NCBI GenBank assembly: GCA_023249375.1
Contig: JAHFCT010000001.1
Span: forward strand, 150,112 to 214,111
Reading direction: 5' to 3'
From: Gemmatimonadota bacterium
Lineage (GTDB): Bacteria; Gemmatimonadota; Gemmatimonadetes; Gemmatimonadales; Gemmatimonadaceae
DNA: 64,000 nucleotides
Position 1 is the first letter of the stretch; each line of letters begins with the position of its first letter. The notes beneath the pieces were generated by a model, which saw only the letters and a list, made by a program, of their open reading frames with translations, ran no database searches and was not told the origin of the DNA. Of the stretch, positions 1 through 64,000 are shown piece by piece. The position numbers were made by a program, and so were the translations under genes.

Positions 1-1082
1 ACGCGGGCTTCATCCGCCGCCCCGGGGCGAGCTACCTCGAAGAACAGGGTGATGCGTATGTGCCGGGCGTGCTCGCCCGACAGCACGGCTTGAGAAAGTC
101 CGACGAAGTCCGCACCACCACCGGGCGCGATCATCGGGGACGCGTCACCGCCGTTGACATCCTGTCGATCAACGGCCGCGATCCGGCGGACATGGCGCGA
201 CGCCCAGATTTTGCGTCGTTGACGGCGAGCTATCCCGAGCGTCGACTGACGCTCGAAACCGGCCGTCCGGCGAAGGCCGGCCCCGAACTCACCCGCCGCT
301 GCATCGACCTCATCGCGCCCATCGGCTACGGCCAGCGCGCGCTCATCGTGGCGCCGGCGCGTGCCGGCAAGACGATGCTGCTGCAGGCCATCACCGAGGG
401 CGTCGCCCTCAAGCATCCCGATGCCACGCTGCTGATCCTTCTCGTCGACGAGCGTCCGGAGGAAGTGAGCGAGGCGATCTCGTGGGAAGTTGGCGAGGTC
501 ATCGCGTCGTCGTTCGACCAGCCGGCACGCCGTCACGTCGAAGTCACCGAAATGGTGCTCGAGCGCGCGCGGCGTCTGGTGGAGTTGGGACGCGACGTGG
601 TCATCGTGCTTGACTCGCTGACGCGCATGGCACGCGCGCACAACACGGCCGAGCGCGGCACGGGACGTACGCTGTCGGGCGGCCTCGATTCCTCCGCGAT
701 GGCCAAGCCCAAGGCGTTCTTTGGTTCGGCGCGCAATATCCCGACGGAGGCTGGCGGCGGATCGCTGACGATCATCGCCACGGCGCTTGTCGAGACGGGC
801 TCTCGCATGGACGACGTGATCTTCGAAGAGTTCAAGGGCACCGGCAACTGCGAGATCAAGCTCGATCGCGGGCTTTCCGAGAAGCGCATCTTCCCCGCGT
901 TCGACATCGCGAGTTCGGGGACGCGGCGCGAGGAGAAGCTCTACAAGACCGGCCAGCTCGACGCGATCTACAGCCTGAGACGCGGATTGCAGCAGATGCC
1001 GCCGCAGGCGGGGATGGAGTGGCTGATCAAGCGCATCGCGAGCACGGCGGACAACGACACGCTGCTCGCCGGCCTGTTGTAG
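1..1082 (+). CDS. rho: Transcription termination factor Rho (5' end outside the window)
   Basis: This is Rho, the hexameric RNA-dependent ATPase/helicase that terminates transcription. The frame is open from base 3, so the GTG at 60 is internal and the true start lies upstream of the window; 359 codons are visible. The first residues match the end of the RNA-binding cold-shock-like domain (GFIRRPGASYL). The ATPase core follows with Walker A (APARAGKTML), the LLVDERPEEV segment, Walker B (VIVLDSLTRMARAHN), and the Q- and R-loop region through GGSLTIIATALVETGS to the EEFKGTGNCEIKLDR segment. Rho proteins are usually 410 or more residues, which fits the loss of only the N-terminal part. A strong hairpin terminator follows the stop codon. 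Identification is near certain. Confidence 0.97.
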   Translation, partial: AGFIRRPGASYLEEQGDAYVPGVLARQHGLRKSDEVRTTTGRDHRGRVTAVDILSINGRDPADMARRPDFASLTASYPERRLTLETGRPAKAGPELTRRCIDLIAPIGYGQRALIVAPARAGKTMLLQAITEGVALKHPDATLLILLVDERPEEVSEAISWEVGEVIASSFDQPARRHVEVTEMVLERARRLVELGRDVVIVLDSLTRMARAHNTAERGTGRTLSGGLDSSAMAKPKAFFGSARNIPTEAGGGSLTIIATALVETGSRMDDVIFEEFKGTGNCEIKLDRGLSEKRIFPAFDIASSGTRREEKLYKTGQLDAIYSLRRGLQQMPPQAGMEWLIKRIASTADNDTLLAGLL

Positions 1083-1127
1083 GGGACTGTTGTTGCGGAC
1101 CGGTTGAAACCGCGTCGGCAATATCCG

Positions 1128-1165
1128 CGAGGGCACGAGACCGGCGTCTCGTGCCCTCGTTTCTT
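1128..1165. terminator. Intrinsic terminator between rho and the convergent methyltransferase gene
   Basis: A perfect 13-bp stem (1128-1140 pairing with 1147-1159) closes a 6-base CCGGCG loop and is followed on the plus strand by a T-rich tract at 1160-1165. It sits 45 bp after the rho stop. The stop codon of the convergent FkbM gene (1164-1166) lies beside the stem, so the hairpin can serve both strands. Confidence 0.85.
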
Positions 1166-2036
1166 ATGCTCGCTCGTTCGGCACGAGCAGTGTTTCGTCG
1201 CTGCCGATGCGCTTGGTTGTCTCGAAGCAGCGGGCGTGACGGTTCCAATGCCGCATCGTGTACGCGCTCGCCGCGGCCCACTGCTGGACATCGGCGACGG
1301 TGTGCGAGTGCGTGGACATCCAGTAGGTGTCGAACTCGGCGAGAATCAGCGGCCGGCAGCGCGCAACGGTGCGGACGGCGCCGTTCAGCACCAGCAGTTC
1401 CGCGCCCTCGACGTCCAGCTTGATGAGATCAACGCGACCCAGGCCTGACGAGTCGGCCCAGTCATCAAGCAGAGACATGTTCACCGTGAGATGGCCCTTG
1501 CCCGTGTCGACGACCGCGGCGGTTCCTGACCCCGCCCCCGTGACGGACGATCGAAGCCACATGTCCACCGGATGCGTGGCGTCGCCCAACGCGAGCGGTG
1601 AGACCGTGACGTTGTGCAGCGCGTTCATCGTGATGACCCGCTCGAGCCGCTCGCGATTGGCGGGGACCGGCTCAAACGCAATCACGCGCGCACCGGGCCC
1701 GAGCTGACGCGCAAGCGGCACCGTCCACGCGCCGACGCTCGCCCCAACGTCGAGCACGACGGCATCGGCAGGCAGCTGCGCCGCCACGGCGTTGCGAATG
1801 AACTCATCCCAGAGGCCGAGGAAGACGGCGCGCCCTTCGGCCGCATCGCGCACGTCCCAGGTCATGGTGCTGCCATCCTTCATGCGGACCGTGCAGAGCG
1901 GATCGGCGCTTCCGCGCAGCGGGAGCAGCAGGCGGCGCAGCACGTTCGCCACCTGCCACTTGCCCCAGAAATGCGGTAATGCCCGCGTGATGCCCGCGGC
2001 CGCGTCAAAGACCCGCGACCCGGCGGTCTGACTCAT
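1164..2036 (-). CDS. FkbM-family SAM-dependent methyltransferase
   Basis: A 290-residue class I methyltransferase of the FkbM family, which usually O-methylates sugars or polyketide/glycan intermediates. The SAM-binding motif I is VLDVGASVGAWTVPLA (about residues 94-109), followed by FEPVPAN (121-127). A later LIKLDVEGAE segment is the FkbM hallmark. I start the gene at the ATG at 2036 because it overlaps the stop of the upstream peptidase gene as ATGA, the usual coupling in this genome; an open frame continues 25 codons further without homology. It is the last gene of an operon with a membrane glycosyltransferase and an M20 peptidase. The substrate is not evident; a glycan is likely from family and context. 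Confidence 0.85.
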   Translation of the reverse strand: MSQTAGSRVFDAAAGITRALPHFWGKWQVANVLRRLLLPLRGSADPLCTVRMKDGSTMTWDVRDAAEGRAVFLGLWDEFIRNAVAAQLPADAVVLDVGASVGAWTVPLARQLGPGARVIAFEPVPANRERLERVITMNALHNVTVSPLALGDATHPVDMWLRSSVTGAGSGTAAVVDTGKGHLTVNMSLLDDWADSSGLGRVDLIKLDVEGAELLVLNGAVRTVARCRPLILAEFDTYWMSTHSHTVADVQQWAAASAYTMRHWNRHARCFETTKRIGSDETLLVPNERA

Positions 2037-3415
2037 TTTGCCGCGCCGAGCTGCTCGAAGAGCGCCGCGATGGCGCGCATGCCGCGGTTGAAGTTGTCGA
2101 CGCTCATCCACTCATCCGGCGCGTGCGCGTTTTCGCCCGGGAGTCCGAAGCCCATGAGCAGTACGGGGACGCCAAGGATGCGTTCGAAATCGCCGACGAC
2201 GGGAATCGAGCCGCCTTCGCCGGTGACGACGGGTTCGCGGCCAAAGGCGGACGTGAGCGCGACCTTGGCGGCTTCGAAAAGCGGTCCCTCAAGATCGGCA
2301 CGCCACGGCTTGCCGCCGTGCAGATGCTTGACCGTGACCGTCACGCCCTTGGGCGTGACCTTGGCGACGTGCGCCTTCATGAGTTCTTCGATCTGTGCGG
2401 GATCCTGATCGGGGACGAGACGGCAGCTCACCTTGGCCATGCTGACGCCGGGGAGGACGGTCTTGGCGCCTTCGCCGGTGTAGCCGCTGAGCAGGCCGTT
2501 CACTTCGCAGGTGGGACGCGTCCAAAGTTTCTCGAGCACGGTGTACTGCGGCTCATAGCCGAGCGCCGGCGCGCCGACCTCCTTGCGGAACTCCTCTTCG
2601 TCGAAGGGCAGGTCTCGCATTCCGGCGATGACCGCCGGCGGGAATGGGCGCACGGCATCGTAGAAACCGTCGATGGTGACCTTGCCGTTGGCGTCGTGCA
2701 TGGTGGCGAGGATGCGCGCGAGCGCCATCGCCGGATTCACCACGGCGCCGCCGTAGCTGCCCGAGTGGAGGTCGCTGGCCGGGCCGCGCACATTGATCTC
2801 GAAGTATGCGAGACCGCGCAGCGAGCTGAGGATGCTCGGAATGCCGGGGGCGAACATCGACGAATCAGAGATGACAACGCCGTTGCAGGCCAGACGCTTC
2901 TTGTTGGCTTCGATGAACGGCGCGAGGTTCTCGCTGCCGACTTCTTCCTCGCCTTCGGCGATGAGGATGATGTTCACCGGCAGCTTGCCGCGCACCTGCA
3001 GCAGCGTCTCGAGCGCCGCGACATGGGCGAAGAGCTGGCCCTTGTCGTCCACGCTGCCGCGCGCGTAGAGCTTGCCGTCCCGGACCGTCGGTTCAAACGC
3101 CGGCGTCGTCCAGAGTTCCAGCGGCTCGGGCGGCTGCACGTCGTAGTGGCCATACACGAGAATCGTCGGCGCGCCGGCCGGCGCCTTGCGCCACTCGGCG
3201 AGCACGATGGGATGTCCCGCCGTTGGAATGGTCTCGACGGCAAAGCCGATGCGCGCGAGGCGTTCGTGCACCCACGCGGCGGCGCGCTGCGTGTCGGGGT
3301 TGTTCTCGGTACGCGCGCTCACGCTAGGAATGCGCAGGAAGGCGAAGAGGTCATCGAGCAGCTGCGCTTCACGGGAGGCGAAACGCGCTTCGAGGTCTGC
3401 AGAAATGGAAGTCAT
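2033..3415 (-). CDS. M20 family metallopeptidase (dipeptidase, carnosinase/CPG2-like)
   Basis: A 460-residue cytosolic di-zinc peptidase of the M20 family. Visible metal and catalytic elements are the YGHYDVQPPEP segment (first His and the following Asp), GSVDDKGQ (bridging Asp), AEGEEEVGSEN (catalytic and metal-binding Glu pair), a following ISDSSM Asp, and the C-terminal NAHAPDEWM His. The LHSG segment in the middle marks the dimerisation/lid domain. Such enzymes hydrolyse dipeptides or acylated amino acids; the exact substrate cannot be read from sequence. The ATG at 3415 overlaps the stop of the upstream glycosyltransferase (ATGA), which I prefer over an extension of 22 codons. Its stop overlaps the start of the FkbM gene in the same way. 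Confidence 0.9.
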   Translation of the reverse strand: MTSISADLEARFASREAQLLDDLFAFLRIPSVSARTENNPDTQRAAAWVHERLARIGFAVETIPTAGHPIVLAEWRKAPAGAPTILVYGHYDVQPPEPLELWTTPAFEPTVRDGKLYARGSVDDKGQLFAHVAALETLLQVRGKLPVNIILIAEGEEEVGSENLAPFIEANKKRLACNGVVISDSSMFAPGIPSILSSLRGLAYFEINVRGPASDLHSGSYGGAVVNPAMALARILATMHDANGKVTIDGFYDAVRPFPPAVIAGMRDLPFDEEEFRKEVGAPALGYEPQYTVLEKLWTRPTCEVNGLLSGYTGEGAKTVLPGVSMAKVSCRLVPDQDPAQIEELMKAHVAKVTPKGVTVTVKHLHGGKPWRADLEGPLFEAAKVALTSAFGREPVVTGEGGSIPVVGDFERILGVPVLLMGFGLPGENAHAPDEWMSVDNFNRGMRAIAALFEQLGAAK

Positions 3416-5019
3416 CGGGACTCCGGTATGGACGGCGTTGAATGCCCGGGCCAGCCGCCGCGCCAGTCGCGAAGCAGCCATGCGCGCTGCCGGCCGAGCA
3501 GGAGACCGTGGGCGCTGCGCACCACGGGTGGACCTTCATCTATCCGTTGAAAATACGGCGCCAGCGCCACGATTGGCGCGGGCTCGGCAGCAGATTCTTC
3601 GAGAACAAGGACCAGCGCATCGCCGGGGGCGGCGCGCTGACGGAAGCCTTGCCACAGGTCGTACTGGTTGGGACGTCCCCCGAGGTTGGTCGAAAAGACG
3701 CCGATGGTATCGGTGTCCGGACGCCGGCGGAGCACCCACGCGAGCTGCGCGGCATCCTGATAACGGTCAGCGCCAACCCAAACGTGCCTCGGATGCGCCT
3801 CGGCGCGGCCTGCTGACTGCGCGGAGCCGATGGCCGCCACCACGTCGCCACTGACGCTCTCCCAGCCGTACGCCTGGCTCACGGGATCGCGGCCGGGGCG
3901 CAGTCCGAGCCGTGGCGCGAGGAGCGTGGCGGCATCGACGTAGACGAGCACGACGAGCGCCGCACCCAGCCAAAGTCCGCGACGCAACCATGCGGTGCCC
4001 TTCCCGTGTGAACCTTCAACGGACAGCAGCAGCGTCGCGGGCAGCCACGCGGCGGCGGGCCAGTTGGCCTCGACGTTCTTGCGCGTCGCACTCCAGGCGA
4101 AGAAGCAGAGCACGAGAACGCTGACGGTGGCGAGCAGCCGTAGTACCGCGTCGGCACGCTGCCGCAGCGCACGCCAGACCGCACCGACGAGCAGAACAAA
4201 GAGAATCGGCGACGCCAATCCGGCCTGTCCGCCAAACAAGTTGAGTTCGCGCTGCAGCACCGCGGCGATTCCCGTCTTCTTGGGTGCGCCGAGTCCGTGC
4301 CCGAGTTGGAAGGCGAACGAGGTCCAGTCGTGCGTGGCATTCCACCAGAGGTTGGGCGACAGCACCAGCGAGGCGATCACCACCGCCACCCACGGCCCGG
4401 GCTCGCGGAATCGCACACGCAGCGGCGCATACAGCACACAGGACAGCGCGATGGCGGCCGGCACGAGCACCGCTGTGTACTTGGAGAGCATTGCACAGCC
4501 GATGGCGACGCCGGCCGCGGCCCACCAACCGAGCGAGACACGCGAACCGAGCGGCGACTCCAGCGCTTCAACGACGGCGTGCAGTGTCCACGCGAGGGCG
4601 CAGAACAGCGGCGCGTCGGGAGTGGCCAGCACGTAACCCGCCGCCGCGAGCGGCAGGCAGGCGAAGATCAGCGAGGCCCAGAGCGCCGCGTCGTCGCCGC
4701 CAAGACGGCGTGCGGTGCGCAGGAGTGCGAAGCCGGCGAGCAAACCGGTGATGAGGGCGCCGAGCCGTACGCCGAGCACGCTGGTACCCGAGTAGACCAT
4801 GAGCCACGCGACGGCGGGCGGATGGTCGAAGTAGCCGGCGGCAAGCCGGCGGCTCCACTCCCAGTAGTACGCCTCGTCGTTGGTCAGCGGCACGAGCGTC
4901 GCCATGACGAGCCGCACCACCGTGCCGGCCACGAGAACCTGGACGGCTCGTTTCCAGGACGTAGGAGCAGAGGGAATGGCGGAGGCGAAACTGGTCATGA
5001 CGCGGATACGAGGGACCAT
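3412..5019 (-). CDS. PMT/ArnT-like membrane glycosyltransferase (GT39/GT83 type)
   Basis: A 535-residue polytopic inner-membrane protein with the GT-C fold signature: an acidic pair in the first periplasmic loop ([13 protein letters not shown]), then FDHPP. These are typical of ArnT/PMT_2 transferases, which use polyprenyl-phosphate sugars. About ten hydrophobic helices follow, then a soluble periplasmic C-terminal domain of roughly 150 residues. The protein could glycosylate lipid A, a lipid-linked glycan or protein; the acceptor is unknown. MTSFAS, starting at 4998, is an equally plausible start because neither ATG has a clear Shine-Dalgarno. It is the first gene of an operon coupled by ATGA overlaps to the peptidase and methyltransferase, and is transcribed divergently from the YyaL-like gene. 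Confidence 0.85.
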
Positions 5020-5073
5020 CGCATTAGCTTGGAGAATCTACGCGTTCGCACGCCCCCCCGCCCCAACGCCATC

Positions 5074-7122
5074 GTGCCCAACCGTCTCGCGCTCGAAACG
5101 TCGCCGTACCTGCGACAGCACGCGCAGAATCCCGTGGATTGGCACGCGTGGACCGACGAGGCGTTTGCGCGCGCACGGGCCGAAGACAAGCCCGTGCTGC
5201 TGAGCGTCGGCTACGCCGCGTGCCACTGGTGCCACGTGATGGCGCACGAATCGTTTGAGGACGCGGCGACGGCGGCGATGATGAACGACCTGTTCATCAA
5301 CGTGAAAGTGGACCGCGAGGAGCGGCCTGACGTGGACGCGATTTACATGCGCGCGGTGCAGGCGCTGACCGGCCACGGCGGCTGGCCAATGACGGTGTTT
5401 CTCACACCCGAGGGGGTCCCGTTCTACGGCGGGACGTATTTCCCGCCCGAGGACCGGCACGGCATCCCGTCATTCCGGCGCGTACTCGCGAGTGTCTCGG
5501 AGGCGTGGCGGACGCGACGCGACGACATCGCCCGCGGAGCGGCGTCGATCCTGCGCATATATGAAGAGGAACCTGCCGCCGAGCAGGGCGTCGTCGATGC
5601 CGGGCTGCTCGAGCGCGCAGCGCATGTGGCAATGACACAGTACGACCGGGTGCACGGGGGCTTTGGACGCGCGCCGAAGTTTCCGCCCACGATGACGCTC
5701 GACTTCCTGCTGCGGCGCTGGGCGCGCACGGGCGACAACGCGCTGCTGCAGGCCGTGCAGCATACGTGGGACCGCATGGTACGCGGCGGCTTGTTCGATC
5801 AGCTCGGGGGCGGCTTTCATCGATATGCGGTGGACGGCACGTGGCTGGTGCCGCATTTCGAGAAGATGCTTTACGACAACGCGCTGTTGGTGCGGCTTGG
5901 CGCGCAGTTGTGGCAGGCCACTCGCGACACCGAGGTACGCCGCGCCACGGAGCAGACACTCTCGTGGGTGGAACGCGAGATGACGTCGCCGGAGGGCGGC
6001 TTCTACGCCTCACTCGACGCCGACTCGGAAGGACACGAGGGGCGATTCTACGTCTGGATGTTGGCCGCGTTGCGCGATGTGCTCGGTGCGGACGCCGAGG
6101 TTGCGGGCGCATACTGGGGTGCGACCGCCGACGGGAATTTCGAAGGAGCAAACATCCTCTGGCGGCCGCAGTCGACCGTCGACTTCGCCCGCCAGCGCGG
6201 CATCGATGAGGATGCGCTGCGCACTCAGGTGGAACGCGCTCGGCAGGCGTTGCATGATGTTCGCGCGCGCCGCCCGCGGCCGGCACGCGACGAGAAGATC
6301 ATCGCGAGCTGGAACGGGCTGATGCTGCGCGGCATCGCGGAGTGCGCCCGCGTGTTCGGTGATGCGCACTGGCATGCGCTGGCGGTGCGTGCCGCGGAAT
6401 TTCTTGCGACGACGTTAGTGCGCGACGGCCGAGCGTTTCGCGTGCATGCCGGCGGCGAAGCGCGCATCGGCGGGTTCCTCGAGGATCACGCGGCGCTTGG
6501 GCTCGGCTTCCTCTCGGTTTATGAACTGACGTTTAACACGCACTGGCTGTCGCTGGCGCAGGCGATGGCGCTCGAGTGCGAGCGGCGCTTTTGGGATGAC
6601 GAAGCGGGCGTGTTCTTCGACGCCGCATCGGACGCGCCCCCGCTGGTGACTCGTCCGCGCGACATCCATGACAACGCCGTCCCGTCGGGCACGTCGATGG
6701 CCGTGGAGCTGCTTCAGCGGCTGGCGGCGCTTGACGGCGACGCGGCACGCGCGGCGCGGGCGAGTCGTGTGCTGTCATCGCAGGCGGCGCGCATGGAGCA
6801 GGTGCCACTGGCATTCGGGCACTTGCTGGGCGCGGCGGACTTTGAGGCGGATGGCGCCGTGAGCGTCGCCATCGCTGGCGCCCCGGGAACTCCGGAGTTC
6901 GCTCATCTAATGAAGGCGGTTGCCGCGCAGTACGTGCCGTCGCTCGTCCTCGCCGGCGGCCGCGGCGCGTCTCCCGCCCTGCTGGTGGGGAAGAGTGTGC
7001 GGGAGGGCGCGGCGCTGGCCTACGTTTGCCAGGGTTTTCGCTGCGATGCGCCAACCTCGGACGCCGGCGAACTGGCGGCTCAACTCACTGCAAGCGGCCA
7101 CTCTAAGTCGGGGCTGCTGTAG
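5074..7122 (+). CDS. Thioredoxin-fold DUF255 protein, YyaL/SSP411 family
   Basis: A 682-residue protein of the YyaL/spermatogenesis-associated protein 20 family. The N-terminus reads [22 protein letters not shown], in overlapping pieces the classic family start. It is followed by the thioredoxin-like domain with a C-x-x-C pair (CHWC, residues 50-53) and a C-terminal (alpha/alpha)6-barrel of the six-hairpin glycosidase type, for example FGRAPKFPP and [12 protein letters not shown]. The biological reaction of this widespread family is unsettled. The GTG at 5074 gives the canonical N-terminus and normal length; the frame stays open far upstream but antisense to the glycosyltransferase, so that part is not coding. 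No clear Shine-Dalgarno is seen. Confidence 0.93.
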
Positions 7123-7138
7123 GAATTCGGGGCGGCAA

Positions 7139-7168
7139 TTCAAGCAGGGCGGGTCACGGTTCGATAAT
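7139..7168 (+). promoter_or_regulatory. Weak candidate sigma-70-like promoter for the chemotaxis receptor
   Basis: TTCAAG (7139-7144) and GATAAT (7163-7168) are separated by 18 bp upstream of the chemoreceptor start at 7238. The -10 is good and the -35 poor. A small hairpin (CTCACGG/CCGTGAG, 7182-7199) would lie in the resulting leader. This is pattern-based only. Confidence 0.25.
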
Positions 7169-7237
7169 CCTGATTGTGCCACTCACGGATGCCCGTGAGC
7201 CGCGGCGTTCCTTCAGGCCTCCACCTGCCAGCCTCAA

Positions 7238-9316
7238 ATGCGCAACATCTCGCTTCGCGCCAAGATCCTGTCCTTGCCGGTCATTGCCGGTGTCGGGTTC
7301 CTCGTCGTGCTCGCCACGACCGTGATCCTCGGCACCCGCACCCAGGCAGCACAGACCCTCGTCGAAACCGGTCACGCACCGGCGTTGCAGATCAGCCGCG
7401 ACATGGAACTCGGCCTCGAGACACTGCAGCGCGCGATGCGCGATGCGGTGGGGACGAGCGACACCAATGCCGTCGTCGCGACGGATACGATCGCAAAGCA
7501 CTTCCGGACCCTCGTTGAGGAGTACCGCAAGCTCCCGACTTCGCACCCAGACCAGCTGGATCGGATCCAGACTGCGTACGACGCGTACCATCAGCACGCG
7601 CGCAAGACGAGCATCGGCATGGTGGCCGGCACGCTGGGTGACGACATGCTGCCGGCGATGTCGAAGATGAAGACGATGTACGTCACGCTGAGGGACACGC
7701 TGGTGGCCGCCACGAAGAACGAAAAGGCGGACATGGCGGCCGGCTTCGCCACGGCGACGCGGCTGCAGCGCATCAGCATGTGGACGGTCGTCAGCGTCCT
7801 CGTGCTGCTGTCGTTCGTGCTTGGGCTCGCCGCGGTGACGATCGTTCGCGACATCATTGGCGTCGTCGGCCAGATGTCGAAGGCGGCATCGGCGATCGCG
7901 CAGGGGCGCGTGGATCAGCGCGTCGAACACGACGCCAAGGATGAACTGGGGCAGCTCGCAGCCGCATTCCGCGACATGATCGAGTACATCGGCGAGATCG
8001 CCCAGGCGGCCGACCGGCTGGCCGTCGGCGACATGTCCGCCACCGTGAAGGAGCGTTCGGCCGAGGACGTGCTGTCGCGCAACATGAACCGCGCGACCCA
8101 CACGCTGCAGGCCATCGTCGGCGAAGCGCACGCGCTCATCGAGGCGGCGCAGCACGGTGATCTGGGCACGCGCGGCCACCCTGAGAACTTCAAGGGTGCG
8201 TATGCCGAGCTCATCTCCGGCATCAACGATATGCTCGACGCCCTCGGCCAGCCCATGGATGAGACGCGCGCGGCGCTGGAGCAGCTCGCGACGAAGGACC
8301 TCCGCACGCGCATCTCGGGAGACTACCAGGGTGACCATGCCAAGGTGCGCGACGCCTTCAACGCGGCGATGAGCAACGTGGACACGACGCTGACGTCGAT
8401 TTCGGCGGCCATCGCGCAGGTGAGCAGCGCGTCGCACGAAATCGCGTCGGGCAGCCAGGAGCTGGCGTCGAGCGCGAGCCAGCAGGCAGCGGCGCTGGAT
8501 CAGGTGACAGCGCGCATCAAGACGGTGGAAGACCGCACCAAGCGCAGCGCCAACTACGCCACCGAAGCGCGGACGATCGTCGCGGCGGCGCGCGTCAGCA
8601 CGCAGAAGGGCGCCGACAGCATGCACGAACTCGCCACCGCCGTGGAAGGCATCAAGTCGGCGGCCGACAAGACGGCGCGCATCGTCAAGACTATCGACGA
8701 GATCGCGTTCCAGACGAACCTGCTGGCGCTGAACGCGGCCGTGGAAGCGGCGCGGGCCGGCGACGCGGGCAAGGGCTTCGCCGTCGTGGCCGACGAGGTG
8801 CGCAGCCTCGCCATTCGCGCGGCTGACGCGGCGCGCAACACGGCGGCACTCATCGAGGAATCGGTGCACGCCGCCGAGACGGGCGTGGAGCTGAACCGCG
8901 GCGTTCGCGCGCAGCTCACCGAGATCAACGGTGGCGTGCAGCGCGCCGCCGAAGTGATGACGACCATCGCCGAGGATGCGTCGGCGCAGGAGCACGACCT
9001 GACGGAGATCGCCTCGGCGGTCGACCAGATGTCGATGCTGACACAGCGGACGGCCGCCAACGCCGAGGAATCGGCGAGCGCGGCCACCGAACTCTCGGCG
9101 CAGGCCGGCGAGATGACGGCGCTGGCGTCGCAGTTCCGCATGACGACGGGCACCGTGCAGGCGGCGCCGCCGCGCGCCGCCGGGCGTCACTCGGTGCCGC
9201 CGTCCGTGACGCGGCGGCCGTCGGGCAGCAACGGCGCCAGCGCCGTCCGCGCGCCATCCGCCGCCAAGGTCATTCCATTTGATGATGACGGCGAAGGGTT
9301 GCTCGCCGACTTCTAG
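7238..9316 (+). CDS. Methyl-accepting chemotaxis protein
   Basis: A 692-residue transmembrane chemoreceptor. TM1 (about residues 9-31) and TM2 (about 180-203) bracket a roughly 150-residue helical periplasmic sensor resembling four-helix-bundle or HBM domains. After TM2 come HAMP-like segments, apparently repeated ([19 protein letters not shown], a second around 250-275, a third near 360). The cytoplasmic signalling hairpin contains the conserved tip [20 protein letters not shown] followed by [15 protein letters not shown]. It presumably controls a CheA-CheW complex encoded elsewhere, because no other che gene is nearby. The C-terminal 60 residues are Pro/Ala/Ser-rich and end in an acidic segment; no NWETF-type CheR-binding pentapeptide is visible. 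The ligand is unknown. Confidence 0.93.
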
Positions 9317-9390
9317 AGGCAGTTGCGCATCGGCCGCCGCACGCAGGCCGTGACGTTCTGACCCGGCGACGGCCGGACGAACGATGCAAG

Positions 9391-9430
9391 CGCACGACGC
9401 CCCGGCTGGAATCAGCCGGGGCGTCGTGCG
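9391..9430. terminator. Perfect 17-bp hairpin between the convergent chemoreceptor and nadC genes
   Basis: The arms 9391-9407 (CGCACGACGCCCCGGCT) and 9414-9430 are exact reverse complements around a 6-base GGAATC loop. The hairpin ends 6 bp before the nadC stop codon (9437) and about 75 bp after the chemoreceptor stop, so it is well placed as a two-way terminator, although no T-run follows on either strand. Confidence 0.7.
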
Positions 9431-9436
9431 TGCGCG

Positions 9437-10351
9437 CTACTCGAAGTCGAGTGCGAGGTTCAGCGCGGGGGCCGAGTGCGTGAGCGCACCGACGGAAATG
9501 CGGTCAACACCCGTCTCGGCGATCGCGCGCACCGTGTCGAGGCGCACGCCGCCCGACGCTTCGGTGAGCACACGGCCGGCAGCGATGGCGACGGCATCGC
9601 GCATCATCTCGAGGCTCATGTTGTCGAGGAGCACGGCGTCGGCGCCGGCGTCAACGGCGGCGCGCACCTGATCGAGGTGATCGCACTCGATCTGGATAAA
9701 CGTTCCCGCAGGCGTCAGTTCGCGCGACTTCCGCACGGCCAGCGCGACGTCGCCGTCGAGCGCCGCGAGGTGGTTGTCCTTCACCAGCACGGCGTCGGCG
9801 AGCGTCCCGCGGTGGTTGGTGCCGCCGCCGCATCGCACTGCGTATTTCTCGAGGCGGCGCCAGCCGGGCGTGGTCTTGCGCGTGTCCACGATGCGCGCTC
9901 GCGTGCCTCGCACCGCGTCAACAAAATGCGCCGTGAGCGTGGCCACGCCGGAGAGCCGCTGGAGGAAATTCAGCGCCGTGCGTTCCGCGGCGAGCACGCC
10001 GCGCGCGCGGCCCGTCAGAAAGAGAACGGTCGTGCCGCGCTCGACGCGCCGGCCATCCTCGACGTCAACGCGAATCTCCACCTTGTCGTCGCACTGGCAG
10101 AAGGCGGCGAGGGCGAGGGGAATGCCGCAGATGCTGCCAGCTTCACGCGCCACGAGTGCGGCGCGGGCGCGCCGCGTGGGAATCACGGTGGCAAGCGTGG
10201 TGATGTCGTTGGACGACTGATCCTCGTCGAGCGCCGCCTTCACCAGCCGGGCGACGACGGTTTCGGACAACGGAAAATCCGGCACCCCGCCGGCAAATGC
10301 CGGTGCGTCCTTGGCGGTGATGCGCCGCGGGGGCAGCCGGTCAGGTGTCAT
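9437..10351 (-). CDS. nadC: Nicotinate-nucleotide pyrophosphorylase (carboxylating)
   Basis: NadC (304 residues) converts quinolinate and PRPP to nicotinate mononucleotide in de novo NAD synthesis. Supporting motifs are the N-terminal [13 protein letters not shown] segment, [16 protein letters not shown], the substrate-binding [27 protein letters not shown], and the VLVKDNHL catalytic Lys region, with a closing barrel of the [15 protein letters not shown] type. The ATG at 10351 overlaps the nadA stop as ATGA. An upstream frame extension overlapping nadA was rejected. The gene is cotranscribed after nadA, and nadB is nearby but separated by a copD-like gene of opposite strand. Confidence 0.96.
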
Positions 10352-11364
10352 TCGCCGGGGTCCACACCCTCGCCGGCTGGCACCGGAGCGCCGCCGCCAA
10401 TGGCCACCATGCGCTCGATGGCCAGGCGTGCACGCCCGGCGATGTCGTCGGGCACCGTGATGCGATGCTGCAGGTGCAACAGCGCATCGCGCACCTTGGG
10501 CAGCGTCGTGACCTTCATGTAGGCGCACGAGGCGCGCTCGTTAGCCGCGAAGAACTGCTTGCCGGGATACGACCGCCGCAGGCGATGCAGGATCCCGACC
10601 TCCGTCGCGACGATGAATGACTCGGCGCCGCTCTCGCCCGGCCGCTTCATCATCCCCTCGGTGGAGAGGATGTGTACGCCGCGCGGATCGACGTCACCCG
10701 CCGAGACCGCTTCGACAACGCTCGTGGCGCAGCCGCATTCGGGATGAATGAGAAACTCGGCCTGCGGATGCAGTGCGCGCTGCAGGCGGATGTTCTCCGG
10801 ATCGATGCCGGCGTGCACGTGGCACTCGCCCATCCAGACGTGGATGTTGGCACGGCCGGTGACACGGCGAACGTGCGCGCCAAGAAACATGTCGGGGAGA
10901 AAGAGGATCTCGCGATCGGCGGGAATCGCGTTCACCACCTCAACGGCGTTGCCGGACGTGCAACAGTAGTCGGTCTCGGCTTTCACTTCGGCCGAGGTGT
11001 TCACGTACGAGACCACCACCGCGCCCGGATGCTCGGCCTTCCACGCGCGCAGCTGCGCGGCATCGATGGTCGAGGCGAGCGAGCAGCCCGCCGCGAGGTC
11101 CGGCAGGAGCACGACCTTGGACGGCGAGAGAATGGCCGCGGTTTCGGCCATGAAGTGCACGCCGCAGAAGACGATGACGTCGGCATCGGTGCGCGCCGCC
11201 TCGCGCGAAAGCCCCAGGGAGTCGCCGACGTAGTCGGCGAGATCCTGTATTTCCGGACGCTCGTAGTTGTGCGCCAGGATGACGGCACGGCGCTGGCGGG
11301 CGAGCGATCGGATCTCTTCAAGGAGCGCGGCTGTCGCCACCGCATCGGGCTGGTCAATCGACAT
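10348..11364 (-). CDS. nadA: Quinolinate synthase
   Basis: NadA (338 residues) condenses iminoaspartate with dihydroxyacetone phosphate to quinolinate and carries a [4Fe-4S] cluster. Three cysteines at the family-typical positions are visible: Cys94 (AAGCSLAST), Cys210 ([13 protein letters not shown]) and Cys280 ([13 protein letters not shown]). Other signature segments are [21 protein letters not shown] (in part), [15 protein letters not shown] and [10 protein letters not shown] start at the ATG at 11364 (MSIDQ). A GC hairpin (11384-11389 with 11400-11405) lies in the short leader just upstream. The gene diverges from the copD-like gene by 79 bp and is coupled to nadC by an ATGA overlap. Confidence 0.96.
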
Positions 11365-11443
11365 GCGCGAAAAATAGCGGTAGCCCCGCGCCGTTGCGAG
11401 CGGGGTGCTGGCGCCAAGCGCGCACACCCGCGATCATCAAGCC

Positions 11444-12439
11444 GTGCAGATTCTCCTCGCGCTCGGCGGCGAACTGGTCGCCATGCTGTACGTGACGTCG
11501 ATCGTCATGCTGGTCGGTGCGACCGCCTTTCACTTTCTCGTGTGGCGGAAGGCGTCGCTGCCCATAGGGCCGGTGCGCACCGCCACCGACGAACTGATGC
11601 ACGCCCACGTCGCGCGTTGCGGCGTCTGGAGTTCGGTGGCGCTGTTGCTGCTGGTACTCCCGCGCGCGGCGGGCGTGTCGACGCTGCTCGACGCCCACTA
11701 CACGCTCGCGGTGCGCCTCGGCGTGCTTCTCCGTTCGGAATGGGGCATCGGTTTTGCCGGGGTCGTTCTGGCCGGCCTGCTCTCGCTGGCTGGATTTCTG
11801 CTGGTGCGGCGGCGCCACGCGCTCGGATGGCCGCTGGTGCTGGTCGCGGTGCCGCTGCTGGCGGTGGGCTCCGGACTGCAGGGCCATCCGAATGACGCGT
11901 TTTCCAGCCTGACGGCGGCACCGATCTTCGACGGCATCCACGCCGTGGGCGTGGGTGGCTGGCTCGGGTCGTTCTTCGTGCTGGTGCTGGCGGAGCGCCG
12001 CGTCGCGCCCCACACGGCCTCGCCGTGGACTGATCCGCTCGGGGCGATGATTGAGAGCTACTTTCGCGCCTCCGGCCTGCTTGCCTCGGTGGTGCTGCTC
12101 ACCGGGCTTTTCAGTTCGGCCACGCACCTGACCGGCTTTGACGACATCCAGGGCACGCAGTATGGGCGGATCCTGGTGGGCAAGGTGGGCATCGTGGTGA
12201 TCCTGATGGCGTTCAACGAGTATCACCGGCGCCATGCGGAGCGTCAGGCGCGCACGGATGAGCGTCCGCATCTGGTGCATTCACTGCGCTTTCAGGCCGG
12301 ACTCATCGCGCTGGTGCTGGCGCTCACCGTTTTGCTCGTGGATGCGCAGCCACCGGGAGCCAACGAAGTGCGCGCGGAGGTGTTCCGGGGTGCGCCGCGC
12401 GGTTCCATCGAGGCCAACGACGTCGAGATGGAGCACTAG
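11444..12439 (+). CDS. CopD-family integral membrane protein (first copy)
   Basis: A 331-residue inner-membrane protein with about eight hydrophobic helices, resembling the copper resistance D (CopD/PcoD) domain. Typical segments are FDGIHAVGVGGWLGSFFVLVL (in part) and, near the end, TQYGRILVGKVGIVVILMAF followed by NEYHRRH. CopD proteins are implicated in copper uptake into the cytoplasm, often with CopC; no CopC is encoded next to it. The GTG at 11444 gives a start immediately before the first helix. It lies between nadA and nadB on the opposite strand, and a second, related copy occurs at 14107. The function is inferred from family only. Confidence 0.75.
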   Translation: MQILLALGGELVAMLYVTSIVMLVGATAFHFLVWRKASLPIGPVRTATDELMHAHVARCGVWSSVALLLLVLPRAAGVSTLLDAHYTLAVRLGVLLRSEWGIGFAGVVLAGLLSLAGFLLVRRRHALGWPLVLVAVPLLAVGSGLQGHPNDAFSSLTAAPIFDGIHAVGVGGWLGSFFVLVLAERRVAPHTASPWTDPLGAMIESYFRASGLLASVVLLTGLFSSATHLTGFDDIQGTQYGRILVGKVGIVVILMAFNEYHRRHAERQARTDERPHLVHSLRFQAGLIALVLALTVLLVDAQPPGANEVRAEVFRGAPRGSIEANDVEMEH

Positions 12440-12443
12440 GGTA

Positions 12444-12462
12444 CCGGCGCACCCACCGCCGG
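12444..12462. terminator. Short hairpin between the convergent copD-like and nadB genes
   Basis: CCGGCG (12444-12449) pairs with CGCCGG (12457-12462) across a 7-base loop in the 27-bp gap between two convergent stop codons. There is no T-tract, so this is a possible weak terminator only. Confidence 0.4.
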
Positions 12463-12466
12463 CAGG

Positions 12467-13978
12467 CTAGAGCTCGATGTGCCGTCCGTGCCACTTGTGC
12501 TTGGGGCGGGGGAAATCGCGCCGGTAGTGTCCACCGCGTGACTCGCGGCGCATGAGGGCGGCCATCGCAATCAGGTGCGCGGTCTCGATCATGTTGGCTT
12601 CCTCGGTAGCGCCATCGGGAAGGCGGGAGACGAGCGCATCGAGCCGCTCCACACACGTGCGCAGCCCCTTCGCCGACCGGTCGATGCCGGCGCACTCCCA
12701 CATCAGCATGCGCACGGCGTCGGCCGCCACCTGCGCCGCGCCGCGGTCGCGCAGCACCGGCACGCGCCATTCAGTCTTGCGCGGCAGCCGCGGCAGGTGC
12801 GGCAGCGTCCCGATGTCGCGCGAGACGCGTTCGGCAAAGACGAGGCCTTCGAGCAGCGAGTTCGACGCCAGGCGGTTGGCACCGTGGACGCCGGTGCACG
12901 AGACCTCGCCGCACGCGTAGAGCCGGTCGAGCGAGGAGCGTCCCGCAAGATCCGTCACGACACCGCCCATCATGTAGTGTGCGGCCGGCGTCACCGGAAT
13001 TCGATCGCGCCGCGGATCGATGCCGCGCGCCATGCAGAGTGCAAAGATGCCGGGAAAGCGTTTGGTGAACGTGCGCTTGATGGTGCGGGCATCGAGAAAG
13101 ACGAGACGTCCCGCTTGTTGTTCACGGAAGATCGCCCGCGCCACGACGTCGCGCGGCGCCAGTTCCGCCAAGCGGTGGTGCTTGAGCATGAATCGCACGC
13201 CGGCGTCATTCAGCAGCGTCGCGCCCTCGCCGCGCACCGCCTCGGAGATGAGCTGCAGCGGATTCTCCGGCGTGTCGAGCGCGGTTGGATGAAACTGCAC
13301 GAACTCCATGTCGGACAGCTTCACGCCCGCGCGGTGCGCGATCGCATAGCCGTCGCCGGTGGCGACGACGGGATTCGTCGTATAGCGGAACAGCTGCCCG
13401 CAGCCGCCGGCCGCCAGCACCGTCGCGTCGGCGATGATCTCCACCGCACCGCCCATCACGCTCGCCCGCACGCCGCAGCAGCGCCCGGCGTGGACGATGA
13501 GGTCGAGCACGCGCGCGCTTTCAAGCACGTGGATGTTGGGCGTCTCGTTCACGCGCTGAATGAGCGTACGCGCCACCTCGGCTCCCGTCTGGTCGCCGTG
13601 CGCGTGAACGATGCGATGACGCGAGTGCGCCGCCTCCTTGCCCAGTGAAAGACGGCCACGCAGGTCGGTGTCGAAGCGCGCGCCCGCCTTGGCCAGGTCC
13701 TTCACGCGGGCCGGCCCCTCGGACGTGAGCACTTCCACCGCGGCGGCGTCGCAGAGCGCGGCGCCCGCCGCCAGCGTGTCCTTGCGATGCAGATCAGGCG
13801 AATCGCCCGCGCCGAGTGCCGCGGCAATACCGCCCTGCGCATAGGCGGTCGCCGAGTCGAAGAGCGTGCGCTTGGTCAGCACATAGACCTCGCCGTGCGC
13901 CGACGCGCGCCACGCCGTATGGAGGCCGGCCACGCCAGAGCCGATGACGAGGAAGCGAGTTCGAATGCGCTGGGACAT
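12467..13978 (-). CDS. nadB: L-aspartate oxidase
   Basis: NadB (503 residues) oxidises L-aspartate to iminoaspartate, the first step of de novo NAD synthesis, using FAD. The N-terminal dinucleotide-binding motif is VIGSGVAGLHTAWRA, followed by the TAYAQGGIAAALG segment that contacts FAD. HPTAL, RGEGA, the AHYMMGGVVTD stretch and CGEVSCTGVHGANRLASNSL are conserved in the succinate dehydrogenase/fumarate reductase flavoprotein superfamily. The C-terminal helical region ends in RRESRGGHYRRDFP, the usual NadB ending. The ATG at 13978 (MSQRIRTRF) gives the standard N-terminus. nadB is not directly joined to nadAC, because a copD-like gene on the other strand lies between. Confidence 0.95.
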   Translation of the reverse strand: MSQRIRTRFLVIGSGVAGLHTAWRASAHGEVYVLTKRTLFDSATAYAQGGIAAALGAGDSPDLHRKDTLAAGAALCDAAAVEVLTSEGPARVKDLAKAGARFDTDLRGRLSLGKEAAHSRHRIVHAHGDQTGAEVARTLIQRVNETPNIHVLESARVLDLIVHAGRCCGVRASVMGGAVEIIADATVLAAGGCGQLFRYTTNPVVATGDGYAIAHRAGVKLSDMEFVQFHPTALDTPENPLQLISEAVRGEGATLLNDAGVRFMLKHHRLAELAPRDVVARAIFREQQAGRLVFLDARTIKRTFTKRFPGIFALCMARGIDPRRDRIPVTPAAHYMMGGVVTDLAGRSSLDRLYACGEVSCTGVHGANRLASNSLLEGLVFAERVSRDIGTLPHLPRLPRKTEWRVPVLRDRGAAQVAADAVRMLMWECAGIDRSAKGLRTCVERLDALVSRLPDGATEEANMIETAHLIAMAALMRRESRGGHYRRDFPRPKHKWHGRHIEL

Positions 13979-14106
13979 GCCTAATGCTCGCATCTTGCTG
14001 GCCGCGCGTGAAGCCCGCGGGCCGGAGCGGTTGGCAGGCGGACGCGCGAGCGCGACATTTAGCGGATGCTCGTGACTCGCGTCCCCCACGCCCGTCCCGC
14101 ACGGCC

Positions 14107-15006
14107 ATGATTGAGTCCGCGGGCGGTGTGCTGGCCATCGTGCTCCGGTTCGTCGCCCTGACCGCGACGACGGGGACGCTGGGCGCGTGGGCCGTCAGCC
14201 GGCTCGTGGCGACGCGTTTCGACGCCGAGGGAAACACCGCGCCGCGGCTGGCGATGCGGACGCTCGCGCGGCACGCGGCGCTGTGGTGCCTCGCCATGCT
14301 GGCGCTCTCGGCGTTCGCGCGACTGAGTCTTCCCGTGGCGTCAGTGCCAGACGCGGTGAGCGGCGCGGTGGGCGGCGCGGCGGGTCTCGCGGCGATCGGA
14401 ACGCCGTGGGGCAAGGCGCTGCTGGCACAGGGAATCGTCGCGGCCGTGACATTCGCCGTGCTGCTGCGCAGCGCGCCGGTGCGCGCCTGGCCGCTGGCGG
14501 GTGAGTGCGGCGTGGCACTGCTCGCGTTCATTCCGCCGTTTCTCGCGCACGCCGGGTCGGCGAGCGAGCTGCGCGCGGCGGCGGTGTTTGTGGATCTGCT
14601 GCACGGCGCCGCGGCGGGCGGGTGGGTCGGCGCACTCGCCATCGTGACGATTGCGGCGGCGCGTGCTGACGCACCGGCGCGCGCCATCGCGATTCTCGGC
14701 GCGTTTCATCCGGTGGCCGTGATTGCGGCTCCCACCGTCTTCGTGACCGGGCTGATCACGGCGTGGCTGCGGATGGGCGTGCCGGTGGGCATCGCGTCGC
14801 CCACGTACAGTGGACTCTTTGTCGCCAAGTTGCTTCTGGTGGGTATCACCGGCTTCATTGGTGCCGGGCATTCGAAACTCGCGACGCGCAAAGTGCCCGT
14901 GGCGGCGCTCGGCGCCGTGCGCCGAACGCTCGCGGCGGAGTGCGCGTTTGCGCTGCTGGTGCTCGTCATTACCGCGGTGCTGGTCGGCACCGCACCCATT
15001 GGCTGA
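14107..15006 (+). CDS. CopD-family integral membrane protein (second copy)
   Basis: A 299-residue inner-membrane protein with about eight hydrophobic helices. Its layout matches the CopD family and the first copy at 11444: a LLHGAAAGGWVGALAIV helix (compare GIHAVGVGGWLG in the first copy) and a late YSGLFVAKLLLVGITGFIGA helix followed by a basic turn. I start at the ATG at 14107 (MIESAGG), because the upstream open frame crosses into the nadB start region. It is followed 12 bp later by the MFS transporter gene and is probably cotranscribed. A role in copper or other small-cation handling is a family-level guess. Confidence 0.65.
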   Translation: MIESAGGVLAIVLRFVALTATTGTLGAWAVSRLVATRFDAEGNTAPRLAMRTLARHAALWCLAMLALSAFARLSLPVASVPDAVSGAVGGAAGLAAIGTPWGKALLAQGIVAAVTFAVLLRSAPVRAWPLAGECGVALLAFIPPFLAHAGSASELRAAAVFVDLLHGAAAGGWVGALAIVTIAAARADAPARAIAILGAFHPVAVIAAPTVFVTGLITAWLRMGVPVGIASPTYSGLFVAKLLLVGITGFIGAGHSKLATRKVPVAALGAVRRTLAAECAFALLVLVITAVLVGTAPIG

Positions 15007-15018
15007 CCAGGACTTTCA

Positions 15019-16287
15019 GTGACGGCACCGCACGACGAACGACACGCGAAGGGCAAGCTGGTGGTACTCATGGTCACCGCCTTTATGGACATGGTGGGGA
15101 TCCTGATGGTGAATCCGCTCATGCCCTTTTACGCCAAGGATATGCACGAGACTGGCGTCATGGCGCGCGTGCTCAGCTCCATCGGCATGGGCGGTGAGGG
15201 CGCGGTGGTGTCCCTGCTCGTGGCCACGTTCGCCATCGTGCAACTCGTCAGTGCGCCGCAGTGGGGGCGCGTCTCCGACCGCTTTGGCCGGCGGCCCGCG
15301 ATGATGATCGGGCTTGGCGGATCCGCGCTCGCGTATCTCGTCTTCGCCTACGCGCCGACGCTCGACTGGCTGTTTCTGAGCCGCATCGTGCAGGGCGCGG
15401 GTGGCGGGACGGTGGGAGTGATTCAGGCGTACGTTGCGGATTCCACCAAGCCGGAGGACCGCGCCAAGGCGCTCGGCTGGCTGTCCGCCGCCACGAACGC
15501 GGGCGTGGCGCTCGGTCCGGTGATCGGCGGCGGTGCGATGCACTTCCTCGGCAAGAGCGGGCCGGGTCTCGCGGCGGCGCTGATGTCGTGCATCACGATG
15601 CTCTTCGCCTTCCATTATCTCACCGAATCGCACGACGCCGTGGCGGCGAAGGCGGCAGGCAAGACGGTACGTAAATCGAGCGAGGCCGTGCGCCGCGTGA
15701 TTTCGCACGGCGCCGAGCCCTCGTCACGGCTGATTTGGATTTATGCCATCACGATGGGTTCGTTTCAGGCGATGACCACGACGCTCGCGCTGTTCCTGTC
15801 GTGGCGGTTTGGCGTGACGGCGACAACCATCGGGTTCTTCTTCACGTACATCGGCATCATCTCGGTGATCACGCGCGCGCTGATCCTGGGGAAGATGGTG
15901 GACCGGTTTGGCGAGGCGCGATTGTCACGACTGGGCATGGTGCTGCTCGCGTGCGGACTCGGCGGCATGACGCTGGCGTGGAACGTTCCGACGTTGGCGA
16001 TTGCCGTGGCGCTGGTGCCACTCGGTACGGCCTTCACATTCCCGTGCGTCACCGGCCTGCTGAGCCGCGTCGTGGCGTCGCACGAGCGCGGACTCTACAT
16101 GGGCGTGCAGCAGACGTTTGGAGGCATCGCGCGCGTGGGCGGGCCGCTCTACTTCGGCTGGGCGTACGACCACTTGGGCCACCGCGTGCCGTTCTTGACG
16201 GCGGCGGTGGTGGTGCTGCTTACCATCGGGCTTGGACTCGACATGGAGTCGTACGGAAAGACAGAGGAGACAGCGGCTGCTTCGTAG
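15019..16287 (+). CDS. Major facilitator superfamily transporter (TetA-like)
   Basis: A 422-residue MFS transporter with 12 predicted helices. The loop 2-3 signature is APQWGRVSDRFGRRPAMMIG, and the motif C-like GPVIGGGAM occurs in helix 5, which is typical of drug:H+ antiporters of the 12-TM DHA1 group such as TetA. The central loop (about residues 205-235) is basic, as expected for the cytoplasmic linker. The start is the GTG at 15019, 12 bp after the copD-like stop, with only a weak AGGAC ribosome site. The substrate is not predictable. Confidence 0.85.
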   Translation: MTAPHDERHAKGKLVVLMVTAFMDMVGILMVNPLMPFYAKDMHETGVMARVLSSIGMGGEGAVVSLLVATFAIVQLVSAPQWGRVSDRFGRRPAMMIGLGGSALAYLVFAYAPTLDWLFLSRIVQGAGGGTVGVIQAYVADSTKPEDRAKALGWLSAATNAGVALGPVIGGGAMHFLGKSGPGLAAALMSCITMLFAFHYLTESHDAVAAKAAGKTVRKSSEAVRRVISHGAEPSSRLIWIYAITMGSFQAMTTTLALFLSWRFGVTATTIGFFFTYIGIISVITRALILGKMVDRFGEARLSRLGMVLLACGLGGMTLAWNVPTLAIAVALVPLGTAFTFPCVTGLLSRVVASHERGLYMGVQQTFGGIARVGGPLYFGWAYDHLGHRVPFLTAAVVVLLTIGLGLDMESYGKTEETAAAS

Positions 16288-16321
16288 TGCAACTGCGACG
16301 GTTCACCACGAAGCAGTTCGC

Positions 16322-16939
16322 CTACGCTGTCACACGCGGCTCCGCGTCGAGCACCGCGCGGGCGATGTCCACCATGCGCTTCGACCGGTCCTGTGACGAT
16401 CGCTGCAGGATGCGATACGCTTCGGGCTCGGAGCAGCCGGTGCGGCGCATCAGGATGCCCTTGGCGCGCTCGATGATCTTGCGGTCCTCGAGCATCTGCT
16501 TGAGGTCGGCTGCTTCCTGTCGTGCCTGGCGCAGCGCGCCGGCGCGGGCGACGGCGAGCCGAATGGTGGAATCGAGAATGCGCGGCGGCACCGGCTTTGG
16601 CAGGAAGGCAACCGCGCCCGATGCGTCCGCTTCAGCGTCCGTCAGCTGGATGGTGTCGTCGCCGCTGATGAGGACGATGGCGGTGCCGGGCAGCGCACGC
16701 GAGATGGCCTGCGCCGCCTCGATGCCGTTGGCCCCTGGCAGCAGCACATCCATCAGGATGGCGTCGGGGTGCAGTTCCATCGCGCGCGCTTGCGCCGAGG
16801 CGGCATCCTCGACGGCTCCGACGACCGCGTGCCCGAGCGTGGTCAGCAGCTCACTCAGCGACTCGCGGGCGGCTAGCTCGTCGTCAACGACGAGCACGCG
16901 CGCGCCAGGGGAGGACACAGGATTCACAGTACCAATCAT
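16322..16939 (-). CDS. Response regulator with ANTAR RNA-binding output domain
   Basis: A 205-residue regulator. The receiver domain (about residues 13-130) has the acidic pair Asp19-Asp20, the phospho-acceptor Asp64 (ILMDVLLPG) and Lys115 (FLPKP). After a coiled-coil linker, the ANTAR domain (about 143-198) shows the hallmark KIIERAKGILMRRTGCSEPE and AYRILQRSSQDRSKRMVDIA. ANTAR domains bind paired RNA hairpins and prevent termination when the receiver is phosphorylated (as in AmiR, NasR, EutV). The histidine kinase gene ends 18 bp upstream and is the probable partner. No target hairpin pair is evident within this operon. Last gene of the run, convergent with the MFS gene. Confidence 0.93.
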   Translation of the reverse strand: MIGTVNPVSSPGARVLVVDDELAARESLSELLTTLGHAVVGAVEDAASAQARAMELHPDAILMDVLLPGANGIEAAQAISRALPGTAIVLISGDDTIQLTDAEADASGAVAFLPKPVPPRILDSTIRLAVARAGALRQARQEAADLKQMLEDRKIIERAKGILMRRTGCSEPEAYRILQRSSQDRSKRMVDIARAVLDAEPRVTA

Positions 16940-16957
16940 GGATGACTCAACCTTTGC

Positions 16958-17692
16958 TCAAGCGTCCCGTGTCAACAGCGGCAGCGACAGCACCACCACA
17001 GTACCGCGGGACACACCAGGCCCAATCGTGAGATCACCTCCGTGGCGACGCGCGATGGCGTACGCCGCGGAGAGACCGAGCCCGGCGTCGGGCTCCTCTT
17101 TTGATGAAATGAACGGGTCGAACGCGGTTTCCGCCATCCCATCGGAAGGACCATTTCCCTCGTCACGCACCTCGACCACAGCGCGGACGCCGTCGGAGCG
17201 CGTGCATACCTGAATGGTCCCTGAATGCGGGCTCGCCTCCAGGGCGTTCAGCACGAGTTCAAAGACGGCGGCGCGCAAATCGGCGCCCTCTCCCGCAACG
17301 GGAACAGGCGCTGGTACGTCGCACACGATCTGCGTCGTCGTGTCCTGCGCCGCCGCCAGCGGCGCGCACAACGCCGCCGCCTCGCGCACCACCGCCGACA
17401 GATCAATCACGGCGTCGTCCGCAAATCGCGCCGCGTCCTGACGCACGAAATCCCGCAGCCGGTCCATGACGCGCGTGCGCACGTGCGCCAGCTCGGCGAG
17501 CCGGCGGGCGAGGTCCCTGACTTTTTCGGGGTCGTCAGCGACGTGTTCGAGCACAAACGCCAGGTTGGAGATGGTGCCGAGCTGGTTGCGCATATCGTGC
17601 AGCATCCCGGCGGCCACGCGGCCACCCGCCGCAAGCCGCTGCTCACGCGGCGTGAGGCCATCGAACAGCGGTCCGAGCGCGCGCCGCGTCAC
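16958..17692 (-). CDS. Soluble sensor histidine kinase
   Basis: A 244-residue histidine kinase without membrane segments. The phospho-acceptor His32 lies in MLHDMRNQLGTISN, an unusual H-box with HDMRNQ in place of the common HELRNPL. The ATP-binding domain has the N-box ELVLNALEAS, the G1-type DEGNG, an FDPFISSKEEPDAGLGLS F/G2 region and GTVVVLSLPL at the end. Only about 20 residues precede the H-box, so input must come from a partner protein or a small N-terminal stretch. The GTG at 17692 overlaps the stop of the NADH dehydrogenase gene as GTGA. Being in an operon with a respiratory dehydrogenase and an ANTAR regulator suggests redox- or energy-linked signalling (inference). Confidence 0.88.
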   Translation of the reverse strand: MTRRALGPLFDGLTPREQRLAAGGRVAAGMLHDMRNQLGTISNLAFVLEHVADDPEKVRDLARRLAELAHVRTRVMDRLRDFVRQDAARFADDAVIDLSAVVREAAALCAPLAAAQDTTTQIVCDVPAPVPVAGEGADLRAAVFELVLNALEASPHSGTIQVCTRSDGVRAVVEVRDEGNGPSDGMAETAFDPFISSKEEPDAGLGLSAAYAIARRHGGDLTIGPGVSRGTVVVLSLPLLTRDA

Positions 17693-18966
17693 GCCGGACC
17701 TCCCGGTGCGCGCGCCGTCTCCCGCGGTGTGAGCAGACGCACGCCGCGCTGAAACGTGCAGTAGGCGTACGCCCACTGCAGCAGCACGCTGAGCCGATTC
17801 CGGAAGCCCACGAGATACATGATGTGCACGAAAAGCCAGAAGAACCATGCCACGCGCCCCGTCATCGCGACGCGCTGGCCGAAGACGGCCACGGCCTTGT
17901 TGCGGCCAATCGTCGCCATCTCCCCCTTGTTGCGATAGCGAAATGCCTGTGTTGGCTCGCCGTGCAGCCGGTGCAGCGCGTTGCGGCCGGCCAGCCGCCC
18001 CATCTGCATCGCCGCCGGCGCCACGCCCGGCACCCAAGTTCCGGCGTCCCACTTGATGGCGGCGAGGTCACCGGCCACGAAGATCTCGGGATGCGCCGCG
18101 ACCGACAGGTCGTCGGCCACGAGCACTCGGCCGACGCGATCCAGCTGCCCGCCGAGTGACCGGCCGAGTGCGGACGCGGCGTTGCCGGCCGCCCAGTACA
18201 CCGTGCGCGCCGCCAGATGTTCGCCGCCCGCCGTGACGCCGTCCGCTGTCATGTCGCTCACGACAGTCCCCGTGCGCACCTCGACGCCCAGCCGTTCGAG
18301 ATCACGGCACGCCGTGGCGCTCACGCGTTCCGGAAATGCCGGCAGCAGTCTTGGACCGCCTTCAATGAGCACCACGCGCGCCGCACCGGCGTCGTACCGG
18401 CGAAAGTCGGGCCGCAGGGCGGCGCGCGCGAACTCCGGCAGGGTGCCCGCCAGCTCGACGCCAGTGGGACCGCCGCCCACGATGACAAACGTCAGGAGCG
18501 CACGGCGCTCGTCGTCGTCGGTGGACCACTCGGCGCGCTCGAACGCGAGGAGCATGCGCTGCCGCATTTCGAGCGCATCGTTGATGGTCTTGAGGCCCGG
18601 GGCCAGCGGCTCCCACTCGGGGCGCCCGAAATAGGCATGGCGGGATCCCGTCGCCACAATCAGCGCGTCGTACGCGATGACACCGTGCCCGGCGACGTCG
18701 ATCGTCCGCGCACTCGTGTTGACCGCGGTGACGTCGCCGAGGAGCACCGACACATTGCGCTGCGAGCGGAGAATCCACCGAATGGGCGCCGCAATGTCGC
18801 TCGGAGCGAGCGAGGTGTTCGCCACCTGATAGAGCAGGGGCTGAAAGACATGGTGGTTGGTGCGATCCACCAGCGTGACCTCCACCGCCGCGTTCCTGAG
18901 GGCGCGCGCCGCATGCAAGCCGGCAAATCCGCCGCCGACAATCACGACGCGCGGCGGTGCGATCAC
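17689..18966 (-). CDS. NAD(P)/FAD-dependent oxidoreductase, type II NADH:quinone dehydrogenase
   Basis: A 425-residue NDH-2-type flavoprotein that passes electrons from NADH to quinone at the membrane without pumping protons. The FAD site is VVIVGGGFAGLHAARAL near the N-terminus and the NAD site is FVIVGGGPTGVELAGTLPE in the middle. FQPLLYQVA and the late IFVAGDLAAIK plus GVAPAAMQMG segments are family typical. The last 60 residues carry a hydrophobic/amphipathic stretch (VAWFFWLFVHIMYLVGFRN) for membrane attachment. The start is a GTG at 18966 overlapping the symporter stop as GTGA. It is coupled to the histidine kinase on its 3' side. Confidence 0.92.
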   Translation of the reverse strand: MIAPPRVVIVGGGFAGLHAARALRNAAVEVTLVDRTNHHVFQPLLYQVANTSLAPSDIAAPIRWILRSQRNVSVLLGDVTAVNTSARTIDVAGHGVIAYDALIVATGSRHAYFGRPEWEPLAPGLKTINDALEMRQRMLLAFERAEWSTDDDERRALLTFVIVGGGPTGVELAGTLPEFARAALRPDFRRYDAGAARVVLIEGGPRLLPAFPERVSATACRDLERLGVEVRTGTVVSDMTADGVTAGGEHLAARTVYWAAGNAASALGRSLGGQLDRVGRVLVADDLSVAAHPEIFVAGDLAAIKWDAGTWVPGVAPAAMQMGRLAGRNALHRLHGEPTQAFRYRNKGEMATIGRNKAVAVFGQRVAMTGRVAWFFWLFVHIMYLVGFRNRLSVLLQWAYAYCTFQRGVRLLTPRETARAPGGPA

Positions 18967-20630
18967 TCGGCGGCCTCAGGCGGGGTGCGCCCCAGCAGCA
19001 CGCCGATGGCCACCACCGTGACAGCGCCGATGACGTTGTACCACAGGAAGGCCACCGATGGCGCCCAGAAGTTCACGGCGCCCACCGCCGCCATGCCGCA
19101 GATCAGGCCGTAGAACGCCCCGGCCCCGCGTGTGCGCGGGATCATCGCCAGCAGGAAGACGCCGAGGATGGAGCCGTAGAAGTACGACCCAAAACGATTC
19201 ACGACTTCGATGAGCGAGCCGAGGCTCGCCGCGAAGGTGGCAATGATGCAGGCGAAGAGTCCCCACGCGCCGGTCGCGGCACGCGACACCTTGAGGTAAT
19301 GCGCGTCGTCGGCTTCGGGGCGCACCCATCGGCGATACAGATCAATCACGGTCGTGCTCGACAGCGACGCCAGCTCGCCCGCGACCGCCGACATCGCCGC
19401 CGCGATGACCGCGGCGATGAAGATGCCGGTGAGCCCAAGCGGCAGCTCGGTGAGCACAAAGTGCGGGATGATGTAGTTGACATCGGTCGCCGGCTTTCCG
19501 GTTGCCTTGGCGGCCGCGGCGAGCGCGTCGGTGCGCACCGCCGCGACCTCCGCGTCGCCCTCACGCAGCGCCTGCTTGGCCGCGGCATCGTCACTGCGCG
19601 GCGTGCGCGCCAGCGCTCGCGCTGCTTCCGCGCGGTGCGCGAGTGCGGTGCCGTAGCGCTGATTCACGGCGGCGTACGCCACCGGATCCGCGCCGCGCAC
19701 GCGCTCGGCTTGCGCCGGGTTGTAGTAGAGCGGCGGCGCGGTGAAGACGTAGAACACGAAGACAAGCACGCCGACGAGCAGCACCATGGCCTGCAGCGGA
19801 ATCTTCCAGTACGCGCTGATGAGGTGCGAACTGCGCGCTTCGTCCACCGACTTGGCGGTGAGATAGCGTTGCACCTGGCTCTGGTCGGTGCCGAAGTACG
19901 AGAGCATCAGGAACGTGCCGCCGATGATCCCGCTCCAGAATGTGTACTGCTTGGTGAGCGTGAACGAGAAATCGAAAATGCGCAGGCGACCGGCGGCGCC
20001 GGCAATGCGCAGCGCGTCGTCGGCTCCCACGGGAATGCGCGTGAGGAGCACGACGATCATCGCCACCAGCGCGGTGATCACGAGCACCATCTGCTTGACA
20101 TCGGTCCACGCGACAGCCTGCACGCCGCCAATCATCGTATAGATGACCGTCGGTACGCCGATGAGCGCCACGGAGTAGGCCAGCGGCCATCCGAAGATCG
20201 AAGAGAAGACCACGGCCGGCGCGGCGATGATGGTGCCGCACGACAAGCCGCGCGAGAGCAGGAAGAGGAAACTCGTGAGCGAGCGTGTGCGCGCGTCGAA
20301 GCGGCGCTCGAGAAACTCATACGCGGTGTAGACCTTGGCGCCGTGCAGGAAGGGCACGAGCGTGACGCCGAGGATCACGAGCGCCACCGGCAGTCCGAAG
20401 TAGAACTGGACGAAGCGCATACCGTCGGTCGCGCCCTGCCCCGTCGTGCCGATCATCGTGATGGCCGAGAGCTGCGTGGCCATCACGGAGAGCCCAACGA
20501 CCCACCACGGCAGGCTGCGGTTGCCGAGGAAGTAGCCCTCGAGCTTGGCCGTGCCCTTGGCGCGGCGGATGCCGTCTACCGAGATGTACGTGAGATAGCC
20601 GAGGACGATCGCCCAGTTCAGCCAATGCAT
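18963..20630 (-). CDS. Sodium:solute symporter (SSS family)
   Basis: A 555-residue Na+-coupled symporter with about 13 helices. Diagnostic segments are the early WWVVGLSVMATQLSAITMIG helix, the GGVQAVAWTDVKQ stretch and YFGTDQSQVQRYLTAKS. The C-terminal core GIFIAAVIAAAMSAVAGELA (residues near the second Na+ site) precedes the SSTTVIDLYRRW loop. A hydrophilic Ala-rich stretch of roughly 80 residues (around 315-395) is inserted in one loop and looks helical. The substrate is unknown. The ATG at 20630 lies 3 bp after the stop of a 32-codon membrane peptide gene, and its own stop overlaps the NDH-2 start as GTGA. Confidence 0.92.
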   Translation of the reverse strand: MHWLNWAIVLGYLTYISVDGIRRAKGTAKLEGYFLGNRSLPWWVVGLSVMATQLSAITMIGTTGQGATDGMRFVQFYFGLPVALVILGVTLVPFLHGAKVYTAYEFLERRFDARTRSLTSFLFLLSRGLSCGTIIAAPAVVFSSIFGWPLAYSVALIGVPTVIYTMIGGVQAVAWTDVKQMVLVITALVAMIVVLLTRIPVGADDALRIAGAAGRLRIFDFSFTLTKQYTFWSGIIGGTFLMLSYFGTDQSQVQRYLTAKSVDEARSSHLISAYWKIPLQAMVLLVGVLVFVFYVFTAPPLYYNPAQAERVRGADPVAYAAVNQRYGTALAHRAEAARALARTPRSDDAAAKQALREGDAEVAAVRTDALAAAAKATGKPATDVNYIIPHFVLTELPLGLTGIFIAAVIAAAMSAVAGELASLSSTTVIDLYRRWVRPEADDAHYLKVSRAATGAWGLFACIIATFAASLGSLIEVVNRFGSYFYGSILGVFLLAMIPRTRGAGAFYGLICGMAAVGAVNFWAPSVAFLWYNVIGAVTVVAIGVLLGRTPPEAAE

Positions 20631-20633
20631 GGG

Positions 20634-20732
20634 CTAGCCCGTGTATCGGTGCTGCAGCGCGAAGAGCAGCGCCCACGCCACCAGTTCGGCGGCGAGGACG
20701 CGCAGCAGCACGCGGCGGAACGGCGTGCTCAC
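20634..20732 (-). CDS. Predicted 32-residue single-helix membrane peptide
   Basis: A short open frame reads MSTPFRRVLLRVLAAEL, then VAWALLFALQHRYTG. It has a basic N-terminus and one hydrophobic helix of about 17 residues, ending in a short polar tail. Its GTG start overlaps the stop of the PIG-L gene as GTGA, and its TAG stop lies 3 bp before the symporter ATG, so it fills the gap between them exactly. Small membrane partners of SSS symporters are known in other clades (DUF4212-type and YhdT-type), but this peptide is shorter and I recognise no family. The spacing and composition argue for a translated gene; there is no homology evidence. Confidence 0.55.
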   Translation of the reverse strand: MSTPFRRVLLRVLAAELVAWALLFALQHRYTG

Positions 20733-23407
20733 GGCTGCACGCGCGGCGCCGCCTTGGGCTGCGGCCCGCGGCCCGCCGACAGCAGGTTCAGGAACAGTCG
20801 CGCGCTGCCCGGCACGCCAGCCGGGAACTGTCGGAAGAGCGAGAGCGTGGTGTAGACGTACGTCCCCTTGCCGTACTGCGTCATCAGAATGGCGCCGTTG
20901 TTGGCGGGCTCGCCGGGATCGTGCATCTCGAGCGGCGTCGAATAGAGCGGGTCGATGGTGCTGGGCATGTACAGGGAACGCTCCTGCACCCAGTTGGCCC
21001 AGTCACGCTCGCCGATCTTGTTGGGCCACGTGAGGAGGCGCGACTTCGGATCGCGCACGGTAACCGGCGCGTCCTCGAGCGTCACGCGCTGCGCCGTGCG
21101 AGCGAGCGCGATGGGATACGGCATCAGCCCCGGACGCGCCATCTCCTGCTGGCCATACTGCACAAGCATCGTGCCGCCGCCCTTCACCCACTCGAGCAAG
21201 CGACGATTGTAGGCGCGAAGCTCCGGCGACGCCTGATACGCGCGCGGCCCGACGATCACCGTTGTCACGCGGCTGAGGTCGAGCAGCGGTAATTCCTGCG
21301 GCGTCACCACGGTCAGCGGCACGCCCAACTGTCGCAATCCAGCCGCGGACAGATCGCCCACGCCCTGCACGTACGCCACCTGCATCCCCGCCGGCACCGA
21401 AACCTCGGCGGCCTGCAGCCAGACGCCCGAGGATCGATACAAGCGAATGGGCTGAATGTGCGAATACTCGACGGTACGAAAGCCTTCGGCGTAGCGCCCC
21501 ATCTCGCCCTCGGCCACCACGCCAAACTCGTAGCGCCCCTCGGCGAGCGTGCCGCGAATGTGCACGAACAGTTCGCGCGTCTCGAGCGGCTCGAGCGACA
21601 CCGTGCGCTTGGCCGAGTCCACGGAAATGCCCGCAGGCGAAAGCACATTCAGTGCGTAGGTGCGCGCGGCGGTCGAGTACGACTGCAGGGTGAGGCGCAG
21701 CAGGCGGTCAATCGGCTTGCCCGCGGGCAGCCACTCGAGTCCACGGTCAAACGACAGCGACACCGCGGGGGCACCGCCCACCGGGCGGTTCTGTTCACCG
21801 AGCACGGGATCGGCAAAGCGATAGACGAACGGCTCGCGCGGCGACGACACCGTGCTGCCAGCGACGGTCACGTCGACGCTCGCTTCGGATTCACGGCGTT
21901 CATCCTCGCGCAACGCCACGCCGCGCACGAGTCCGGTGGAGATGGCGGAGACACGCCCGAGCCCGTCGGCGGGCGACTGGCGATCGGCGAACATGTCGCC
22001 TTGCCGCCCGCCCACCCACCACGGGCGCGTATCGACGAGGCCAACGAGCATCCGCGATGTGCGCCACGCACTGTCCGGGGCGATCACCACCGGGCTCGCC
22101 AGCGGCGTCGTGAAGCCGTTGATGGTCACCGCCTGCACCGTCACCGGCTCTGTGCCGCGATTGTACACGGTGATCGTGCCTGGCATCGAATCGCCGAAGG
22201 CGAGCAGTTCACGCTCGGCGGTGGCTTCCACCGCGATGCCGGCGGCGGCAAGCAGGGCGGCCGCGCTGCGCTCACGCATTTGCGTGAGTGACGCATCGGC
22301 ATCGAGCATGGCGGGCGTGCAGCGCACCGACGCCGGCGCCTTGTATCGCACCGCGCGCACGCACGTCGCACCCGCGACGTTCGAGGCCGACGCGATCAAC
22401 GCGGCGGTCGCGGCCAACTGGCCGACCATGCGTTCCGGATGTTCGAAATCGAGCTGCGCGTGCGCCGTGTCGGCATGCGCGCGTGCCGCCGACAGCCTGC
22501 GCCACGATTCTTCGGGCAGACCCGGAGCGAATCGCGTGACCGTCGTGTCGATGCCGTCGAAGATCGAGTGCTCGCTCGAGGGCGGCGTCGTTTCGTTGAC
22601 CCGTGTGCCCTGCCGCGAGACGGCGTCCATGGCCACGCCGCGCCGCTGCAGCACGCCAAAGCCCTGCGAGCGATGCTGGCTGCGGCTCTCGCCCGCGATC
22701 TCGGAATAGCTGCGCCCGGCGATCGGATCGTACTCGCCCACGTTGAATGACAGCGTCGCCGGCACGCCCGTGAAGCGCGCGCCGCGATAGAATTTCTGCG
22801 CTTCCCACGCCGGACCGTACTTCGCGACTGGAAATCGCACCGTGTCGGCGGAGGCATCGTACGCCTCCCGCGCCACGATCCCCGACACCTGATGATGCCC
22901 GTGGCCGTCGCTTGGCGTTCCCGAGAAGACCGCGACGATCACATTGGGCCGGAACGAGCGCACGACGGTGACGACATCGCGCAGCACTTCCTCGTGGTCC
23001 CAGTGCTTGAATGTCTCCTCGGCGGTCTTGGAAAAACCGAAATCATAGGCGCGCGTGAAGTACTGGTGCCCGCCGTCGATGCGCCGCGCGGCCAACAGCT
23101 CTTCCGTGCGAATGGCGCCGAGCGCGTCGCCCAGTTCGTTGCCGATGAGGTTCTGGCCGCCGTCGCCGCGCGTAAGGGAGAGATACGCCGTCTCCACCTG
23201 GCGCCCGCGGCTCAGCCACGCGATGAGCTGCGTGTCTTCGTCGTCCGGATGCGCGGCGATGACGAGCACGCGGGGCGTGACGGTGAGGCTGTGCACGAGC
23301 CGGTCCAATGCGGCCGCGCCGCGCTCCTGCCCGACGGCGGTTCGCGGCGCGGCAAACGACAGCAGCACGGCGCACGCCAGCAGCGTGCGCAGCGAATGCA
23401 TGCTCAT
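20729..23407 (-). CDS. Secreted multidomain PIG-L/LmbE-family deacetylase
   Basis: An 892-residue exported protein. A signal peptide (MSMHSLRTLLACAVLLSFAA, cleaved near residue 26) is followed by a PIG-L deacetylase domain with the zinc motif AHPDDEDTQ (residues 52-60) and a later GHGHHQVSG His pair. PIG-L enzymes N-deacetylate N-acetylglucosamine-type sugars. A long middle region of beta-rich, Ig-like character and a C-terminal domain of class I glutamine-amidotransferase-like fold (VTTVIVGPRAYQ, LLEWVKGGGTMLVQYGQQE) follow. The start has a good GGAGG site 7 bp upstream of the ATG at 23407. It sits 23 bp after sucA and is coupled to the small peptide gene before the SSS symporter, suggesting cleavage of an extracellular amino sugar and uptake of a product (inference). 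Confidence 0.85.
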   Translation of the reverse strand: MSMHSLRTLLACAVLLSFAAPRTAVGQERGAAALDRLVHSLTVTPRVLVIAAHPDDEDTQLIAWLSRGRQVETAYLSLTRGDGGQNLIGNELGDALGAIRTEELLAARRIDGGHQYFTRAYDFGFSKTAEETFKHWDHEEVLRDVVTVVRSFRPNVIVAVFSGTPSDGHGHHQVSGIVAREAYDASADTVRFPVAKYGPAWEAQKFYRGARFTGVPATLSFNVGEYDPIAGRSYSEIAGESRSQHRSQGFGVLQRRGVAMDAVSRQGTRVNETTPPSSEHSIFDGIDTTVTRFAPGLPEESWRRLSAARAHADTAHAQLDFEHPERMVGQLAATAALIASASNVAGATCVRAVRYKAPASVRCTPAMLDADASLTQMRERSAAALLAAAGIAVEATAERELLAFGDSMPGTITVYNRGTEPVTVQAVTINGFTTPLASPVVIAPDSAWRTSRMLVGLVDTRPWWVGGRQGDMFADRQSPADGLGRVSAISTGLVRGVALREDERRESEASVDVTVAGSTVSSPREPFVYRFADPVLGEQNRPVGGAPAVSLSFDRGLEWLPAGKPIDRLLRLTLQSYSTAARTYALNVLSPAGISVDSAKRTVSLEPLETRELFVHIRGTLAEGRYEFGVVAEGEMGRYAEGFRTVEYSHIQPIRLYRSSGVWLQAAEVSVPAGMQVAYVQGVGDLSAAGLRQLGVPLTVVTPQELPLLDLSRVTTVIVGPRAYQASPELRAYNRRLLEWVKGGGTMLVQYGQQEMARPGLMPYPIALARTAQRVTLEDAPVTVRDPKSRLLTWPNKIGERDWANWVQERSLYMPSTIDPLYSTPLEMHDPGEPANNGAILMTQYGKGTYVYTTLSLFRQFPAGVPGSARLFLNLLSAGRGPQPKAAPRVQP

Positions 23408-23430
23408 GCGGGTTCCTCCGGGAACTCCAG

Positions 23431-26205
23431 TTACTTGGCGAGCGCGGCGGAGCGCCGCACCCCCGCGCCGCCGCGAGGCGGCGGCACGTCCAGCGATTCC
23501 TGCACGATACGGCCCTGCTCGTCGGCATGCGCCTTCGGATACCCCTCCGCCGGGCTCGCGCGTTCCGGCCGTCCAATGTAACGGATGACCAGCGCATTGC
23601 CCGCCGCCACGCGCAGACGCGGCGCGATGTAACTCCACGCACCCATGTTCTTGGGCTCTTCCTGCACCCACGCTACTTCGTCGATGTTCGGATAACGGTC
23701 GACGATGCGCGACACCTCCTCGAGCGGCCACGGATACAGCGCCTCGACTCGCACCAGCGCCACGTGCGGTCCCGGCGCCTTCGCGATGAGGTCGTAGTAC
23801 ACCTTGCCCGTGCAGAAGACGAGGCGGCGCACCTGTTCGCGCTTCGACTCGCCCTGGGGATCATCAATCACCGGCTGGAACGTGCCGGCGGCAAGTTCGG
23901 TGAGGCGCGACGCCGCCTGTGGCAGACGCAGCAGCGACTTGGGCTGCATGAGGACGAGCGGACGACGCGGCTGACGCGTCGCCTGCCAGCGCAGCAAGTG
24001 GAAGTACTGCGCCGGCGACGACGGATACGCCACCGTCATGTTGTTCTCGGCGCAGAGCTGCAGGAATCGCTCGAGGCGCGCGCTCGAATGTTCGGGGCCC
24101 TGGCCTTCCTGACCGTGCGGCAGCAGCAGCACGAGGCCGCTGTCTTGTCCCCACTTGGCGCGATCGGCCACAATGAACTGGTCGATCATGCTCTGCGCGA
24201 CGTTCACGAAATCGCCGAACTGTCCTTCCCACAGCGTGAGCGTATCGGACGCGGCCACGCTGAATCCATACTCGAAGCCCATCACCGCCATCTCGCTCAG
24301 CGCGGAGTTGTGGATTTCGAGCGTCGCCGTGGCACCGGGCAGATGCTGCAACGGCGTGAACTTGCGGCCGGTCTTCACGTCGCTGAGCACCGCGTGCCGG
24401 TGCGAGAACGTGCCGCGCTCGGCATCCTGCCCTGTCATGCGCACCGACGTACCGGCCGCGATCAGCGACCCGAACGCGAGCGCTTCGGCGTGCCCCCAGT
24501 CGATGCCGCCGGCGTCGCCGAGCGCTTCACGGCGGCGCTCGAGCTGCTTGGCGAGGCGTGGATGCGGCGTGAAATCGGCCGGGTACTGCAGCAACTGCTC
24601 GTTAATGGTCGCGAGCGTTTCGACGCGAACGGCGGTGTCGGTCACCGGGGGGAACGACGGCACCTCGTGTTCCGGACCGTCGGTGTGCGCGTCGGCATCG
24701 GACGCATTGCGCGGCATCGCCGCATGAATGCGCTGCAGCGACTCCGCGACCTCGCGCTCGGCAACATCGACATCCTGCTGCGTGGCGACGCCCTCGGCAA
24801 TCAGCCGCTGTCCCCACACCTGGCGCGGCGTCGGATGCGCCTTGATGCGCTCGTACAGCACCGGCTGCGTGTAGGTGGGCTCGTCACCTTCGTTGTGGCC
24901 GTGACGGCGGTAGCCGACGAGATCGATGAGGAAGTCGCGCTTGAACTGCTGACGGTACGCCACGCCGATGCGCATGGCGATGACGCAGGCCTCGGCGTCA
25001 TCAGCGTTGACGTGCAGCACCGGAATCTCGAAGCCCTTGGCCAGATCGCTCGCGTAGCGCGTCGAGCGCGAGTCGGTGGGATCGGTGGTAAAGCCCACCT
25101 GGTTGTTGACGATGATGTGCAGCGTGCCGCCCACCGAGTAGCCGGCGAGGCGCGACAGGTTGAGCGTTTCGGCGACGATGCCCTCACCGGGGAATGCGGC
25201 GTCGCCGTGAATGCACACCGGGATCACCGTCAGTTCATTGCGCTCGAGCGGATGCTCGGCGACGCGCTGTTCGGCGCGCGTGAGGCCCATCAGCACGGGA
25301 TTCACCACTTCGAGGTGGCTGGGATTCGGCACCAGCGACACCACGATCTCTGCGCCGCTGATCGTGTGCGTCTTGCCCTCGAATCCGAGATGGTATTTCA
25401 CGTCGCCCGTCGAAGTGCCGCCGAGGTGGCCGTGCCGTCCCTCGAACTCCGAGAAAATCTGCTCGAACGGCTTGCCGAGGATGTGCGTGAGCACGCTCAG
25501 CCGTCCGCGATGCGCCATCGAGATGGCCACGTGATGCACGCCGGCCGCCGAGGACTCCTCCAGCACCGTATCGAGCATCGGCACCAGCGCGTCAGTCCCC
25601 TCGATGGAGAATCGCTTGTAGCCGACGTACGCCCTTCCGAGGAACCGCTCAAAGCCGTCCACCTGCGACAGGCGGCGCAGCACGGCGCGTTTTTCGTCGG
25701 GCGTGAGCGGCCGCGTGAGCTGTTCAGCGGTGAAGACGGCGCGGAACCACTGCCGTTCCTCCTCCGAACCGCAATGCACGAACTCCACCGCGAGGTTGCG
25801 CGTATAGCGGAACTTCAGCCGCGCGGCGACGTCGCGCCCAGTGGCCAAATGCGGAAAGTCGATGGACGCGCCGCTCACGAGATCGAGGTCGGCGTCGGTG
25901 ATGCCGTAGTGCTCGAGCGTCAGTTCCACGGCGCCCGGCGGAGGCGTGCCGAGCGGATCGAGCTGAACAGCAAGATGTCCGTAGCGACGGATGGCGGCAG
26001 TGTAGCGGGCGACGCCGGCCACCTTGTGCGCAAAGGCCTGCTGATCCTCGTCTCGAGGGCCGGTGGGCGCGCCGCCGCCGAGCGACTCGGCCAGACGGAA
26101 GATCTGGCGCCAGGACTCCTCAACCGAGTTTGGATCGCGGCGGAACGCCTCGAACTGCTCGGCGATATAACCGTCGTTGAAAACGGAGGAAACTGGGAGG
26201 CTCAT
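23431..26205 (-). CDS. sucA: 2-Oxoglutarate dehydrogenase E1 component
   Basis: A 924-residue thiamine-diphosphate enzyme that decarboxylates 2-oxoglutarate in the TCA cycle and passes the succinyl group to the lipoyl E2. The N-terminal FNDGYIAEQFEAFRRDPNSV segment is the OdhA/SucA E1-specific domain. Core motifs are SMAHRGRLSVLTHILGKPFE, GDVKYHLG, HGDAAFPGEGIVAETLNLS, HIIVNNQVGFTT and DLVGYRRHGHNEGDEP (ThDP/Mg site). The transketolase-like C-terminal half contains LPHGQEGQGPEHSSARLERF. No sucB or lpd lies next to it, so the E2 and E3 are elsewhere. No Shine-Dalgarno precedes the ATG; the upstream bases are pyrimidine-rich. Confidence 0.97.
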   Translation of the reverse strand: MSLPVSSVFNDGYIAEQFEAFRRDPNSVEESWRQIFRLAESLGGGAPTGPRDEDQQAFAHKVAGVARYTAAIRRYGHLAVQLDPLGTPPPGAVELTLEHYGITDADLDLVSGASIDFPHLATGRDVAARLKFRYTRNLAVEFVHCGSEEERQWFRAVFTAEQLTRPLTPDEKRAVLRRLSQVDGFERFLGRAYVGYKRFSIEGTDALVPMLDTVLEESSAAGVHHVAISMAHRGRLSVLTHILGKPFEQIFSEFEGRHGHLGGTSTGDVKYHLGFEGKTHTISGAEIVVSLVPNPSHLEVVNPVLMGLTRAEQRVAEHPLERNELTVIPVCIHGDAAFPGEGIVAETLNLSRLAGYSVGGTLHIIVNNQVGFTTDPTDSRSTRYASDLAKGFEIPVLHVNADDAEACVIAMRIGVAYRQQFKRDFLIDLVGYRRHGHNEGDEPTYTQPVLYERIKAHPTPRQVWGQRLIAEGVATQQDVDVAEREVAESLQRIHAAMPRNASDADAHTDGPEHEVPSFPPVTDTAVRVETLATINEQLLQYPADFTPHPRLAKQLERRREALGDAGGIDWGHAEALAFGSLIAAGTSVRMTGQDAERGTFSHRHAVLSDVKTGRKFTPLQHLPGATATLEIHNSALSEMAVMGFEYGFSVAASDTLTLWEGQFGDFVNVAQSMIDQFIVADRAKWGQDSGLVLLLPHGQEGQGPEHSSARLERFLQLCAENNMTVAYPSSPAQYFHLLRWQATRQPRRPLVLMQPKSLLRLPQAASRLTELAAGTFQPVIDDPQGESKREQVRRLVFCTGKVYYDLIAKAPGPHVALVRVEALYPWPLEEVSRIVDRYPNIDEVAWVQEEPKNMGAWSYIAPRLRVAAGNALVIRYIGRPERASPAEGYPKAHADEQGRIVQESLDVPPPRGGAGVRRSAALAK

Positions 26206-26229
26206 AGGAGGGGAAATCTAATCGGATCA

Positions 26230-26253
26230 GTCGCGGCCTGAGAGCGGCGCGAC
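26230..26253 (-). terminator. Imperfect hairpin between the kinase gene and sucA
   Basis: GTCGCGGCC (26230-26238) pairs with GGCGCGAC (26246-26253) with one bulged base in the 50-bp gap between the kinase stop and the sucA start. It has no T-run. It could attenuate read-through from the kinase gene or simply structure the sucA leader. Confidence 0.3.
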
Positions 26254-26255
26254 GA

Positions 26256-28274
<2,019 letters not shown>

Positions 28275-28301
28275 GCGCGGTGGGGGAATCGAGGGACCGG
28301 C

Positions 28302-29000
28302 TTAGTACCGGTCCTTGCCGGTGCTCGTGTATTCCTTGCCGAACTTGTTCTTGTGTGCGCCGGCCACAAAACCGCGGGCGTCGAGCGTGGTCGATACGTT
28401 CTCGAGGCCAGCGGCCGGCACGTCCACCGCCGTCACCGCTTCGGCGGCGCGCTCGTGCCAGACGTGCACGTCGTACCGCCCCGCCGCAACGCCGGCAATC
28501 GACCAACGGCCGTCCGCGCCGGCCATACCGTAGTAGGGTGTCGGCACGACCACAACGAACGCCGTCATCTGCGCGTGAATGTTGCAATAGATCGGAAAGG
28601 CGCCGACTTTCCGAAACGTGGCCGATTTGGCCACGCCATTCGGATAGGTGCCGAGGTCGAATGCCGCACCTGATGCGGTGGAGAAGATGTTGTGACTGAA
28701 GGGATCCTGATTGGGATATTCCACCGCGCTGCCGGGCGTCACCACGCGCACGTGCGGCGTGAATTGCTTGCCGTTCATCGCAATAGGGACCTTCACTTCG
28801 GATGCCCGCAGCTTGCGGCCGTCGGTGGGAACGAGGTAAACAACCGTATTCGCGATGTCGCTCGTGGTCACGCCAGCGCGCTCCTGCATGGCCACCCGGC
28901 CGCTGACGGCCGCCTGCGCACCGACGCTGCACGGCCGCGCCACCGCCATCGCTGCACAGGCCATCAATAGCCATTGCCGAGGATGCTTTGCCTGCCGCAT
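28302..29000 (-). CDS. Secreted cupredoxin-like protein
   Basis: A 232-residue exported protein with a signal peptide (hydrophobic residues 10-22, cleavage near AQA at 30). The central domain resembles plastocyanin-type cupredoxins: His103 in PFSHNIFS, and a Cys139-x2-His142-x2-Met145 set in YCNIHAQM, which is the type-1 copper ligand pattern. A carboxypeptidase-regulatory-like beta-sandwich follows (GADGRWSIAGVAAGRYDVHVWH). Proteins of this kind could carry electrons or hold copper in the periplasm. It heads an operon with a receptor Ser/Thr kinase. Its start codon is only 32 bp from the divergent porin start. Copper binding is inferred from ligands. Confidence 0.8.
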   Translation of the reverse strand: MRQAKHPRQWLLMACAAMAVARPCSVGAQAAVSGRVAMQERAGVTTSDIANTVVYLVPTDGRKLRASEVKVPIAMNGKQFTPHVRVVTPGSAVEYPNQDPFSHNIFSTASGAAFDLGTYPNGVAKSATFRKVGAFPIYCNIHAQMTAFVVVVPTPYYGMAGADGRWSIAGVAAGRYDVHVWHERAAEAVTAVDVPAAGLENVSTTLDARGFVAGAHKNKFGKEYTSTGKDRY

Positions 29001-29029
29001 GTTCAGTATCCGGAAGTCGACACGGTCAC

Positions 29030-29057
29030 GTTATGACACTGCAAACATCAAGGTCAA
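29030..29057 (-). promoter_or_regulatory. Predicted promoter of the cupredoxin-kinase operon
   Basis: On the minus strand, TTGACC (29057 to 29052) and CATAAC (29035 to 29030) are separated by 16 bp. This places a start of transcription near 29023, about 23 bp before the cupredoxin ATG. The -10 element covers the ATG of the divergent porin gene and the -35 lies inside that gene. Confidence 0.45.
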
Positions 29058-30328
29058 GTTCCGCGGCGCGAATTGCGGCGATGGCAGCGCTCGTTTTCGC
29101 TGCCGCGAGCCCCGCGGCTGCCCAGAAGCCGGATAGCACCAAAGCAGCCATCGACTCCCTGACCGCCAGGCTTGAGCGCGCCGAAGAGGCGTTGAACCTG
29201 CTCCGGCAGCAGGTGGCGGCGCAGGATGAGTCGTCGGTGAAGACCAAGTCGGGGATGACGCTCGAGTGGAATGGCCGCGTCCTGATGAACGCATTCTCCA
29301 ATACGCGTCGCACCAACAACTCCGATGTGCCGACTACGGTGCGCGCGGACACGGCGAACGGCCTGCCCAACGGCGGCGCCGGCATGGAGATCCGCCAAAC
29401 CACCCTCGGCTTGGCCGTAAAATCTGCCAACGTGCTCGGCGCGCAGTTCCTTGGCGACCTCGATCTCGATTTCTTCGGCGGGCAGCTGTCCACGTTCGGC
29501 GGCCGCACGATGCCGGTGCTCCGCCTGCGCACGGCACGGGCCATTCTCACGTGGCCGGGCGTCGAACTGCTGCTGGGACAGGAGCAGCCGCTGGTGTCAA
29601 ACCTGAACCCTATCTCGCTTGCCGGCGTTGGCACGCCCGATTTCACCGCGTCGGGCAACCTGTGGTACTGGATTCCGCAGGTGCGGGTCACGGTGGAACA
29701 GAAGGGCAAGGTGCGATTCGGCGTATCGGGCGCCATCCTCGGGCCAATGACCGGCGACAATGTGGGCTCGTTCGACACCGACTTCGATGTGGCGGAGCGG
29801 TCGCGCCGTCCATTCTTCGAGGGCCGCGCGCGGGTGCGCTGGGGCGAGGGCGACCACGAGGCGGACATTGGCATCGGCGTGCATCAGGGTTGGCTTGCTC
29901 CGGCGCTGCACTCGATGATTTCCCACCATTTCGTGACGGCTGACGCGCTCGTTCCCTTCGGCCGGATCTTCGAGTTCCGCGGCGAGTGGTTCAGCGGCAA
30001 CGGCACGCGCGTGCTTGGCGGCGGCGCCGTTGGCCAGCTCTTTGGAAAGGCGGGCGTCGTCGTGCGCGGGAGCGGCGGGTGGGGGCAGCTGAACATGAAG
30101 CCGTCGCCGCGAGTGCTGGTGGGCGCGGGCTATGGTTACGACGATCCCAGAGATTCGGATCTCACCGCGTCGGGCCGGCTAAAGAACGTCACCAGCGAAC
30201 TGCACTCGATCGTGCATCCCGGCGGGCCGCTGGTGTTCAGCTTTGAATGGCGGCGCACGACTACGACACTTACGACGCGGTCGTGGGCGAACGACCACCT
30301 GAACTTTGGCGCGGGCTTCGAGTTCTAG
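29033..30328 (+). CDS. Predicted outer-membrane porin-like beta-barrel protein
   Basis: A 431-residue exported protein: signal peptide with an Ala-rich core ending AAAQ (about residue 31), then a coiled coil (AIDSLTARLERAEEALNLL) and a long series of alternating amphipathic beta strands. It ends in an aromatic residue (HLNFGAGFEF), as outer-membrane barrels do. The layout (N-terminal coiled coil, then barrel) resembles phosphate-selective or OprP-like porins and DcaP-type porins, but I do not recognise a specific family. The ATG at 29033 precedes the signal peptide directly. It is divergent from the cupredoxin-kinase operon with a 32-bp spacer. Confidence 0.7.
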   Translation: MTLQTSRSSSAARIAAMAALVFAAASPAAAQKPDSTKAAIDSLTARLERAEEALNLLRQQVAAQDESSVKTKSGMTLEWNGRVLMNAFSNTRRTNNSDVPTTVRADTANGLPNGGAGMEIRQTTLGLAVKSANVLGAQFLGDLDLDFFGGQLSTFGGRTMPVLRLRTARAILTWPGVELLLGQEQPLVSNLNPISLAGVGTPDFTASGNLWYWIPQVRVTVEQKGKVRFGVSGAILGPMTGDNVGSFDTDFDVAERSRRPFFEGRARVRWGEGDHEADIGIGVHQGWLAPALHSMISHHFVTADALVPFGRIFEFRGEWFSGNGTRVLGGGAVGQLFGKAGVVVRGSGGWGQLNMKPSPRVLVGAGYGYDDPRDSDLTASGRLKNVTSELHSIVHPGGPLVFSFEWRRTTTTLTTRSWANDHLNFGAGFEF

Positions 30329-30337
30329 GCTGCTCGG

Positions 30338-30826
30338 CTAGCCGGCGACTCGCGGCGTGGCGTGCAACGTCACCTCGTCACCGACGCGCAGGTCGCCGTC
30401 CCCGCGCACGCAAGCGTACACGCGGCTCCAGCCGGGGAACTTCTTCTGCGAGATGCGGTTGGAATCGTCGTCCGCGAAGGACGGCCGGATGTTCGTGCAC
30501 GGTGAGGCAAACGCGGTGATCTCCACCGCGATGTCTCCCACGCGCAGCACCGCGCCCGGCACGACGGCGTTCCAATCGAGGCCGCGAATGGTGAGATTCT
30601 CGCCGGTCGTCCCCGCGGCAATGACGTGCCCTTCACGTTGCAGCGCCTCGATGAGATCCATCGAATAGAGGCAGAGCGCGCGATCGGGGCCGCCGTGGTG
30701 CCGCAGATCGCGCTGGCCGTCTCCGTCGAGTCCCACCGGGCTGACGCGCGCGGCGTCCACCGGAAGCTTGGGCACGCCGCCTCGCGACACGTTGATCGAT
30801 ACTATCACACCCCGTTCACCGGCCAT
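30338..30826 (-). CDS. MOSC-domain protein
   Basis: A 162-residue stand-alone MOSC domain (molybdenum cofactor sulfurase C-terminal fold). Family segments are GLDGDGQRDLRHHGGPDRAL, AGTTGENLTIRGLDW, and the cysteine in ASPCTNIRP, which in relatives binds or acts on the cofactor. Small MOSC proteins (YiiM-, YuaD-type) bind molybdopterin and help reduce N-hydroxylated compounds. Its start overlaps the rRNA methyltransferase stop by 11 nt. It closes the msrP-msrQ operon, and MsrP is itself a molybdoenzyme, so a cofactor-related role is plausible (inference). Confidence 0.88.
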   Translation of the reverse strand: MAGERGVIVSINVSRGGVPKLPVDAARVSPVGLDGDGQRDLRHHGGPDRALCLYSMDLIEALQREGHVIAAGTTGENLTIRGLDWNAVVPGAVLRVGDIAVEITAFASPCTNIRPSFADDDSNRISQKKFPGWSRVYACVRGDGDLRVGDEVTLHATPRVAG

Positions 30827-32018
30827 CTGCGGTCACCTCCGCGGTGATCAGACGAACGGGAATGCCGCCGTTCGTCGATTTCCATTGCGCTCCGAACTGC
30901 AGCTTCACCTGCCGCTCCAGGTCACGGTCGGCGCTGAGCATCGCCATCCGCCAGCCGATGGCGTGCGCCCGCGCGACATTGCCGAGCTGAGCGAAGAGGT
31001 TGCGCAGCGGCTGCTTGTCGCCCACGCGCAACCCGTACGGCGGGTTGACGACGATCAGTCCGGGCCCTGCCGGCACCTGCAGTGCGCTCACCGACTGCTG
31101 CGCAATGGTGAGATCGCCCAACACGCCCGCGCGCTCGGCGTTGGCCTGCGTGGCGCTCACCGCACCCGCATCGCGGTCGCTTGCCAGAATCGGAACGCCG
31201 GCATTCGGCCGCACCGCGTCCGCGGCCTCCTTTTGCACTTTGCGCCAACGGCCCTTGTCGTGGCCGGGCCATTGTTCAAAGGCAAATTCGCGATGCAGTC
31301 CTGGCGCGATGCGCCGCGCGATCATCGCCGCCTCGATGGGAATCGTCCCTGAGCCGCACATGGGATCGGCCAGCGGCGTGCGTCCGTCCCAGCCCGCGCC
31401 GAGCAGCATGGCCGCGGCCAGCGTCTCGCGCAGCGGTGCCTTGGCGGTGGCCAGCCGATACCCGCGGCGATGCAGCAGCTCACCGGAGGTGTCGGCGCTG
31501 AGCAACAGGTGATCGCGGAACAGCCGCACGATGAAGAGCTGCCCCGCCTCGCTCGCCGTGTCGTCGCCCGCCGCATCTGCGCCCGCCGCGTCGTCGTCGT
31601 GCGCCGCGTTTGCTGCCTGCACGCCCGGCACGCGGAGCTCAAGCGCGTCCATGAGCCGCTGGGCCACGGCACCCGAATGATAGAGCCGTGACTTTCGGCA
31701 CGTGACGCGAAAGCGCACCGAGCGTCCCGGCGTGACGACCGTCTCCCAGGGAATGCGTCGCGCGTGCTTTTCGACGTCGCCGAACGTCAGCGCCTTGAAG
31801 TGCGCCAGCCTCACGATGACGCGGCTAGCCGTGCGCAGATGCAAGTTGGCGCGCATCACATCGCGCGGCGTCAGCAGCGCCGACACCGCGCCGGGTTCTT
31901 CGCCGGTCACGGCGATGTCGAGCGCCGCGAGTTCCTGCCGCGCCAGCGGCTCGAGGCCGGGCGCGGTGATGATCAGGGCGTCACGCGGTGCGGGGGCGCT
32001 CTCGCGGCGAGGTGGCAT
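30816..32018 (-). CDS. THUMP-domain class I methyltransferase, RlmL/YcbY N-terminal type (23S rRNA m2G)
   Basis: A 400-residue RNA methyltransferase with an N-terminal ferredoxin-like/THUMP half (LIITAPGLEPLARQELAAL, in pieces, to about residue 130) and a C-terminal Rossmann methyltransferase. SAM-binding is in DPMCGSGTIPIEAA, and the catalytic NPPY tetrad is at residues 325-328 (VVNPPYGLRVG), the signature of N2-guanine methylation. It corresponds to the RlmL half of E. coli YcbY without the RlmK part. An acidic Ala/Asp-rich insert (about 135-158) separates THUMP and catalytic halves. The ATG at 32018 overlaps the end of msrQ by 38 nt. Confidence 0.9.
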   Translation of the reverse strand: MPPRRESAPAPRDALIITAPGLEPLARQELAALDIAVTGEEPGAVSALLTPRDVMRANLHLRTASRVIVRLAHFKALTFGDVEKHARRIPWETVVTPGRSVRFRVTCRKSRLYHSGAVAQRLMDALELRVPGVQAANAAHDDDAAGADAAGDDTASEAGQLFIVRLFRDHLLLSADTSGELLHRRGYRLATAKAPLRETLAAAMLLGAGWDGRTPLADPMCGSGTIPIEAAMIARRIAPGLHREFAFEQWPGHDKGRWRKVQKEAADAVRPNAGVPILASDRDAGAVSATQANAERAGVLGDLTIAQQSVSALQVPAGPGLIVVNPPYGLRVGDKQPLRNLFAQLGNVARAHAIGWRMAMLSADRDLERQVKLQFGAQWKSTNGGIPVRLITAEVTADGR

Positions 32019-32658
32019 GCACTGAAGTGTCGCGCCGCGCGTACCAGATGCGCCAGCCAAGGAGCGCCGCAAAGGTCACGGTATAGATGATGGGTTCTTC
32101 GATGTCCGCCTTGACCGACATCCACCAGTGCGTCACGCCGAGCAGCGGCACGACATACGCCAACCGATGCAGCGTCACCCAGCGCTTCTTCATTCGGGCG
32201 ATCGATGCCCGCGTGGACGTCAGCGCGAGCGGCACCATGAGGAGCAGCGCAAAGAAGCCGACGATGATGTACTTGCGCTTGGTGAGGTCGTCGCTGAGCT
32301 GCGCCACATCGAACTGGAGGTCGAGCAGCACATACCACGAGAAATGCGTGAGCCCGACGAAGAAGGCCGTCAGGCCGAACGTGCGGCGGTCCTTCTGCAC
32401 CCAGTTCCAGCCGAGGATGCGCCGCACCGGCGTCACCGCGAGCGCCGTCACCAAGTACTTGATGGTGAGCTGGCCGAGGATCTGCTCCCCGTCCTTCACC
32501 GGATTCGATCCAAGCCATCGCGTGCCGAGGAGGAAGTCCGAGAGGACGCCGGCAATTACCGCCACGCCGGGAACGATCACCGAAATCCAGACCGCCCACT
32601 TCCACCACCGCGGGCGCTGCACGGCGCGCACGCGGGTCCATATCGCCATCATCTGCAT
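31981..32658 (-). CDS. msrQ: MsrQ heme-binding membrane subunit of the periplasmic methionine sulfoxide reductase
   Basis: A 225-residue six-helix membrane protein of the ferric-reductase-like family that feeds electrons from the quinone pool to MsrP. Candidate heme His residues are in GLTHFSWYVLLD, TLHRLAYVV and GVTHWWMSV. NPVKDGEQILGQ and TPVRRILGW are typical MsrQ segments. The ATG at 32658 shares a base with the msrP stop (TGATG), which fixes this start; a longer frame upstream is antisense-free but overlaps msrP and lacks homology. It works with MsrP to repair oxidised methionine in periplasmic proteins. Confidence 0.92.
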   Translation of the reverse strand: MQMMAIWTRVRAVQRPRWWKWAVWISVIVPGVAVIAGVLSDFLLGTRWLGSNPVKDGEQILGQLTIKYLVTALAVTPVRRILGWNWVQKDRRTFGLTAFFVGLTHFSWYVLLDLQFDVAQLSDDLTKRKYIIVGFFALLLMVPLALTSTRASIARMKKRWVTLHRLAYVVPLLGVTHWWMSVKADIEEPIIYTVTFAALLGWRIWYARRDTSVHATSPRERPRTA

Positions 32659-33605
32659 CAGTAGTTCTTGCGAAGGTCCATGCCTGCGTAGAGCGACGCC
32701 ACCTGATCGGCGTAGCCGTTGAACATCAGCGTCGGACGGCGCAGGAACTCGCCAATGCGGCGTTCCTTGGCCTGGCTCCAGCGCGGATGATCGACTGTGG
32801 GGTTCACGTTGCAGTAGAAACCGTATTCGTCGGGGGCGGACGTGTTCCACGCCGTCACCGGCATACGGTCGGTCAGCCGGATGTGCACAATGGATTTAAT
32901 GCCCTTGAAACCGTACTTCCACGGGACCACCAACCGCAGCGGCGCGCCGTTCTGGTTGGGCAAATCGCGCCCGTAGACACCGGTGGCGAGCAGCGCCAAC
33001 GGATGCATCGCCTCGTCGAGCCGCAGCCCTTCGGTGTATGGCCAGCGGAGCACGGACGACCGCTGGCCCGGCATGCGCGCGGGATCGTACAGCGTCGTGA
33101 ACTCCACGAACTTGGCGCTCGGCGCCGGCTCGGCGCGCTTGAGCACGTCGGCGAGCATGATGCCGCGCCACGGGATGACCATCGACCACGCTTCAACGCA
33201 GCGATGGCGATAGATGCGGTCTTCGACCTTGGACCCCTTGAGGAAGTCGTCGAGCGCAAAGTCGCCCGGCTTCTTGACGAGGCCGTCGATCTTGACTGTC
33301 CACGGGCGCGGCTTGAAGCCCTTCGCTTCGACGGCGGGATCGTCCTTGCCCGTGCCGAACTCGTAGAAGTTGTTGTAGCTCGTGACATCCATCCACGGCG
33401 TGGGCTTGTCGTCGGGCTGCAGCCCGAACGGCGTGCCGACGGCCTGCTGAGCGTCCGCCCGCTTCGCGAGCAGCGCACTGGCGCCAGCGATGGCGCCCAC
33501 GGTCAGTCCCGCGGCGGCGAGCCACTCGCGACGGGAGAGATACAGCGATTCGGGGGTGATCTCGGACGAACGGAGATCCCTGGGGACGGAAGGGCGTATC
33601 AGCAT
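32658..33605 (-). CDS. msrP: MsrP periplasmic protein-methionine-sulfoxide reductase, molybdopterin subunit
   Basis: A 315-residue molybdoenzyme (YedY/MsrP) of the sulfite-oxidase fold. The N-terminus carries a twin-arginine signal ([19 protein letters not shown], Arg25-Arg26), so it is exported folded through Tat. The molybdenum-ligating cysteine is Cys136 in [17 protein letters not shown]. Other typical segments are [31 protein letters not shown] and the [14 protein letters not shown]-terminus. It reduces methionine sulfoxide residues in periplasmic proteins with electrons from MsrQ, encoded immediately downstream. I use the ATG at 33605, close to the family length; the frame is open for another 122 codons upstream without homology. 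A 12-bp palindrome lies 30 bp before the start. Confidence 0.95.
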
Positions 33606-33634
33606 GCGCGTGGAGTTGGGGAGCCGGCAATGCC

Positions 33635-33646
33635 GTGAACGTTCAC
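33635..33646. promoter_or_regulatory. 12-bp perfect palindrome upstream of msrP
   Basis: GTGAACGTTCAC reads identically on both strands and lies 30-41 bp upstream of the msrP ATG, within the 201-bp gap shared with the divergent mscS gene. It could be an operator for a dimeric regulator. The rest of this gap holds only a short 13-bp-spaced direct repeat (TCGTTCGTCCC at 33756 and 33769). Confidence 0.4.
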
Positions 33647-33806
33647 CGAGGTACCCGCCGACGGGCTGACGGGTCCGTGCGATGAGCGTAACTTCAGGGA
33701 CAGGCCGCGGGCAACCTCTTGGTCCGCGACCCGAAGAACGCGCGCCGACCGCCGATCGTTCGTCCCGCTCGTTCGTCCCCGTCGCCCCGCACCCGCCCGC
33801 CACCCG

Positions 33807-34904
33807 ATGCAAGTCGCCGACACCACGGGAACTCTGTCGCAGTCCGCCGCCGTGCGCTTGCTGGCGGGCGGGAGTTTCCTTGGCAATTCCCCGCAGCGCT
33901 GGCTGCAGGCGCTGGCGGCGGCGTTCGCGGGTGTCGCGATCTTGTGGCTCCTCCGCCGCGTCACGGAACACCGGCTCGCCAAGCTCGCCGCGCAGACCGA
34001 CACGGTGGCCGACGATTTTGCCATCGAGCTGGTGCGCGGCATCAAGACGTCGCTCTTCGTTTTCGTCGCGCTTGTCGGCATCGACGCGTTCATCGTCTTC
34101 CCGCCGCCGGCGGACGAGGCGGTGCGCATCATCAAGATTCTGGCACTGGTGCTGCAGGGTTTTGCGTGGACCAATGTCATCGTCACGTTTTGGCTCGAAC
34201 AGTGGGCCCGCAACAACCCGAGGCAGAGCGACCGCACCACCATCGCCGCGCTTGGCTTCGGCGTACGGCTGGTCCTGTGGAGCCTGCTCGTCCTGCTTGC
34301 CCTGCAGAACTACGGCGTCAACATCACGACCCTGATCACCGGCCTCGGCGTGGGCGGCATTGCCATCGCCCTAGCCGTGCAGAACATCCTCGGCGATCTC
34401 TTCGCCGCGCTGTCCATCGTGCTCGACAAACCGTTCGTGCTGGGCGATTTCGTCGCCGTCGATCAGATCGAAGGCACCGTAGAGAAAGTCGGGCTGAAGA
34501 CCACGCGGATTCGCAGCGTCAACGGCGAGCTCGTGATCTTCTCCAACGCCGACCTGTTGCGCAGCCGCATTCGCAACATGGCGCGGCGTGAAGGGCGCCG
34601 GTATGTCGTGCATACGGCGGTGGCGCTCAACACCGACGCGGTGCTGCTGTCGCGCATTCCGGAAATATTCAGGCAGGCCGTCGAGGGGCAGCCGTACGTC
34701 ACGCTGCAGCGATCACATCTGATCGGCACGACGCCGGCGGGGCACGAGTTCGAAACCGCGTTCTATGTGACGCACCCCGAGTGGGCCATCGCGCTCGACG
34801 CCCGGCAGGCGATCTTGCTGCGCGTCTACTCCGCGTTCCAGCGCGAAGGCATCACGCTGGCCTCCGGCGTCGCGACCGTGACCTCGATGCGAGGCACGGC
34901 GTGA
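33807..34904 (+). CDS. MscS-family mechanosensitive ion channel
   Basis: A 365-residue small-conductance mechanosensitive channel. Four hydrophobic helices precede the pore-lining TM3 ([20 protein letters not shown]), followed by the beta domain [21 protein letters not shown] (in part) and [21 protein letters not shown], all diagnostic of MscS. The extra N-terminal helices make it longer than E. coli MscS (286 residues). It opens during hypo-osmotic shock to release solutes. Its TGA overlaps the GTG of the polysaccharide ABC permease (GTGA), an unexpected partner that suggests common transcription with the envelope genes. Confidence 0.94.
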
Positions 34905-35728
34905 GCGACGCTCCCGTCGTGCGCATTGGCGCGGGTGACGCGTCGCCGCTGCGCACCGCGCGCGAGCTGTGGATGTACCGCGACCTCTTCAGCGCGCTCG
35001 GCGTGCGCGACCTGCGGCTGCGCTACCGCCAGACGGCGCTCGGCGTCGCGTGGGTCGTGCTGCAGCCGCTGCTGGCCGCCGGCATCTTTTCGTTCGTCTT
35101 TGGACGCATCGCCAAGGTCCCCACCGACGGGCAGCCGTATCTGCTCTTTTCGCTGGCGGCGCTGATCGGCTGGAACTTCTTCTCGAGCGTGCTGACGCGC
35201 GCCAGCACGAGCCTCATCCAGAATCCACAGCTCGTCACGCGCGTCTACTTTCCGCGGCTCATCCTGCCACTCGCCGTCGTCCCCGCCGCGTTCGTGGACC
35301 TGCTGGTGACCGTTGCCGCGTTCGTCGTCATCCTGTTCGCGCAGGGACGTGCGCCCGTCGCGACGTTCATCGCGTTGCCGCTGGTCGTGCTGCTGTTCGG
35401 CGCGCTGGCACTCGGCACCGGCTTTGCCGCCGCCGCGCTCGCCGTGCGCTACCGCGACGTACAGTACCTGCTGCCGGTGGCCATCCAAATGGCGCTGTAC
35501 GCGAGCCCGGTGGCGTACTCGGCGTCGGCGGTGCCGGCCAGGTGGATGCAGCTCTACTATCTCAACCCGCTCGCCGCACCCATCGAGTTGATGCGCTGGT
35601 CGCTGCTCGGCACGCCCGCGCCCGCGTTCAACCACCTGGCGTACAGCATTGCCGCCGCCCTCACGCTATGGCTGGCCGGCACGTGGATCTTCCGCCGCAT
35701 CGAGCAGAGCTTCGCCGATGAAATCTGA
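34901..35728 (+). CDS. Polysaccharide ABC-2 type export permease (Wzm-like)
   Basis: A 275-residue membrane component of an O-antigen/teichoic-acid type ABC exporter (Wzm/TagG/KpsM). N-terminal RDLRLRYRQTALGVAWVVLQ is the conserved amphipathic entry of the family, followed by six helices (for example YLLFSLAALIGWNFFSS and the ALAVRYRDVQYLLPVAIQMA segment) and a C-terminal hydrophobic end. It moves a lipid-linked polysaccharide across the inner membrane together with the ATPase encoded next, whose gene overlaps by 11 nt. The GTG at 34901 overlaps the mscS stop. Confidence 0.92.
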   Translation: MSDAPVVRIGAGDASPLRTARELWMYRDLFSALGVRDLRLRYRQTALGVAWVVLQPLLAAGIFSFVFGRIAKVPTDGQPYLLFSLAALIGWNFFSSVLTRASTSLIQNPQLVTRVYFPRLILPLAVVPAAFVDLLVTVAAFVVILFAQGRAPVATFIALPLVVLLFGALALGTGFAAAALAVRYRDVQYLLPVAIQMALYASPVAYSASAVPARWMQLYYLNPLAAPIELMRWSLLGTPAPAFNHLAYSIAAALTLWLAGTWIFRRIEQSFADEI

Positions 35729-36953
35729 CACGGTCGCCATCCGCGCCGACGGACTCGGCAAGTCATACCGCATTGGCGGCGGGCCGCGTGCGACGACGCT
35801 GGCGGAGCGGCTGGTCAATGCGGTGCGTCATCCGTTTGGACGCGGCGCGGGCGAGATCTTCTGGGCCCTGCGCGACGCGTCGTTCGAGATTCCGCGCGGA
35901 CAGGCGGTGGGCATCATCGGCCGCAATGGCGCCGGCAAGAGCACGATGCTCAAGCTGCTCAGCCGCATCACGACGCCGACCACGGGCTGGGCCGAGCTGC
36001 ACGGCCGCGTCGGATCGCTCATCGAGGTCGGCACAGGATTTCATCCCGAGCTCACCGGGCGCGAGAATGTCTACCTGAACGGCGCGATCCTCGGCATGCG
36101 CCGCCACGAGGTGACGCGTCGCTTTGACGAAATCGTCGACTTTGCCGGCATCGAGCGCTTCATCGACACGCCGGTCAAGCGCTACAGCAGCGGCATGTAC
36201 ATGCGCCTGGCATTTGCGGTGGCATCAAGCCTCGACGCCGAGATTCTCGTCATCGACGAGGTGCTCGCGGTGGGCGACCTCGAGTTTCAGCGCAAATGCC
36301 TCGGCAAGATGGGCGAGGTGGCGGGCGCCGGCCGCACGGTGCTGTTCGTCAGCCACTCGCTGCACGCGATATCCACGCTCACCTCGCGCACGCTGGTACT
36401 CGACGGCGGCCGCATCGCCTTTGATGGCACGACCACGGACGGACTGGCGTTCTACCGCGCGTTGCAGGCGGCGGGGGCGGATTCGGCGCACGCGTATCGC
36501 GCGCCCTCGGGCCGATCGGGCGTCCATCTGGTGGACGGGCGTGTCGTCACGTCCATCAGCGACGGCCAGCAGCGCCACGGCGAGCCGCTCGCATTCGACT
36601 TCACGCTCGACGTGCCGGAACCGGTGAGTCAGCTCTGCTTCTCCGTGCACGTGATGGACGAGACAGACCGCGCCGTGTGCCACTTCTGGATCTATGGCGA
36701 TGGGCCTTCGTTCCGAAACGCCACGGGCCGCTTCAACGTGCGCATCGACGTGCCGAAGTTCCGCCTGGTGATGGGGCGCTACACCATCACCGTCTGGGTG
36801 ACCGACCGCGCGACGCACAACATCTTCGAGCACCTCACCAACTTGTGCCCGTTCGAGGTCACGATGGACGGTCTCACGCGTCCGGACTACGAGTGGAGCC
36901 CGGATTACATGGTGTACGCCGAGGATTACAGCTACGGCGTGACGCGAGCGTAG
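35718..36953 (+). CDS. Polysaccharide ABC exporter ATPase with C-terminal glycan-binding domain (Wzt-like)
   Basis: A 411-residue ATPase that powers the adjacent permease. Walker A is GRNGAGKST (68-76), the signature is YSSGM (156-160) in place of LSGGQ, as usual in Wzt/TagH, Walker B is ILVIDE (176-181) and the switch His is in VSHS. The residues after about 255 form a Wzt C-terminal beta-sandwich domain (FTLDVPEPVSQLCFSVHVMD, DGPSFRNATGRFNV), which in characterised systems recognises the capped end of the finished polysaccharide before export. Start ATG at 35718 inside the permease gene end. Confidence 0.93.
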   Translation: MKSDTVAIRADGLGKSYRIGGGPRATTLAERLVNAVRHPFGRGAGEIFWALRDASFEIPRGQAVGIIGRNGAGKSTMLKLLSRITTPTTGWAELHGRVGSLIEVGTGFHPELTGRENVYLNGAILGMRRHEVTRRFDEIVDFAGIERFIDTPVKRYSSGMYMRLAFAVASSLDAEILVIDEVLAVGDLEFQRKCLGKMGEVAGAGRTVLFVSHSLHAISTLTSRTLVLDGGRIAFDGTTTDGLAFYRALQAAGADSAHAYRAPSGRSGVHLVDGRVVTSISDGQQRHGEPLAFDFTLDVPEPVSQLCFSVHVMDETDRAVCHFWIYGDGPSFRNATGRFNVRIDVPKFRLVMGRYTITVWVTDRATHNIFEHLTNLCPFEVTMDGLTRPDYEWSPDYMVYAEDYSYGVTRA

Positions 36954-36991
36954 CCGAACGCGACGTACGGGGTGGTCGCGGCGCCCGGTAC

Positions 36992-38959
36992 TCAGTCGCC
37001 GCAGGTCAGCGCATTTGGTGCGCGCCGCCAGCGCACGTGCGCCCAGCGCTGCCCGCGCCGTTCGCAAGGGAACTCATCCATGAGTGCCTGCTGCGCACGC
37101 TGCCACGTGATCGGCCACTCCTGGCTGCCGGCGGGGAACAGGACCACCACCGACGTGTGCGCCGTCCGCAAGCGTGACACCAGCGCGACCGGATCGAGAT
37201 CATCGTCGGTCGCCAGCAGTGCCGTGAGCTGACGCGTGGGATTCCGCGTGCCCGTGAAGTAGTAGAACTCGCTGTGCATCGGAAAGACGTAGAGGCCGCC
37301 GCCGTTGAGGTGGCGCGTGATCTCGACCGTTACCTGCGCGTAGCGCATGCTGTCGGCGCGCGGAATCCACAGAGCATCGCCACTCGGCACGCGGGCGTCT
37401 CCGCTGATCTTGAGTTCCTCGTTCATCACGGGAATGCGCCGCGCGCCGAGTGCGCCGGCAGTCCCGAGTGCGGCCAACGCAAACAGTACGGGCGCGCGGC
37501 GGTTCGCGCCGGCCGCTACAGCAAGCCCCGCCACGACCAGCAGCGGCGTTGATGCCAGCAGGTAGTTGAGCGTGGCGTACGGCACCTGGATGAGTTGGGC
37601 GGTGGCGGCCGCGGCGACGAGCAGCGCCACGTCACTGGCCCTGTCCGCCGTGGCCTGTTCGCCAAGGGCGTCCGCTTTCGACAGTGCGCCGGTCGTGTTC
37701 GTTGACGAACGCGAACGCCATTGCGTCCAGCACCACGTGCCGACTATCGCGAGTGGAATGCCGCTCAGGAGCACCTGCAGATACGCCGGCCCTTCGGGGA
37801 GCAACGCCTGCGCCGCACCGAGCACGACGCCAAGTCCGACCGCGCTCCACACGATGCGGGTTGAATCGAACCAGCGTGCGCGCGACACGCCGCCCCAGAG
37901 CAGCACGGCGGGCCCCGCGAACTTCACGGCGAGCCGCCACCACGGCGGCGGAAACGACACGCCCGTCAGGCGGCGCAGCGGCGTCACGAAGACGCCGCGA
38001 TACCAGTCGCCCAGCGAGTGGGTGGCGGCGTACGGGGCGAGGAGCACCGCAAGCGGAATGGCGAAGCCGACGAGCACCCATGCCACGCGCCGGAGGAGCA
38101 GCGACGAGAAGGTAAGCCCATCGATGCGACCATCGCGCCACAGCCCGACGCTCAGCCCGATGCTCAGCAACAGGCTGGGTCCGCCGATGAGCACCAGTGC
38201 GCTCTCGGCGCCGGCCATTCCCGAGACCAGCCGCACGCTCAGCACCGCGTACAGTGCACACGCGGTGACCGCGAGCCAGCGTCCGTCGAAGCGCGGTGAT
38301 GCAACGCTGGCGGCGGAAGTGAAGCCCGTCGTTGAATCGCGCGCTGGCCGTGACGCACGGGCCGCCATGGCCGCGCGCGCGTCACGGGCCGCCGCGCGCA
38401 CGCACCACAGCAGTATGGCCGCCAGCAGGAAGAGCCCGGTCAGCTTGAGCGTAAACATCACGCCAGCCGCCACGCCAGCGATGACGTGGCCGCGCTGCGG
38501 CGAGCGCCCTTCATGCGGCAGCAGCGCCGCGACGGCGAAGAGCGCGAGCGGTGCGTAGAACCAGTTGAGCAGCGGCATCTGCCACGCCCACAGCGTCCAG
38601 AGCGCCGTGACGACGACCGCCGCCGCACACAGGACCGGCTCGGCCCATCGGCGCACGATGCGATACACCAGCACCAACCCCGCCAGCCATGCCAGCAGGA
38701 TGACCGTGCGCATTACGGCCATCGACGGCCCAAAGACGACGAAGAGTCCGGCGTGGATAAAGCTCCACCCGCCGGTCCACAGGTCCACGAAGTCGCGGTG
38801 CGGCAGGTCACCGCGCATCGTGCGCGTTGCCTGCTCGAGAATCCAACCCTCGTCAAACGGCACCCAGCCGCGATACAGCACGGGCAGGACACAGGCGAGC
38901 GACGCTGCGATCGATGCCGGAAGTGCGATGCGGTCCGACGTCGTCCAGGGCGTCTTCAT
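36992..38959 (-). CDS. Large membrane glycosyltransferase (GT-C/PMT-like)
   Basis: A 655-residue polytopic protein. The first periplasmic loop contains FDEGWILEQATRTMRG with an acidic pair, followed by DLPHRDFVDLWTG, the GT-C pattern of dolichyl/undecaprenyl-phosphate sugar-dependent transferases. At least 12 hydrophobic segments follow, with an Ala/Arg-rich cytoplasmic loop and a periplasmic C-terminal domain of about 170 residues. The ATG at 38959 (MKTPWTTSD) gives a normal N-terminus; the open frame continues 245 codons upstream into the antisense of the methyltransferase and is not credible. It converges on wzt with 38 bp between stops. Acceptor unknown. Confidence 0.8.
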   Translation of the reverse strand: MKTPWTTSDRIALPASIAASLACVLPVLYRGWVPFDEGWILEQATRTMRGDLPHRDFVDLWTGGWSFIHAGLFVVFGPSMAVMRTVILLAWLAGLVLVYRIVRRWAEPVLCAAAVVVTALWTLWAWQMPLLNWFYAPLALFAVAALLPHEGRSPQRGHVIAGVAAGVMFTLKLTGLFLLAAILLWCVRAAARDARAAMAARASRPARDSTTGFTSAASVASPRFDGRWLAVTACALYAVLSVRLVSGMAGAESALVLIGGPSLLLSIGLSVGLWRDGRIDGLTFSSLLLRRVAWVLVGFAIPLAVLLAPYAATHSLGDWYRGVFVTPLRRLTGVSFPPPWWRLAVKFAGPAVLLWGGVSRARWFDSTRIVWSAVGLGVVLGAAQALLPEGPAYLQVLLSGIPLAIVGTWCWTQWRSRSSTNTTGALSKADALGEQATADRASDVALLVAAAATAQLIQVPYATLNYLLASTPLLVVAGLAVAAGANRRAPVLFALAALGTAGALGARRIPVMNEELKISGDARVPSGDALWIPRADSMRYAQVTVEITRHLNGGGLYVFPMHSEFYYFTGTRNPTRQLTALLATDDDLDPVALVSRLRTAHTSVVVLFPAGSQEWPITWQRAQQALMDEFPCERRGQRWAHVRWRRAPNALTCGD

Positions 38960-39076
38960 GCAGGCAAAGATGCCCGATCCGCTCGATGCCGGCGAGATGC
39001 AGAACAGCGAATGAGAGGCTTCCTTGCCCGGCCGCAGGGCGCGGACTACGTTGTCGCAGTCTTGATTCCGGAGCCC

Positions 39077-39685
39077 ATGAGTCTTCGCCGCATCGCGGAT
39101 CGCGCCTTCGAGCTCCCGATCGTCTATCGCGCCATTCAGGCGCCGTGGGCCGACGAAAAGCTGGCGCCGTGCCTGCGCGACCTGCCCGACCGTCCGGACG
39201 TTTCGGTGCTCGATGTCGGCTGTGGCCCGGGCACGAACGCCGCGCATTTTGCCAAGGCGCGCTACACGGGCATCGACATCAACGCCGATTACATCGCGAG
39301 CGCCAAGCGCCGCATGGGTAATCGATTCCTCGTTGGGGACGTCACCGACCCGTCCGTTTTTCCCGCGGAGCGGTTCGACTGCGTCTTGGCGAACTCGCTC
39401 ATGCACCACCTGTCGGACGACGAGACGCGGCACGTGCTTGCGCACTTGCCGCGGCTGGTCGCGGATGGCGGCAAGCTCTACATCATCGATCTCGTGAAGC
39501 CGCCGAACGTCGGCCTGCCGCGCTTGATGGCGCAGCTCGACCGCGGGCGCTTCACGCGCCCGGTGGAGCGTTGGCACGAACTCTTCAACGAAGCATTCGC
39601 CATTGAAGCGTTCATCAAGTACCCGCTCGGTGTCGGGCCCTTCGCCATGTGGGAGTTCGTCTACTGCCGCGGGGTGCCGCGTTGA
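39077..39685 (+). CDS. Class I SAM-dependent methyltransferase
   Basis: A 202-residue Rossmann methyltransferase. Motif I is SVLDVGCGPGTNAAHFA; post-I GIDINADYIASAKRR; motif IV region DCVLANSLMHHLSDDE; and motif VI GGKLYIIDLVKP. The substrate is unknown; its location just before a GtrB/DPM1-like transferase and near Wzt suggests a lipid or glycan substrate, possibly chain-end methylation (inference). The ATG at 39077 has a GGAG site 5 bp upstream; an in-frame ATG at 39011 is possible. Its TGA overlaps the next gene's TTG start. Confidence 0.85.
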   Translation: MSLRRIADRAFELPIVYRAIQAPWADEKLAPCLRDLPDRPDVSVLDVGCGPGTNAAHFAKARYTGIDINADYIASAKRRMGNRFLVGDVTDPSVFPAERFDCVLANSLMHHLSDDETRHVLAHLPRLVADGGKLYIIDLVKPPNVGLPRLMAQLDRGRFTRPVERWHELFNEAFAIEAFIKYPLGVGPFAMWEFVYCRGVPR

Positions 39686-40638
39686 ACCCGGCACGCTGCG
39701 TCAGTCTGGCCATTCCCGTCTTCAACGAAGAGGCGGTGCTCCCCGAGTTGCTCTCGCGCGTCGCCGGCATCCTCGACCAGACGCCGGGCGGCCCGCACGA
39801 GGTCGTCTTCGTCAACGACGGGAGCAGCGACGGCTCGCAGGCATTGCTCGAAACCGCCGCCGCGCGCGATCAGCGCATCACGGTCGTGGCGCTCTCGCGG
39901 AACTTCGGCCATCAGGCAGCACTGTCGGCTGCGTTCGACTACGTCACCGGCGACGTCGTGCTCGCGATGGATGCCGACCTGCAGGATACGCCCGAGATTC
40001 TCCCCGACCTGCTGCGCCGCCTCGACGAAGGCTTTGACGTGGTGGTCGTCCGGCGCGCGGCGCGCAAGGAATCGTGGTGGCTGCGCGTCGCCTATCACAC
40101 GGCCTATCGGCTCATCGCCCGCATGTCGGACATACCACTCACGGTGGATGCCGGCGACTTTGCATTGATGACGCGCCGCGTGGTGGACGCCATCCGCGCG
40201 CTGCCGGAGCGCGAGCGCTACCTGCGAGGCCTGCGCAGCTGGGTGGGTTACCGCCAGACATCGGTGGTCGTGCCGCGCGCCGAGCGTGCGGGCGGCACCA
40301 GCAAGTACTCACTCGGCCGGCTCATCTCGCTCGCCATGGACGGTGCGTTCTCGTTCTCGCTGGTTCCGCTGCGGGTGAGCGCAGCCGTCGGGTTCATCGC
40401 CTTCGGTTTCGCGATCCTCTTCAGCATCTATTCCATCTTCGTGCGGCTCGTCCTCGGGCGGGTGCCGCAGGGCTTTACCGCACTCATCGTCGTGATGACG
40501 TTTCTCGCGGGTCTCGTGCTGATCGCGGTGTGGATTGTCGGCGAATACGTGGGCCGCATTTACGCCGAGGTCAAGCATCGTCCGCTGTACGTGGTGGATA
40601 CCGTGGCGCGCGGCGGCCGTCCGGCAGAACGCCGCTGA
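39682..40638 (+). CDS. GT2 glycosyltransferase, polyprenyl-phosphate hexose synthase type (DPM1/GtrB/ArnC-like)
   Basis: A 318-residue enzyme with a GT-A domain (SLAIPVFNEEAVLPELLSRV in part; VFVNDGSSDGS; DXD-like AMDADLQDTPE; TVDAGDFALMTRR) followed by two C-terminal transmembrane helices (about 235-258 and 270-292). This design transfers a hexose from a nucleotide sugar to polyprenyl phosphate, providing donors for GT-C transferases such as those at 36992 and 42385. I choose the TTG at 39682, giving a TTGA overlap with the methyltransferase stop; the ATG at 39649 would add 11 residues. Confidence 0.88.
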   Translation: MNPARCVSLAIPVFNEEAVLPELLSRVAGILDQTPGGPHEVVFVNDGSSDGSQALLETAAARDQRITVVALSRNFGHQAALSAAFDYVTGDVVLAMDADLQDTPEILPDLLRRLDEGFDVVVVRRAARKESWWLRVAYHTAYRLIARMSDIPLTVDAGDFALMTRRVVDAIRALPERERYLRGLRSWVGYRQTSVVVPRAERAGGTSKYSLGRLISLAMDGAFSFSLVPLRVSAAVGFIAFGFAILFSIYSIFVRLVLGRVPQGFTALIVVMTFLAGLVLIAVWIVGEYVGRIYAEVKHRPLYVVDTVARGGRPAERR

Positions 40639-40745
40639 AGTCGTCGTGTGCCAGGGACGGCGCCGATGGCGATGTCAGGGAAATGCCGCGGGCTGCGTCC
40701 TCCGCGTGTGCGTTTGCCCGCCGTTGAACGATCCGGTAGGATTAG

Positions 40746-41189
40746 ATGTTGCCTATGGAACCGCTCTCTGATCCGCTCAACCTCTCCGCACGCGACGCGC
40801 TCGCGCAGCGTCTCGTCCTTGTGATCGACGATGATGCAGCCCTGCTCGCGCTGATGCAGACGTATTTGAAGCGGTACGGTGCGACGGTGCTGGTCGCGTC
40901 GAGCGGACGCGAGGCGTGGACGCTGATGGAGTCGCTCTACGCGTCGGGCACCCCCGTGCATGCCGTCCTCTGCGATCTCCGCATGCAGGGCGGCTCAGGA
41001 ATGGAACTGTATCAGCGCGTGGGCGCCCAGCTCCCGGCGATGGCATCGCGCATGATCTTCTCCAGCGGCGACGTCGAGAGCGACGATGTGCGCGCGTTCG
41101 TCGCCTCGTGCAACGCTCCGGTGCTGGCCAAGCCGTATCGCCTCGCTGATCTGCGGCGCATGCTCGCCGACATGCCGTCCCCGAACTGA
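40746..41189 (+). CDS. Stand-alone response regulator receiver protein
   Basis: A 147-residue single-domain receiver. Asp28-Asp29-Asp30 (VLVIDDD) binds metal, Asp77 (VLCDLRMQG) is the phospho-acceptor, and Lys129 (VLAKPYR) completes the site. There is no output domain, so it acts by protein contact or as a phosphate relay. No kinase gene is adjacent. The ATG at 40746 has an AGGA site 5 bp upstream; an ATG at 40755 is an alternative. The 107 bp upstream show no convincing promoter. Confidence 0.9.
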   Translation: MLPMEPLSDPLNLSARDALAQRLVLVIDDDAALLALMQTYLKRYGATVLVASSGREAWTLMESLYASGTPVHAVLCDLRMQGGSGMELYQRVGAQLPAMASRMIFSSGDVESDDVRAFVASCNAPVLAKPYRLADLRRMLADMPSPN

Positions 41190-41229
41190 ACGTGTTGTTG
41201 CAGGTCCCCCATCACACGCAAGGTACCCA

Positions 41230-41667
41230 ATGGCTGAGAAGGCGCAGGACTTCAAGCATCACACGCGCTGGGACCCGATGTACCACTTCATCGCCAGCCC
41301 GATCTCCGTGCTCAACCTGTTCGTGCAGGTGCGGCATGCCTGGTACTCCGGCGGCCGGTACGCCTGGTGGAATGTGGTGTTCGCGTTCGGGTTCGTGATG
41401 ATCGTCCTCTCGGCCCGGGTAATGGCCGTCACGGTACAGGACCGTCTCATTCGTCTTGAGATGCGGCTGCGGCTCCGCGAACTGCTGCCAACCGACATGA
41501 AGGCCGACATCTATCGGCTGTCCGTTCGCCAAATGGTCGCGCTCCGCTTCGCCAGCGATGCCGAACTGCCGGCGCTCGTTCAGCGCGTGCTCAAGGGTGA
41601 GCTGGTGGCGCAAAAGGACATCAAGGCCGCCATCAAGGACTGGCAGGCCGACTGGCAGCGCGCCTGA
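41230..41667 (+). CDS. DUF6526-like small membrane protein
   Basis: A 145-residue protein with a basic, aromatic N-terminus (AQDFKHHTRWDPMYHFI) and two hydrophobic segments (about 18-33 and 45-63). A charged helical C-terminal half (VQDRLIRLEMRLRLRELLP, later VAQKDIKAAIKDWQADWQ) follows. The pattern matches a conserved family of unknown function that I associate with DUF6526, found in Bacteroidetes and Gemmatimonadota. It follows the single-domain response regulator by 40 bp. No function can be assigned. Confidence 0.65.
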   Translation: MAEKAQDFKHHTRWDPMYHFIASPISVLNLFVQVRHAWYSGGRYAWWNVVFAFGFVMIVLSARVMAVTVQDRLIRLEMRLRLRELLPTDMKADIYRLSVRQMVALRFASDAELPALVQRVLKGELVAQKDIKAAIKDWQADWQRA

Positions 41668-41674
41668 CGGCCGC

Positions 41675-42172
41675 CTAGCGCGATGGCAGGAGGGCGGCGT
41701 GCCAGCTCTCGCTGGCGCGCCGCTCGAACCGCGTGCGATACGCGGCAGCGTCCGTGAGGGCGAGGTCCATCACCGGCGTCGCCGGCCCCACGTGGCCGCC
41801 GCGCCCAAGCAGGGCGAAGTCTTCGCGCGACAGCGCGTGCACCAGACCGAGTTCGTCGCGGTAGTAGACCAGCGAGCTGTCGAGCATTGTCGTACCGATG
41901 CCCTCCTCGATGCCCTTCAGCGCGCGGAACAGTCCGTCGATCGAGCAGCCGGACGCCCCTTCACGCGATGTGTCCACGCCAACCGCCAGAAAGCGCTCGT
42001 CGCGCCAGTCGCGCGCGCACCACAGCGGTTGACCGTGCGCCGCCCACTTGGCGAGGAAGCCGTCGACGGTGGTCAGCACCCGCTGCATGTCCACCTCGTC
42101 GATGGGCGCGGCCGACCCAAAGAGCCAGACGCGGCTGTCGTCAGGCAGCTCGGCGAAGGGGACGACGGGCAT
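41675..42172 (-). CDS. Conserved protein of unknown function with an ASGCSID motif
   Basis: A 165-residue soluble protein. The central SREGASGCSIDGLFRAL segment with its Gly-Cys-Ser core is strongly reminiscent of a Bacteroidetes/Gemmatimonadota family often mislabelled 'ABC transporter ATPase'; no ATPase motif exists here. Other features are the N-terminal FAELPDDSRVWLFGSAAPID and WAAHGQPLWCARDWRDERFL (long uncharged-aromatic stretches). The gene has one of the best promoter matches in the window (42222-42250) and a 40-nt leader. It converges on the DUF6526-like gene with a 7-bp gap. Function unknown. Confidence 0.8.
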   Translation of the reverse strand: MPVVPFAELPDDSRVWLFGSAAPIDEVDMQRVLTTVDGFLAKWAAHGQPLWCARDWRDERFLAVGVDTSREGASGCSIDGLFRALKGIEEGIGTTMLDSSLVYYRDELGLVHALSREDFALLGRGGHVGPATPVMDLALTDAAAYRTRFERRASESWHAALLPSR

Positions 42173-42221
42173 GGGACGGTCCTCGACGGATGAAGGGGTG
42201 CAGCGTTGGAGACAGAGGTGA

Positions 42222-42250
42222 ATTCTAACGGAGCGACCCGCGTCAGTCAG
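42222..42250 (-). promoter_or_regulatory. Predicted sigma-70-like promoter for the ASGCSID protein gene
   Basis: On the minus strand, CTGACT (42250 to 42245) and TAGAAT (42227 to 42222) are separated by exactly 17 bp, with 4 of 6 and 5 of 6 matches to the consensus. Transcription would begin near 42215, about 43 bp before the ATG at 42172. The rest of the 212-bp divergent gap shows nothing else clear. Confidence 0.5.
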
Positions 42251-42384
42251 CCACCGTTCGCATCGTGGCGGGCACCAGCGCGCCGGGTCCCAGCGCGGGG
42301 CGTCGCTCCCCTCGCCCGCATCGCTGCACCGTGACATCTTCGGCAGCACCCCCGCACTCGATACCGACCACTCCCACGCGCCGC

Positions 42385-43977
42385 ATGGCCACGTCCACAC
42401 CACTCGTCGAAGACGGCGCGAAGGGCTCTGATGGACGAAGCCTCCGGTGGCCCGCACCCGCGATCGCGGCCGTCGCGGCCGCAGGGCTCGTGGTCGCCAT
42501 CGCCTTCCTCGCGGGCGCATCCGAGGCGGTACAGCGCCCGCTCTGGCTCGATGAGATTGTCACGCAGCTGATCGCCCACGCGCCGCGCGGGCTGTTGCAT
42601 GCGATGCGCGCTGGCGTCGACTTCCAGCCGCCGCCGCATTACCTGCTTGTGCGCTTCTCCGACGCGCTGGCCGGTGGCGCGTCTCCCGCCGCCGCTCGAT
42701 TTCCATCGGTGGTTGCCGCGCTGCTCACGGTGCTCGTCGTCGCAGCGATGCTGCGCACGACGTTCTCGCTGGCCGCGTCGCTCGCCGGTGCGCTCGCGCT
42801 CGCCGCGCATCCGCTCTTCATTGCGCAGGCCTTCGAGGCGCGTCCGTACGCGCTGTGGATTCTCGCCACCGCGCTGACCGCCGAGAGCCTGCGCGAGGGA
42901 CGCCGCGCCCGCTGGCTGCTGATGGCGACCGCCGCGTCCGTGCTGTGTGCCACGCACTACTTCGGCGTCTTGTCGCTGGCCGCGCTCGCGCTGGGCGCGG
43001 CACTGTATTTCCTGACGGTGCGCCGCGCCACGTGGACCGCGGCCACTCGGGCGGTGGCGCCGCTCGCCGCGGGCGGCGTGGTGCTGCTCCTGCTCCTCCC
43101 ACTGGCGCGTGCGCAGCTCGCCGCGACCCACGGCCGCAGCTGGGTCACGCCAGCGACACCGGGCGCCGTAATCGACTTCCTGCGTTTCCCCTGGGGTTGG
43201 CGGCCGGCCCTGATGCTCGTGGTGGCGGGAGCGCTCGTTACGGTACTGCGCCGAAGCCGCTGGATTGCCGCGCGGCTGCCGCGCGGCGACAGCGCGCCAC
43301 TCGGCGTCACCGATGTCGCGCTGCTCTCGACGGCGCTCGTGCCGGTGATGGTTGTGCTGGTGAGCATCACCTACAAGCCCGTGCTCGTGCTGCGTTACTC
43401 GGCGCCCGCCGTGCTCGCGGTCGCCACCCTCGTTGCCTTCGCCGTGGAACGCTACCCGGCCCTGCTGCGATGGGCCGCCGTCGTGCTGCTCGTGCGCGCC
43501 GCGCATTTTTCGTATCACTCGGCGGCGCTTGGCGCGCGCGACGTCAGCGCGTTGGCTGCGGGCGAGGCCAGCGTGGTGCGCCAACTCGCCGCTCACGGCA
43601 TTCGCACCGTGGCTCCGTTCCGCCACGACGCCTATCAACACAGCCAGTCCGGCGCCGACGTCGCGTGGATTGACGTGCCCGATTCCCTGCTCGAGCGGGC
43701 CGCAGCGGCGCGCATCCCCGGCATGCTGCGCGACATCCTGCTTGTCGAACGCGACTTCGGCCGCGCCGCGCACGCCGAGTTCGGCTTCCCCACGGTCGTC
43801 TCGACCCGTGAGGTGCGCGCAACAGCGGCCGTGGCACTCGTGCGCGACGCAACGATGGCGGCGGCCGATACGATTTGGCTTCCCGGCCGAGTGCCGTGCA
43901 GGCTGACACCGCGCGTGGTCGTCTATGCTGCGGCGGGCGCTCCGCTGCCGTGCGCGGCGTTGCAGTCAGCGCACTAG
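42385..43977 (+). CDS. Membrane glycosyltransferase (GT-C/PMT_2-like)
   Basis: A 530-residue polytopic protein of about 10-11 helices. The first loop has PLWLDEIVTQLIAHAP with the Asp-Glu pair typical of GT-C transferases, then GVDFQPPPHYLLVRF and FEARPYALWILA, all typical of PMT_2/ArnT-like enzymes using polyprenyl-phosphate sugars. A periplasmic C-terminal domain of about 120 residues follows. I start at ATG 42385 (MATSTPLVEDG), because the upstream frame overlaps the promoter region of the divergent gene. It stands alone on its strand; the GtrB-like enzyme at 39682 could supply its donor. Confidence 0.82.
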   Translation: MATSTPLVEDGAKGSDGRSLRWPAPAIAAVAAAGLVVAIAFLAGASEAVQRPLWLDEIVTQLIAHAPRGLLHAMRAGVDFQPPPHYLLVRFSDALAGGASPAAARFPSVVAALLTVLVVAAMLRTTFSLAASLAGALALAAHPLFIAQAFEARPYALWILATALTAESLREGRRARWLLMATAASVLCATHYFGVLSLAALALGAALYFLTVRRATWTAATRAVAPLAAGGVVLLLLLPLARAQLAATHGRSWVTPATPGAVIDFLRFPWGWRPALMLVVAGALVTVLRRSRWIAARLPRGDSAPLGVTDVALLSTALVPVMVVLVSITYKPVLVLRYSAPAVLAVATLVAFAVERYPALLRWAAVVLLVRAAHFSYHSAALGARDVSALAAGEASVVRQLAAHGIRTVAPFRHDAYQHSQSGADVAWIDVPDSLLERAAAARIPGMLRDILLVERDFGRAAHAEFGFPTVVSTREVRATAAVALVRDATMAAADTIWLPGRVPCRLTPRVVVYAAAGAPLPCAALQSAH

Positions 43978-44021
43978 GACAATTCGGTCCCGCCACACTG
44001 GGGCCTGAGCGCGTGGGCGCC

Positions 44022-44792
44022 CTACGACGCCCCCGCGCGCCGATAGTCGCCCCGAGAGAAGTACTTCTCGATCAACGCATACAGGATGATGTACACGTAG
44101 CGGCTCCCCATCTCCTTGATGAGGAACTTGGACTCGCCCGCTTCGCGTCCGTACCAGTTGGTCGGCACCACGGTCCACGAGTAGCCGCGGACGATCGCCT
44201 TCAGCGGGAGTTCGATCGTGAGGTTGAAGTGGTTCGACAGCAGGGGACGGCAGCCGTCGATCACTTCGCGTCGATAGCACTTGAAGGCGTTCGTGAAATC
44301 GTTGTACTTCTCGCGAAAGAGCACGCGCACCAGCCAATTGGCGATGCGGTTGAGCACGAGCTTGCTCCACGGATAATTGCGCAGCGCGGCGCCATCGACA
44401 AAGCGCGAGCCAAACGCGCAGTCGAATCCTTCCTCAAGTTTGCGGAAATAGGTGACGATGTCGCGCGGATCATCCGAGGCGTCGGCCATCACGACGGCAA
44501 CGGCGTCTCCCGCGTACACGTCGAGACCGTGCCGCACGGCAAAGCCGTATCCGGCCGGGCCCGGATTCACCGACGCGCGCAACGTCGGCACCTGCAGGGC
44601 GAGCTCGCGAAGCACCTCGTCCGTGTCGTCGGTGCAATGATCGAGCGAAATCAGGATCTCGTGCGCAATGTCGGCACCCCGCAGCACGCCTTCGATGGCG
44701 CGCACGGTCGGGATGATCGACGCGCCCTCGTTGTGCGCGGGGATCAGCACCGTGAGCATCGTCGGGCGGCGCGGCGCGGCAGCGGCTGTCAT
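44022..44792 (-). CDS. GT2 family glycosyltransferase
   Basis: A 256-residue GT-A glycosyltransferase. N-terminal VLIPAHNEGASIIPTVRAIE, the ISLDHCTDDTDEVL nucleotide-binding region, VVMADASDDPRD (metal-binding Asp cluster) and FNLTIELPLKAI are visible. It resembles dolichol-phosphate mannosyltransferases but lacks C-terminal membrane helices. It is cotranscribed with an NDP-sugar epimerase through an ATGA overlap at 44789-44792, so it probably uses the sugar that the epimerase makes. Confidence 0.87.
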   Translation of the reverse strand: MTAAAAPRRPTMLTVLIPAHNEGASIIPTVRAIEGVLRGADIAHEILISLDHCTDDTDEVLRELALQVPTLRASVNPGPAGYGFAVRHGLDVYAGDAVAVVMADASDDPRDIVTYFRKLEEGFDCAFGSRFVDGAALRNYPWSKLVLNRIANWLVRVLFREKYNDFTNAFKCYRREVIDGCRPLLSNHFNLTIELPLKAIVRGYSWTVVPTNWYGREAGESKFLIKEMGSRYVYIILYALIEKYFSRGDYRRAGAS

Positions 44793-45892
44793 GCGCGGAA
44801 CACCGGAGCGAGCGTCGCGGCATTCGACGTCATCCAGGCGTGGAGGTCCTCGAGCACCTGCCGCGGCGCGCGCAAGGGCCGCCACGACAGCGCATGCATC
44901 AGCGCGCGCTGGTCGGAGAGGTAGACGCGCACGTCGCTCGGGTGCGTGGCGAGATCCGACGACATCTCAACGTGCGTACCGGAGATCTCCTCGCACAGCG
45001 CGGTCGTCTCGGCAAGCGACAGGCTGTTGGCGAGCCCACCGCCGGCGTTCCACGTGCGCCCGTTCACGGACGACCACGCGCCCAACTGCGCCAGCAGCAG
45101 ATCACAGGCATCTGCAATGTGCACGACATCGCGCACTTGCTTGCCGGCGCCGCCCCACCCCTGATACCGCAGCGCGCCGCCGAACACATGGCGCGCCATC
45201 CACAGCGAGAACACGCCCTGATCCACTTTCCCCATCTGTCCCGGTCCGGCAATCACGCCAAACCGGGTGATCACGTACTCGACGCCAAGCGCCGCGTACT
45301 CGGCGAGCAGCAACTCACCGGCCAGTTTGGTGCTGCCGTAGAGCGTGCGCACGCCGCCGAGTGGAAAATCCTCGGCGATGCCCTCGGCCGACGCTCCGGG
45401 CACCCCGGGTTGGTCGGTCAGCGCATAGCGCGTTGTGGTCTCGCGGACGGCGAGCGCATTCACCCGCTCCACCGGATACACTCGGCTTGTCGAGAGGAAC
45501 ATCATGCGCGCGCCGCGTTCGCGCGCGAGTTCGAGACAGTTGACGAGCCCGCCGAGGTTCGCGTCCACGACGTAACGCGAACCGCCGCCGTAACCGGCGA
45601 GCACCGACGGTTCCGCCGCGCACTCGACAATCAGGTCGATGGGACGTCCGCCGAGCGCGAGATCATCCTGGTGCCGCACGTCGCCATGTACGAAGGCCAC
45701 GCCGGCCTCGGCCAGCAGCGGCACGTTCAGTTCACTGCCGCGGCGCCGCAGGTTGTCGAATGCGACCACTCGCGCACCGACATCAGGCGCGGCGAGCCGG
45801 CGCGCGACGGCCGATCCCACGAAGCCCGCCCCCCCAGTGACCAGCACTGTGGCGCCGCGCATCGAAGCGGAAGCAGCAGCGGGGTTCGTCAT
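44789..45892 (-). CDS. NAD-dependent epimerase/dehydratase, CDP-paratose 2-epimerase-like
   Basis: A 367-residue extended short-chain dehydrogenase. The NAD motif is VLVTGGAGFVGSAVARRL; FDNLRRRGSELNVPLL and FVHGDVRHQDDL closely resemble CDP-paratose/CDP-tyvelose 2-epimerases. CAAEPSVLAGYGG and the catalytic LYGSTKLAGE (Tyr-x3-Lys) with STSRVYP complete the site. It would convert one nucleotide sugar to an epimer for glycan assembly; the CDP-tyvelose identity is tentative. The start is the ATG at 45892; a GTG at 45904 is an alternative. The short upstream leader contains overlapping inverted repeats (45913-45937). Confidence 0.87.
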   Translation of the reverse strand: MTNPAAASASMRGATVLVTGGAGFVGSAVARRLAAPDVGARVVAFDNLRRRGSELNVPLLAEAGVAFVHGDVRHQDDLALGGRPIDLIVECAAEPSVLAGYGGGSRYVVDANLGGLVNCLELARERGARMMFLSTSRVYPVERVNALAVRETTTRYALTDQPGVPGASAEGIAEDFPLGGVRTLYGSTKLAGELLLAEYAALGVEYVITRFGVIAGPGQMGKVDQGVFSLWMARHVFGGALRYQGWGGAGKQVRDVVHIADACDLLLAQLGAWSSVNGRTWNAGGGLANSLSLAETTALCEEISGTHVEMSSDLATHPSDVRVYLSDQRALMHALSWRPLRAPRQVLEDLHAWMTSNAATLAPVFRA

Positions 45893-45912
45893 CGAAGGGT
45901 GCACCGGAAGAG

Positions 45913-45937
45913 GGACGCGCGCGTCCGTTTCGAACGG
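45913..45937. promoter_or_regulatory. Overlapping inverted repeats upstream of the epimerase gene
   Basis: GGACGCGCGCGTCC (45913-45926) is a perfect 14-bp palindrome and CCGTTTCGAACGG (45925-45937) a 5-bp inverted repeat around TCG; they share two bases. They lie 21-45 bp upstream of the epimerase ATG in the 192-bp gap to the divergent antiporter gene. They may be operator sites or leader structure; nothing else in this gap is clear. Confidence 0.35.
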
Positions 45938-46084
45938 GGCGTGCGCTCAAATCTTGCACGCCGTCGCGGGTCGCACCACTCTCTGGGCGATCGGGCGTGA
46001 CTTCGGTCGGCCACCCACTCGCGACGCCGGCATCGCGCGGCCGCGCCTCGGTTGCGTTGCCGTGCTCTCGGGCTCAATCTCAGG

Positions 46085-48151
46085 ATGATGCACGCGCCGA
46101 GTTCGTTTCTCTACACGCTGGCCGTCGTCTGCAGCGTCGCCGCCGTCACGACGGTGTTCTGCCAGCGCGTCCGCCTGCCGGTGGTCTTCGGCTATCTGCT
46201 GGCGGGGATGATCGTCGGGCCGCATGTCCCGTTGCCGCTCATCGCCGACGCCGCGACGGTGTCGTCGCTCGCCGAGGTTGGCGTCGTGCTGCTGATGTTC
46301 TCCATCGGCCTCGAGTTTTCGCTGCGTCGCATGCTGCGGATGGCGCCCGTGTCCGGTCTCGTCGCGCTGCTCGAGACCAGCGCGATGTTTCTGCTCGGCG
46401 TCGCGGCGGCGCAGCTGCTGGGCTGGACGCCGCTCGAGCGGATCTTCACCGGCGCCATCGTGGCCATCTCATCCACGACGATCATCGCGCGCGCCTTCCG
46501 CGACCGACCCGTCGAACCCGCCGTGCGCGAAACGGTCTACGGCATTCTCGTCTTTGAAGACCTGATCGCCATCCTGCTGCTCGCGTCGCTGTCCGCGGTG
46601 GGCAACGGGCACGCGCTGACGGCGCGCGTGATCGGCGGCACGGTGTTGCAGCTCGCGGCCTTTCTCGCGGCCTTGATCGGCACCGGCCTGCTCGTCGTTC
46701 CGCGCCTGATGCGTTCCGTCGTGCGCCTGCGGCGCGACGAGACGACGCTTGTCACCACCGTCGGGCTTGCCTTTGCCGCTGCGCTGCTCGCGGTGGCGTT
46801 CGGCTACTCCGTGGCGCTCGGCGCGTTCTTGATGGGCGCCATCGTCGCCGAGTCCGGGACGCATCACGCGGTCGGGGCGCTGATCGCGCCGCTGCGTGAT
46901 CTCTTCGCGGCGATCTTTTTTGTCGCGGTGGGCATGTCGATCGAACCGGCGCTGGTGGTGCGACACGGCGGCGCCGTGCTCGTCATCGTCGCCCTCGTGA
47001 TGACGGGGAAGATCGTCACCGTGACGGTCGCCGTCTTTCTGTCGGGGCGCGGCGTGCGCACGAGCGTGAGCAGCGCGATGAGCCTGGCGCAGATCGGCGA
47101 GTTCTCGTTCATCATCGCGGGCGTGGGCGCGGCGTCGGGGGCGATTGGCGATCACGTGCTGCCAGTGGCCGTCGCGGCGTCGGCGCTGACGACGCTGGCC
47201 ACATCGCCGATGATTGCCGTCTCTGCCGCGACAGCAGCCCGCCTCGACCGCGCGCTCCCAGCGCCACTGCAGACGTTTGTCGCGCTCTATGGCTCGTGGT
47301 ACGAGGCGATGCGCCGCAGCAGCGCCCCGCAGCAACAGTCGCGAGCCCGGCGTCTGACCGGCTTCATCGGCGTGGACGTCGCCGTCCTGCTCGCCATCGT
47401 CATCGCGGCCGCCGTCGAACTTCCCCGCGGCACGGCGCTGCTGCAACGCTGGGTCGGTGCCACTCCGGCGGTCGCCCAGCTGCTCGTGCTCGCGCTGGCC
47501 GCCCTCGCTGCCGCGCCGCTCGCACTGGGGCTCTTTCGCTCTGCGGGATGGCTTGGCGCGCTGCTCGCCGAGCGTGCGGTGCCGCTCCCGGCGCGCGGCG
47601 CGGATTTTGGTTATGCCCCGCGGCGCGCACTCACCGTGTCATTGCAAGGCGCCATCCTCCTGCTCGCGGGTGTGCCGGTGGCAGCCGTCGCACAGCCGTT
47701 CTTGCCGCCGCTGCGCGGTGCGGCGGCCCTGCTGCTGCTGGTGCTGATCATTGGCTCACTGCTCTGGCGCAGCGCCGCCAACCTGCAGGGCCACGCCGAG
47801 GCGGGGGCGCAGCTGCTCGTGTCGGCGCTGCGCCATCAAATGAGCGAAGCGCCGTTGCACGCCGACGCCCAGCCCATTCCGCACGCCGAGGAACTGCTCC
47901 CCGGCATGGGCGCTCCCGTGGGTGTGGCGATCACCGCCGACCATGTTGCCGCGGGACGCACGCTGCGCGCGCTGAACCTTAGGGCCCGTACCGGTGCCGG
48001 AGTGCTCGCGATCACCCGCGGCGAGGAGCGGCTTCTGATTCCGCGCGGCGGCGATGAGATTCGCGCCGGTGACGTGCTCGCGCTGGCCGGCACGCACGAC
48101 GCGGTGACCGCGGCCGTGCAATTGCTGACCGAGCGGCGCGTGAACGCGTAG
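46085..48151 (+). CDS. CPA2-family cation:proton antiporter with C-terminal TrkA_C domain
   Basis: A 688-residue KefB-like antiporter. The Na+/H+ exchanger core (about residues 10-385) shows GYLLAGMIVGPHVPL, VLLMFSIGLEFSLRRM, VAISSTTIIAR and the LVFEDLIAILLL segment. After it come four further hydrophobic segments (about 427-446, 462-484, 518-538, 543-562) and a TrkA_C domain (about 610-685, PVGVAITADHVAAGRTLRAL). There is no TrkA_N NAD-binding domain, unlike E. coli KefB/KefC. It exchanges K+ or Na+ for H+ across the inner membrane. Start ATG at 46085 or 46088 (tandem Met). Confidence 0.9.
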   Translation: MMHAPSSFLYTLAVVCSVAAVTTVFCQRVRLPVVFGYLLAGMIVGPHVPLPLIADAATVSSLAEVGVVLLMFSIGLEFSLRRMLRMAPVSGLVALLETSAMFLLGVAAAQLLGWTPLERIFTGAIVAISSTTIIARAFRDRPVEPAVRETVYGILVFEDLIAILLLASLSAVGNGHALTARVIGGTVLQLAAFLAALIGTGLLVVPRLMRSVVRLRRDETTLVTTVGLAFAAALLAVAFGYSVALGAFLMGAIVAESGTHHAVGALIAPLRDLFAAIFFVAVGMSIEPALVVRHGGAVLVIVALVMTGKIVTVTVAVFLSGRGVRTSVSSAMSLAQIGEFSFIIAGVGAASGAIGDHVLPVAVAASALTTLATSPMIAVSAATAARLDRALPAPLQTFVALYGSWYEAMRRSSAPQQQSRARRLTGFIGVDVAVLLAIVIAAAVELPRGTALLQRWVGATPAVAQLLVLALAALAAAPLALGLFRSAGWLGALLAERAVPLPARGADFGYAPRRALTVSLQGAILLLAGVPVAAVAQPFLPPLRGAAALLLLVLIIGSLLWRSAANLQGHAEAGAQLLVSALRHQMSEAPLHADAQPIPHAEELLPGMGAPVGVAITADHVAAGRTLRALNLRARTGAGVLAITRGEERLLIPRGGDEIRAGDVLALAGTHDAVTAAVQLLTERRVNA

Positions 48152-48215
48152 CGCATCGCGGGCGAGGCGCACAACTCGGCGTCGGCGGGCTCGCCGCGCG
48201 GTTGGTGGCCGGCGC

Positions 48216-48264
48216 CATGGGGCGGTCCCATGGGGCGGTCCCATGGGGCGGTCCCATGGGGCGG
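48216..48264. repeat. 13-bp tandem repeat, about 3.8 copies
   Basis: The unit CATGGGGCGGTCC begins at 48216, 48229, 48242 and 48255, with no mismatch until the last copy, which ends CATGGGGCGG. Each unit junction creates a CCATGG site, and the array is bounded on both sides by GGCGCC. It lies in the 187-bp gap between the antiporter and outer-membrane protein genes, about 75-125 bp before the latter's start. A 6-bp GC hairpin (48299-48313) follows in the leader. Confidence 0.9.
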
Positions 48265-48338
48265 CGCCAGTCGCGTCCGTTCGCTACCTTAAGTGCGACC
48301 CGCCAGAGGCGGGGTATCACCCTCAGCGCCAGCGTGGA

Positions 48339-49106
48339 ATGCCGATCCGACTGAACCCCGACGTACAGCGCGCCGCCGCGCTCGTGGCACTCATTGCGAT
48401 CGCCGCCGCACCGCTGCAGGCGCAGGGTGCCCGCGGAGAAGGAGTGGGCGCCGGCGGCACGTTTCCGTTTACCTCGATCTTCCTCTCCACCGGCGGCAGC
48501 ACGTCGAGCACGGGCGACCTCAACACGCGCCTCGACACGGCCAAGTATTTCGCCGTGTCGAACGATGCCATTTCCTATGGCGGTGGCGGTCGCGTGAAGT
48601 GGGGCCGCATGATTCTGGGCGGTGAAGTCGCGATGACCGATTTTGGCGAAGAAGGAGACCCTGCCTCGGGCAAGACATCAGCGCTGCGCAGCCGCTTTTA
48701 CCTCGGGCAGGTCGGGTACACCTGGTGGGCCGGCCGGCACCTCAACGTCTATCCCATGCTCGGCGTCGGCGCGGGGACGATGGTCGTGACGCTTTCTGAC
48801 CGATTGGGCGGCGGCAAACCGGCAGCCGGCGGCGATCCAACTTTCACCGACGTCATTCTGCACCCGAACTTCTCCTCGAAGCTCGACGCCACGTACCTGC
48901 TGTTCGAGCCGGCTATCGGCGCCGACTGGCTGGTACTGCGCTCGGTCGCCGATCGCATGGGACTCACGATTGGTGCACGGCTTGGCAAGAAGTACTCGCC
49001 GAATCGCGCGGCCTGGAAGCTCGACGGCAGCAAGGTGGTCGGCGGCCCGGATCTTGGCCCGGACGGAATGTGGTTCCGTCTGACCGCGGGGATCGGCTGG
49101 CGCTAG
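48339..49106 (+). CDS. Predicted outer-membrane beta-barrel protein
   Basis: A 255-residue exported protein with a signal peptide (AAALVALIAIAAAPLQAQG, cleaved after AQA near residue 29). The mature part is made of alternating-polarity strands with Gly/aromatic turns (ISYGGGGRVKWGRMILGG, FYLGQVGYTWWAGRHL) and ends WFRLTAGIGWR, consistent with an 8-10 strand outer-membrane barrel. No known family is recognised. The ATG at 48339 follows the tandem repeat and a small hairpin; the frame stays open into the repeat but without a signal peptide. It is the nearest downstream gene of the antiporter, on the same strand. Confidence 0.65.
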   Translation: MPIRLNPDVQRAAALVALIAIAAAPLQAQGARGEGVGAGGTFPFTSIFLSTGGSTSSTGDLNTRLDTAKYFAVSNDAISYGGGGRVKWGRMILGGEVAMTDFGEEGDPASGKTSALRSRFYLGQVGYTWWAGRHLNVYPMLGVGAGTMVVTLSDRLGGGKPAAGGDPTFTDVILHPNFSSKLDATYLLFEPAIGADWLVLRSVADRMGLTIGARLGKKYSPNRAAWKLDGSKVVGGPDLGPDGMWFRLTAGIGWR

Positions 49107-49155
49107 ATGCCGGCCCTCGCCGCCACGTCCTGAATCGCCGCCGCGCGAGCACGAC

Positions 49156-50172
49156 ATGACAGGCGCACGGCGGTCGCCCGACATCGCGGTCTGCATTCCA
49201 ACGTACAATCAGGCAGCGTTCGTCGCGCGCGCGGTCGAGAGCGCGTTGCGACAGACCGACTTCCCGCAGGTGCAGGTGTGGGTCTCCGATGACGCCAGCA
49301 CCGATGACACCGCGGCCGTGATGACGGCGCTCTGCGCGCGCGATCCGCGCGTGCACTATCACCGTCACGACAAGAATCTCGGCATCGCCGAAAACGCATC
49401 GTGGGTGCTCGAGCAGCCGCTGGCGGACATCGTCGTCCGTCTCGACTCCGATGACCTGCTGCTTCCCGATTACCTGCGCGTGCTGCACGACCGTCTCATG
49501 CGGTACCCCGATGCCGGCTACGCGCATTCGGCGGTCGCCGTCATTGATCAGCACGACGTGATACAGAGCGAAAGCCACATGTTCCGGCCCCGCGAGTACG
49601 TTGACGCCGACACGGCGCTGCGCGAATCGCTGAAGGGCTACAAGACCGTCGCCAACATCCTGATGTTCCGCGCCGAAGCGCTGCGGCGCGCGAACTTCTA
49701 TCACGGCCGACCGAACTTCGCGGAAGACTACGATCTGTCGGTGCGGCTGGCCGACCTCGGGTATGGCAACGTCTTCGTGAACGAGGTGCTGGCGCAGTAC
49801 CGCGTCTGGGGCGACGCGCAGGGCACGCGGCATCACCGCAAAGCCGAGCATTTGCGCGGCCTCACGCAGCTTTTCCACCGGTCGTTTGTCGCCGCGTACG
49901 AACGGCGCGGATGGGACGTGGCCGAGGTGCGCCGCGCGCGCACGCGAGTGGCCGTGAACTTTGCGACGGCGATCTTCATGCCGTGGATCACGGACGAGGA
50001 GCGCACCGAGCTGGTTCCGCTGCTGCTGGGACTCGACCACGGAGCGCGCGTGCGGTGGCGCGTGTTTCTGCTGCGCCTCGGATTCGCGCCGATGTTCGCG
50101 GCGCTGGGGCGTCTTGATACGTTGGTGCGGCGCACGGTGAAGAACGCGCTTGCCGCGGTCGGCAGGTCCTAG
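49156..50172 (+). CDS. GT2 family glycosyltransferase
   Basis: A 338-residue GT-A enzyme: AVCIPTYNQAAFVARAVESAL (the first part), VWVSDDASTDDT for nucleotide binding, the metal site VRLDSDDLLLPDYL, and NFAEDYDLSVRLADLG carrying the catalytic-loop acid (ED). A C-terminal helical region of about 110 residues may contact the membrane or a partner. Its TAG overlaps the TAG of the convergent GT4 gene by 4 nt (50169-50172), so no terminator exists between the opposing operons. The donor sugar is unknown. Confidence 0.88.
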   Translation: MTGARRSPDIAVCIPTYNQAAFVARAVESALRQTDFPQVQVWVSDDASTDDTAAVMTALCARDPRVHYHRHDKNLGIAENASWVLEQPLADIVVRLDSDDLLLPDYLRVLHDRLMRYPDAGYAHSAVAVIDQHDVIQSESHMFRPREYVDADTALRESLKGYKTVANILMFRAEALRRANFYHGRPNFAEDYDLSVRLADLGYGNVFVNEVLAQYRVWGDAQGTRHHRKAEHLRGLTQLFHRSFVAAYERRGWDVAEVRRARTRVAVNFATAIFMPWITDEERTELVPLLLGLDHGARVRWRVFLLRLGFAPMFAALGRLDTLVRRTVKNALAAVGRS

Positions 50173-51290
50173 GCGCGCCCCTCGCCGCGCGCCTGGCGGC
50201 GCCCTTCCCCGGCCGCTTCGCGCTCCACAATCTCGCGAAATCGCGACTCGAACGCTCCCACCGCATACGACTCGGCGTGCCGCCGAATGATCGATGCATC
50301 CCACGCGATCGACGCGGCGCGCTGCACGGCCTTCGCGAGTGACGCGGCCGTCGGTTCGTCGAACAGCACGCCAGTGATGCCGTCACGCACGGTCTCCGTG
50401 GCGCCACCGGCGCGCAGCGCGATGACCGGACGGCCGCTCGCGTTCGCTTCCAGCGGCGTGATGCCGAAGTCCTCTTCACCGGGGAAGATCAGCCCGCGGC
50501 ACTCGCGCATCGCGCGCGCCACACCCTCGTCATCCACCCGCCCGCGGAACGTGATCGTCGGGCCAGCCAGTGCTTCGAGCGACGCACGAGCCGGCCCGTC
50601 GCCGATGATCTCCAGCGGCAGGCCAAGCTGCGTGAAGGCCGCCACGGCAAGATCGATGCGCTTGTAGTACGCGAGGCGCGCCACGACGAGATGACTCGTC
50701 CCCGCGCCGCTCCCCGCGGAGAAGCGCCCGACATCGACCGGCGGATGCAGCAGCTCGCTGTCGCGGCCCCAGCAGCGCTGCACGCGTTCCTGCACGACCC
50801 GCGAGTTCACGACGATATGCGTCGGCCGCGACGCCGTACGCACATCCCACGCGCGCAGCGCCGCGATCACCGGCGGCAGCGCCAGACGGGTGAGCGCGCC
50901 GAATCCTTCGCGCGCCACGTAACGGTCGTAGTCCCACACCCAGCGCATGGGCGTATGGCAGTAGCAGACGTGCACGGCGCCCGGCGGCGTACGCGCCGCC
51001 TTGGCCCACGCGCTGCTGCTGCTGACGATGACGTCGTAGCCGCGCAGGTCGACGCTTTCAATGGCGAATGGGTACAGCGGCAGCAGCGCGCGGAAATGGC
51101 GCCGCCACGCCGGCAGGCGCTGCATCCACGACACGCGGACGTCGGCATCGCGCAGTGAGGCCGGCATCGCGTCGCGGTCGGCGATCGTCGTGAAGATCGG
51201 CGCCTCGGGCCACAGCCGGTGGAAGCTCTCCACGACGCGCTCCGCGCCGCCCATCTGGTTCAGATAATCGTGCACGATGGCGACGCGCAT
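50169..51290 (-). CDS. GT4 family glycosyltransferase (WbaZ-like)
   Basis: A 373-residue GT-B retaining transferase. The N-terminal VAIVHDYLNQMGGAERVVESF and the FHRLWPEAPIFTTIADRD stretch are typical of WbaZ-like mannosyltransferases. YCHTPMRWVWDYDRYV follows, and the donor-binding C-terminal domain has LVVARLAYYKRIDLAVAAF and an E-x7-E motif in GEEDFGITPLEANASG. It is the most downstream gene of the long minus-strand glycan operon. The ATG at 51290 shares one base with the upstream stop (TGATG). Confidence 0.9.
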   Translation of the reverse strand: MRVAIVHDYLNQMGGAERVVESFHRLWPEAPIFTTIADRDAMPASLRDADVRVSWMQRLPAWRRHFRALLPLYPFAIESVDLRGYDVIVSSSSAWAKAARTPPGAVHVCYCHTPMRWVWDYDRYVAREGFGALTRLALPPVIAALRAWDVRTASRPTHIVVNSRVVQERVQRCWGRDSELLHPPVDVGRFSAGSGAGTSHLVVARLAYYKRIDLAVAAFTQLGLPLEIIGDGPARASLEALAGPTITFRGRVDDEGVARAMRECRGLIFPGEEDFGITPLEANASGRPVIALRAGGATETVRDGITGVLFDEPTAASLAKAVQRAASIAWDASIIRRHAESYAVGAFESRFREIVEREAAGEGRRQARGEGRA

Positions 51291-52441
51291 CAGCCGGCCA
51301 CCTCGTCGAGCACCGCGCGCACACCGCGCACCATGGCCTCCAGGCTGAAGGCCGCGCGCGCGTGGACCGCGCCCGCCGATGCGAGCGCTGCGGCGCGGAC
51401 CGGCTCCGCACGCAGACGGGCCACCGCGCGCGCCAGCGCGGCTGCGTCGCCCGGCGGTACGAGCACGCCGGTGGTTCCATTGGTGATGATCTCGCCGACA
51501 CCGCCCGCCGCCGCCGCAATCACCGGTCGCCCGGCCAGCATGCCCTCCACCAGCACACGGCCAAACGGCTCCGGGAGCGTCGAGGCGTGCACCACCACGT
51601 CGCACGCGTGCATCAGCGGCGCGATGTCATGACGGAATCCAAGGAACTTCACCCGGTCCGACACGCCTCGCCGCATGGCCTGCGACTGCAGCCCAGCCGC
51701 GAACTCGTCTTCGCCGAACAGCGGCGCGCCGACCACCCACAGGTGGCAGTCCGCGGGTAGCTGCGCGAGCGCGTCGATGGCAATCTGCTGGCCCTTCCAC
51801 GCATGCAGCCGGCCAAATATCGCCATCACGTACGCAGCGTTCGGCGACAGTTCGGCGCGCAGCGCGCGTGCGGCACCGGCGGGCACGTCATCGAACGACG
51901 CCGCCGCAATTCCATTGTGCACCACCCGCACCCTGCCGCCATCGCCTCCGGCCGCCACGAACGCGTCGGCCGTGGCGCGCGAGTTCGCGATGACGCGCGA
52001 TGCGCGCCAGTTGGCGAGCATGACCGCGCCGCGCGTGTTCAGCGCGCTGAAGTGCGGCGGCCCGAGCAGGTCGCGCAGATGCCAGACCACGGGGAGGTGA
52101 CATCGCCCGGCGGCGAGCGCCGCGACAATGAACGCCTTCTCGGAGTTGGCATAGAGCACCCGGGCCGAGTGCGCCTCACGCGCCACCTCGCCGGCCAGCC
52201 GCCACGCGGCCGCCAGCGCGCGCGGCGACGGCACGCGGCTCCCCTTCTTCACGTTTGCGAGCGCGCCCATCGGCAGCACGCGCACGTCGGCGCCACGCGC
52301 GCTGAGCGCTTCGCGAAATGGACCGTCGGCAAACAGGCGCACCCGCACGTCCTCGCCGAGTCCGGCGACCACGTCGAGCATCGACAGCTCGGCGCCGCCC
52401 AACACCCCCGTGTGATCGAGCGCGAGGATGCGCGCCGTCAC
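51290..52441 (-). CDS. GT4 family glycosyltransferase
   Basis: A 383-residue GT-B transferase. ILALDHTGVLGGAELSMLDV is the acceptor-domain entry, VIANSRATADAFV and VHNGI mark the domain hinge, GRLHAWKGQQIAIDAL starts the donor domain, and PEPFGRVLVEGMLAGRPVI carries the E-x7-E donor site. The start is a GTG at 52441 overlapping the stop of the AsnB-glycosyltransferase fusion gene (GTGA), so translation of the two is probably coupled. The sugar specificity is unknown. Confidence 0.9.
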   Translation of the reverse strand: MTARILALDHTGVLGGAELSMLDVVAGLGEDVRVRLFADGPFREALSARGADVRVLPMGALANVKKGSRVPSPRALAAAWRLAGEVAREAHSARVLYANSEKAFIVAALAAGRCHLPVVWHLRDLLGPPHFSALNTRGAVMLANWRASRVIANSRATADAFVAAGGDGGRVRVVHNGIAAASFDDVPAGAARALRAELSPNAAYVMAIFGRLHAWKGQQIAIDALAQLPADCHLWVVGAPLFGEDEFAAGLQSQAMRRGVSDRVKFLGFRHDIAPLMHACDVVVHASTLPEPFGRVLVEGMLAGRPVIAAAAGGVGEIITNGTTGVLVPPGDAAALARAVARLRAEPVRAAALASAGAVHARAAFSLEAMVRGVRAVLDEVAG

Positions 52442-55400
52442 GGGCGCCGCACTCCATCGTACACGCGGCGCACCTGCTCAACGACGACCGGCCAGTCGTT
52501 GCGACTGCGGGCGAAGGCGCGGCATTCATCGGCCGTTGGCAGAGGAATGGCCCCGCTGAGCGCATCGGCGAGCCCCTGTGCAATCGCGGCCGACGACGTG
52601 TCGGCGAGCACGAGTTCCGAACTCAATCCCTCGATGGTTTCCGGAAGCCCGCCAACGGGAGTGACCAGCACCGGCGTCCCCGCGGCGAGCGATTCGGGAA
52701 CGATGAGCCCGTAGCCCTCCAGCGCCACCGAGGGCACGACCGTGACATCAGCCGCGCGGTACGCCGCCGGCAGGTCGTCTTCGGAGACGAAGCCGACCAG
52801 CCGGCAGTGCTCCTCGAGCCCCGCGCGCTGGATCTGCGTGCGCAGTTCGTCCTCGATGGTCCCCGTCCCCGCGATCAGCACGAGCGCCTCCGGCACGCGC
52901 CGGCGCAGCGCGGCCACCGATGCAATCAGCTGCCCCAGTCCCATGCGGTGCGTCAGTCGCCGCACCGCGAGCACGATGCGACGGTCGGCCGGCCAGCCCA
53001 GGCGTTCGCGGCACTCTCCGCGCGTGGCTTCGATGGCGAACCGCTGGCAGTCCACGCCGCCGGGGATGACGTGAATTCGCTCCCACGGCACGCCGAACGC
53101 GTCGTGCAAAATGCGGCCAAAGGCGCTCGACAGTACAATGCACGCATCGGCGCGTTGATAGACATAGCGTTCGACGTCGGCCTTGATGCGCGTCGTGAGG
53201 CCGTGCACGTGCTCGGCCGCCGTCTCCTGCGCCCACGGCCCGTGGAAGTGAAAGACGAATCGGCGCCGGCGATCGCGCAGGATGCCAAGCAGGGCCACCG
53301 CGTACAACGCGAAGTGCGCGACGACGAGCGCGTCGGGATCGTTGGCGACGAGTGCGATGGCTTCCGCACGAAGCCGGCGAAGGCGCTGCGGCAGCGCCGC
53401 CCGGAACGGCGCAACACCGAGCACGCGCCCGCCGGATTCGGCGATCACGCGGTCAGAGCCGGCAACCAATCCGCGCACGTCGACGCCTACCGTTGGCAGG
53501 TGTCGCACGAGCTCGAAATACACCCGGTTGAGCCCGCCGGGCCGTTCGCCAAACCACTCCATGCCCACCTGGATGGTGCGAATCGGCGCGGCGAGCGCGC
53601 CTCGCGCCCCGCCGCCCTCGCGCAGCGCGTCCAGTGAGTCCTCACGCTGGAGCGTGCCGTCGAGCATGAGCCGCGACCAGATCTCGAGCACGAGCAGCGT
53701 GAAGATCTGATCGCCCCACTCGCCGGCGCCGCTCTGATGCTCGGCCAGCAGGCGCCGCGTGAACTCGGGCCGCACCCAGCCGCGGTCGTGGAACGACTCG
53801 CTGTCGAGGGCGGCGCGCACGTACGGTCCCATCGCGCCGCGCAGCCAGCGCGATGCGGGCATCACGAAGCCGCGCTTGCGGCGGTAGAGCACGTCGCGCG
53901 GCACAAAGCGCGACGCCAGGCGCTTGAGCAGGTGCTTGGTCTCCCATCCGCGAAGACGAAGCGCGGTGGGAATGGTCGCCGCAAACTCGATCATCTCCGT
54001 GTCGAGCAGCGGCGACCGCGCCTCGAGTGAGTGCGCCATCGACGCCACATCGGCCTTGGCGAGCAGCTGGTCGGGAAAATACGTGCTGAAGTCGCCGAAG
54101 AGTGCGCGGTCCGCATCATCGGTGCCGTCGGCACGCTCCCACACCGCGCGGTACATCGCGTCAGGGTCAAATTCGCCGAGCGTCGAGACAAAACCGGATG
54201 CGTAGGCGGCGGCGCGCAGGTCGCGGAAGCCGCGGTCGTACGTGAAGCTGTCGATCGCCGAACCGCGGCCGGCGCGTGCAAGCAGCATGGCGCGTTTCAG
54301 CGGTCCGGTGGTTCGCGACCGCAGCGCGTCGTCCGCCAGCTGCCGCAGCGCCGCCGGCAGCAGCCGGCGGTACGTCGACGCGGCACGCGCAACCATTGGG
54401 CGTGTGTACCCGCCAAACAGCTCGTCGCCGCCGTCGCCATTGAGTGCCACCACCATGATGTCGCGCGAAACCCGAGACAGGTCGTGACTCGGCACAATGG
54501 AGACGTCAGCCAACGGCTGCCCGTAATGCCAGACGATGCCGGGAAGTTCGTTCACCGCATCGGGGCGCAGCAGGCGTTCGTGAAGCTTCACCCCCAGATG
54601 CGTCGCCACGCGGCGCGCAAACGGACGCTCGTCAAACTCGGGGTCATCGAAGCCAACGGCCACGGCCTCCACCGGCGTGGAGGTCTCCTGCGCCGCGAGC
54701 GCCGTGAGCAGCGACGAATCGACGCCACCGGAAAGGAAAATTCCGACTGTGCGGTCGGCGACCAGGCGGTCGCGCACCGCCCGCCGCGCGATACGCTCCA
54801 CCTCGTCGAGGACGTCAGTCTCGTTCATCGCGGTCTTTTGCGCGTACGAGACGTCCCAGTAGCGCTCCACGCGGCACACACCGGTGTTTGCGTCAAACGA
54901 CAGCGCGTGTGCCGGCGGCAGCGCCTGCACACCCTGCCACACCGACATCGGCGCCGGCACCGCCTGATACGTGAGGAACGCGTCGATGGCGCGCGGGTCT
55001 ACACTCGGGCGGTGCGGCAGCAGTTCGAGCAGCGCGTTCAACGTGGAGGCGAAGGCCAGCGTCCCGCCCTGATGCGAGTAGAAGAACGGCTTCTTCCCCG
55101 CGCGATCGCGCGCCGCGCGCAGCACGCGCCGTTCGGCGTCCCAGACGGCGAAGGCAAACTGTCCGTGCGCGCGGCGCACGGTCTCGTCAAATCCCCACGC
55201 GCGCACGCCCTGCAGCAGCACCTCGGTGTCGGAGCGCCCCCGAAAATGCGTCCCCGCACCAAGCGCCGCGCGCAGCCGTTCGAAGTTGTAGATCTCGCCG
55301 TTGAAGACAATGACGAATCGGGCGTCCTCGCTCACCATCGGCTGGTGACCGGCCGACGACAGGTCGATGATCGCGAGACGGCGCGCGCCGAGGCAGACGC

Positions 55401-55521
55401 CGTCGCCCTGCCACGTGCCGCCGTCGTCGGGACCGCGGTGCACCATGCGCGCGTTGGCGCGTTCGATGCGCTCGCGTTCGCCGCCGGCGCCCGCACGAAT
55501 CAGCCCGCAAATCGCGCACAT
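52438..55521 (-). CDS. Fusion of glutamine-dependent asparagine synthetase (AsnB-like) and GT4 glycosyltransferase
   Basis: A single 1027-residue frame with two complete enzymes. Residues 1-628 form an AsnB-type amidotransferase: nucleophile Cys2 (MCAICGLI), glutaminase segments MVHRGPDDGG, HQPMVSED and VFNGEIYN, the ATP-pyrophosphatase loop LSGGVDSS (263-270), and NGDGGDELFGGY. A linker (about 629-646) joins a GT4 domain (647-1027) with MEWFGERPGGLNRVYFELV, VIPGGVD, AVRRLTHRMGLGQLI and the E-x7-E EGYGLIVPE (935-943). In glycan clusters AsnB homologues amidate uronic acids or other carboxyl sugars, so the fusion could couple amidation and transfer (inference). No stop or convincing restart occurs at the junction (53583-53640). 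It lies in the middle of the glycan operon. Confidence 0.9.
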   Translation of the reverse strand: MCAICGLIRAGAGGERERIERANARMVHRGPDDGGTWQGDGVCLGARRLAIIDLSSAGHQPMVSEDARFVIVFNGEIYNFERLRAALGAGTHFRGRSDTEVLLQGVRAWGFDETVRRAHGQFAFAVWDAERRVLRAARDRAGKKPFFYSHQGGTLAFASTLNALLELLPHRPSVDPRAIDAFLTYQAVPAPMSVWQGVQALPPAHALSFDANTGVCRVERYWDVSYAQKTAMNETDVLDEVERIARRAVRDRLVADRTVGIFLSGGVDSSLLTALAAQETSTPVEAVAVGFDDPEFDERPFARRVATHLGVKLHERLLRPDAVNELPGIVWHYGQPLADVSIVPSHDLSRVSRDIMVVALNGDGGDELFGGYTRPMVARAASTYRRLLPAALRQLADDALRSRTTGPLKRAMLLARAGRGSAIDSFTYDRGFRDLRAAAYASGFVSTLGEFDPDAMYRAVWERADGTDDADRALFGDFSTYFPDQLLAKADVASMAHSLEARSPLLDTEMIEFAATIPTALRLRGWETKHLLKRLASRFVPRDVLYRRKRGFVMPASRWLRGAMGPYVRAALDSESFHDRGWVRPEFTRRLLAEHQSGAGEWGDQIFTLLVLEIWSRLMLDGTLQREDSLDALREGGGARGALAAPIRTIQVGMEWFGERPGGLNRVYFELVRHLPTVGVDVRGLVAGSDRVIAESGGRVLGVAPFRAALPQRLRRLRAEAIALVANDPDALVVAHFALYAVALLGILRDRRRRFVFHFHGPWAQETAAEHVHGLTTRIKADVERYVYQRADACIVLSSAFGRILHDAFGVPWERIHVIPGGVDCQRFAIEATRGECRERLGWPADRRIVLAVRRLTHRMGLGQLIASVAALRRRVPEALVLIAGTGTIEDELRTQIQRAGLEEHCRLVGFVSEDDLPAAYRAADVTVVPSVALEGYGLIVPESLAAGTPVLVTPVGGLPETIEGLSSELVLADTSSAAIAQGLADALSGAIPLPTADECRAFARSRNDWPVVVEQVRRVYDGVRRP

Positions 55522-55541
55522 CGGCTAGGCCCGCCGCGTTG

Positions 55542-56663
55542 TCACGACGCCGCCTCGGCGAGCACGTCGAAGTACTCCGACGCCACGCGGTCCCACGCAT
55601 AGCGCCGCGAGCGTTCGAGCGCCGCCGCCGACATCGCGGCGCGGCCTGCGCCGTCGTCGCGCAGCGTCACCAGCGCCGCGCGCAGCGGTTCGCCGCCAAA
55701 CGCCGTGAGAAATCCGTTCACGCCCGATGTCACCAGCTCTTCGGTGCCGTTGATGGCGTGCGCCACAATGGGCAGTCCCGAGGCCGCCGCCTCGAGCGTC
55801 ACCAGCGAGAATGCCTCATACCGCGACGGATGCATCAGCACATCGGCGAGGGCGTACCAGCGTTCCGGCGTGGTGGTCTTCCCCACAAAGCGCACCTGCG
55901 CCGCGGCGCCGCGCCGTGCGGCATGCGTGCGCATCGCCGCCTCGTCACCACGTCCCACGATGCACAGCAGCGTGTCGGGCAGTCCCGCCACCGCGTCAAT
56001 GGCGTCGCGCAGTCCCTTGCGCTCCCAGTCGCCGCCGCAGAACAGCACCACGAACGCGCTCGCCGGAACGTCCAACGACGCACGCAGCTGTCCCTTCACC
56101 GCCGCACTCGGCGCGGGACGGAAGACCGCGTGATCAACCCCGTTCGGCACGACGGTGATCTGCCGTTCAGGCACGCCGTAGAACTCGTGCAACTCGCGCG
56201 CCGTGCCGTGCGACACGGCGATGACGCGCCGCAGCCGCCGCGAACCGTATGCGGCCTGCTCCTGCCGCACAAAGACCCGCTGTGCGGTGCGCTGCCAGGC
56301 GCGTCCGATCGCGCTGCCGCCGCGGAGCCCGCCAAATCGCGCGGTGAACGCGGCATGGCAGTACTGCGCCGTAATCACGTCGGCGTCGAATGCGGAGGCG
56401 CCAATGCAGTTGCTCAGCGTGCATCCGGCGCGGCGCTCAGCAGCTCTCGCGGCACGCGCAAAGAGATAGGACCCGACGACGAGCGGCCGCGGCGCCGGCG
56501 GCACCGGCACCCATTGCACCGGGGCATCGGAGAGTTCGCAGCGCGACGCGATGACCGTCACCGGCACCCGGCGCGACACGCGGGCGAGAATTTCGGCAGC
56601 GGCGCGCTCCTGGCCGCCATGCCGGTGCACTTGATGCGCGATGAACGCGAGGGAGAACGTCAT
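55542..56663 (-). CDS. GT4 family glycosyltransferase
   Basis: A 373-residue GT-B transferase. FIAHQVHRHGGQERAAAEIL, then IAVSHGTARELHEFYGV with VVPNGVDHAVF at the hinge, CGGDWERKGLRDAIDAV in the donor domain and SRYEAFSLVTLEAAASGLPIV (in part; E-x7-E). The ATG at 56663 has a strong GGAGGA ribosome site in front, which suggests independent translation after a 49-bp gap from the preceding GT2 gene. It ends 20 bp before the AsnB-glycosyltransferase fusion gene. Confidence 0.9.
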   Translation of the reverse strand: MTFSLAFIAHQVHRHGGQERAAAEILARVSRRVPVTVIASRCELSDAPVQWVPVPPAPRPLVVGSYLFARAARAAERRAGCTLSNCIGASAFDADVITAQYCHAAFTARFGGLRGGSAIGRAWQRTAQRVFVRQEQAAYGSRRLRRVIAVSHGTARELHEFYGVPERQITVVPNGVDHAVFRPAPSAAVKGQLRASLDVPASAFVVLFCGGDWERKGLRDAIDAVAGLPDTLLCIVGRGDEAAMRTHAARRGAAAQVRFVGKTTTPERWYALADVLMHPSRYEAFSLVTLEAAASGLPIVAHAINGTEELVTSGVNGFLTAFGGEPLRAALVTLRDDGAGRAAMSAAALERSRRYAWDRVASEYFDVLAEAAS

Positions 56664-56712
56664 GGTCCTCCGGAACTTGCGCCGGAGTGACGCCGGACGG
56701 AATGACCGCGCA

Positions 56713-57672
56713 TCATCGGCCGATGGGCGGCGGCACCGACAGATGCCGCGGCGAACGCCGCGCGGTGGCCGCGCCCGACCAGCGCCCCGCGCGCGATGCC
56801 CGCCAGCGCCCCACGGCCGTCGCATCGCCATGGATCACGCGCCGCAGGTGCTGCGCCAAGCCCGGCCCTTCTTTGGTGCCGACCAGCATCGCCCACGTCA
56901 GATACAGGGCGCGCGATATCGGGCCGCGTCCCTCGAGCAGTTCCACCGTTTCGTTGTGCACCGCGTTGGTCAGCGGAGGTTCCGAAAAGACGCCGCGATG
57001 CAGGTTGTCATCGTTGTGGCGCGGCGCCACGTCGTGGTGCACCGCCACGGCCGGATCGTAGATGAGCCGCCAACCGGCGCGCCGCAGCGGAAGACAGACG
57101 CCGAGTTCCCAGTACATCTGCGCGCCCTCGCCCAGCAGCCGGCCATCAAAACCCACGGCGTGCAGCAGTGGCGCGCGGAACGAACAGTTGGCCCCCTTCA
57201 GCACGTCCACATCGCGCGCCGGCCCGGCGCCGAGGTGGTGATTGCCAATCACGCGCCCAAACCACTGGACGATGCCGACGCGAGTCACGTTGCCGCGTTC
57301 GTACGGCTGCCAATCCCGCCCGCCCACGCCGCCGATGTCGGGCGACGCGTCAAAGTGCGCGAGCAGTCCGGCAATCCAGTGCTCGAACGGACGCGCGTCG
57401 TCGTCGGTCAGCGCAATGATATCGCCGCTCGCCGCGTCAAGCGCCGCCTGCATCGAAGCCACGACACCGTTGGCCGACGTGGCGGCAATGCGCACCGGCA
57501 GCCCCGCTAAGCGTGACGCCTCAGCCGCGGCGATCGTAGCCGCGTCGCCCTCGCGCACGCCAACGATCACCTCGTCAGGCGCTCGGGTCTGCGCGTGCAA
57601 CGCCGCGAGGCAGCGCGTCAGCGATTCCGGGCGGCGGTAGCTCGGAACCAGCACGCTCACGCGAAAGGTCAT
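56713..57672 (-). CDS. GT2 family glycosyltransferase
   Basis: A 319-residue GT-A enzyme. SVLVPSYRRPESLTRCLAAL, VIVGVREGDAAT, IALTDDDARPFEHWI (metal-binding Asp triad) and GANCSFRAPLLHAVGFDGRL are visible. An EGAQMYWELGVCLPLRRAGW stretch holds the likely catalytic acid. The C-terminal 70 residues are basic. ATGA overlap with the upstream GT2 gene at 57669-57672. Donor and acceptor unknown. Confidence 0.88.
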   Translation of the reverse strand: MTFRVSVLVPSYRRPESLTRCLAALHAQTRAPDEVIVGVREGDAATIAAAEASRLAGLPVRIAATSANGVVASMQAALDAASGDIIALTDDDARPFEHWIAGLLAHFDASPDIGGVGGRDWQPYERGNVTRVGIVQWFGRVIGNHHLGAGPARDVDVLKGANCSFRAPLLHAVGFDGRLLGEGAQMYWELGVCLPLRRAGWRLIYDPAVAVHHDVAPRHNDDNLHRGVFSEPPLTNAVHNETVELLEGRGPISRALYLTWAMLVGTKEGPGLAQHLRRVIHGDATAVGRWRASRAGRWSGAATARRSPRHLSVPPPIGR

Positions 57673-58529
57673 GGGCCGCGCTCCAGCGGAAACTCGGCCG
57701 CGCTCGTGCGCTCCCACGCAGCGCCCCGCCGGATCACCGTCCACACCTCGGCGCTGAGTGCCCAGAGGGCACGCAGCGTGTCCGGTCCCTTCGGCCGCAC
57801 GCGGATATTCACCAACCGGCTCAGCACCAGCTCGCGCAGCAGCCGCCAGCGCACTGGACGCGGCGCACCGTGCTTGTAGAGATAGCGCACCTCGGCGGCG
57901 CGATAGCGGCCAAGCTGCGTGCCCGGCGGCTGGCGGCGCGGTGGATGATCAACACTCGCGTCCGGCACCCACGTTGGCGCGTGACCCGCCGCACGCAGCC
58001 GTTCGCGAAGGTCTGCATCTTCCATGTGCGGAAACGGAAAGCCCTCATCGAAACCGCCGATGGCCTCGAACGTCGCGCGGCGAACCGCAAAGTTGCACGA
58101 CCAGAGCACGCCGCCAGTGAGATTCTCCGGCGCATGCTCGCGCGGCGACTTCATTCCGGCGGCACAGGTGGTCATTCCCTCCAGGACGTCGCCGCGGGAT
58201 GCCGCCGCGGCGTAGGCGCGCAGCCATTCCCTCGACGGCACCACGTCATCATCGGCAAAGGCGAGCCACGCGCCTCGTGCCGCGCGCGCCCCGGCATTGC
58301 GATTGGCGGCCGGGCCGCGGCGCGGGCCGCGCACGTGGCGCACCCACGGCGCCTTGGCGCGAAGCCACGCGTCGGTCGCATCAAAGTCGCCGTCGTCGGC
58401 AACGATGACCTCGTAACGCGCCGCCTCCACGGACTGCGCCCCGGCCGCAAGCGACGCGAGACACAGCGTCAGCGAGTCGCGGCGATCGCGCGTGGGAATG
58501 ACCACCGACCAGTCGGGGGCACCGTTCAT
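57669..58529 (-). CDS. GT2 family glycosyltransferase
   Basis: A 286-residue GT-A enzyme. SVVIPTRDRRDSLTLCLASL, VIVADDGDFDATDAWL, the AFADDDVVPSREWLRAYA metal site, NFAVRRATFEAIGGFDEGF and FPHMEDADLRERLRAAGH (ED catalytic acid) are all typical of family 2. It is coupled by ATGA overlaps on both sides, to the GT4 gene upstream and the GT2 gene downstream. The specificity is unknown. Confidence 0.9.
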   Translation of the reverse strand: MNGAPDWSVVIPTRDRRDSLTLCLASLAAGAQSVEAARYEVIVADDGDFDATDAWLRAKAPWVRHVRGPRRGPAANRNAGARAARGAWLAFADDDVVPSREWLRAYAAAASRGDVLEGMTTCAAGMKSPREHAPENLTGGVLWSCNFAVRRATFEAIGGFDEGFPFPHMEDADLRERLRAAGHAPTWVPDASVDHPPRRQPPGTQLGRYRAAEVRYLYKHGAPRPVRWRLLRELVLSRLVNIRVRPKGPDTLRALWALSAEVWTVIRRGAAWERTSAAEFPLERGP

Positions 58530-59680
58530 GCGTCGCTCCACTCGGGCCGGCGCCCCGCGGCACACGCGCGGAACATCTCGGCGTATCGCGGCGCCAACAT
58601 GTCCCAGCCAAATCGAGCGCGCACCCACGCCAGACGCGCACGCCGCTCGTTCTCGCTTGCGGACGCGGTCAGCGCGCGACGCACGAGCGCCACGGTCGAC
58701 GTTGGGTCCGTCGTGTTGCCCAGCATGGCCTGCGGCCCGAGGATGTACCGGGTGTTCGGGTTGTCGTGCGCAACGCTCGGCAGTCCGGCCGCCATTGCTT
58801 CCACGTAGACCAGCCCGAACCCTTCGTCGAGTGACAGCAGGGCGAAGGCGTCGGCCGCGTCATACGCATCGGCCATGCGCTCGCGGGGCCACGTCCCCAG
58901 GAACGCGCCGTCGCCCAGCCGCTCGCGCACGCGCGCCCGCAGTGCCGGCGTCTCCGCCGTCTCCTGGCCCAGCATCACGAGGAATGGGCGGTCGTCGCCC
59001 ATCGACGCCACGGCGTCCACGAGCACATCCATGCGCTTGAGCGTCGAGCCCAGCATCCCCACCGAGAGCAGCAGCCGCTTGCCGTCGGGCACGCCGAAAA
59101 CGCGTCGAGTGGCTTCGTCGCGTGACACGTTCCGCTCACGAGGAAGTGCGGGTAGTTCGAATCCGTGAGGCAGCACGAACATCCGATCCCGCGCTTCACC
59201 GCGCGCGATCGCCGCGTCAAAGTGTGCCGGCGTCATCTGCTGCACAAAGTCGCAGCGCGTAAACGGCCGCGTGGTCGGGCCGCCATTGTAGTAGACCAGG
59301 CGAAACCGCTGGCCACTCACGCGACGCCAATGCCAGCACGCGTTGCCGAAGTTCAGGTCGGCGAAGTAGACCACGTCCGGCCGCCACGACAACAGGTGCG
59401 GCAGGTACCCGGCGAAGAACGACACCTGTTCAATGAAGTACGATCCCCGCCCCGCCATGCGCGCCGCGGCGCGTGCACCTGTAGAATCGCGCGGCAGGTT
59501 CCACACCGAACGCTCGCCATGCTTCAAGTCGCCGCCGCCCCCGTAAACGGTGAGCGCAAGCCCGGGCGTTCCGCGCAGGGCCGCGTGCAGTTCGCGCGTG
59601 ACCGCTTCGAACCCGCGGAACTGCCGTCCGAGTCCCGTGCACGGCAGCGCGACACGCACTACGCCAGGCGCGCGGCTCAT
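58526..59680 (-). CDS. GT4 family glycosyltransferase
   Basis: A 384-residue GT-B transferase with a less canonical N-terminal half (VALPCTGLGRQFRGFEAVTR). Clear donor-domain signals are LLLSVGMLGSTLKRMDVLVD, FLGTWPRERMADAYDAADAF, and SLDEGFGLVYVEAMAAGLPS (E-x7-E). VLPHGFELP marks the hinge. It overlaps the methyltransferase stop by ATGA at 59677-59680, and its own stop overlaps the next GT2 gene. Confidence 0.88.
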   Translation of the reverse strand: MSRAPGVVRVALPCTGLGRQFRGFEAVTRELHAALRGTPGLALTVYGGGGDLKHGERSVWNLPRDSTGARAAARMAGRGSYFIEQVSFFAGYLPHLLSWRPDVVYFADLNFGNACWHWRRVSGQRFRLVYYNGGPTTRPFTRCDFVQQMTPAHFDAAIARGEARDRMFVLPHGFELPALPRERNVSRDEATRRVFGVPDGKRLLLSVGMLGSTLKRMDVLVDAVASMGDDRPFLVMLGQETAETPALRARVRERLGDGAFLGTWPRERMADAYDAADAFALLSLDEGFGLVYVEAMAAGLPSVAHDNPNTRYILGPQAMLGNTTDPTSTVALVRRALTASASENERRARLAWVRARFGWDMLAPRYAEMFRACAAGRRPEWSDA

Positions 59681-60522
59681 GCGCGCCGCCCCACCCACAT
59701 GCGGTAGTCGGTCACGCGCTCCTTCCAGCGCTCCCACGCCGCACGGTCGTAGTTGGCGTCATAGAGCAGATAGTCATGCACAATTTCGCGTGTCACCCCG
59801 CGCAGCGCGAGCGTGGCCTCCACCTGGCCCCACTCGATGTGATCATCCGGCCAGATGTGCAAATCGCCCTCTGGCATCCAACGCGGGTTGAACCAGCGCT
59901 GCCAGACGAACAGTGGGCGAATGCGATTCCAGTAGTTGCGTGGCGTGATAAACCGCGTCCAGCGCTTGGGTGGAAAGACCCAGGCCTCGAGCGCAAACTG
60001 CGCGTGCAGTGGATTACCCCACGACGCATCGTGGCGCTCGTGATCCAGATAGACGAGCCCGCGCCCGCGCACCACGCGGGCCATCTCCGCAACCAGCGCC
60101 AGATAGTCGGGCACGTGGTGCAGCACCGAGTAGCACGCCACCACGTCGAACGACGCGTCGGCAAACACCTGCAGCGATCGTCCGTCGATGCGCTGCGTAC
60201 CGTGCCGGCCCGTCGAGCCAAATCGGTCGGCGACTTCTCTCAGGCATCCCGCGGACACGTCGGCGGACACCACCTGTGCGCCGGCCTCCAGAAAGCGGGC
60301 CGTCAGGTTGCCGGTCCCCGCACCGATGTCGAGCACACGCGCTGGATGCGCTTTGGTATGACCGGCCGCCGTGAGCACTTCGCGCACCGCGTCGGCAAGA
60401 CGCTGCTGCTCGACGGCGTTGAAGATCTCGGGATGCCTGCCATCGTACGACGACGCGACGCGGTCGTACGCCGCCGCGTTGCGCGCGATGTCGCGGTCCG
60501 CCGAACGCTCGTCGATGGCCAT
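59677..60522 (-). CDS. Class I SAM-dependent methyltransferase
   Basis: A 281-residue UbiE/Methyltransf_11-type protein. Motif I is VLDIGAGTGNLTARFLEAG, followed by VVSADVSAGCLREV and the DVVACYSVLHHVPDYLALVA motif IV region. The C-terminal 110 residues are rich in Trp and Arg (FVWQRWFNPRWMPEGDLHIW), a feature I have seen in methyltransferases of glycan clusters acting on bulky or membrane-linked substrates. The ATG at 60522 comes 3 bp after the deacetylase stop. Its product probably methylates a sugar of the polymer or its lipid carrier (inference). Confidence 0.86.
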   Translation of the reverse strand: MAIDERSADRDIARNAAAYDRVASSYDGRHPEIFNAVEQQRLADAVREVLTAAGHTKAHPARVLDIGAGTGNLTARFLEAGAQVVSADVSAGCLREVADRFGSTGRHGTQRIDGRSLQVFADASFDVVACYSVLHHVPDYLALVAEMARVVRGRGLVYLDHERHDASWGNPLHAQFALEAWVFPPKRWTRFITPRNYWNRIRPLFVWQRWFNPRWMPEGDLHIWPDDHIEWGQVEATLALRGVTREIVHDYLLYDANYDRAAWERWKERVTDYRMWVGRRA

Positions 60523-60525
60523 CGT

Positions 60526-61524
60526 CTACGCCTCGAACCATGCATCGAGTCGCCGCGCGAACTCCGCACCGTCCCACGCCTGCGCTTCAACGCGTGGCAC
60601 CGCCGTACGGCGATTCCACCGCCATGCCGCCCGCGCATCCGTCGTAAACGCAGCCTCGTAACCCGCTGCCCGCACCGCCGACTCGGCGCGGCGTCCCACC
60701 GCCGCCCCCTCGCCAAACGGATACGCAAAGAACCGGGGCGCTGCGCCCAGCCACTGCGAGAGCGCCGCGCGACTGTCCGCGCATTCAGTCTGCTGCTCCG
60801 CCGCCGAACGCTGGCCAAGCACCGGATGCGTCACCGAGTGGCTGCCGATCTCAATGAGCGACGAGCGAGCCAGCGTCTGCAGTTCGTGTACGCCTAACCG
60901 ACGGTGCGCATCGGCGGCGCAATCGTCCGTGCCGCTCCAGGCCTTGAGCTGCGCCGCAGCCTCGCGCTGCGCCGCCGCGCTCAACGGTCGGAGCCACGCC
61001 GAGAGCGCCGCGTAGAGTGGCCGCCGCGTGTCCTCGGCGCGGGCGCCAGGCAGTGGAGCACCCGCCGGTTCATCGAGCCGCCACGTGAATCGATTGCCCT
61101 CGGCGTTCAGCTCAAGCGACTCCGGCAGCGCGTGTGCGGCATAGACGGCGCGCGCCAACACGTCCCACCAGAACTCGCCCGGCGCGTCCACGCCGCATGT
61201 GGTCACGAAGACCGTGGCCGGAACGTGATTCACCTCGAGCAGCGGCAGCGCCGCATAGAGGTTGTCCGCGTAGCCGTCATCGAACGTCACGGCGACGGCG
61301 CGTGCGGGCAGCCGCCCGGCGCGTCGAGCCGCTTCAAACTCAGCCAGCGGCATGGGCTGCGCCTGGGCGCGCAGCACCGCGAGATGCGCCGCGAACAGTG
61401 CCGGAGGCACATCGAGCCGCGCCGGGTCGAGGCGCGGCCCCGACACCCGGTGATAGCACAGCACGACACCGCGGGACGACCGGCGCCGCACCTTGCGGGC
61501 AACGCGTGCACCCCAGGAACGCAT
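60526..61524 (-). CDS. Polysaccharide deacetylase family protein (NodB homology)
   Basis: A 332-residue carbohydrate esterase 4-type protein. The catalytic/metal motif is VAVTFDDGYADNLYAAL, the zinc His pair is in EIGSHSVTHPVLGQ, and FFAYPFGEG is the third conserved segment. No signal peptide is seen, so it may act in the cytoplasm or on lipid-linked sugars at the inner face, for example removing an N-acetyl group. GVVLCYHRVSGPRLDPARLD at the N-terminus is common in cluster-associated deacetylases. It lies 3 bp after the Wzy-like gene. Confidence 0.9.
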   Translation of the reverse strand: MRSWGARVARKVRRRSSRGVVLCYHRVSGPRLDPARLDVPPALFAAHLAVLRAQAQPMPLAEFEAARRAGRLPARAVAVTFDDGYADNLYAALPLLEVNHVPATVFVTTCGVDAPGEFWWDVLARAVYAAHALPESLELNAEGNRFTWRLDEPAGAPLPGARAEDTRRPLYAALSAWLRPLSAAAQREAAAQLKAWSGTDDCAADAHRRLGVHELQTLARSSLIEIGSHSVTHPVLGQRSAAEQQTECADSRAALSQWLGAAPRFFAYPFGEGAAVGRRAESAVRAAGYEAAFTTDARAAWRWNRRTAVPRVEAQAWDGAEFARRLDAWFEA

Positions 61525-61527
61525 GCG

Positions 61528-63015
61528 CTAGCTCGGTCTGGTCGCCGGCGGCGCTGCGTGGAACTCGCGCACGAGACGGCGCGACCGCAGCCCCTTGCCC
61601 GTCGCGAAGTTGTACGCGTGCGCGCTGCACGCAAATCCGTACGCACCCCAGAACATCGCGCCAATCGCGCCGCTGAAGATGTCGCCAATGAACAGCACGC
61701 TTAACAGCGCCCACATGGCCGCGCGCGATGCATTCGCAAACGAATCCTCGCGCGAGTCCCTGAACCGCGACAGCGTGAGCAGCTGCCCGAGCAACCCCAG
61801 CATCACCAGCGACCCGCCCGGCCACCCCAAAACGTAGAAGACTTCAAGAAATCCATTGTCGATCGATGCCTGACGTCCGGTCGCCGTGCCGAGCTTCGTG
61901 CCGCCGCCCGTCGCACCGAGCCCCTCACCCTCCGCGCGCGCGCCGAGTGCCTGCGTCGCCAGGTTCGAGAGGACGAGCCGCTGACGCACCGAGCTGTCTT
62001 CATTGAGCGAGGCAAACGACGCGATGCGCGAAAAAATCGTGTCGCGGAACACGTCCAGCGACAGCACGGGAACCGCCACCGCCACCATGAACAGCAGGAA
62101 GATCCAATTGCGTCCCATCCGGCGCACGGGACCCATCAACTGCACGATCAGCAGTCCCACGATCAGCGCCACCCAGCTCGAGCGGGCGCGCGTCAACAGC
62201 AGCGCCAGCAGTCCCAGCGTCAGCGAAATGACCATCCCGCGGCGCGCCGTACCCAGCATGAAGATCATCCCGACGAGCAGCGCCACGGCATACGGGCCCG
62301 GCGAGTTCATCGTCCCGAACGCGCGAAAGCCAAATCGCACCGGCACGCCAATGGAAAACACTTCCGCCATCTCCATCCAGTAGCGGTCCCAGGCCGGCAT
62401 CGTGGCAACCTGGTAGAGGCCGTACGCGGCGATCAGCGGCAGCGCCCATTGCAGGAAATCGAGAAACGACTCGCGCAACGCCGGCAGGATGCGCCAGTTG
62501 AGGATCAGGTGCATCGAAAAGCTGATCGGCCCGATCCACGTGATCAGTGCATACGTGGCGGGAAACATCCCGACCTTCAGCACGCCGATGAAGAAGCCAT
62601 ACGCCACGCCCGCCAGCGTCAGCGTGAACGGGTACAGCAGCGCCCCGCGCAGCTCGCGCGCGCGATAGAGGAGCGTCAGCATCGCCACCATCGTCGCCAG
62701 TGTCGGTGCCACCAGCACGATGTTGGCTGGCTTGAACCCGTGTTGGTAGTCGATGACGCGCCGGACGAACGGCGTGAAGAACCAGAGGAAGAACACGAAC
62801 GCCACGTAGCGGCTCGGCGCGCGGTAGTATGACACGAGCGCCGCCGTCACCGCGGCCGCCACGAACAGAATCGGATAGAGTCCGCCGCCCGCCCCAAGGA
62901 GGCCGGCGAGCGTCACTATGCCGAAGAGGATGAAGGCGACGGTTGACGCCGACGCGGTCGAGCGTCCGCTGCGCTGCGCGGCCGGCGCCAACGGCCTGGC
63001 CGTCACCGCTTCCAT
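61528..63015 (-). CDS. O-antigen polymerase/ligase-like membrane protein (Wzy/WaaL type)
   Basis: A 495-residue protein with at least 11 hydrophobic helices. The large central periplasmic loop and the LLALLLTRARSSWVALIVG segment (Arg in a conserved R-x-x-W/R-x3-G-like context) are typical of the Wzy_C/O-antigen ligase family. The FRAFGTMNSPGPYAVALLVG helix (residues near 235-255) is common in exopolysaccharide polymerases. It would polymerise repeat units or ligate glycan at the periplasmic face. The ATG at 63015 follows the unknown membrane gene by 15 bp. Confidence 0.85.
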   Translation of the reverse strand: MEAVTARPLAPAAQRSGRSTASASTVAFILFGIVTLAGLLGAGGGLYPILFVAAAVTAALVSYYRAPSRYVAFVFFLWFFTPFVRRVIDYQHGFKPANIVLVAPTLATMVAMLTLLYRARELRGALLYPFTLTLAGVAYGFFIGVLKVGMFPATYALITWIGPISFSMHLILNWRILPALRESFLDFLQWALPLIAAYGLYQVATMPAWDRYWMEMAEVFSIGVPVRFGFRAFGTMNSPGPYAVALLVGMIFMLGTARRGMVISLTLGLLALLLTRARSSWVALIVGLLIVQLMGPVRRMGRNWIFLLFMVAVAVPVLSLDVFRDTIFSRIASFASLNEDSSVRQRLVLSNLATQALGARAEGEGLGATGGGTKLGTATGRQASIDNGFLEVFYVLGWPGGSLVMLGLLGQLLTLSRFRDSREDSFANASRAAMWALLSVLFIGDIFSGAIGAMFWGAYGFACSAHAYNFATGKGLRSRRLVREFHAAPPATRPS

Positions 63016-63030
63016 CAGTCCCCCGGGCCG

Positions 63031-63681
63031 CTAACGCGGCACACCGGAATGTCGGGTGCGCTGCTCGTCGCCGTCACGGCTCCGTCGCGCCCGCCGGATG
63101 CGGCGCCGTACCGTCTGGAACGCGTACGCCAGCAGGGCCACCGCAATGGTCGATGCGGTGCCGTGCGCAAACAGCGAGAACGGCGCCACGCCGGCGTCCA
63201 CCAGCTTGGAAGCATCCGGCGCGCCGGTGTCCACCGGTCCCTGCATGCCGTTCATCTTCGCCAGCAGCGAGACGTCGATGCCAAGCATCATGTTCGGCAG
63301 GGTCGAACTGAAGCCCGGGCTCAGGCGCGGGTCGCTGGCGCGGAAGACGAACATCGTCGTCAGCCACAGTCCCATGAGCATCAGCGTGCTCAGGTACACC
63401 ACGCGCGGCGGCGGCAGGTACCATTTGCGCGGCGTGCGCGACGAGTGCCGCCGTCGGCGTCCGGCCCACGGAGCGTCGAGAATCCACCACGTCAGCACCG
63501 AGACGAGCATGGTGCAGCCGAGGATCAGCGGCGCGACGAGCATCTCGGTGCCCGCCAGCAGGATGCCCGAGATCATGGCCGCGCTGAACTGCCCCGACGA
63601 CGGCACGCGGTCGGTCCCGGTATCGAAGATGTCGGGAACGAGCTCGGACTGCTTGCGGTCGGTTTCTGAATGTATGGCCAT
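63031..63681 (-). CDS. Unknown membrane protein in the polysaccharide operon
   Basis: A 216-residue protein I do not recognise. A polar N-terminus (about 35 residues) is followed by a long hydrophobic stretch (about 38-68, probably two short helices), a basic cytoplasmic turn, a helix near 95-112, a periplasmic stretch of about 65 residues, a last helix near 172-188 and a very basic C-terminus (RRRIRRARRSRDGDEQ). The low similarity to any family, together with its fixed place between a tyrosine autokinase and a Wzy-like gene, suggests an accessory of polymer assembly or export; that is inference only. Confidence 0.7.
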   Translation of the reverse strand: MAIHSETDRKQSELVPDIFDTGTDRVPSSGQFSAAMISGILLAGTEMLVAPLILGCTMLVSVLTWWILDAPWAGRRRRHSSRTPRKWYLPPPRVVYLSTLMLMGLWLTTMFVFRASDPRLSPGFSSTLPNMMLGIDVSLLAKMNGMQGPVDTGAPDASKLVDAGVAPFSLFAHGTASTIAVALLAYAFQTVRRRIRRARRSRDGDEQRTRHSGVPR

Positions 63682-63702
63682 GGGCGCGTTCAGTCGGGGT
63701 TC

Positions 63703-64000
63703 CTACCTGCCGTACTCGTAATAGTAGCCGTAGCCCTGACGATAGCGCGACCCGCGGCGCAGTTCGACGTCGTTGAGCACGGCGCCCGCCAGGACGACCT
63801 GCACATTCTTCAGCTGCGCCACCGCGAACTTGAGCTCATCTCGGTCCGTCTTGTCCGAGCGCGCCACAAGCAGCAGCGCATCGGCATTCGCCGCAATCAG
63901 CGCCGCATCGGTGAACAGGTTGAGCGGCGGCGTGTCGAGAAGCACGTAATCGTACTGCTGGCGCAGGCGGTCGAACAGCGGCTGCAGCCGCGTGGCCACC
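63703..64000 (-). CDS. C-terminal part of a bacterial tyrosine autokinase (Wzc/CpsD-like), start outside the window
   Basis: The visible 99 codons are the 3' end of a BY-kinase. YDYVLLDTPPLNLFTDAALI contains the Walker B-like VLLDTPP of the family, and ADALLLVARSDKT follows. The C-terminus is a tyrosine-rich cluster, YRQGYGYYYEYGR, the site of autophosphorylation in these kinases, with five Tyr in its last nine residues. BY-kinases regulate chain length and export of exopolysaccharide by cycles of Tyr phosphorylation. Walker A and A' motifs and any Wzz domain lie beyond the right edge. This gene precedes the whole minus-strand glycan operon. Confidence 0.9.
   Translation of the reverse strand, partial: VATRLQPLFDRLRQQYDYVLLDTPPLNLFTDAALIAANADALLLVARSDKTDRDELKFAVAQLKNVQVVLAGAVLNDVELRRGSRYRQGYGYYYEYGR

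Follow-up and report, generated by a model that had tools for sequence, protein, structure and literature searches.

An AsnB-type amidotransferase joined in one chain to a GT4 glycosyltransferase in a Gemmatimonadota exopolysaccharide operon

Introduction

Genes resembling asnB are common in bacterial polysaccharide clusters, and for most of them the sugar and the step that they serve are unknown. The amidation chemistry itself is established for class II amidotransferase/AsnB enzymes. The closest described systems are WbpS and WbqG, which have been placed in the TIGR03108 family and are the nearest kin of Porphyromonas gingivalis PGN_1234 (PMC7468200). When PGN_1234 was deleted, the uronamide form of a 2,3-diamino-glucuronic acid derivative disappeared (PMC7468200). 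All three proteins combine a glutaminase with a synthetase domain and are described as separate amidotransferases with no fused glycosyltransferase. The same work left open where in its pathway WbpS acts (PMC7468200).

Proximity to glycosyltransferases recurs in other described loci, there as separate genes. In the psc1 locus of Rubrivivax gelatinosus, a WbpS-like gene lies between group 1 glycosyltransferase genes, and mutation of wbpS alters both the growth mode and the form of the colonies (PMC3684757). In the XrtA/PEP-CTERM type found on Vibrio alfacsensis pYa108, asnB is directly followed by a GT4 gene within an exopolysaccharide cluster, together with an exosortase. Plasmid-borne asnB-GT4 pairs are annotated in both Gemmobacter fulvus and V. 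alfacsensis.

For asparagine synthetase proper, the human enzyme (ASNS) provides the reference. Its activity is lost on substitution of Glu364 by Ala or Gln or of Asp367 by Ala, and in modelling the amino group of the ligand lies in a pocket formed by Glu364, Asp367, and Asp400 (PMC6748925).

Here we describe a gene from a Gemmatimonadota genome in which an AsnB-type amidotransferase and a GT4 glycosyltransferase form a single polypeptide. Searches of the open-access literature brought up no account of an AsnB-GT4 fusion. What appears new is the single-chain architecture, as both families and adjacent separate genes of the pair are already known.

Results and Discussion

Architecture of the fused protein

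The window, meaning the whole 64,000-nucleotide stretch of DNA that was analysed, encodes the fusion as a 1027-residue protein (52438..55521, minus strand) with an ATG start at 55521 and a stop codon at 52438-52440. A preliminary description, made from the letters alone, had proposed one frame carrying a complete AsnB and a complete GT4 enzyme. Pfam analysis agreed and the strand, left unstated there, is minus. In order, the matches are GATase_6/7 (residues 31-165), Asn_synthase (242-616, 287 bits), Glyco_transf_4 (661-827), and Glycos_transf_1 (836-1004), all far over their cut-offs.

Three segments can be delineated, with approximate ends set by alignments and the structure model. The AsnB-type amidotransferase part (residues 1-622; 53656..55521, minus strand), assigned by Pfam, residue alignment, and fold match, pairs a class II glutaminase (Cys2, R48, N74, E76, and D98, all intact) with an ATP-PPase/synthetase domain containing the SGGVDS pyrophosphate loop (residues 264-269; 54715..54732, minus strand). 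The C-terminal part (residues 647-1027; 52441..53583, minus strand) is a GT4 glycosyltransferase by Pfam and fold match, as it has a GT-B fold with Glyco_transf_4 and Glycos_transf_1 and, by residue alignment, an E-x7-E motif running from E935 to E943 (52693..52719, minus strand). The linker between them spans about residues 623-646 (53584..53655, minus strand), close to the 18 residues first estimated.

The key residues, which had appeared intact at first reading, are also invariant. Alignment of 16 fused homologues showed no change in Cys2, SGGVDS, Lys549, or E935/E943. By alignment, K549 is the equivalent of human Lys466, the catalytic lysine of the synthetase site. S264, D268, and S269 were present in 133 of 133 AsnB-like proteins compared.

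An AlphaFold2 model built from 68 aligned sequences contained two well-folded parts (mean pLDDT 95, pTM 0.71), joined by a disordered stretch around residues 641-643 where confidence was lowest. These values indicate that the individual folds are reliable but that the placement of the AsnB and GT4 parts relative to each other is uncertain. The N-terminal part matched TsnB9 (Z 39.5), Escherichia coli AsnB (Z 35.6), and human ASNS (Z 33.3). With the latter two it shares, beyond the fold, the glutaminase residues, the SGGxDS loop, and the Lys466 equivalent. The C-terminal part matched MshA and sucrose-phosphate synthase (both Z 39), BshA, and other GT4/GT-B enzymes at Z 35-39. Although MshA, PimA/PimB', HepE, and BshA have the same GT-B fold and E-x7-E motif, identity to such GT4 enzymes was only about 14-25% in fold alignments, and the Gemmatimonadota protein differs from them in being fused to AsnB.

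Conservation of the fusion

The same full-length frame, free of stop codons, was found in 16 species from four genera of one Gemmatimonadota family, in a sample made up of 60 relatives plus 395 genomes from the phylum. Five of these species belong to genus g1 (including that of the window), nine to g19, and one each to g45 and g46. The other 15 proteins share 56-81% identity with that of the window. In a further g1 genome (G004), residues 399-1026 lie in one frame before the contig ends. Linkers vary in length and sequence between fused species, as illustrated by a GGAGGAGGAGGA expansion in genome G009.

Open full-length frames with differing linkers in 16 species indicate that the junction is not a sequencing error. 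That a frameshift, missed stop, or assembly artefact joined two genes, a concern raised in the preliminary description, has practically no probability. Apart from the fact that the named fusion-bearing relatives are metagenome assemblies (Gemmatimonas sp., Gemmatimonadetes, Gemmatimonadaceae, and one 'bacterium'), nothing speaks for such an artefact, and the 16 conserved frames speak against it. Neither do all close relatives carry two separate genes, the other finding named there as fatal, since the closest ones are fused. The fusion is genuine.

Both halves are under purifying selection. Within g1, dN was 0.09-0.21 and dS 0.8-1.1, and the dN/dS ratio was about 0.1-0.2 both before and after the junction. 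The fused genes share no internal start codon preceded by a Shine-Dalgarno sequence, and separate internal translation of the GT4 part was rejected on this basis. Other long AsnB frames of Gemmatimonadota (L088-L099) were considered as further fusions and rejected, as none had a GT4 match in frame; what makes the long ones longer is open frame that precedes the AsnB domain.

The synthetase pocket departs from asparagine synthetase

Comparison with human ASNS revealed substitutions in the synthetase pocket. Glu364 is replaced by Asp363, Asp400 by Leu486, and Arg403 by Lys489, with the pairing of Leu486 and Asp400 resting on an ungapped extension of the alignment. The equivalents of Asp367 (Asp366), Glu368, and Lys466 are retained. 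Two of these changes are widespread: across the wider AsnB-like set, Asp occupies the 364 position in 118 of 133 proteins and Lys the 403 position in 121 of 133.

A role for the AsnB part as a true asparagine synthetase that provides asparagine is therefore most improbable. Its score against the broad model TIGR01536 (423 bits, cut-off 267) would allow for such an activity, but it failed PRK09431, the AsnB model (230 bits, cut-off 499), and lacks the Asp400 and Arg403 equivalents. Another gene of the same genome does pass PRK09431. This asparagine synthase B, on contig C64, scored 808 bits and keeps the GEGADE and DCARANK motifs. With a separate, genuine AsnB in the genome, asparagine formation does not depend on the fused domain.

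The best NCBIfam model of the AsnB part was instead TIGR03108, at 514.6 bits and below the cut-off of 816.9. It is through this shared best model, at a sub-threshold score, that a sequence kinship to WbpS and WbqG is suggested. No match to exosortase (TIGR02602) was found in the window's genome (G000), which is 96% complete, and the XrtA context of TIGR03108 consequently does not apply. An XrtA/PEP-CTERM system was ruled out on the absence of a detected exosortase together with the missed TIGR03108 cut-off. The locus thus differs from the V. alfacsensis pYa108 type in this respect as well as in gene fusion, while the order of asnB and GT4 in an exopolysaccharide cluster is the same.

Operon setting

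The fusion lies in what is, in outline, a Wzy-type exopolysaccharide operon with several glycosyltransferases, in accord with the setting first suggested and with a location in a polysaccharide cluster as for WbpS-type amidotransferases. Its order on the minus strand is a polyprenyl glycosylphosphotransferase and a Wza-like export protein, both beyond the window, then a Wzc-like chain-length/tyrosine kinase whose C-terminal end is at 63703..63999 and whose gene runs past the window. There follow a Wzy/O-antigen-ligase-like protein (61528..63015; 29.9 bits, just below the Pfam cut-off of 31.7) and, by Pfam, a polysaccharide deacetylase (60526..61524), a SAM-dependent methyltransferase (59677..60522), a GT4 glycosyltransferase (GT4_f, 58526..59659), and two GT2 glycosyltransferases (GT2_e, 57669..58628; GT2_d, 56713..57672). 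Immediately upstream of the fusion is GT4_c (55542..56663), conserved in this position in g1, g19, and g45. Downstream are two more GT4 genes, GT4_b (51290..52441), whose start overlaps the stop of the fusion, and then GT4_a (50169..51290). GT4_b is a constant downstream neighbour and also stands beside unfused GT4 orthologues. All of these genes are on the minus strand. No flippase was identified in the operon, and the exopolysaccharide cluster itself holds no uronate gene.

Between the Wzy-like gene and wzc, the minus strand also encodes a 216-residue protein (63031-63681) with no Pfam or NCBIfam match. It is 69-78% conserved in three other g1 genomes.

Predicted uronic-acid supply and a proposed mechanism

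Candidate genes for a carboxylated sugar were located elsewhere in the genome. A run on contig C120 (L107:4417-11324), which is not the contig of the exopolysaccharide operon, encodes by family-model prediction an NDP-sugar dehydrogenase, a DegT aminotransferase, a GFO/IDH/MocA oxidoreductase, and a hexapeptide transferase. Beside it are a UDP-glucose-dehydrogenase-like gene and a sugar epimerase/dehydratase. The run is apparently a Wbp-like UDP-diaminouronate (UDP-diacetamido-uronate) operon, and we infer that its genes correspond to WbpA/E/B/D. Carboxylated nucleotide sugars are thus probably available to the cell. Nucleotide-sugar dehydrogenases were also found in two relatives without the asnB gene (G150 and G017), so their presence supports availability and not linkage. 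They were accordingly rejected as a discriminator between AsnB-bearing and AsnB-less genomes.

Amidation of a carboxylated sugar, with a uronate as the predicted substrate, is the best reading of the AsnB part. This portion of the original interpretation is supported by the TIGR03108-like family, the altered aspartate pocket, and the predicted UDP-uronate genes. Its second portion, a coupling between the AsnB and GT4 halves, is put forward here as a hypothesis.

By a narrow preference, we regard the protein as a WbpS-like uronic-acid amidotransferase tethered to a GT4 enzyme that handles the same sugar within the Wzy-type operon. Glutamine would be hydrolysed in the N-terminal part, and the ammonia would pass to the synthetase site. 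There, ATP would activate the carboxylate of the uronic acid as an acyl-AMP, yielding a carboxamide, as by WbpS and WbqG. The GT4 part, of GT-B fold and expected to be retaining, would add one sugar of the repeat unit. Most likely it would take the amidated sugar as donor, or would have an amidated sugar in its acceptor. The tether may keep amidation and transfer at the same assembly site. Within this scheme, we infer the uronate substrate, the order of amidation and then transfer, and any benefit of the tether.

The completeness and folding of both domains, their conservation, the shifted pocket, and the position of asnB directly 5' of GT4 in split relatives all argue for this tethered amidotransferase. 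Against it stand GT4 orthologues that lack asnB (G150 and G017), a cluster devoid of uronate genes, a TIGR03108 score of 515 against the required 817, and the pTM of 0.71.

Fused, split, and asnB-less relatives

Comparison of related loci revealed two further arrangements. In genus g13 (G022, G348, and G368), asnB and GT4 are two neighbouring genes, with asnB directly 5' of GT4. The asnB stop and GT4 start overlap by 4 bp as ATGA in G022 and G348, while about 130 bp separate the called genes in G368. Within this gap (L103:8700-8832) are CATTCCGAGCGAGCG-like repeats, apparently a small repeat element that was inserted between the two genes.

In G150 and G017, asnB is absent from the locus, although a 53% identical GT4 orthologue, the neighbouring GT4_b, and other cluster genes are all present. 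G150 retains the order GT4_f, GT2_e, GT2_d, two further GT4 genes, GT4_c, GT4, and GT4_b, with about 30 bp at the place where asnB would be. A GT4 with 51% identity was also found in an Acidobacteriota genome (G540), with no asnB within the 14 kb read. The occurrence of the GT4 orthologue without asnB in equivalent clusters indicates that amidation is an add-on and that the glycosyl transfer step can exist alone. The amidotransferase is thus an optional component, linked to this one glycosyltransferase, in an assembly line that is conserved in other respects.

Such optional use would also fit decoration after or beside transfer. In that case, the AsnB part would amidate a uronic acid that already forms part of the lipid-linked oligosaccharide, either in the acceptor or as the sugar just added. 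The GT4 donor would then be an ordinary sugar or an unamidated acid, and the fusion would position the amidotransferase on the growing chain, with the flexible linker letting the AsnB domain reach the product. We consider this improbable, at about one chance in five. As the pathway position of WbpS is unresolved (PMC7468200), there is no precedent for either order of amidation and transfer.

The split genus bears on whether the tether matters at all. In a tree of AsnB sequences, g13 was nested among the fused proteins, with G255 outermost (bootstrap 100, SH-aLRT 97). Such a topology would require either a fission in g13 or more than one fusion event. A single clade of fused proteins is accordingly at odds with the tree; when forced, it was only marginally rejected (AU p = 0.049). 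Given this value and the long branches, the tree does not settle the choice between fission and repeated fusion.

The fusion might be a near-neutral event in which two co-transcribed, already overlapping genes were joined, leaving two independent activities and a tether without function. This explanation can coexist with uronate amidation and is a rival only to the view that the tether matters. The 4-bp stop/start overlap in two split relatives, the poorly conserved linker, and the position of g13, which suggests that fission or repeated fusion is tolerated, are all in its favour. However, the frame has been kept over 16 species and four genera, at identities as low as 56%, and a shared internal start for the GT4 part, with its own Shine-Dalgarno sequence, is lacking. 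Balancing these points, we hold a functionless tether to be possible but rather unlikely.

We are equally tentative about a true bifunctional enzyme, in which the amidated sugar is handed directly to the fused glycosyltransferase or the chain is amidated by the tethered domain. Were this so, carboxylate amidation would be physically coupled to glycosyl transfer, and one bacterial family would have gained it by addition to a transferase that already existed. The natural fusion names the glycosyltransferase partner of an AsnB-like amidotransferase. As the relatives show one assembly line in three forms (fused, split, and without asnB), comparison of their glycans would show what amidation adds and when.

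Adjacent asnB and GT4 genes in other phyla

No AsnB-GT4 fusion was present among the listed strong AsnB matches from 1,029 genomes of three other phyla, a sample searched with strict E-value limits. These comprised 347 Acidobacteriota, 398 genomes from the phylum of a proteobacterial genome, and 284 from the phylum of a Myxococcales genome. Long AsnB frames were checked singly as candidate fusions and rejected, with no GT4 in frame in any examined.

Adjacent asnB-GT4 pairs recur in these phyla. A GT4 gene starts right behind 22 of 80 distinct unfused AsnB-like genes with enough downstream sequence, a fraction drawn from a non-random set of genes in clusters where GT4 genes are frequent anyway. 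In several phyla, asnB and GT4 lie in the same frame with one stop codon between them (L052:11649-11656; L132/L134; L153; L168).

A different in-frame fusion was observed in an Acidobacteriota genome (G742, L140:2690-7792), where GATase_7 and Asn_synthase domains precede a zinc-type ADH domain and a GFO/IDH/MocA oxidoreductase domain. A GT4 gene lies directly downstream of this AsnB-oxidoreductase fusion.
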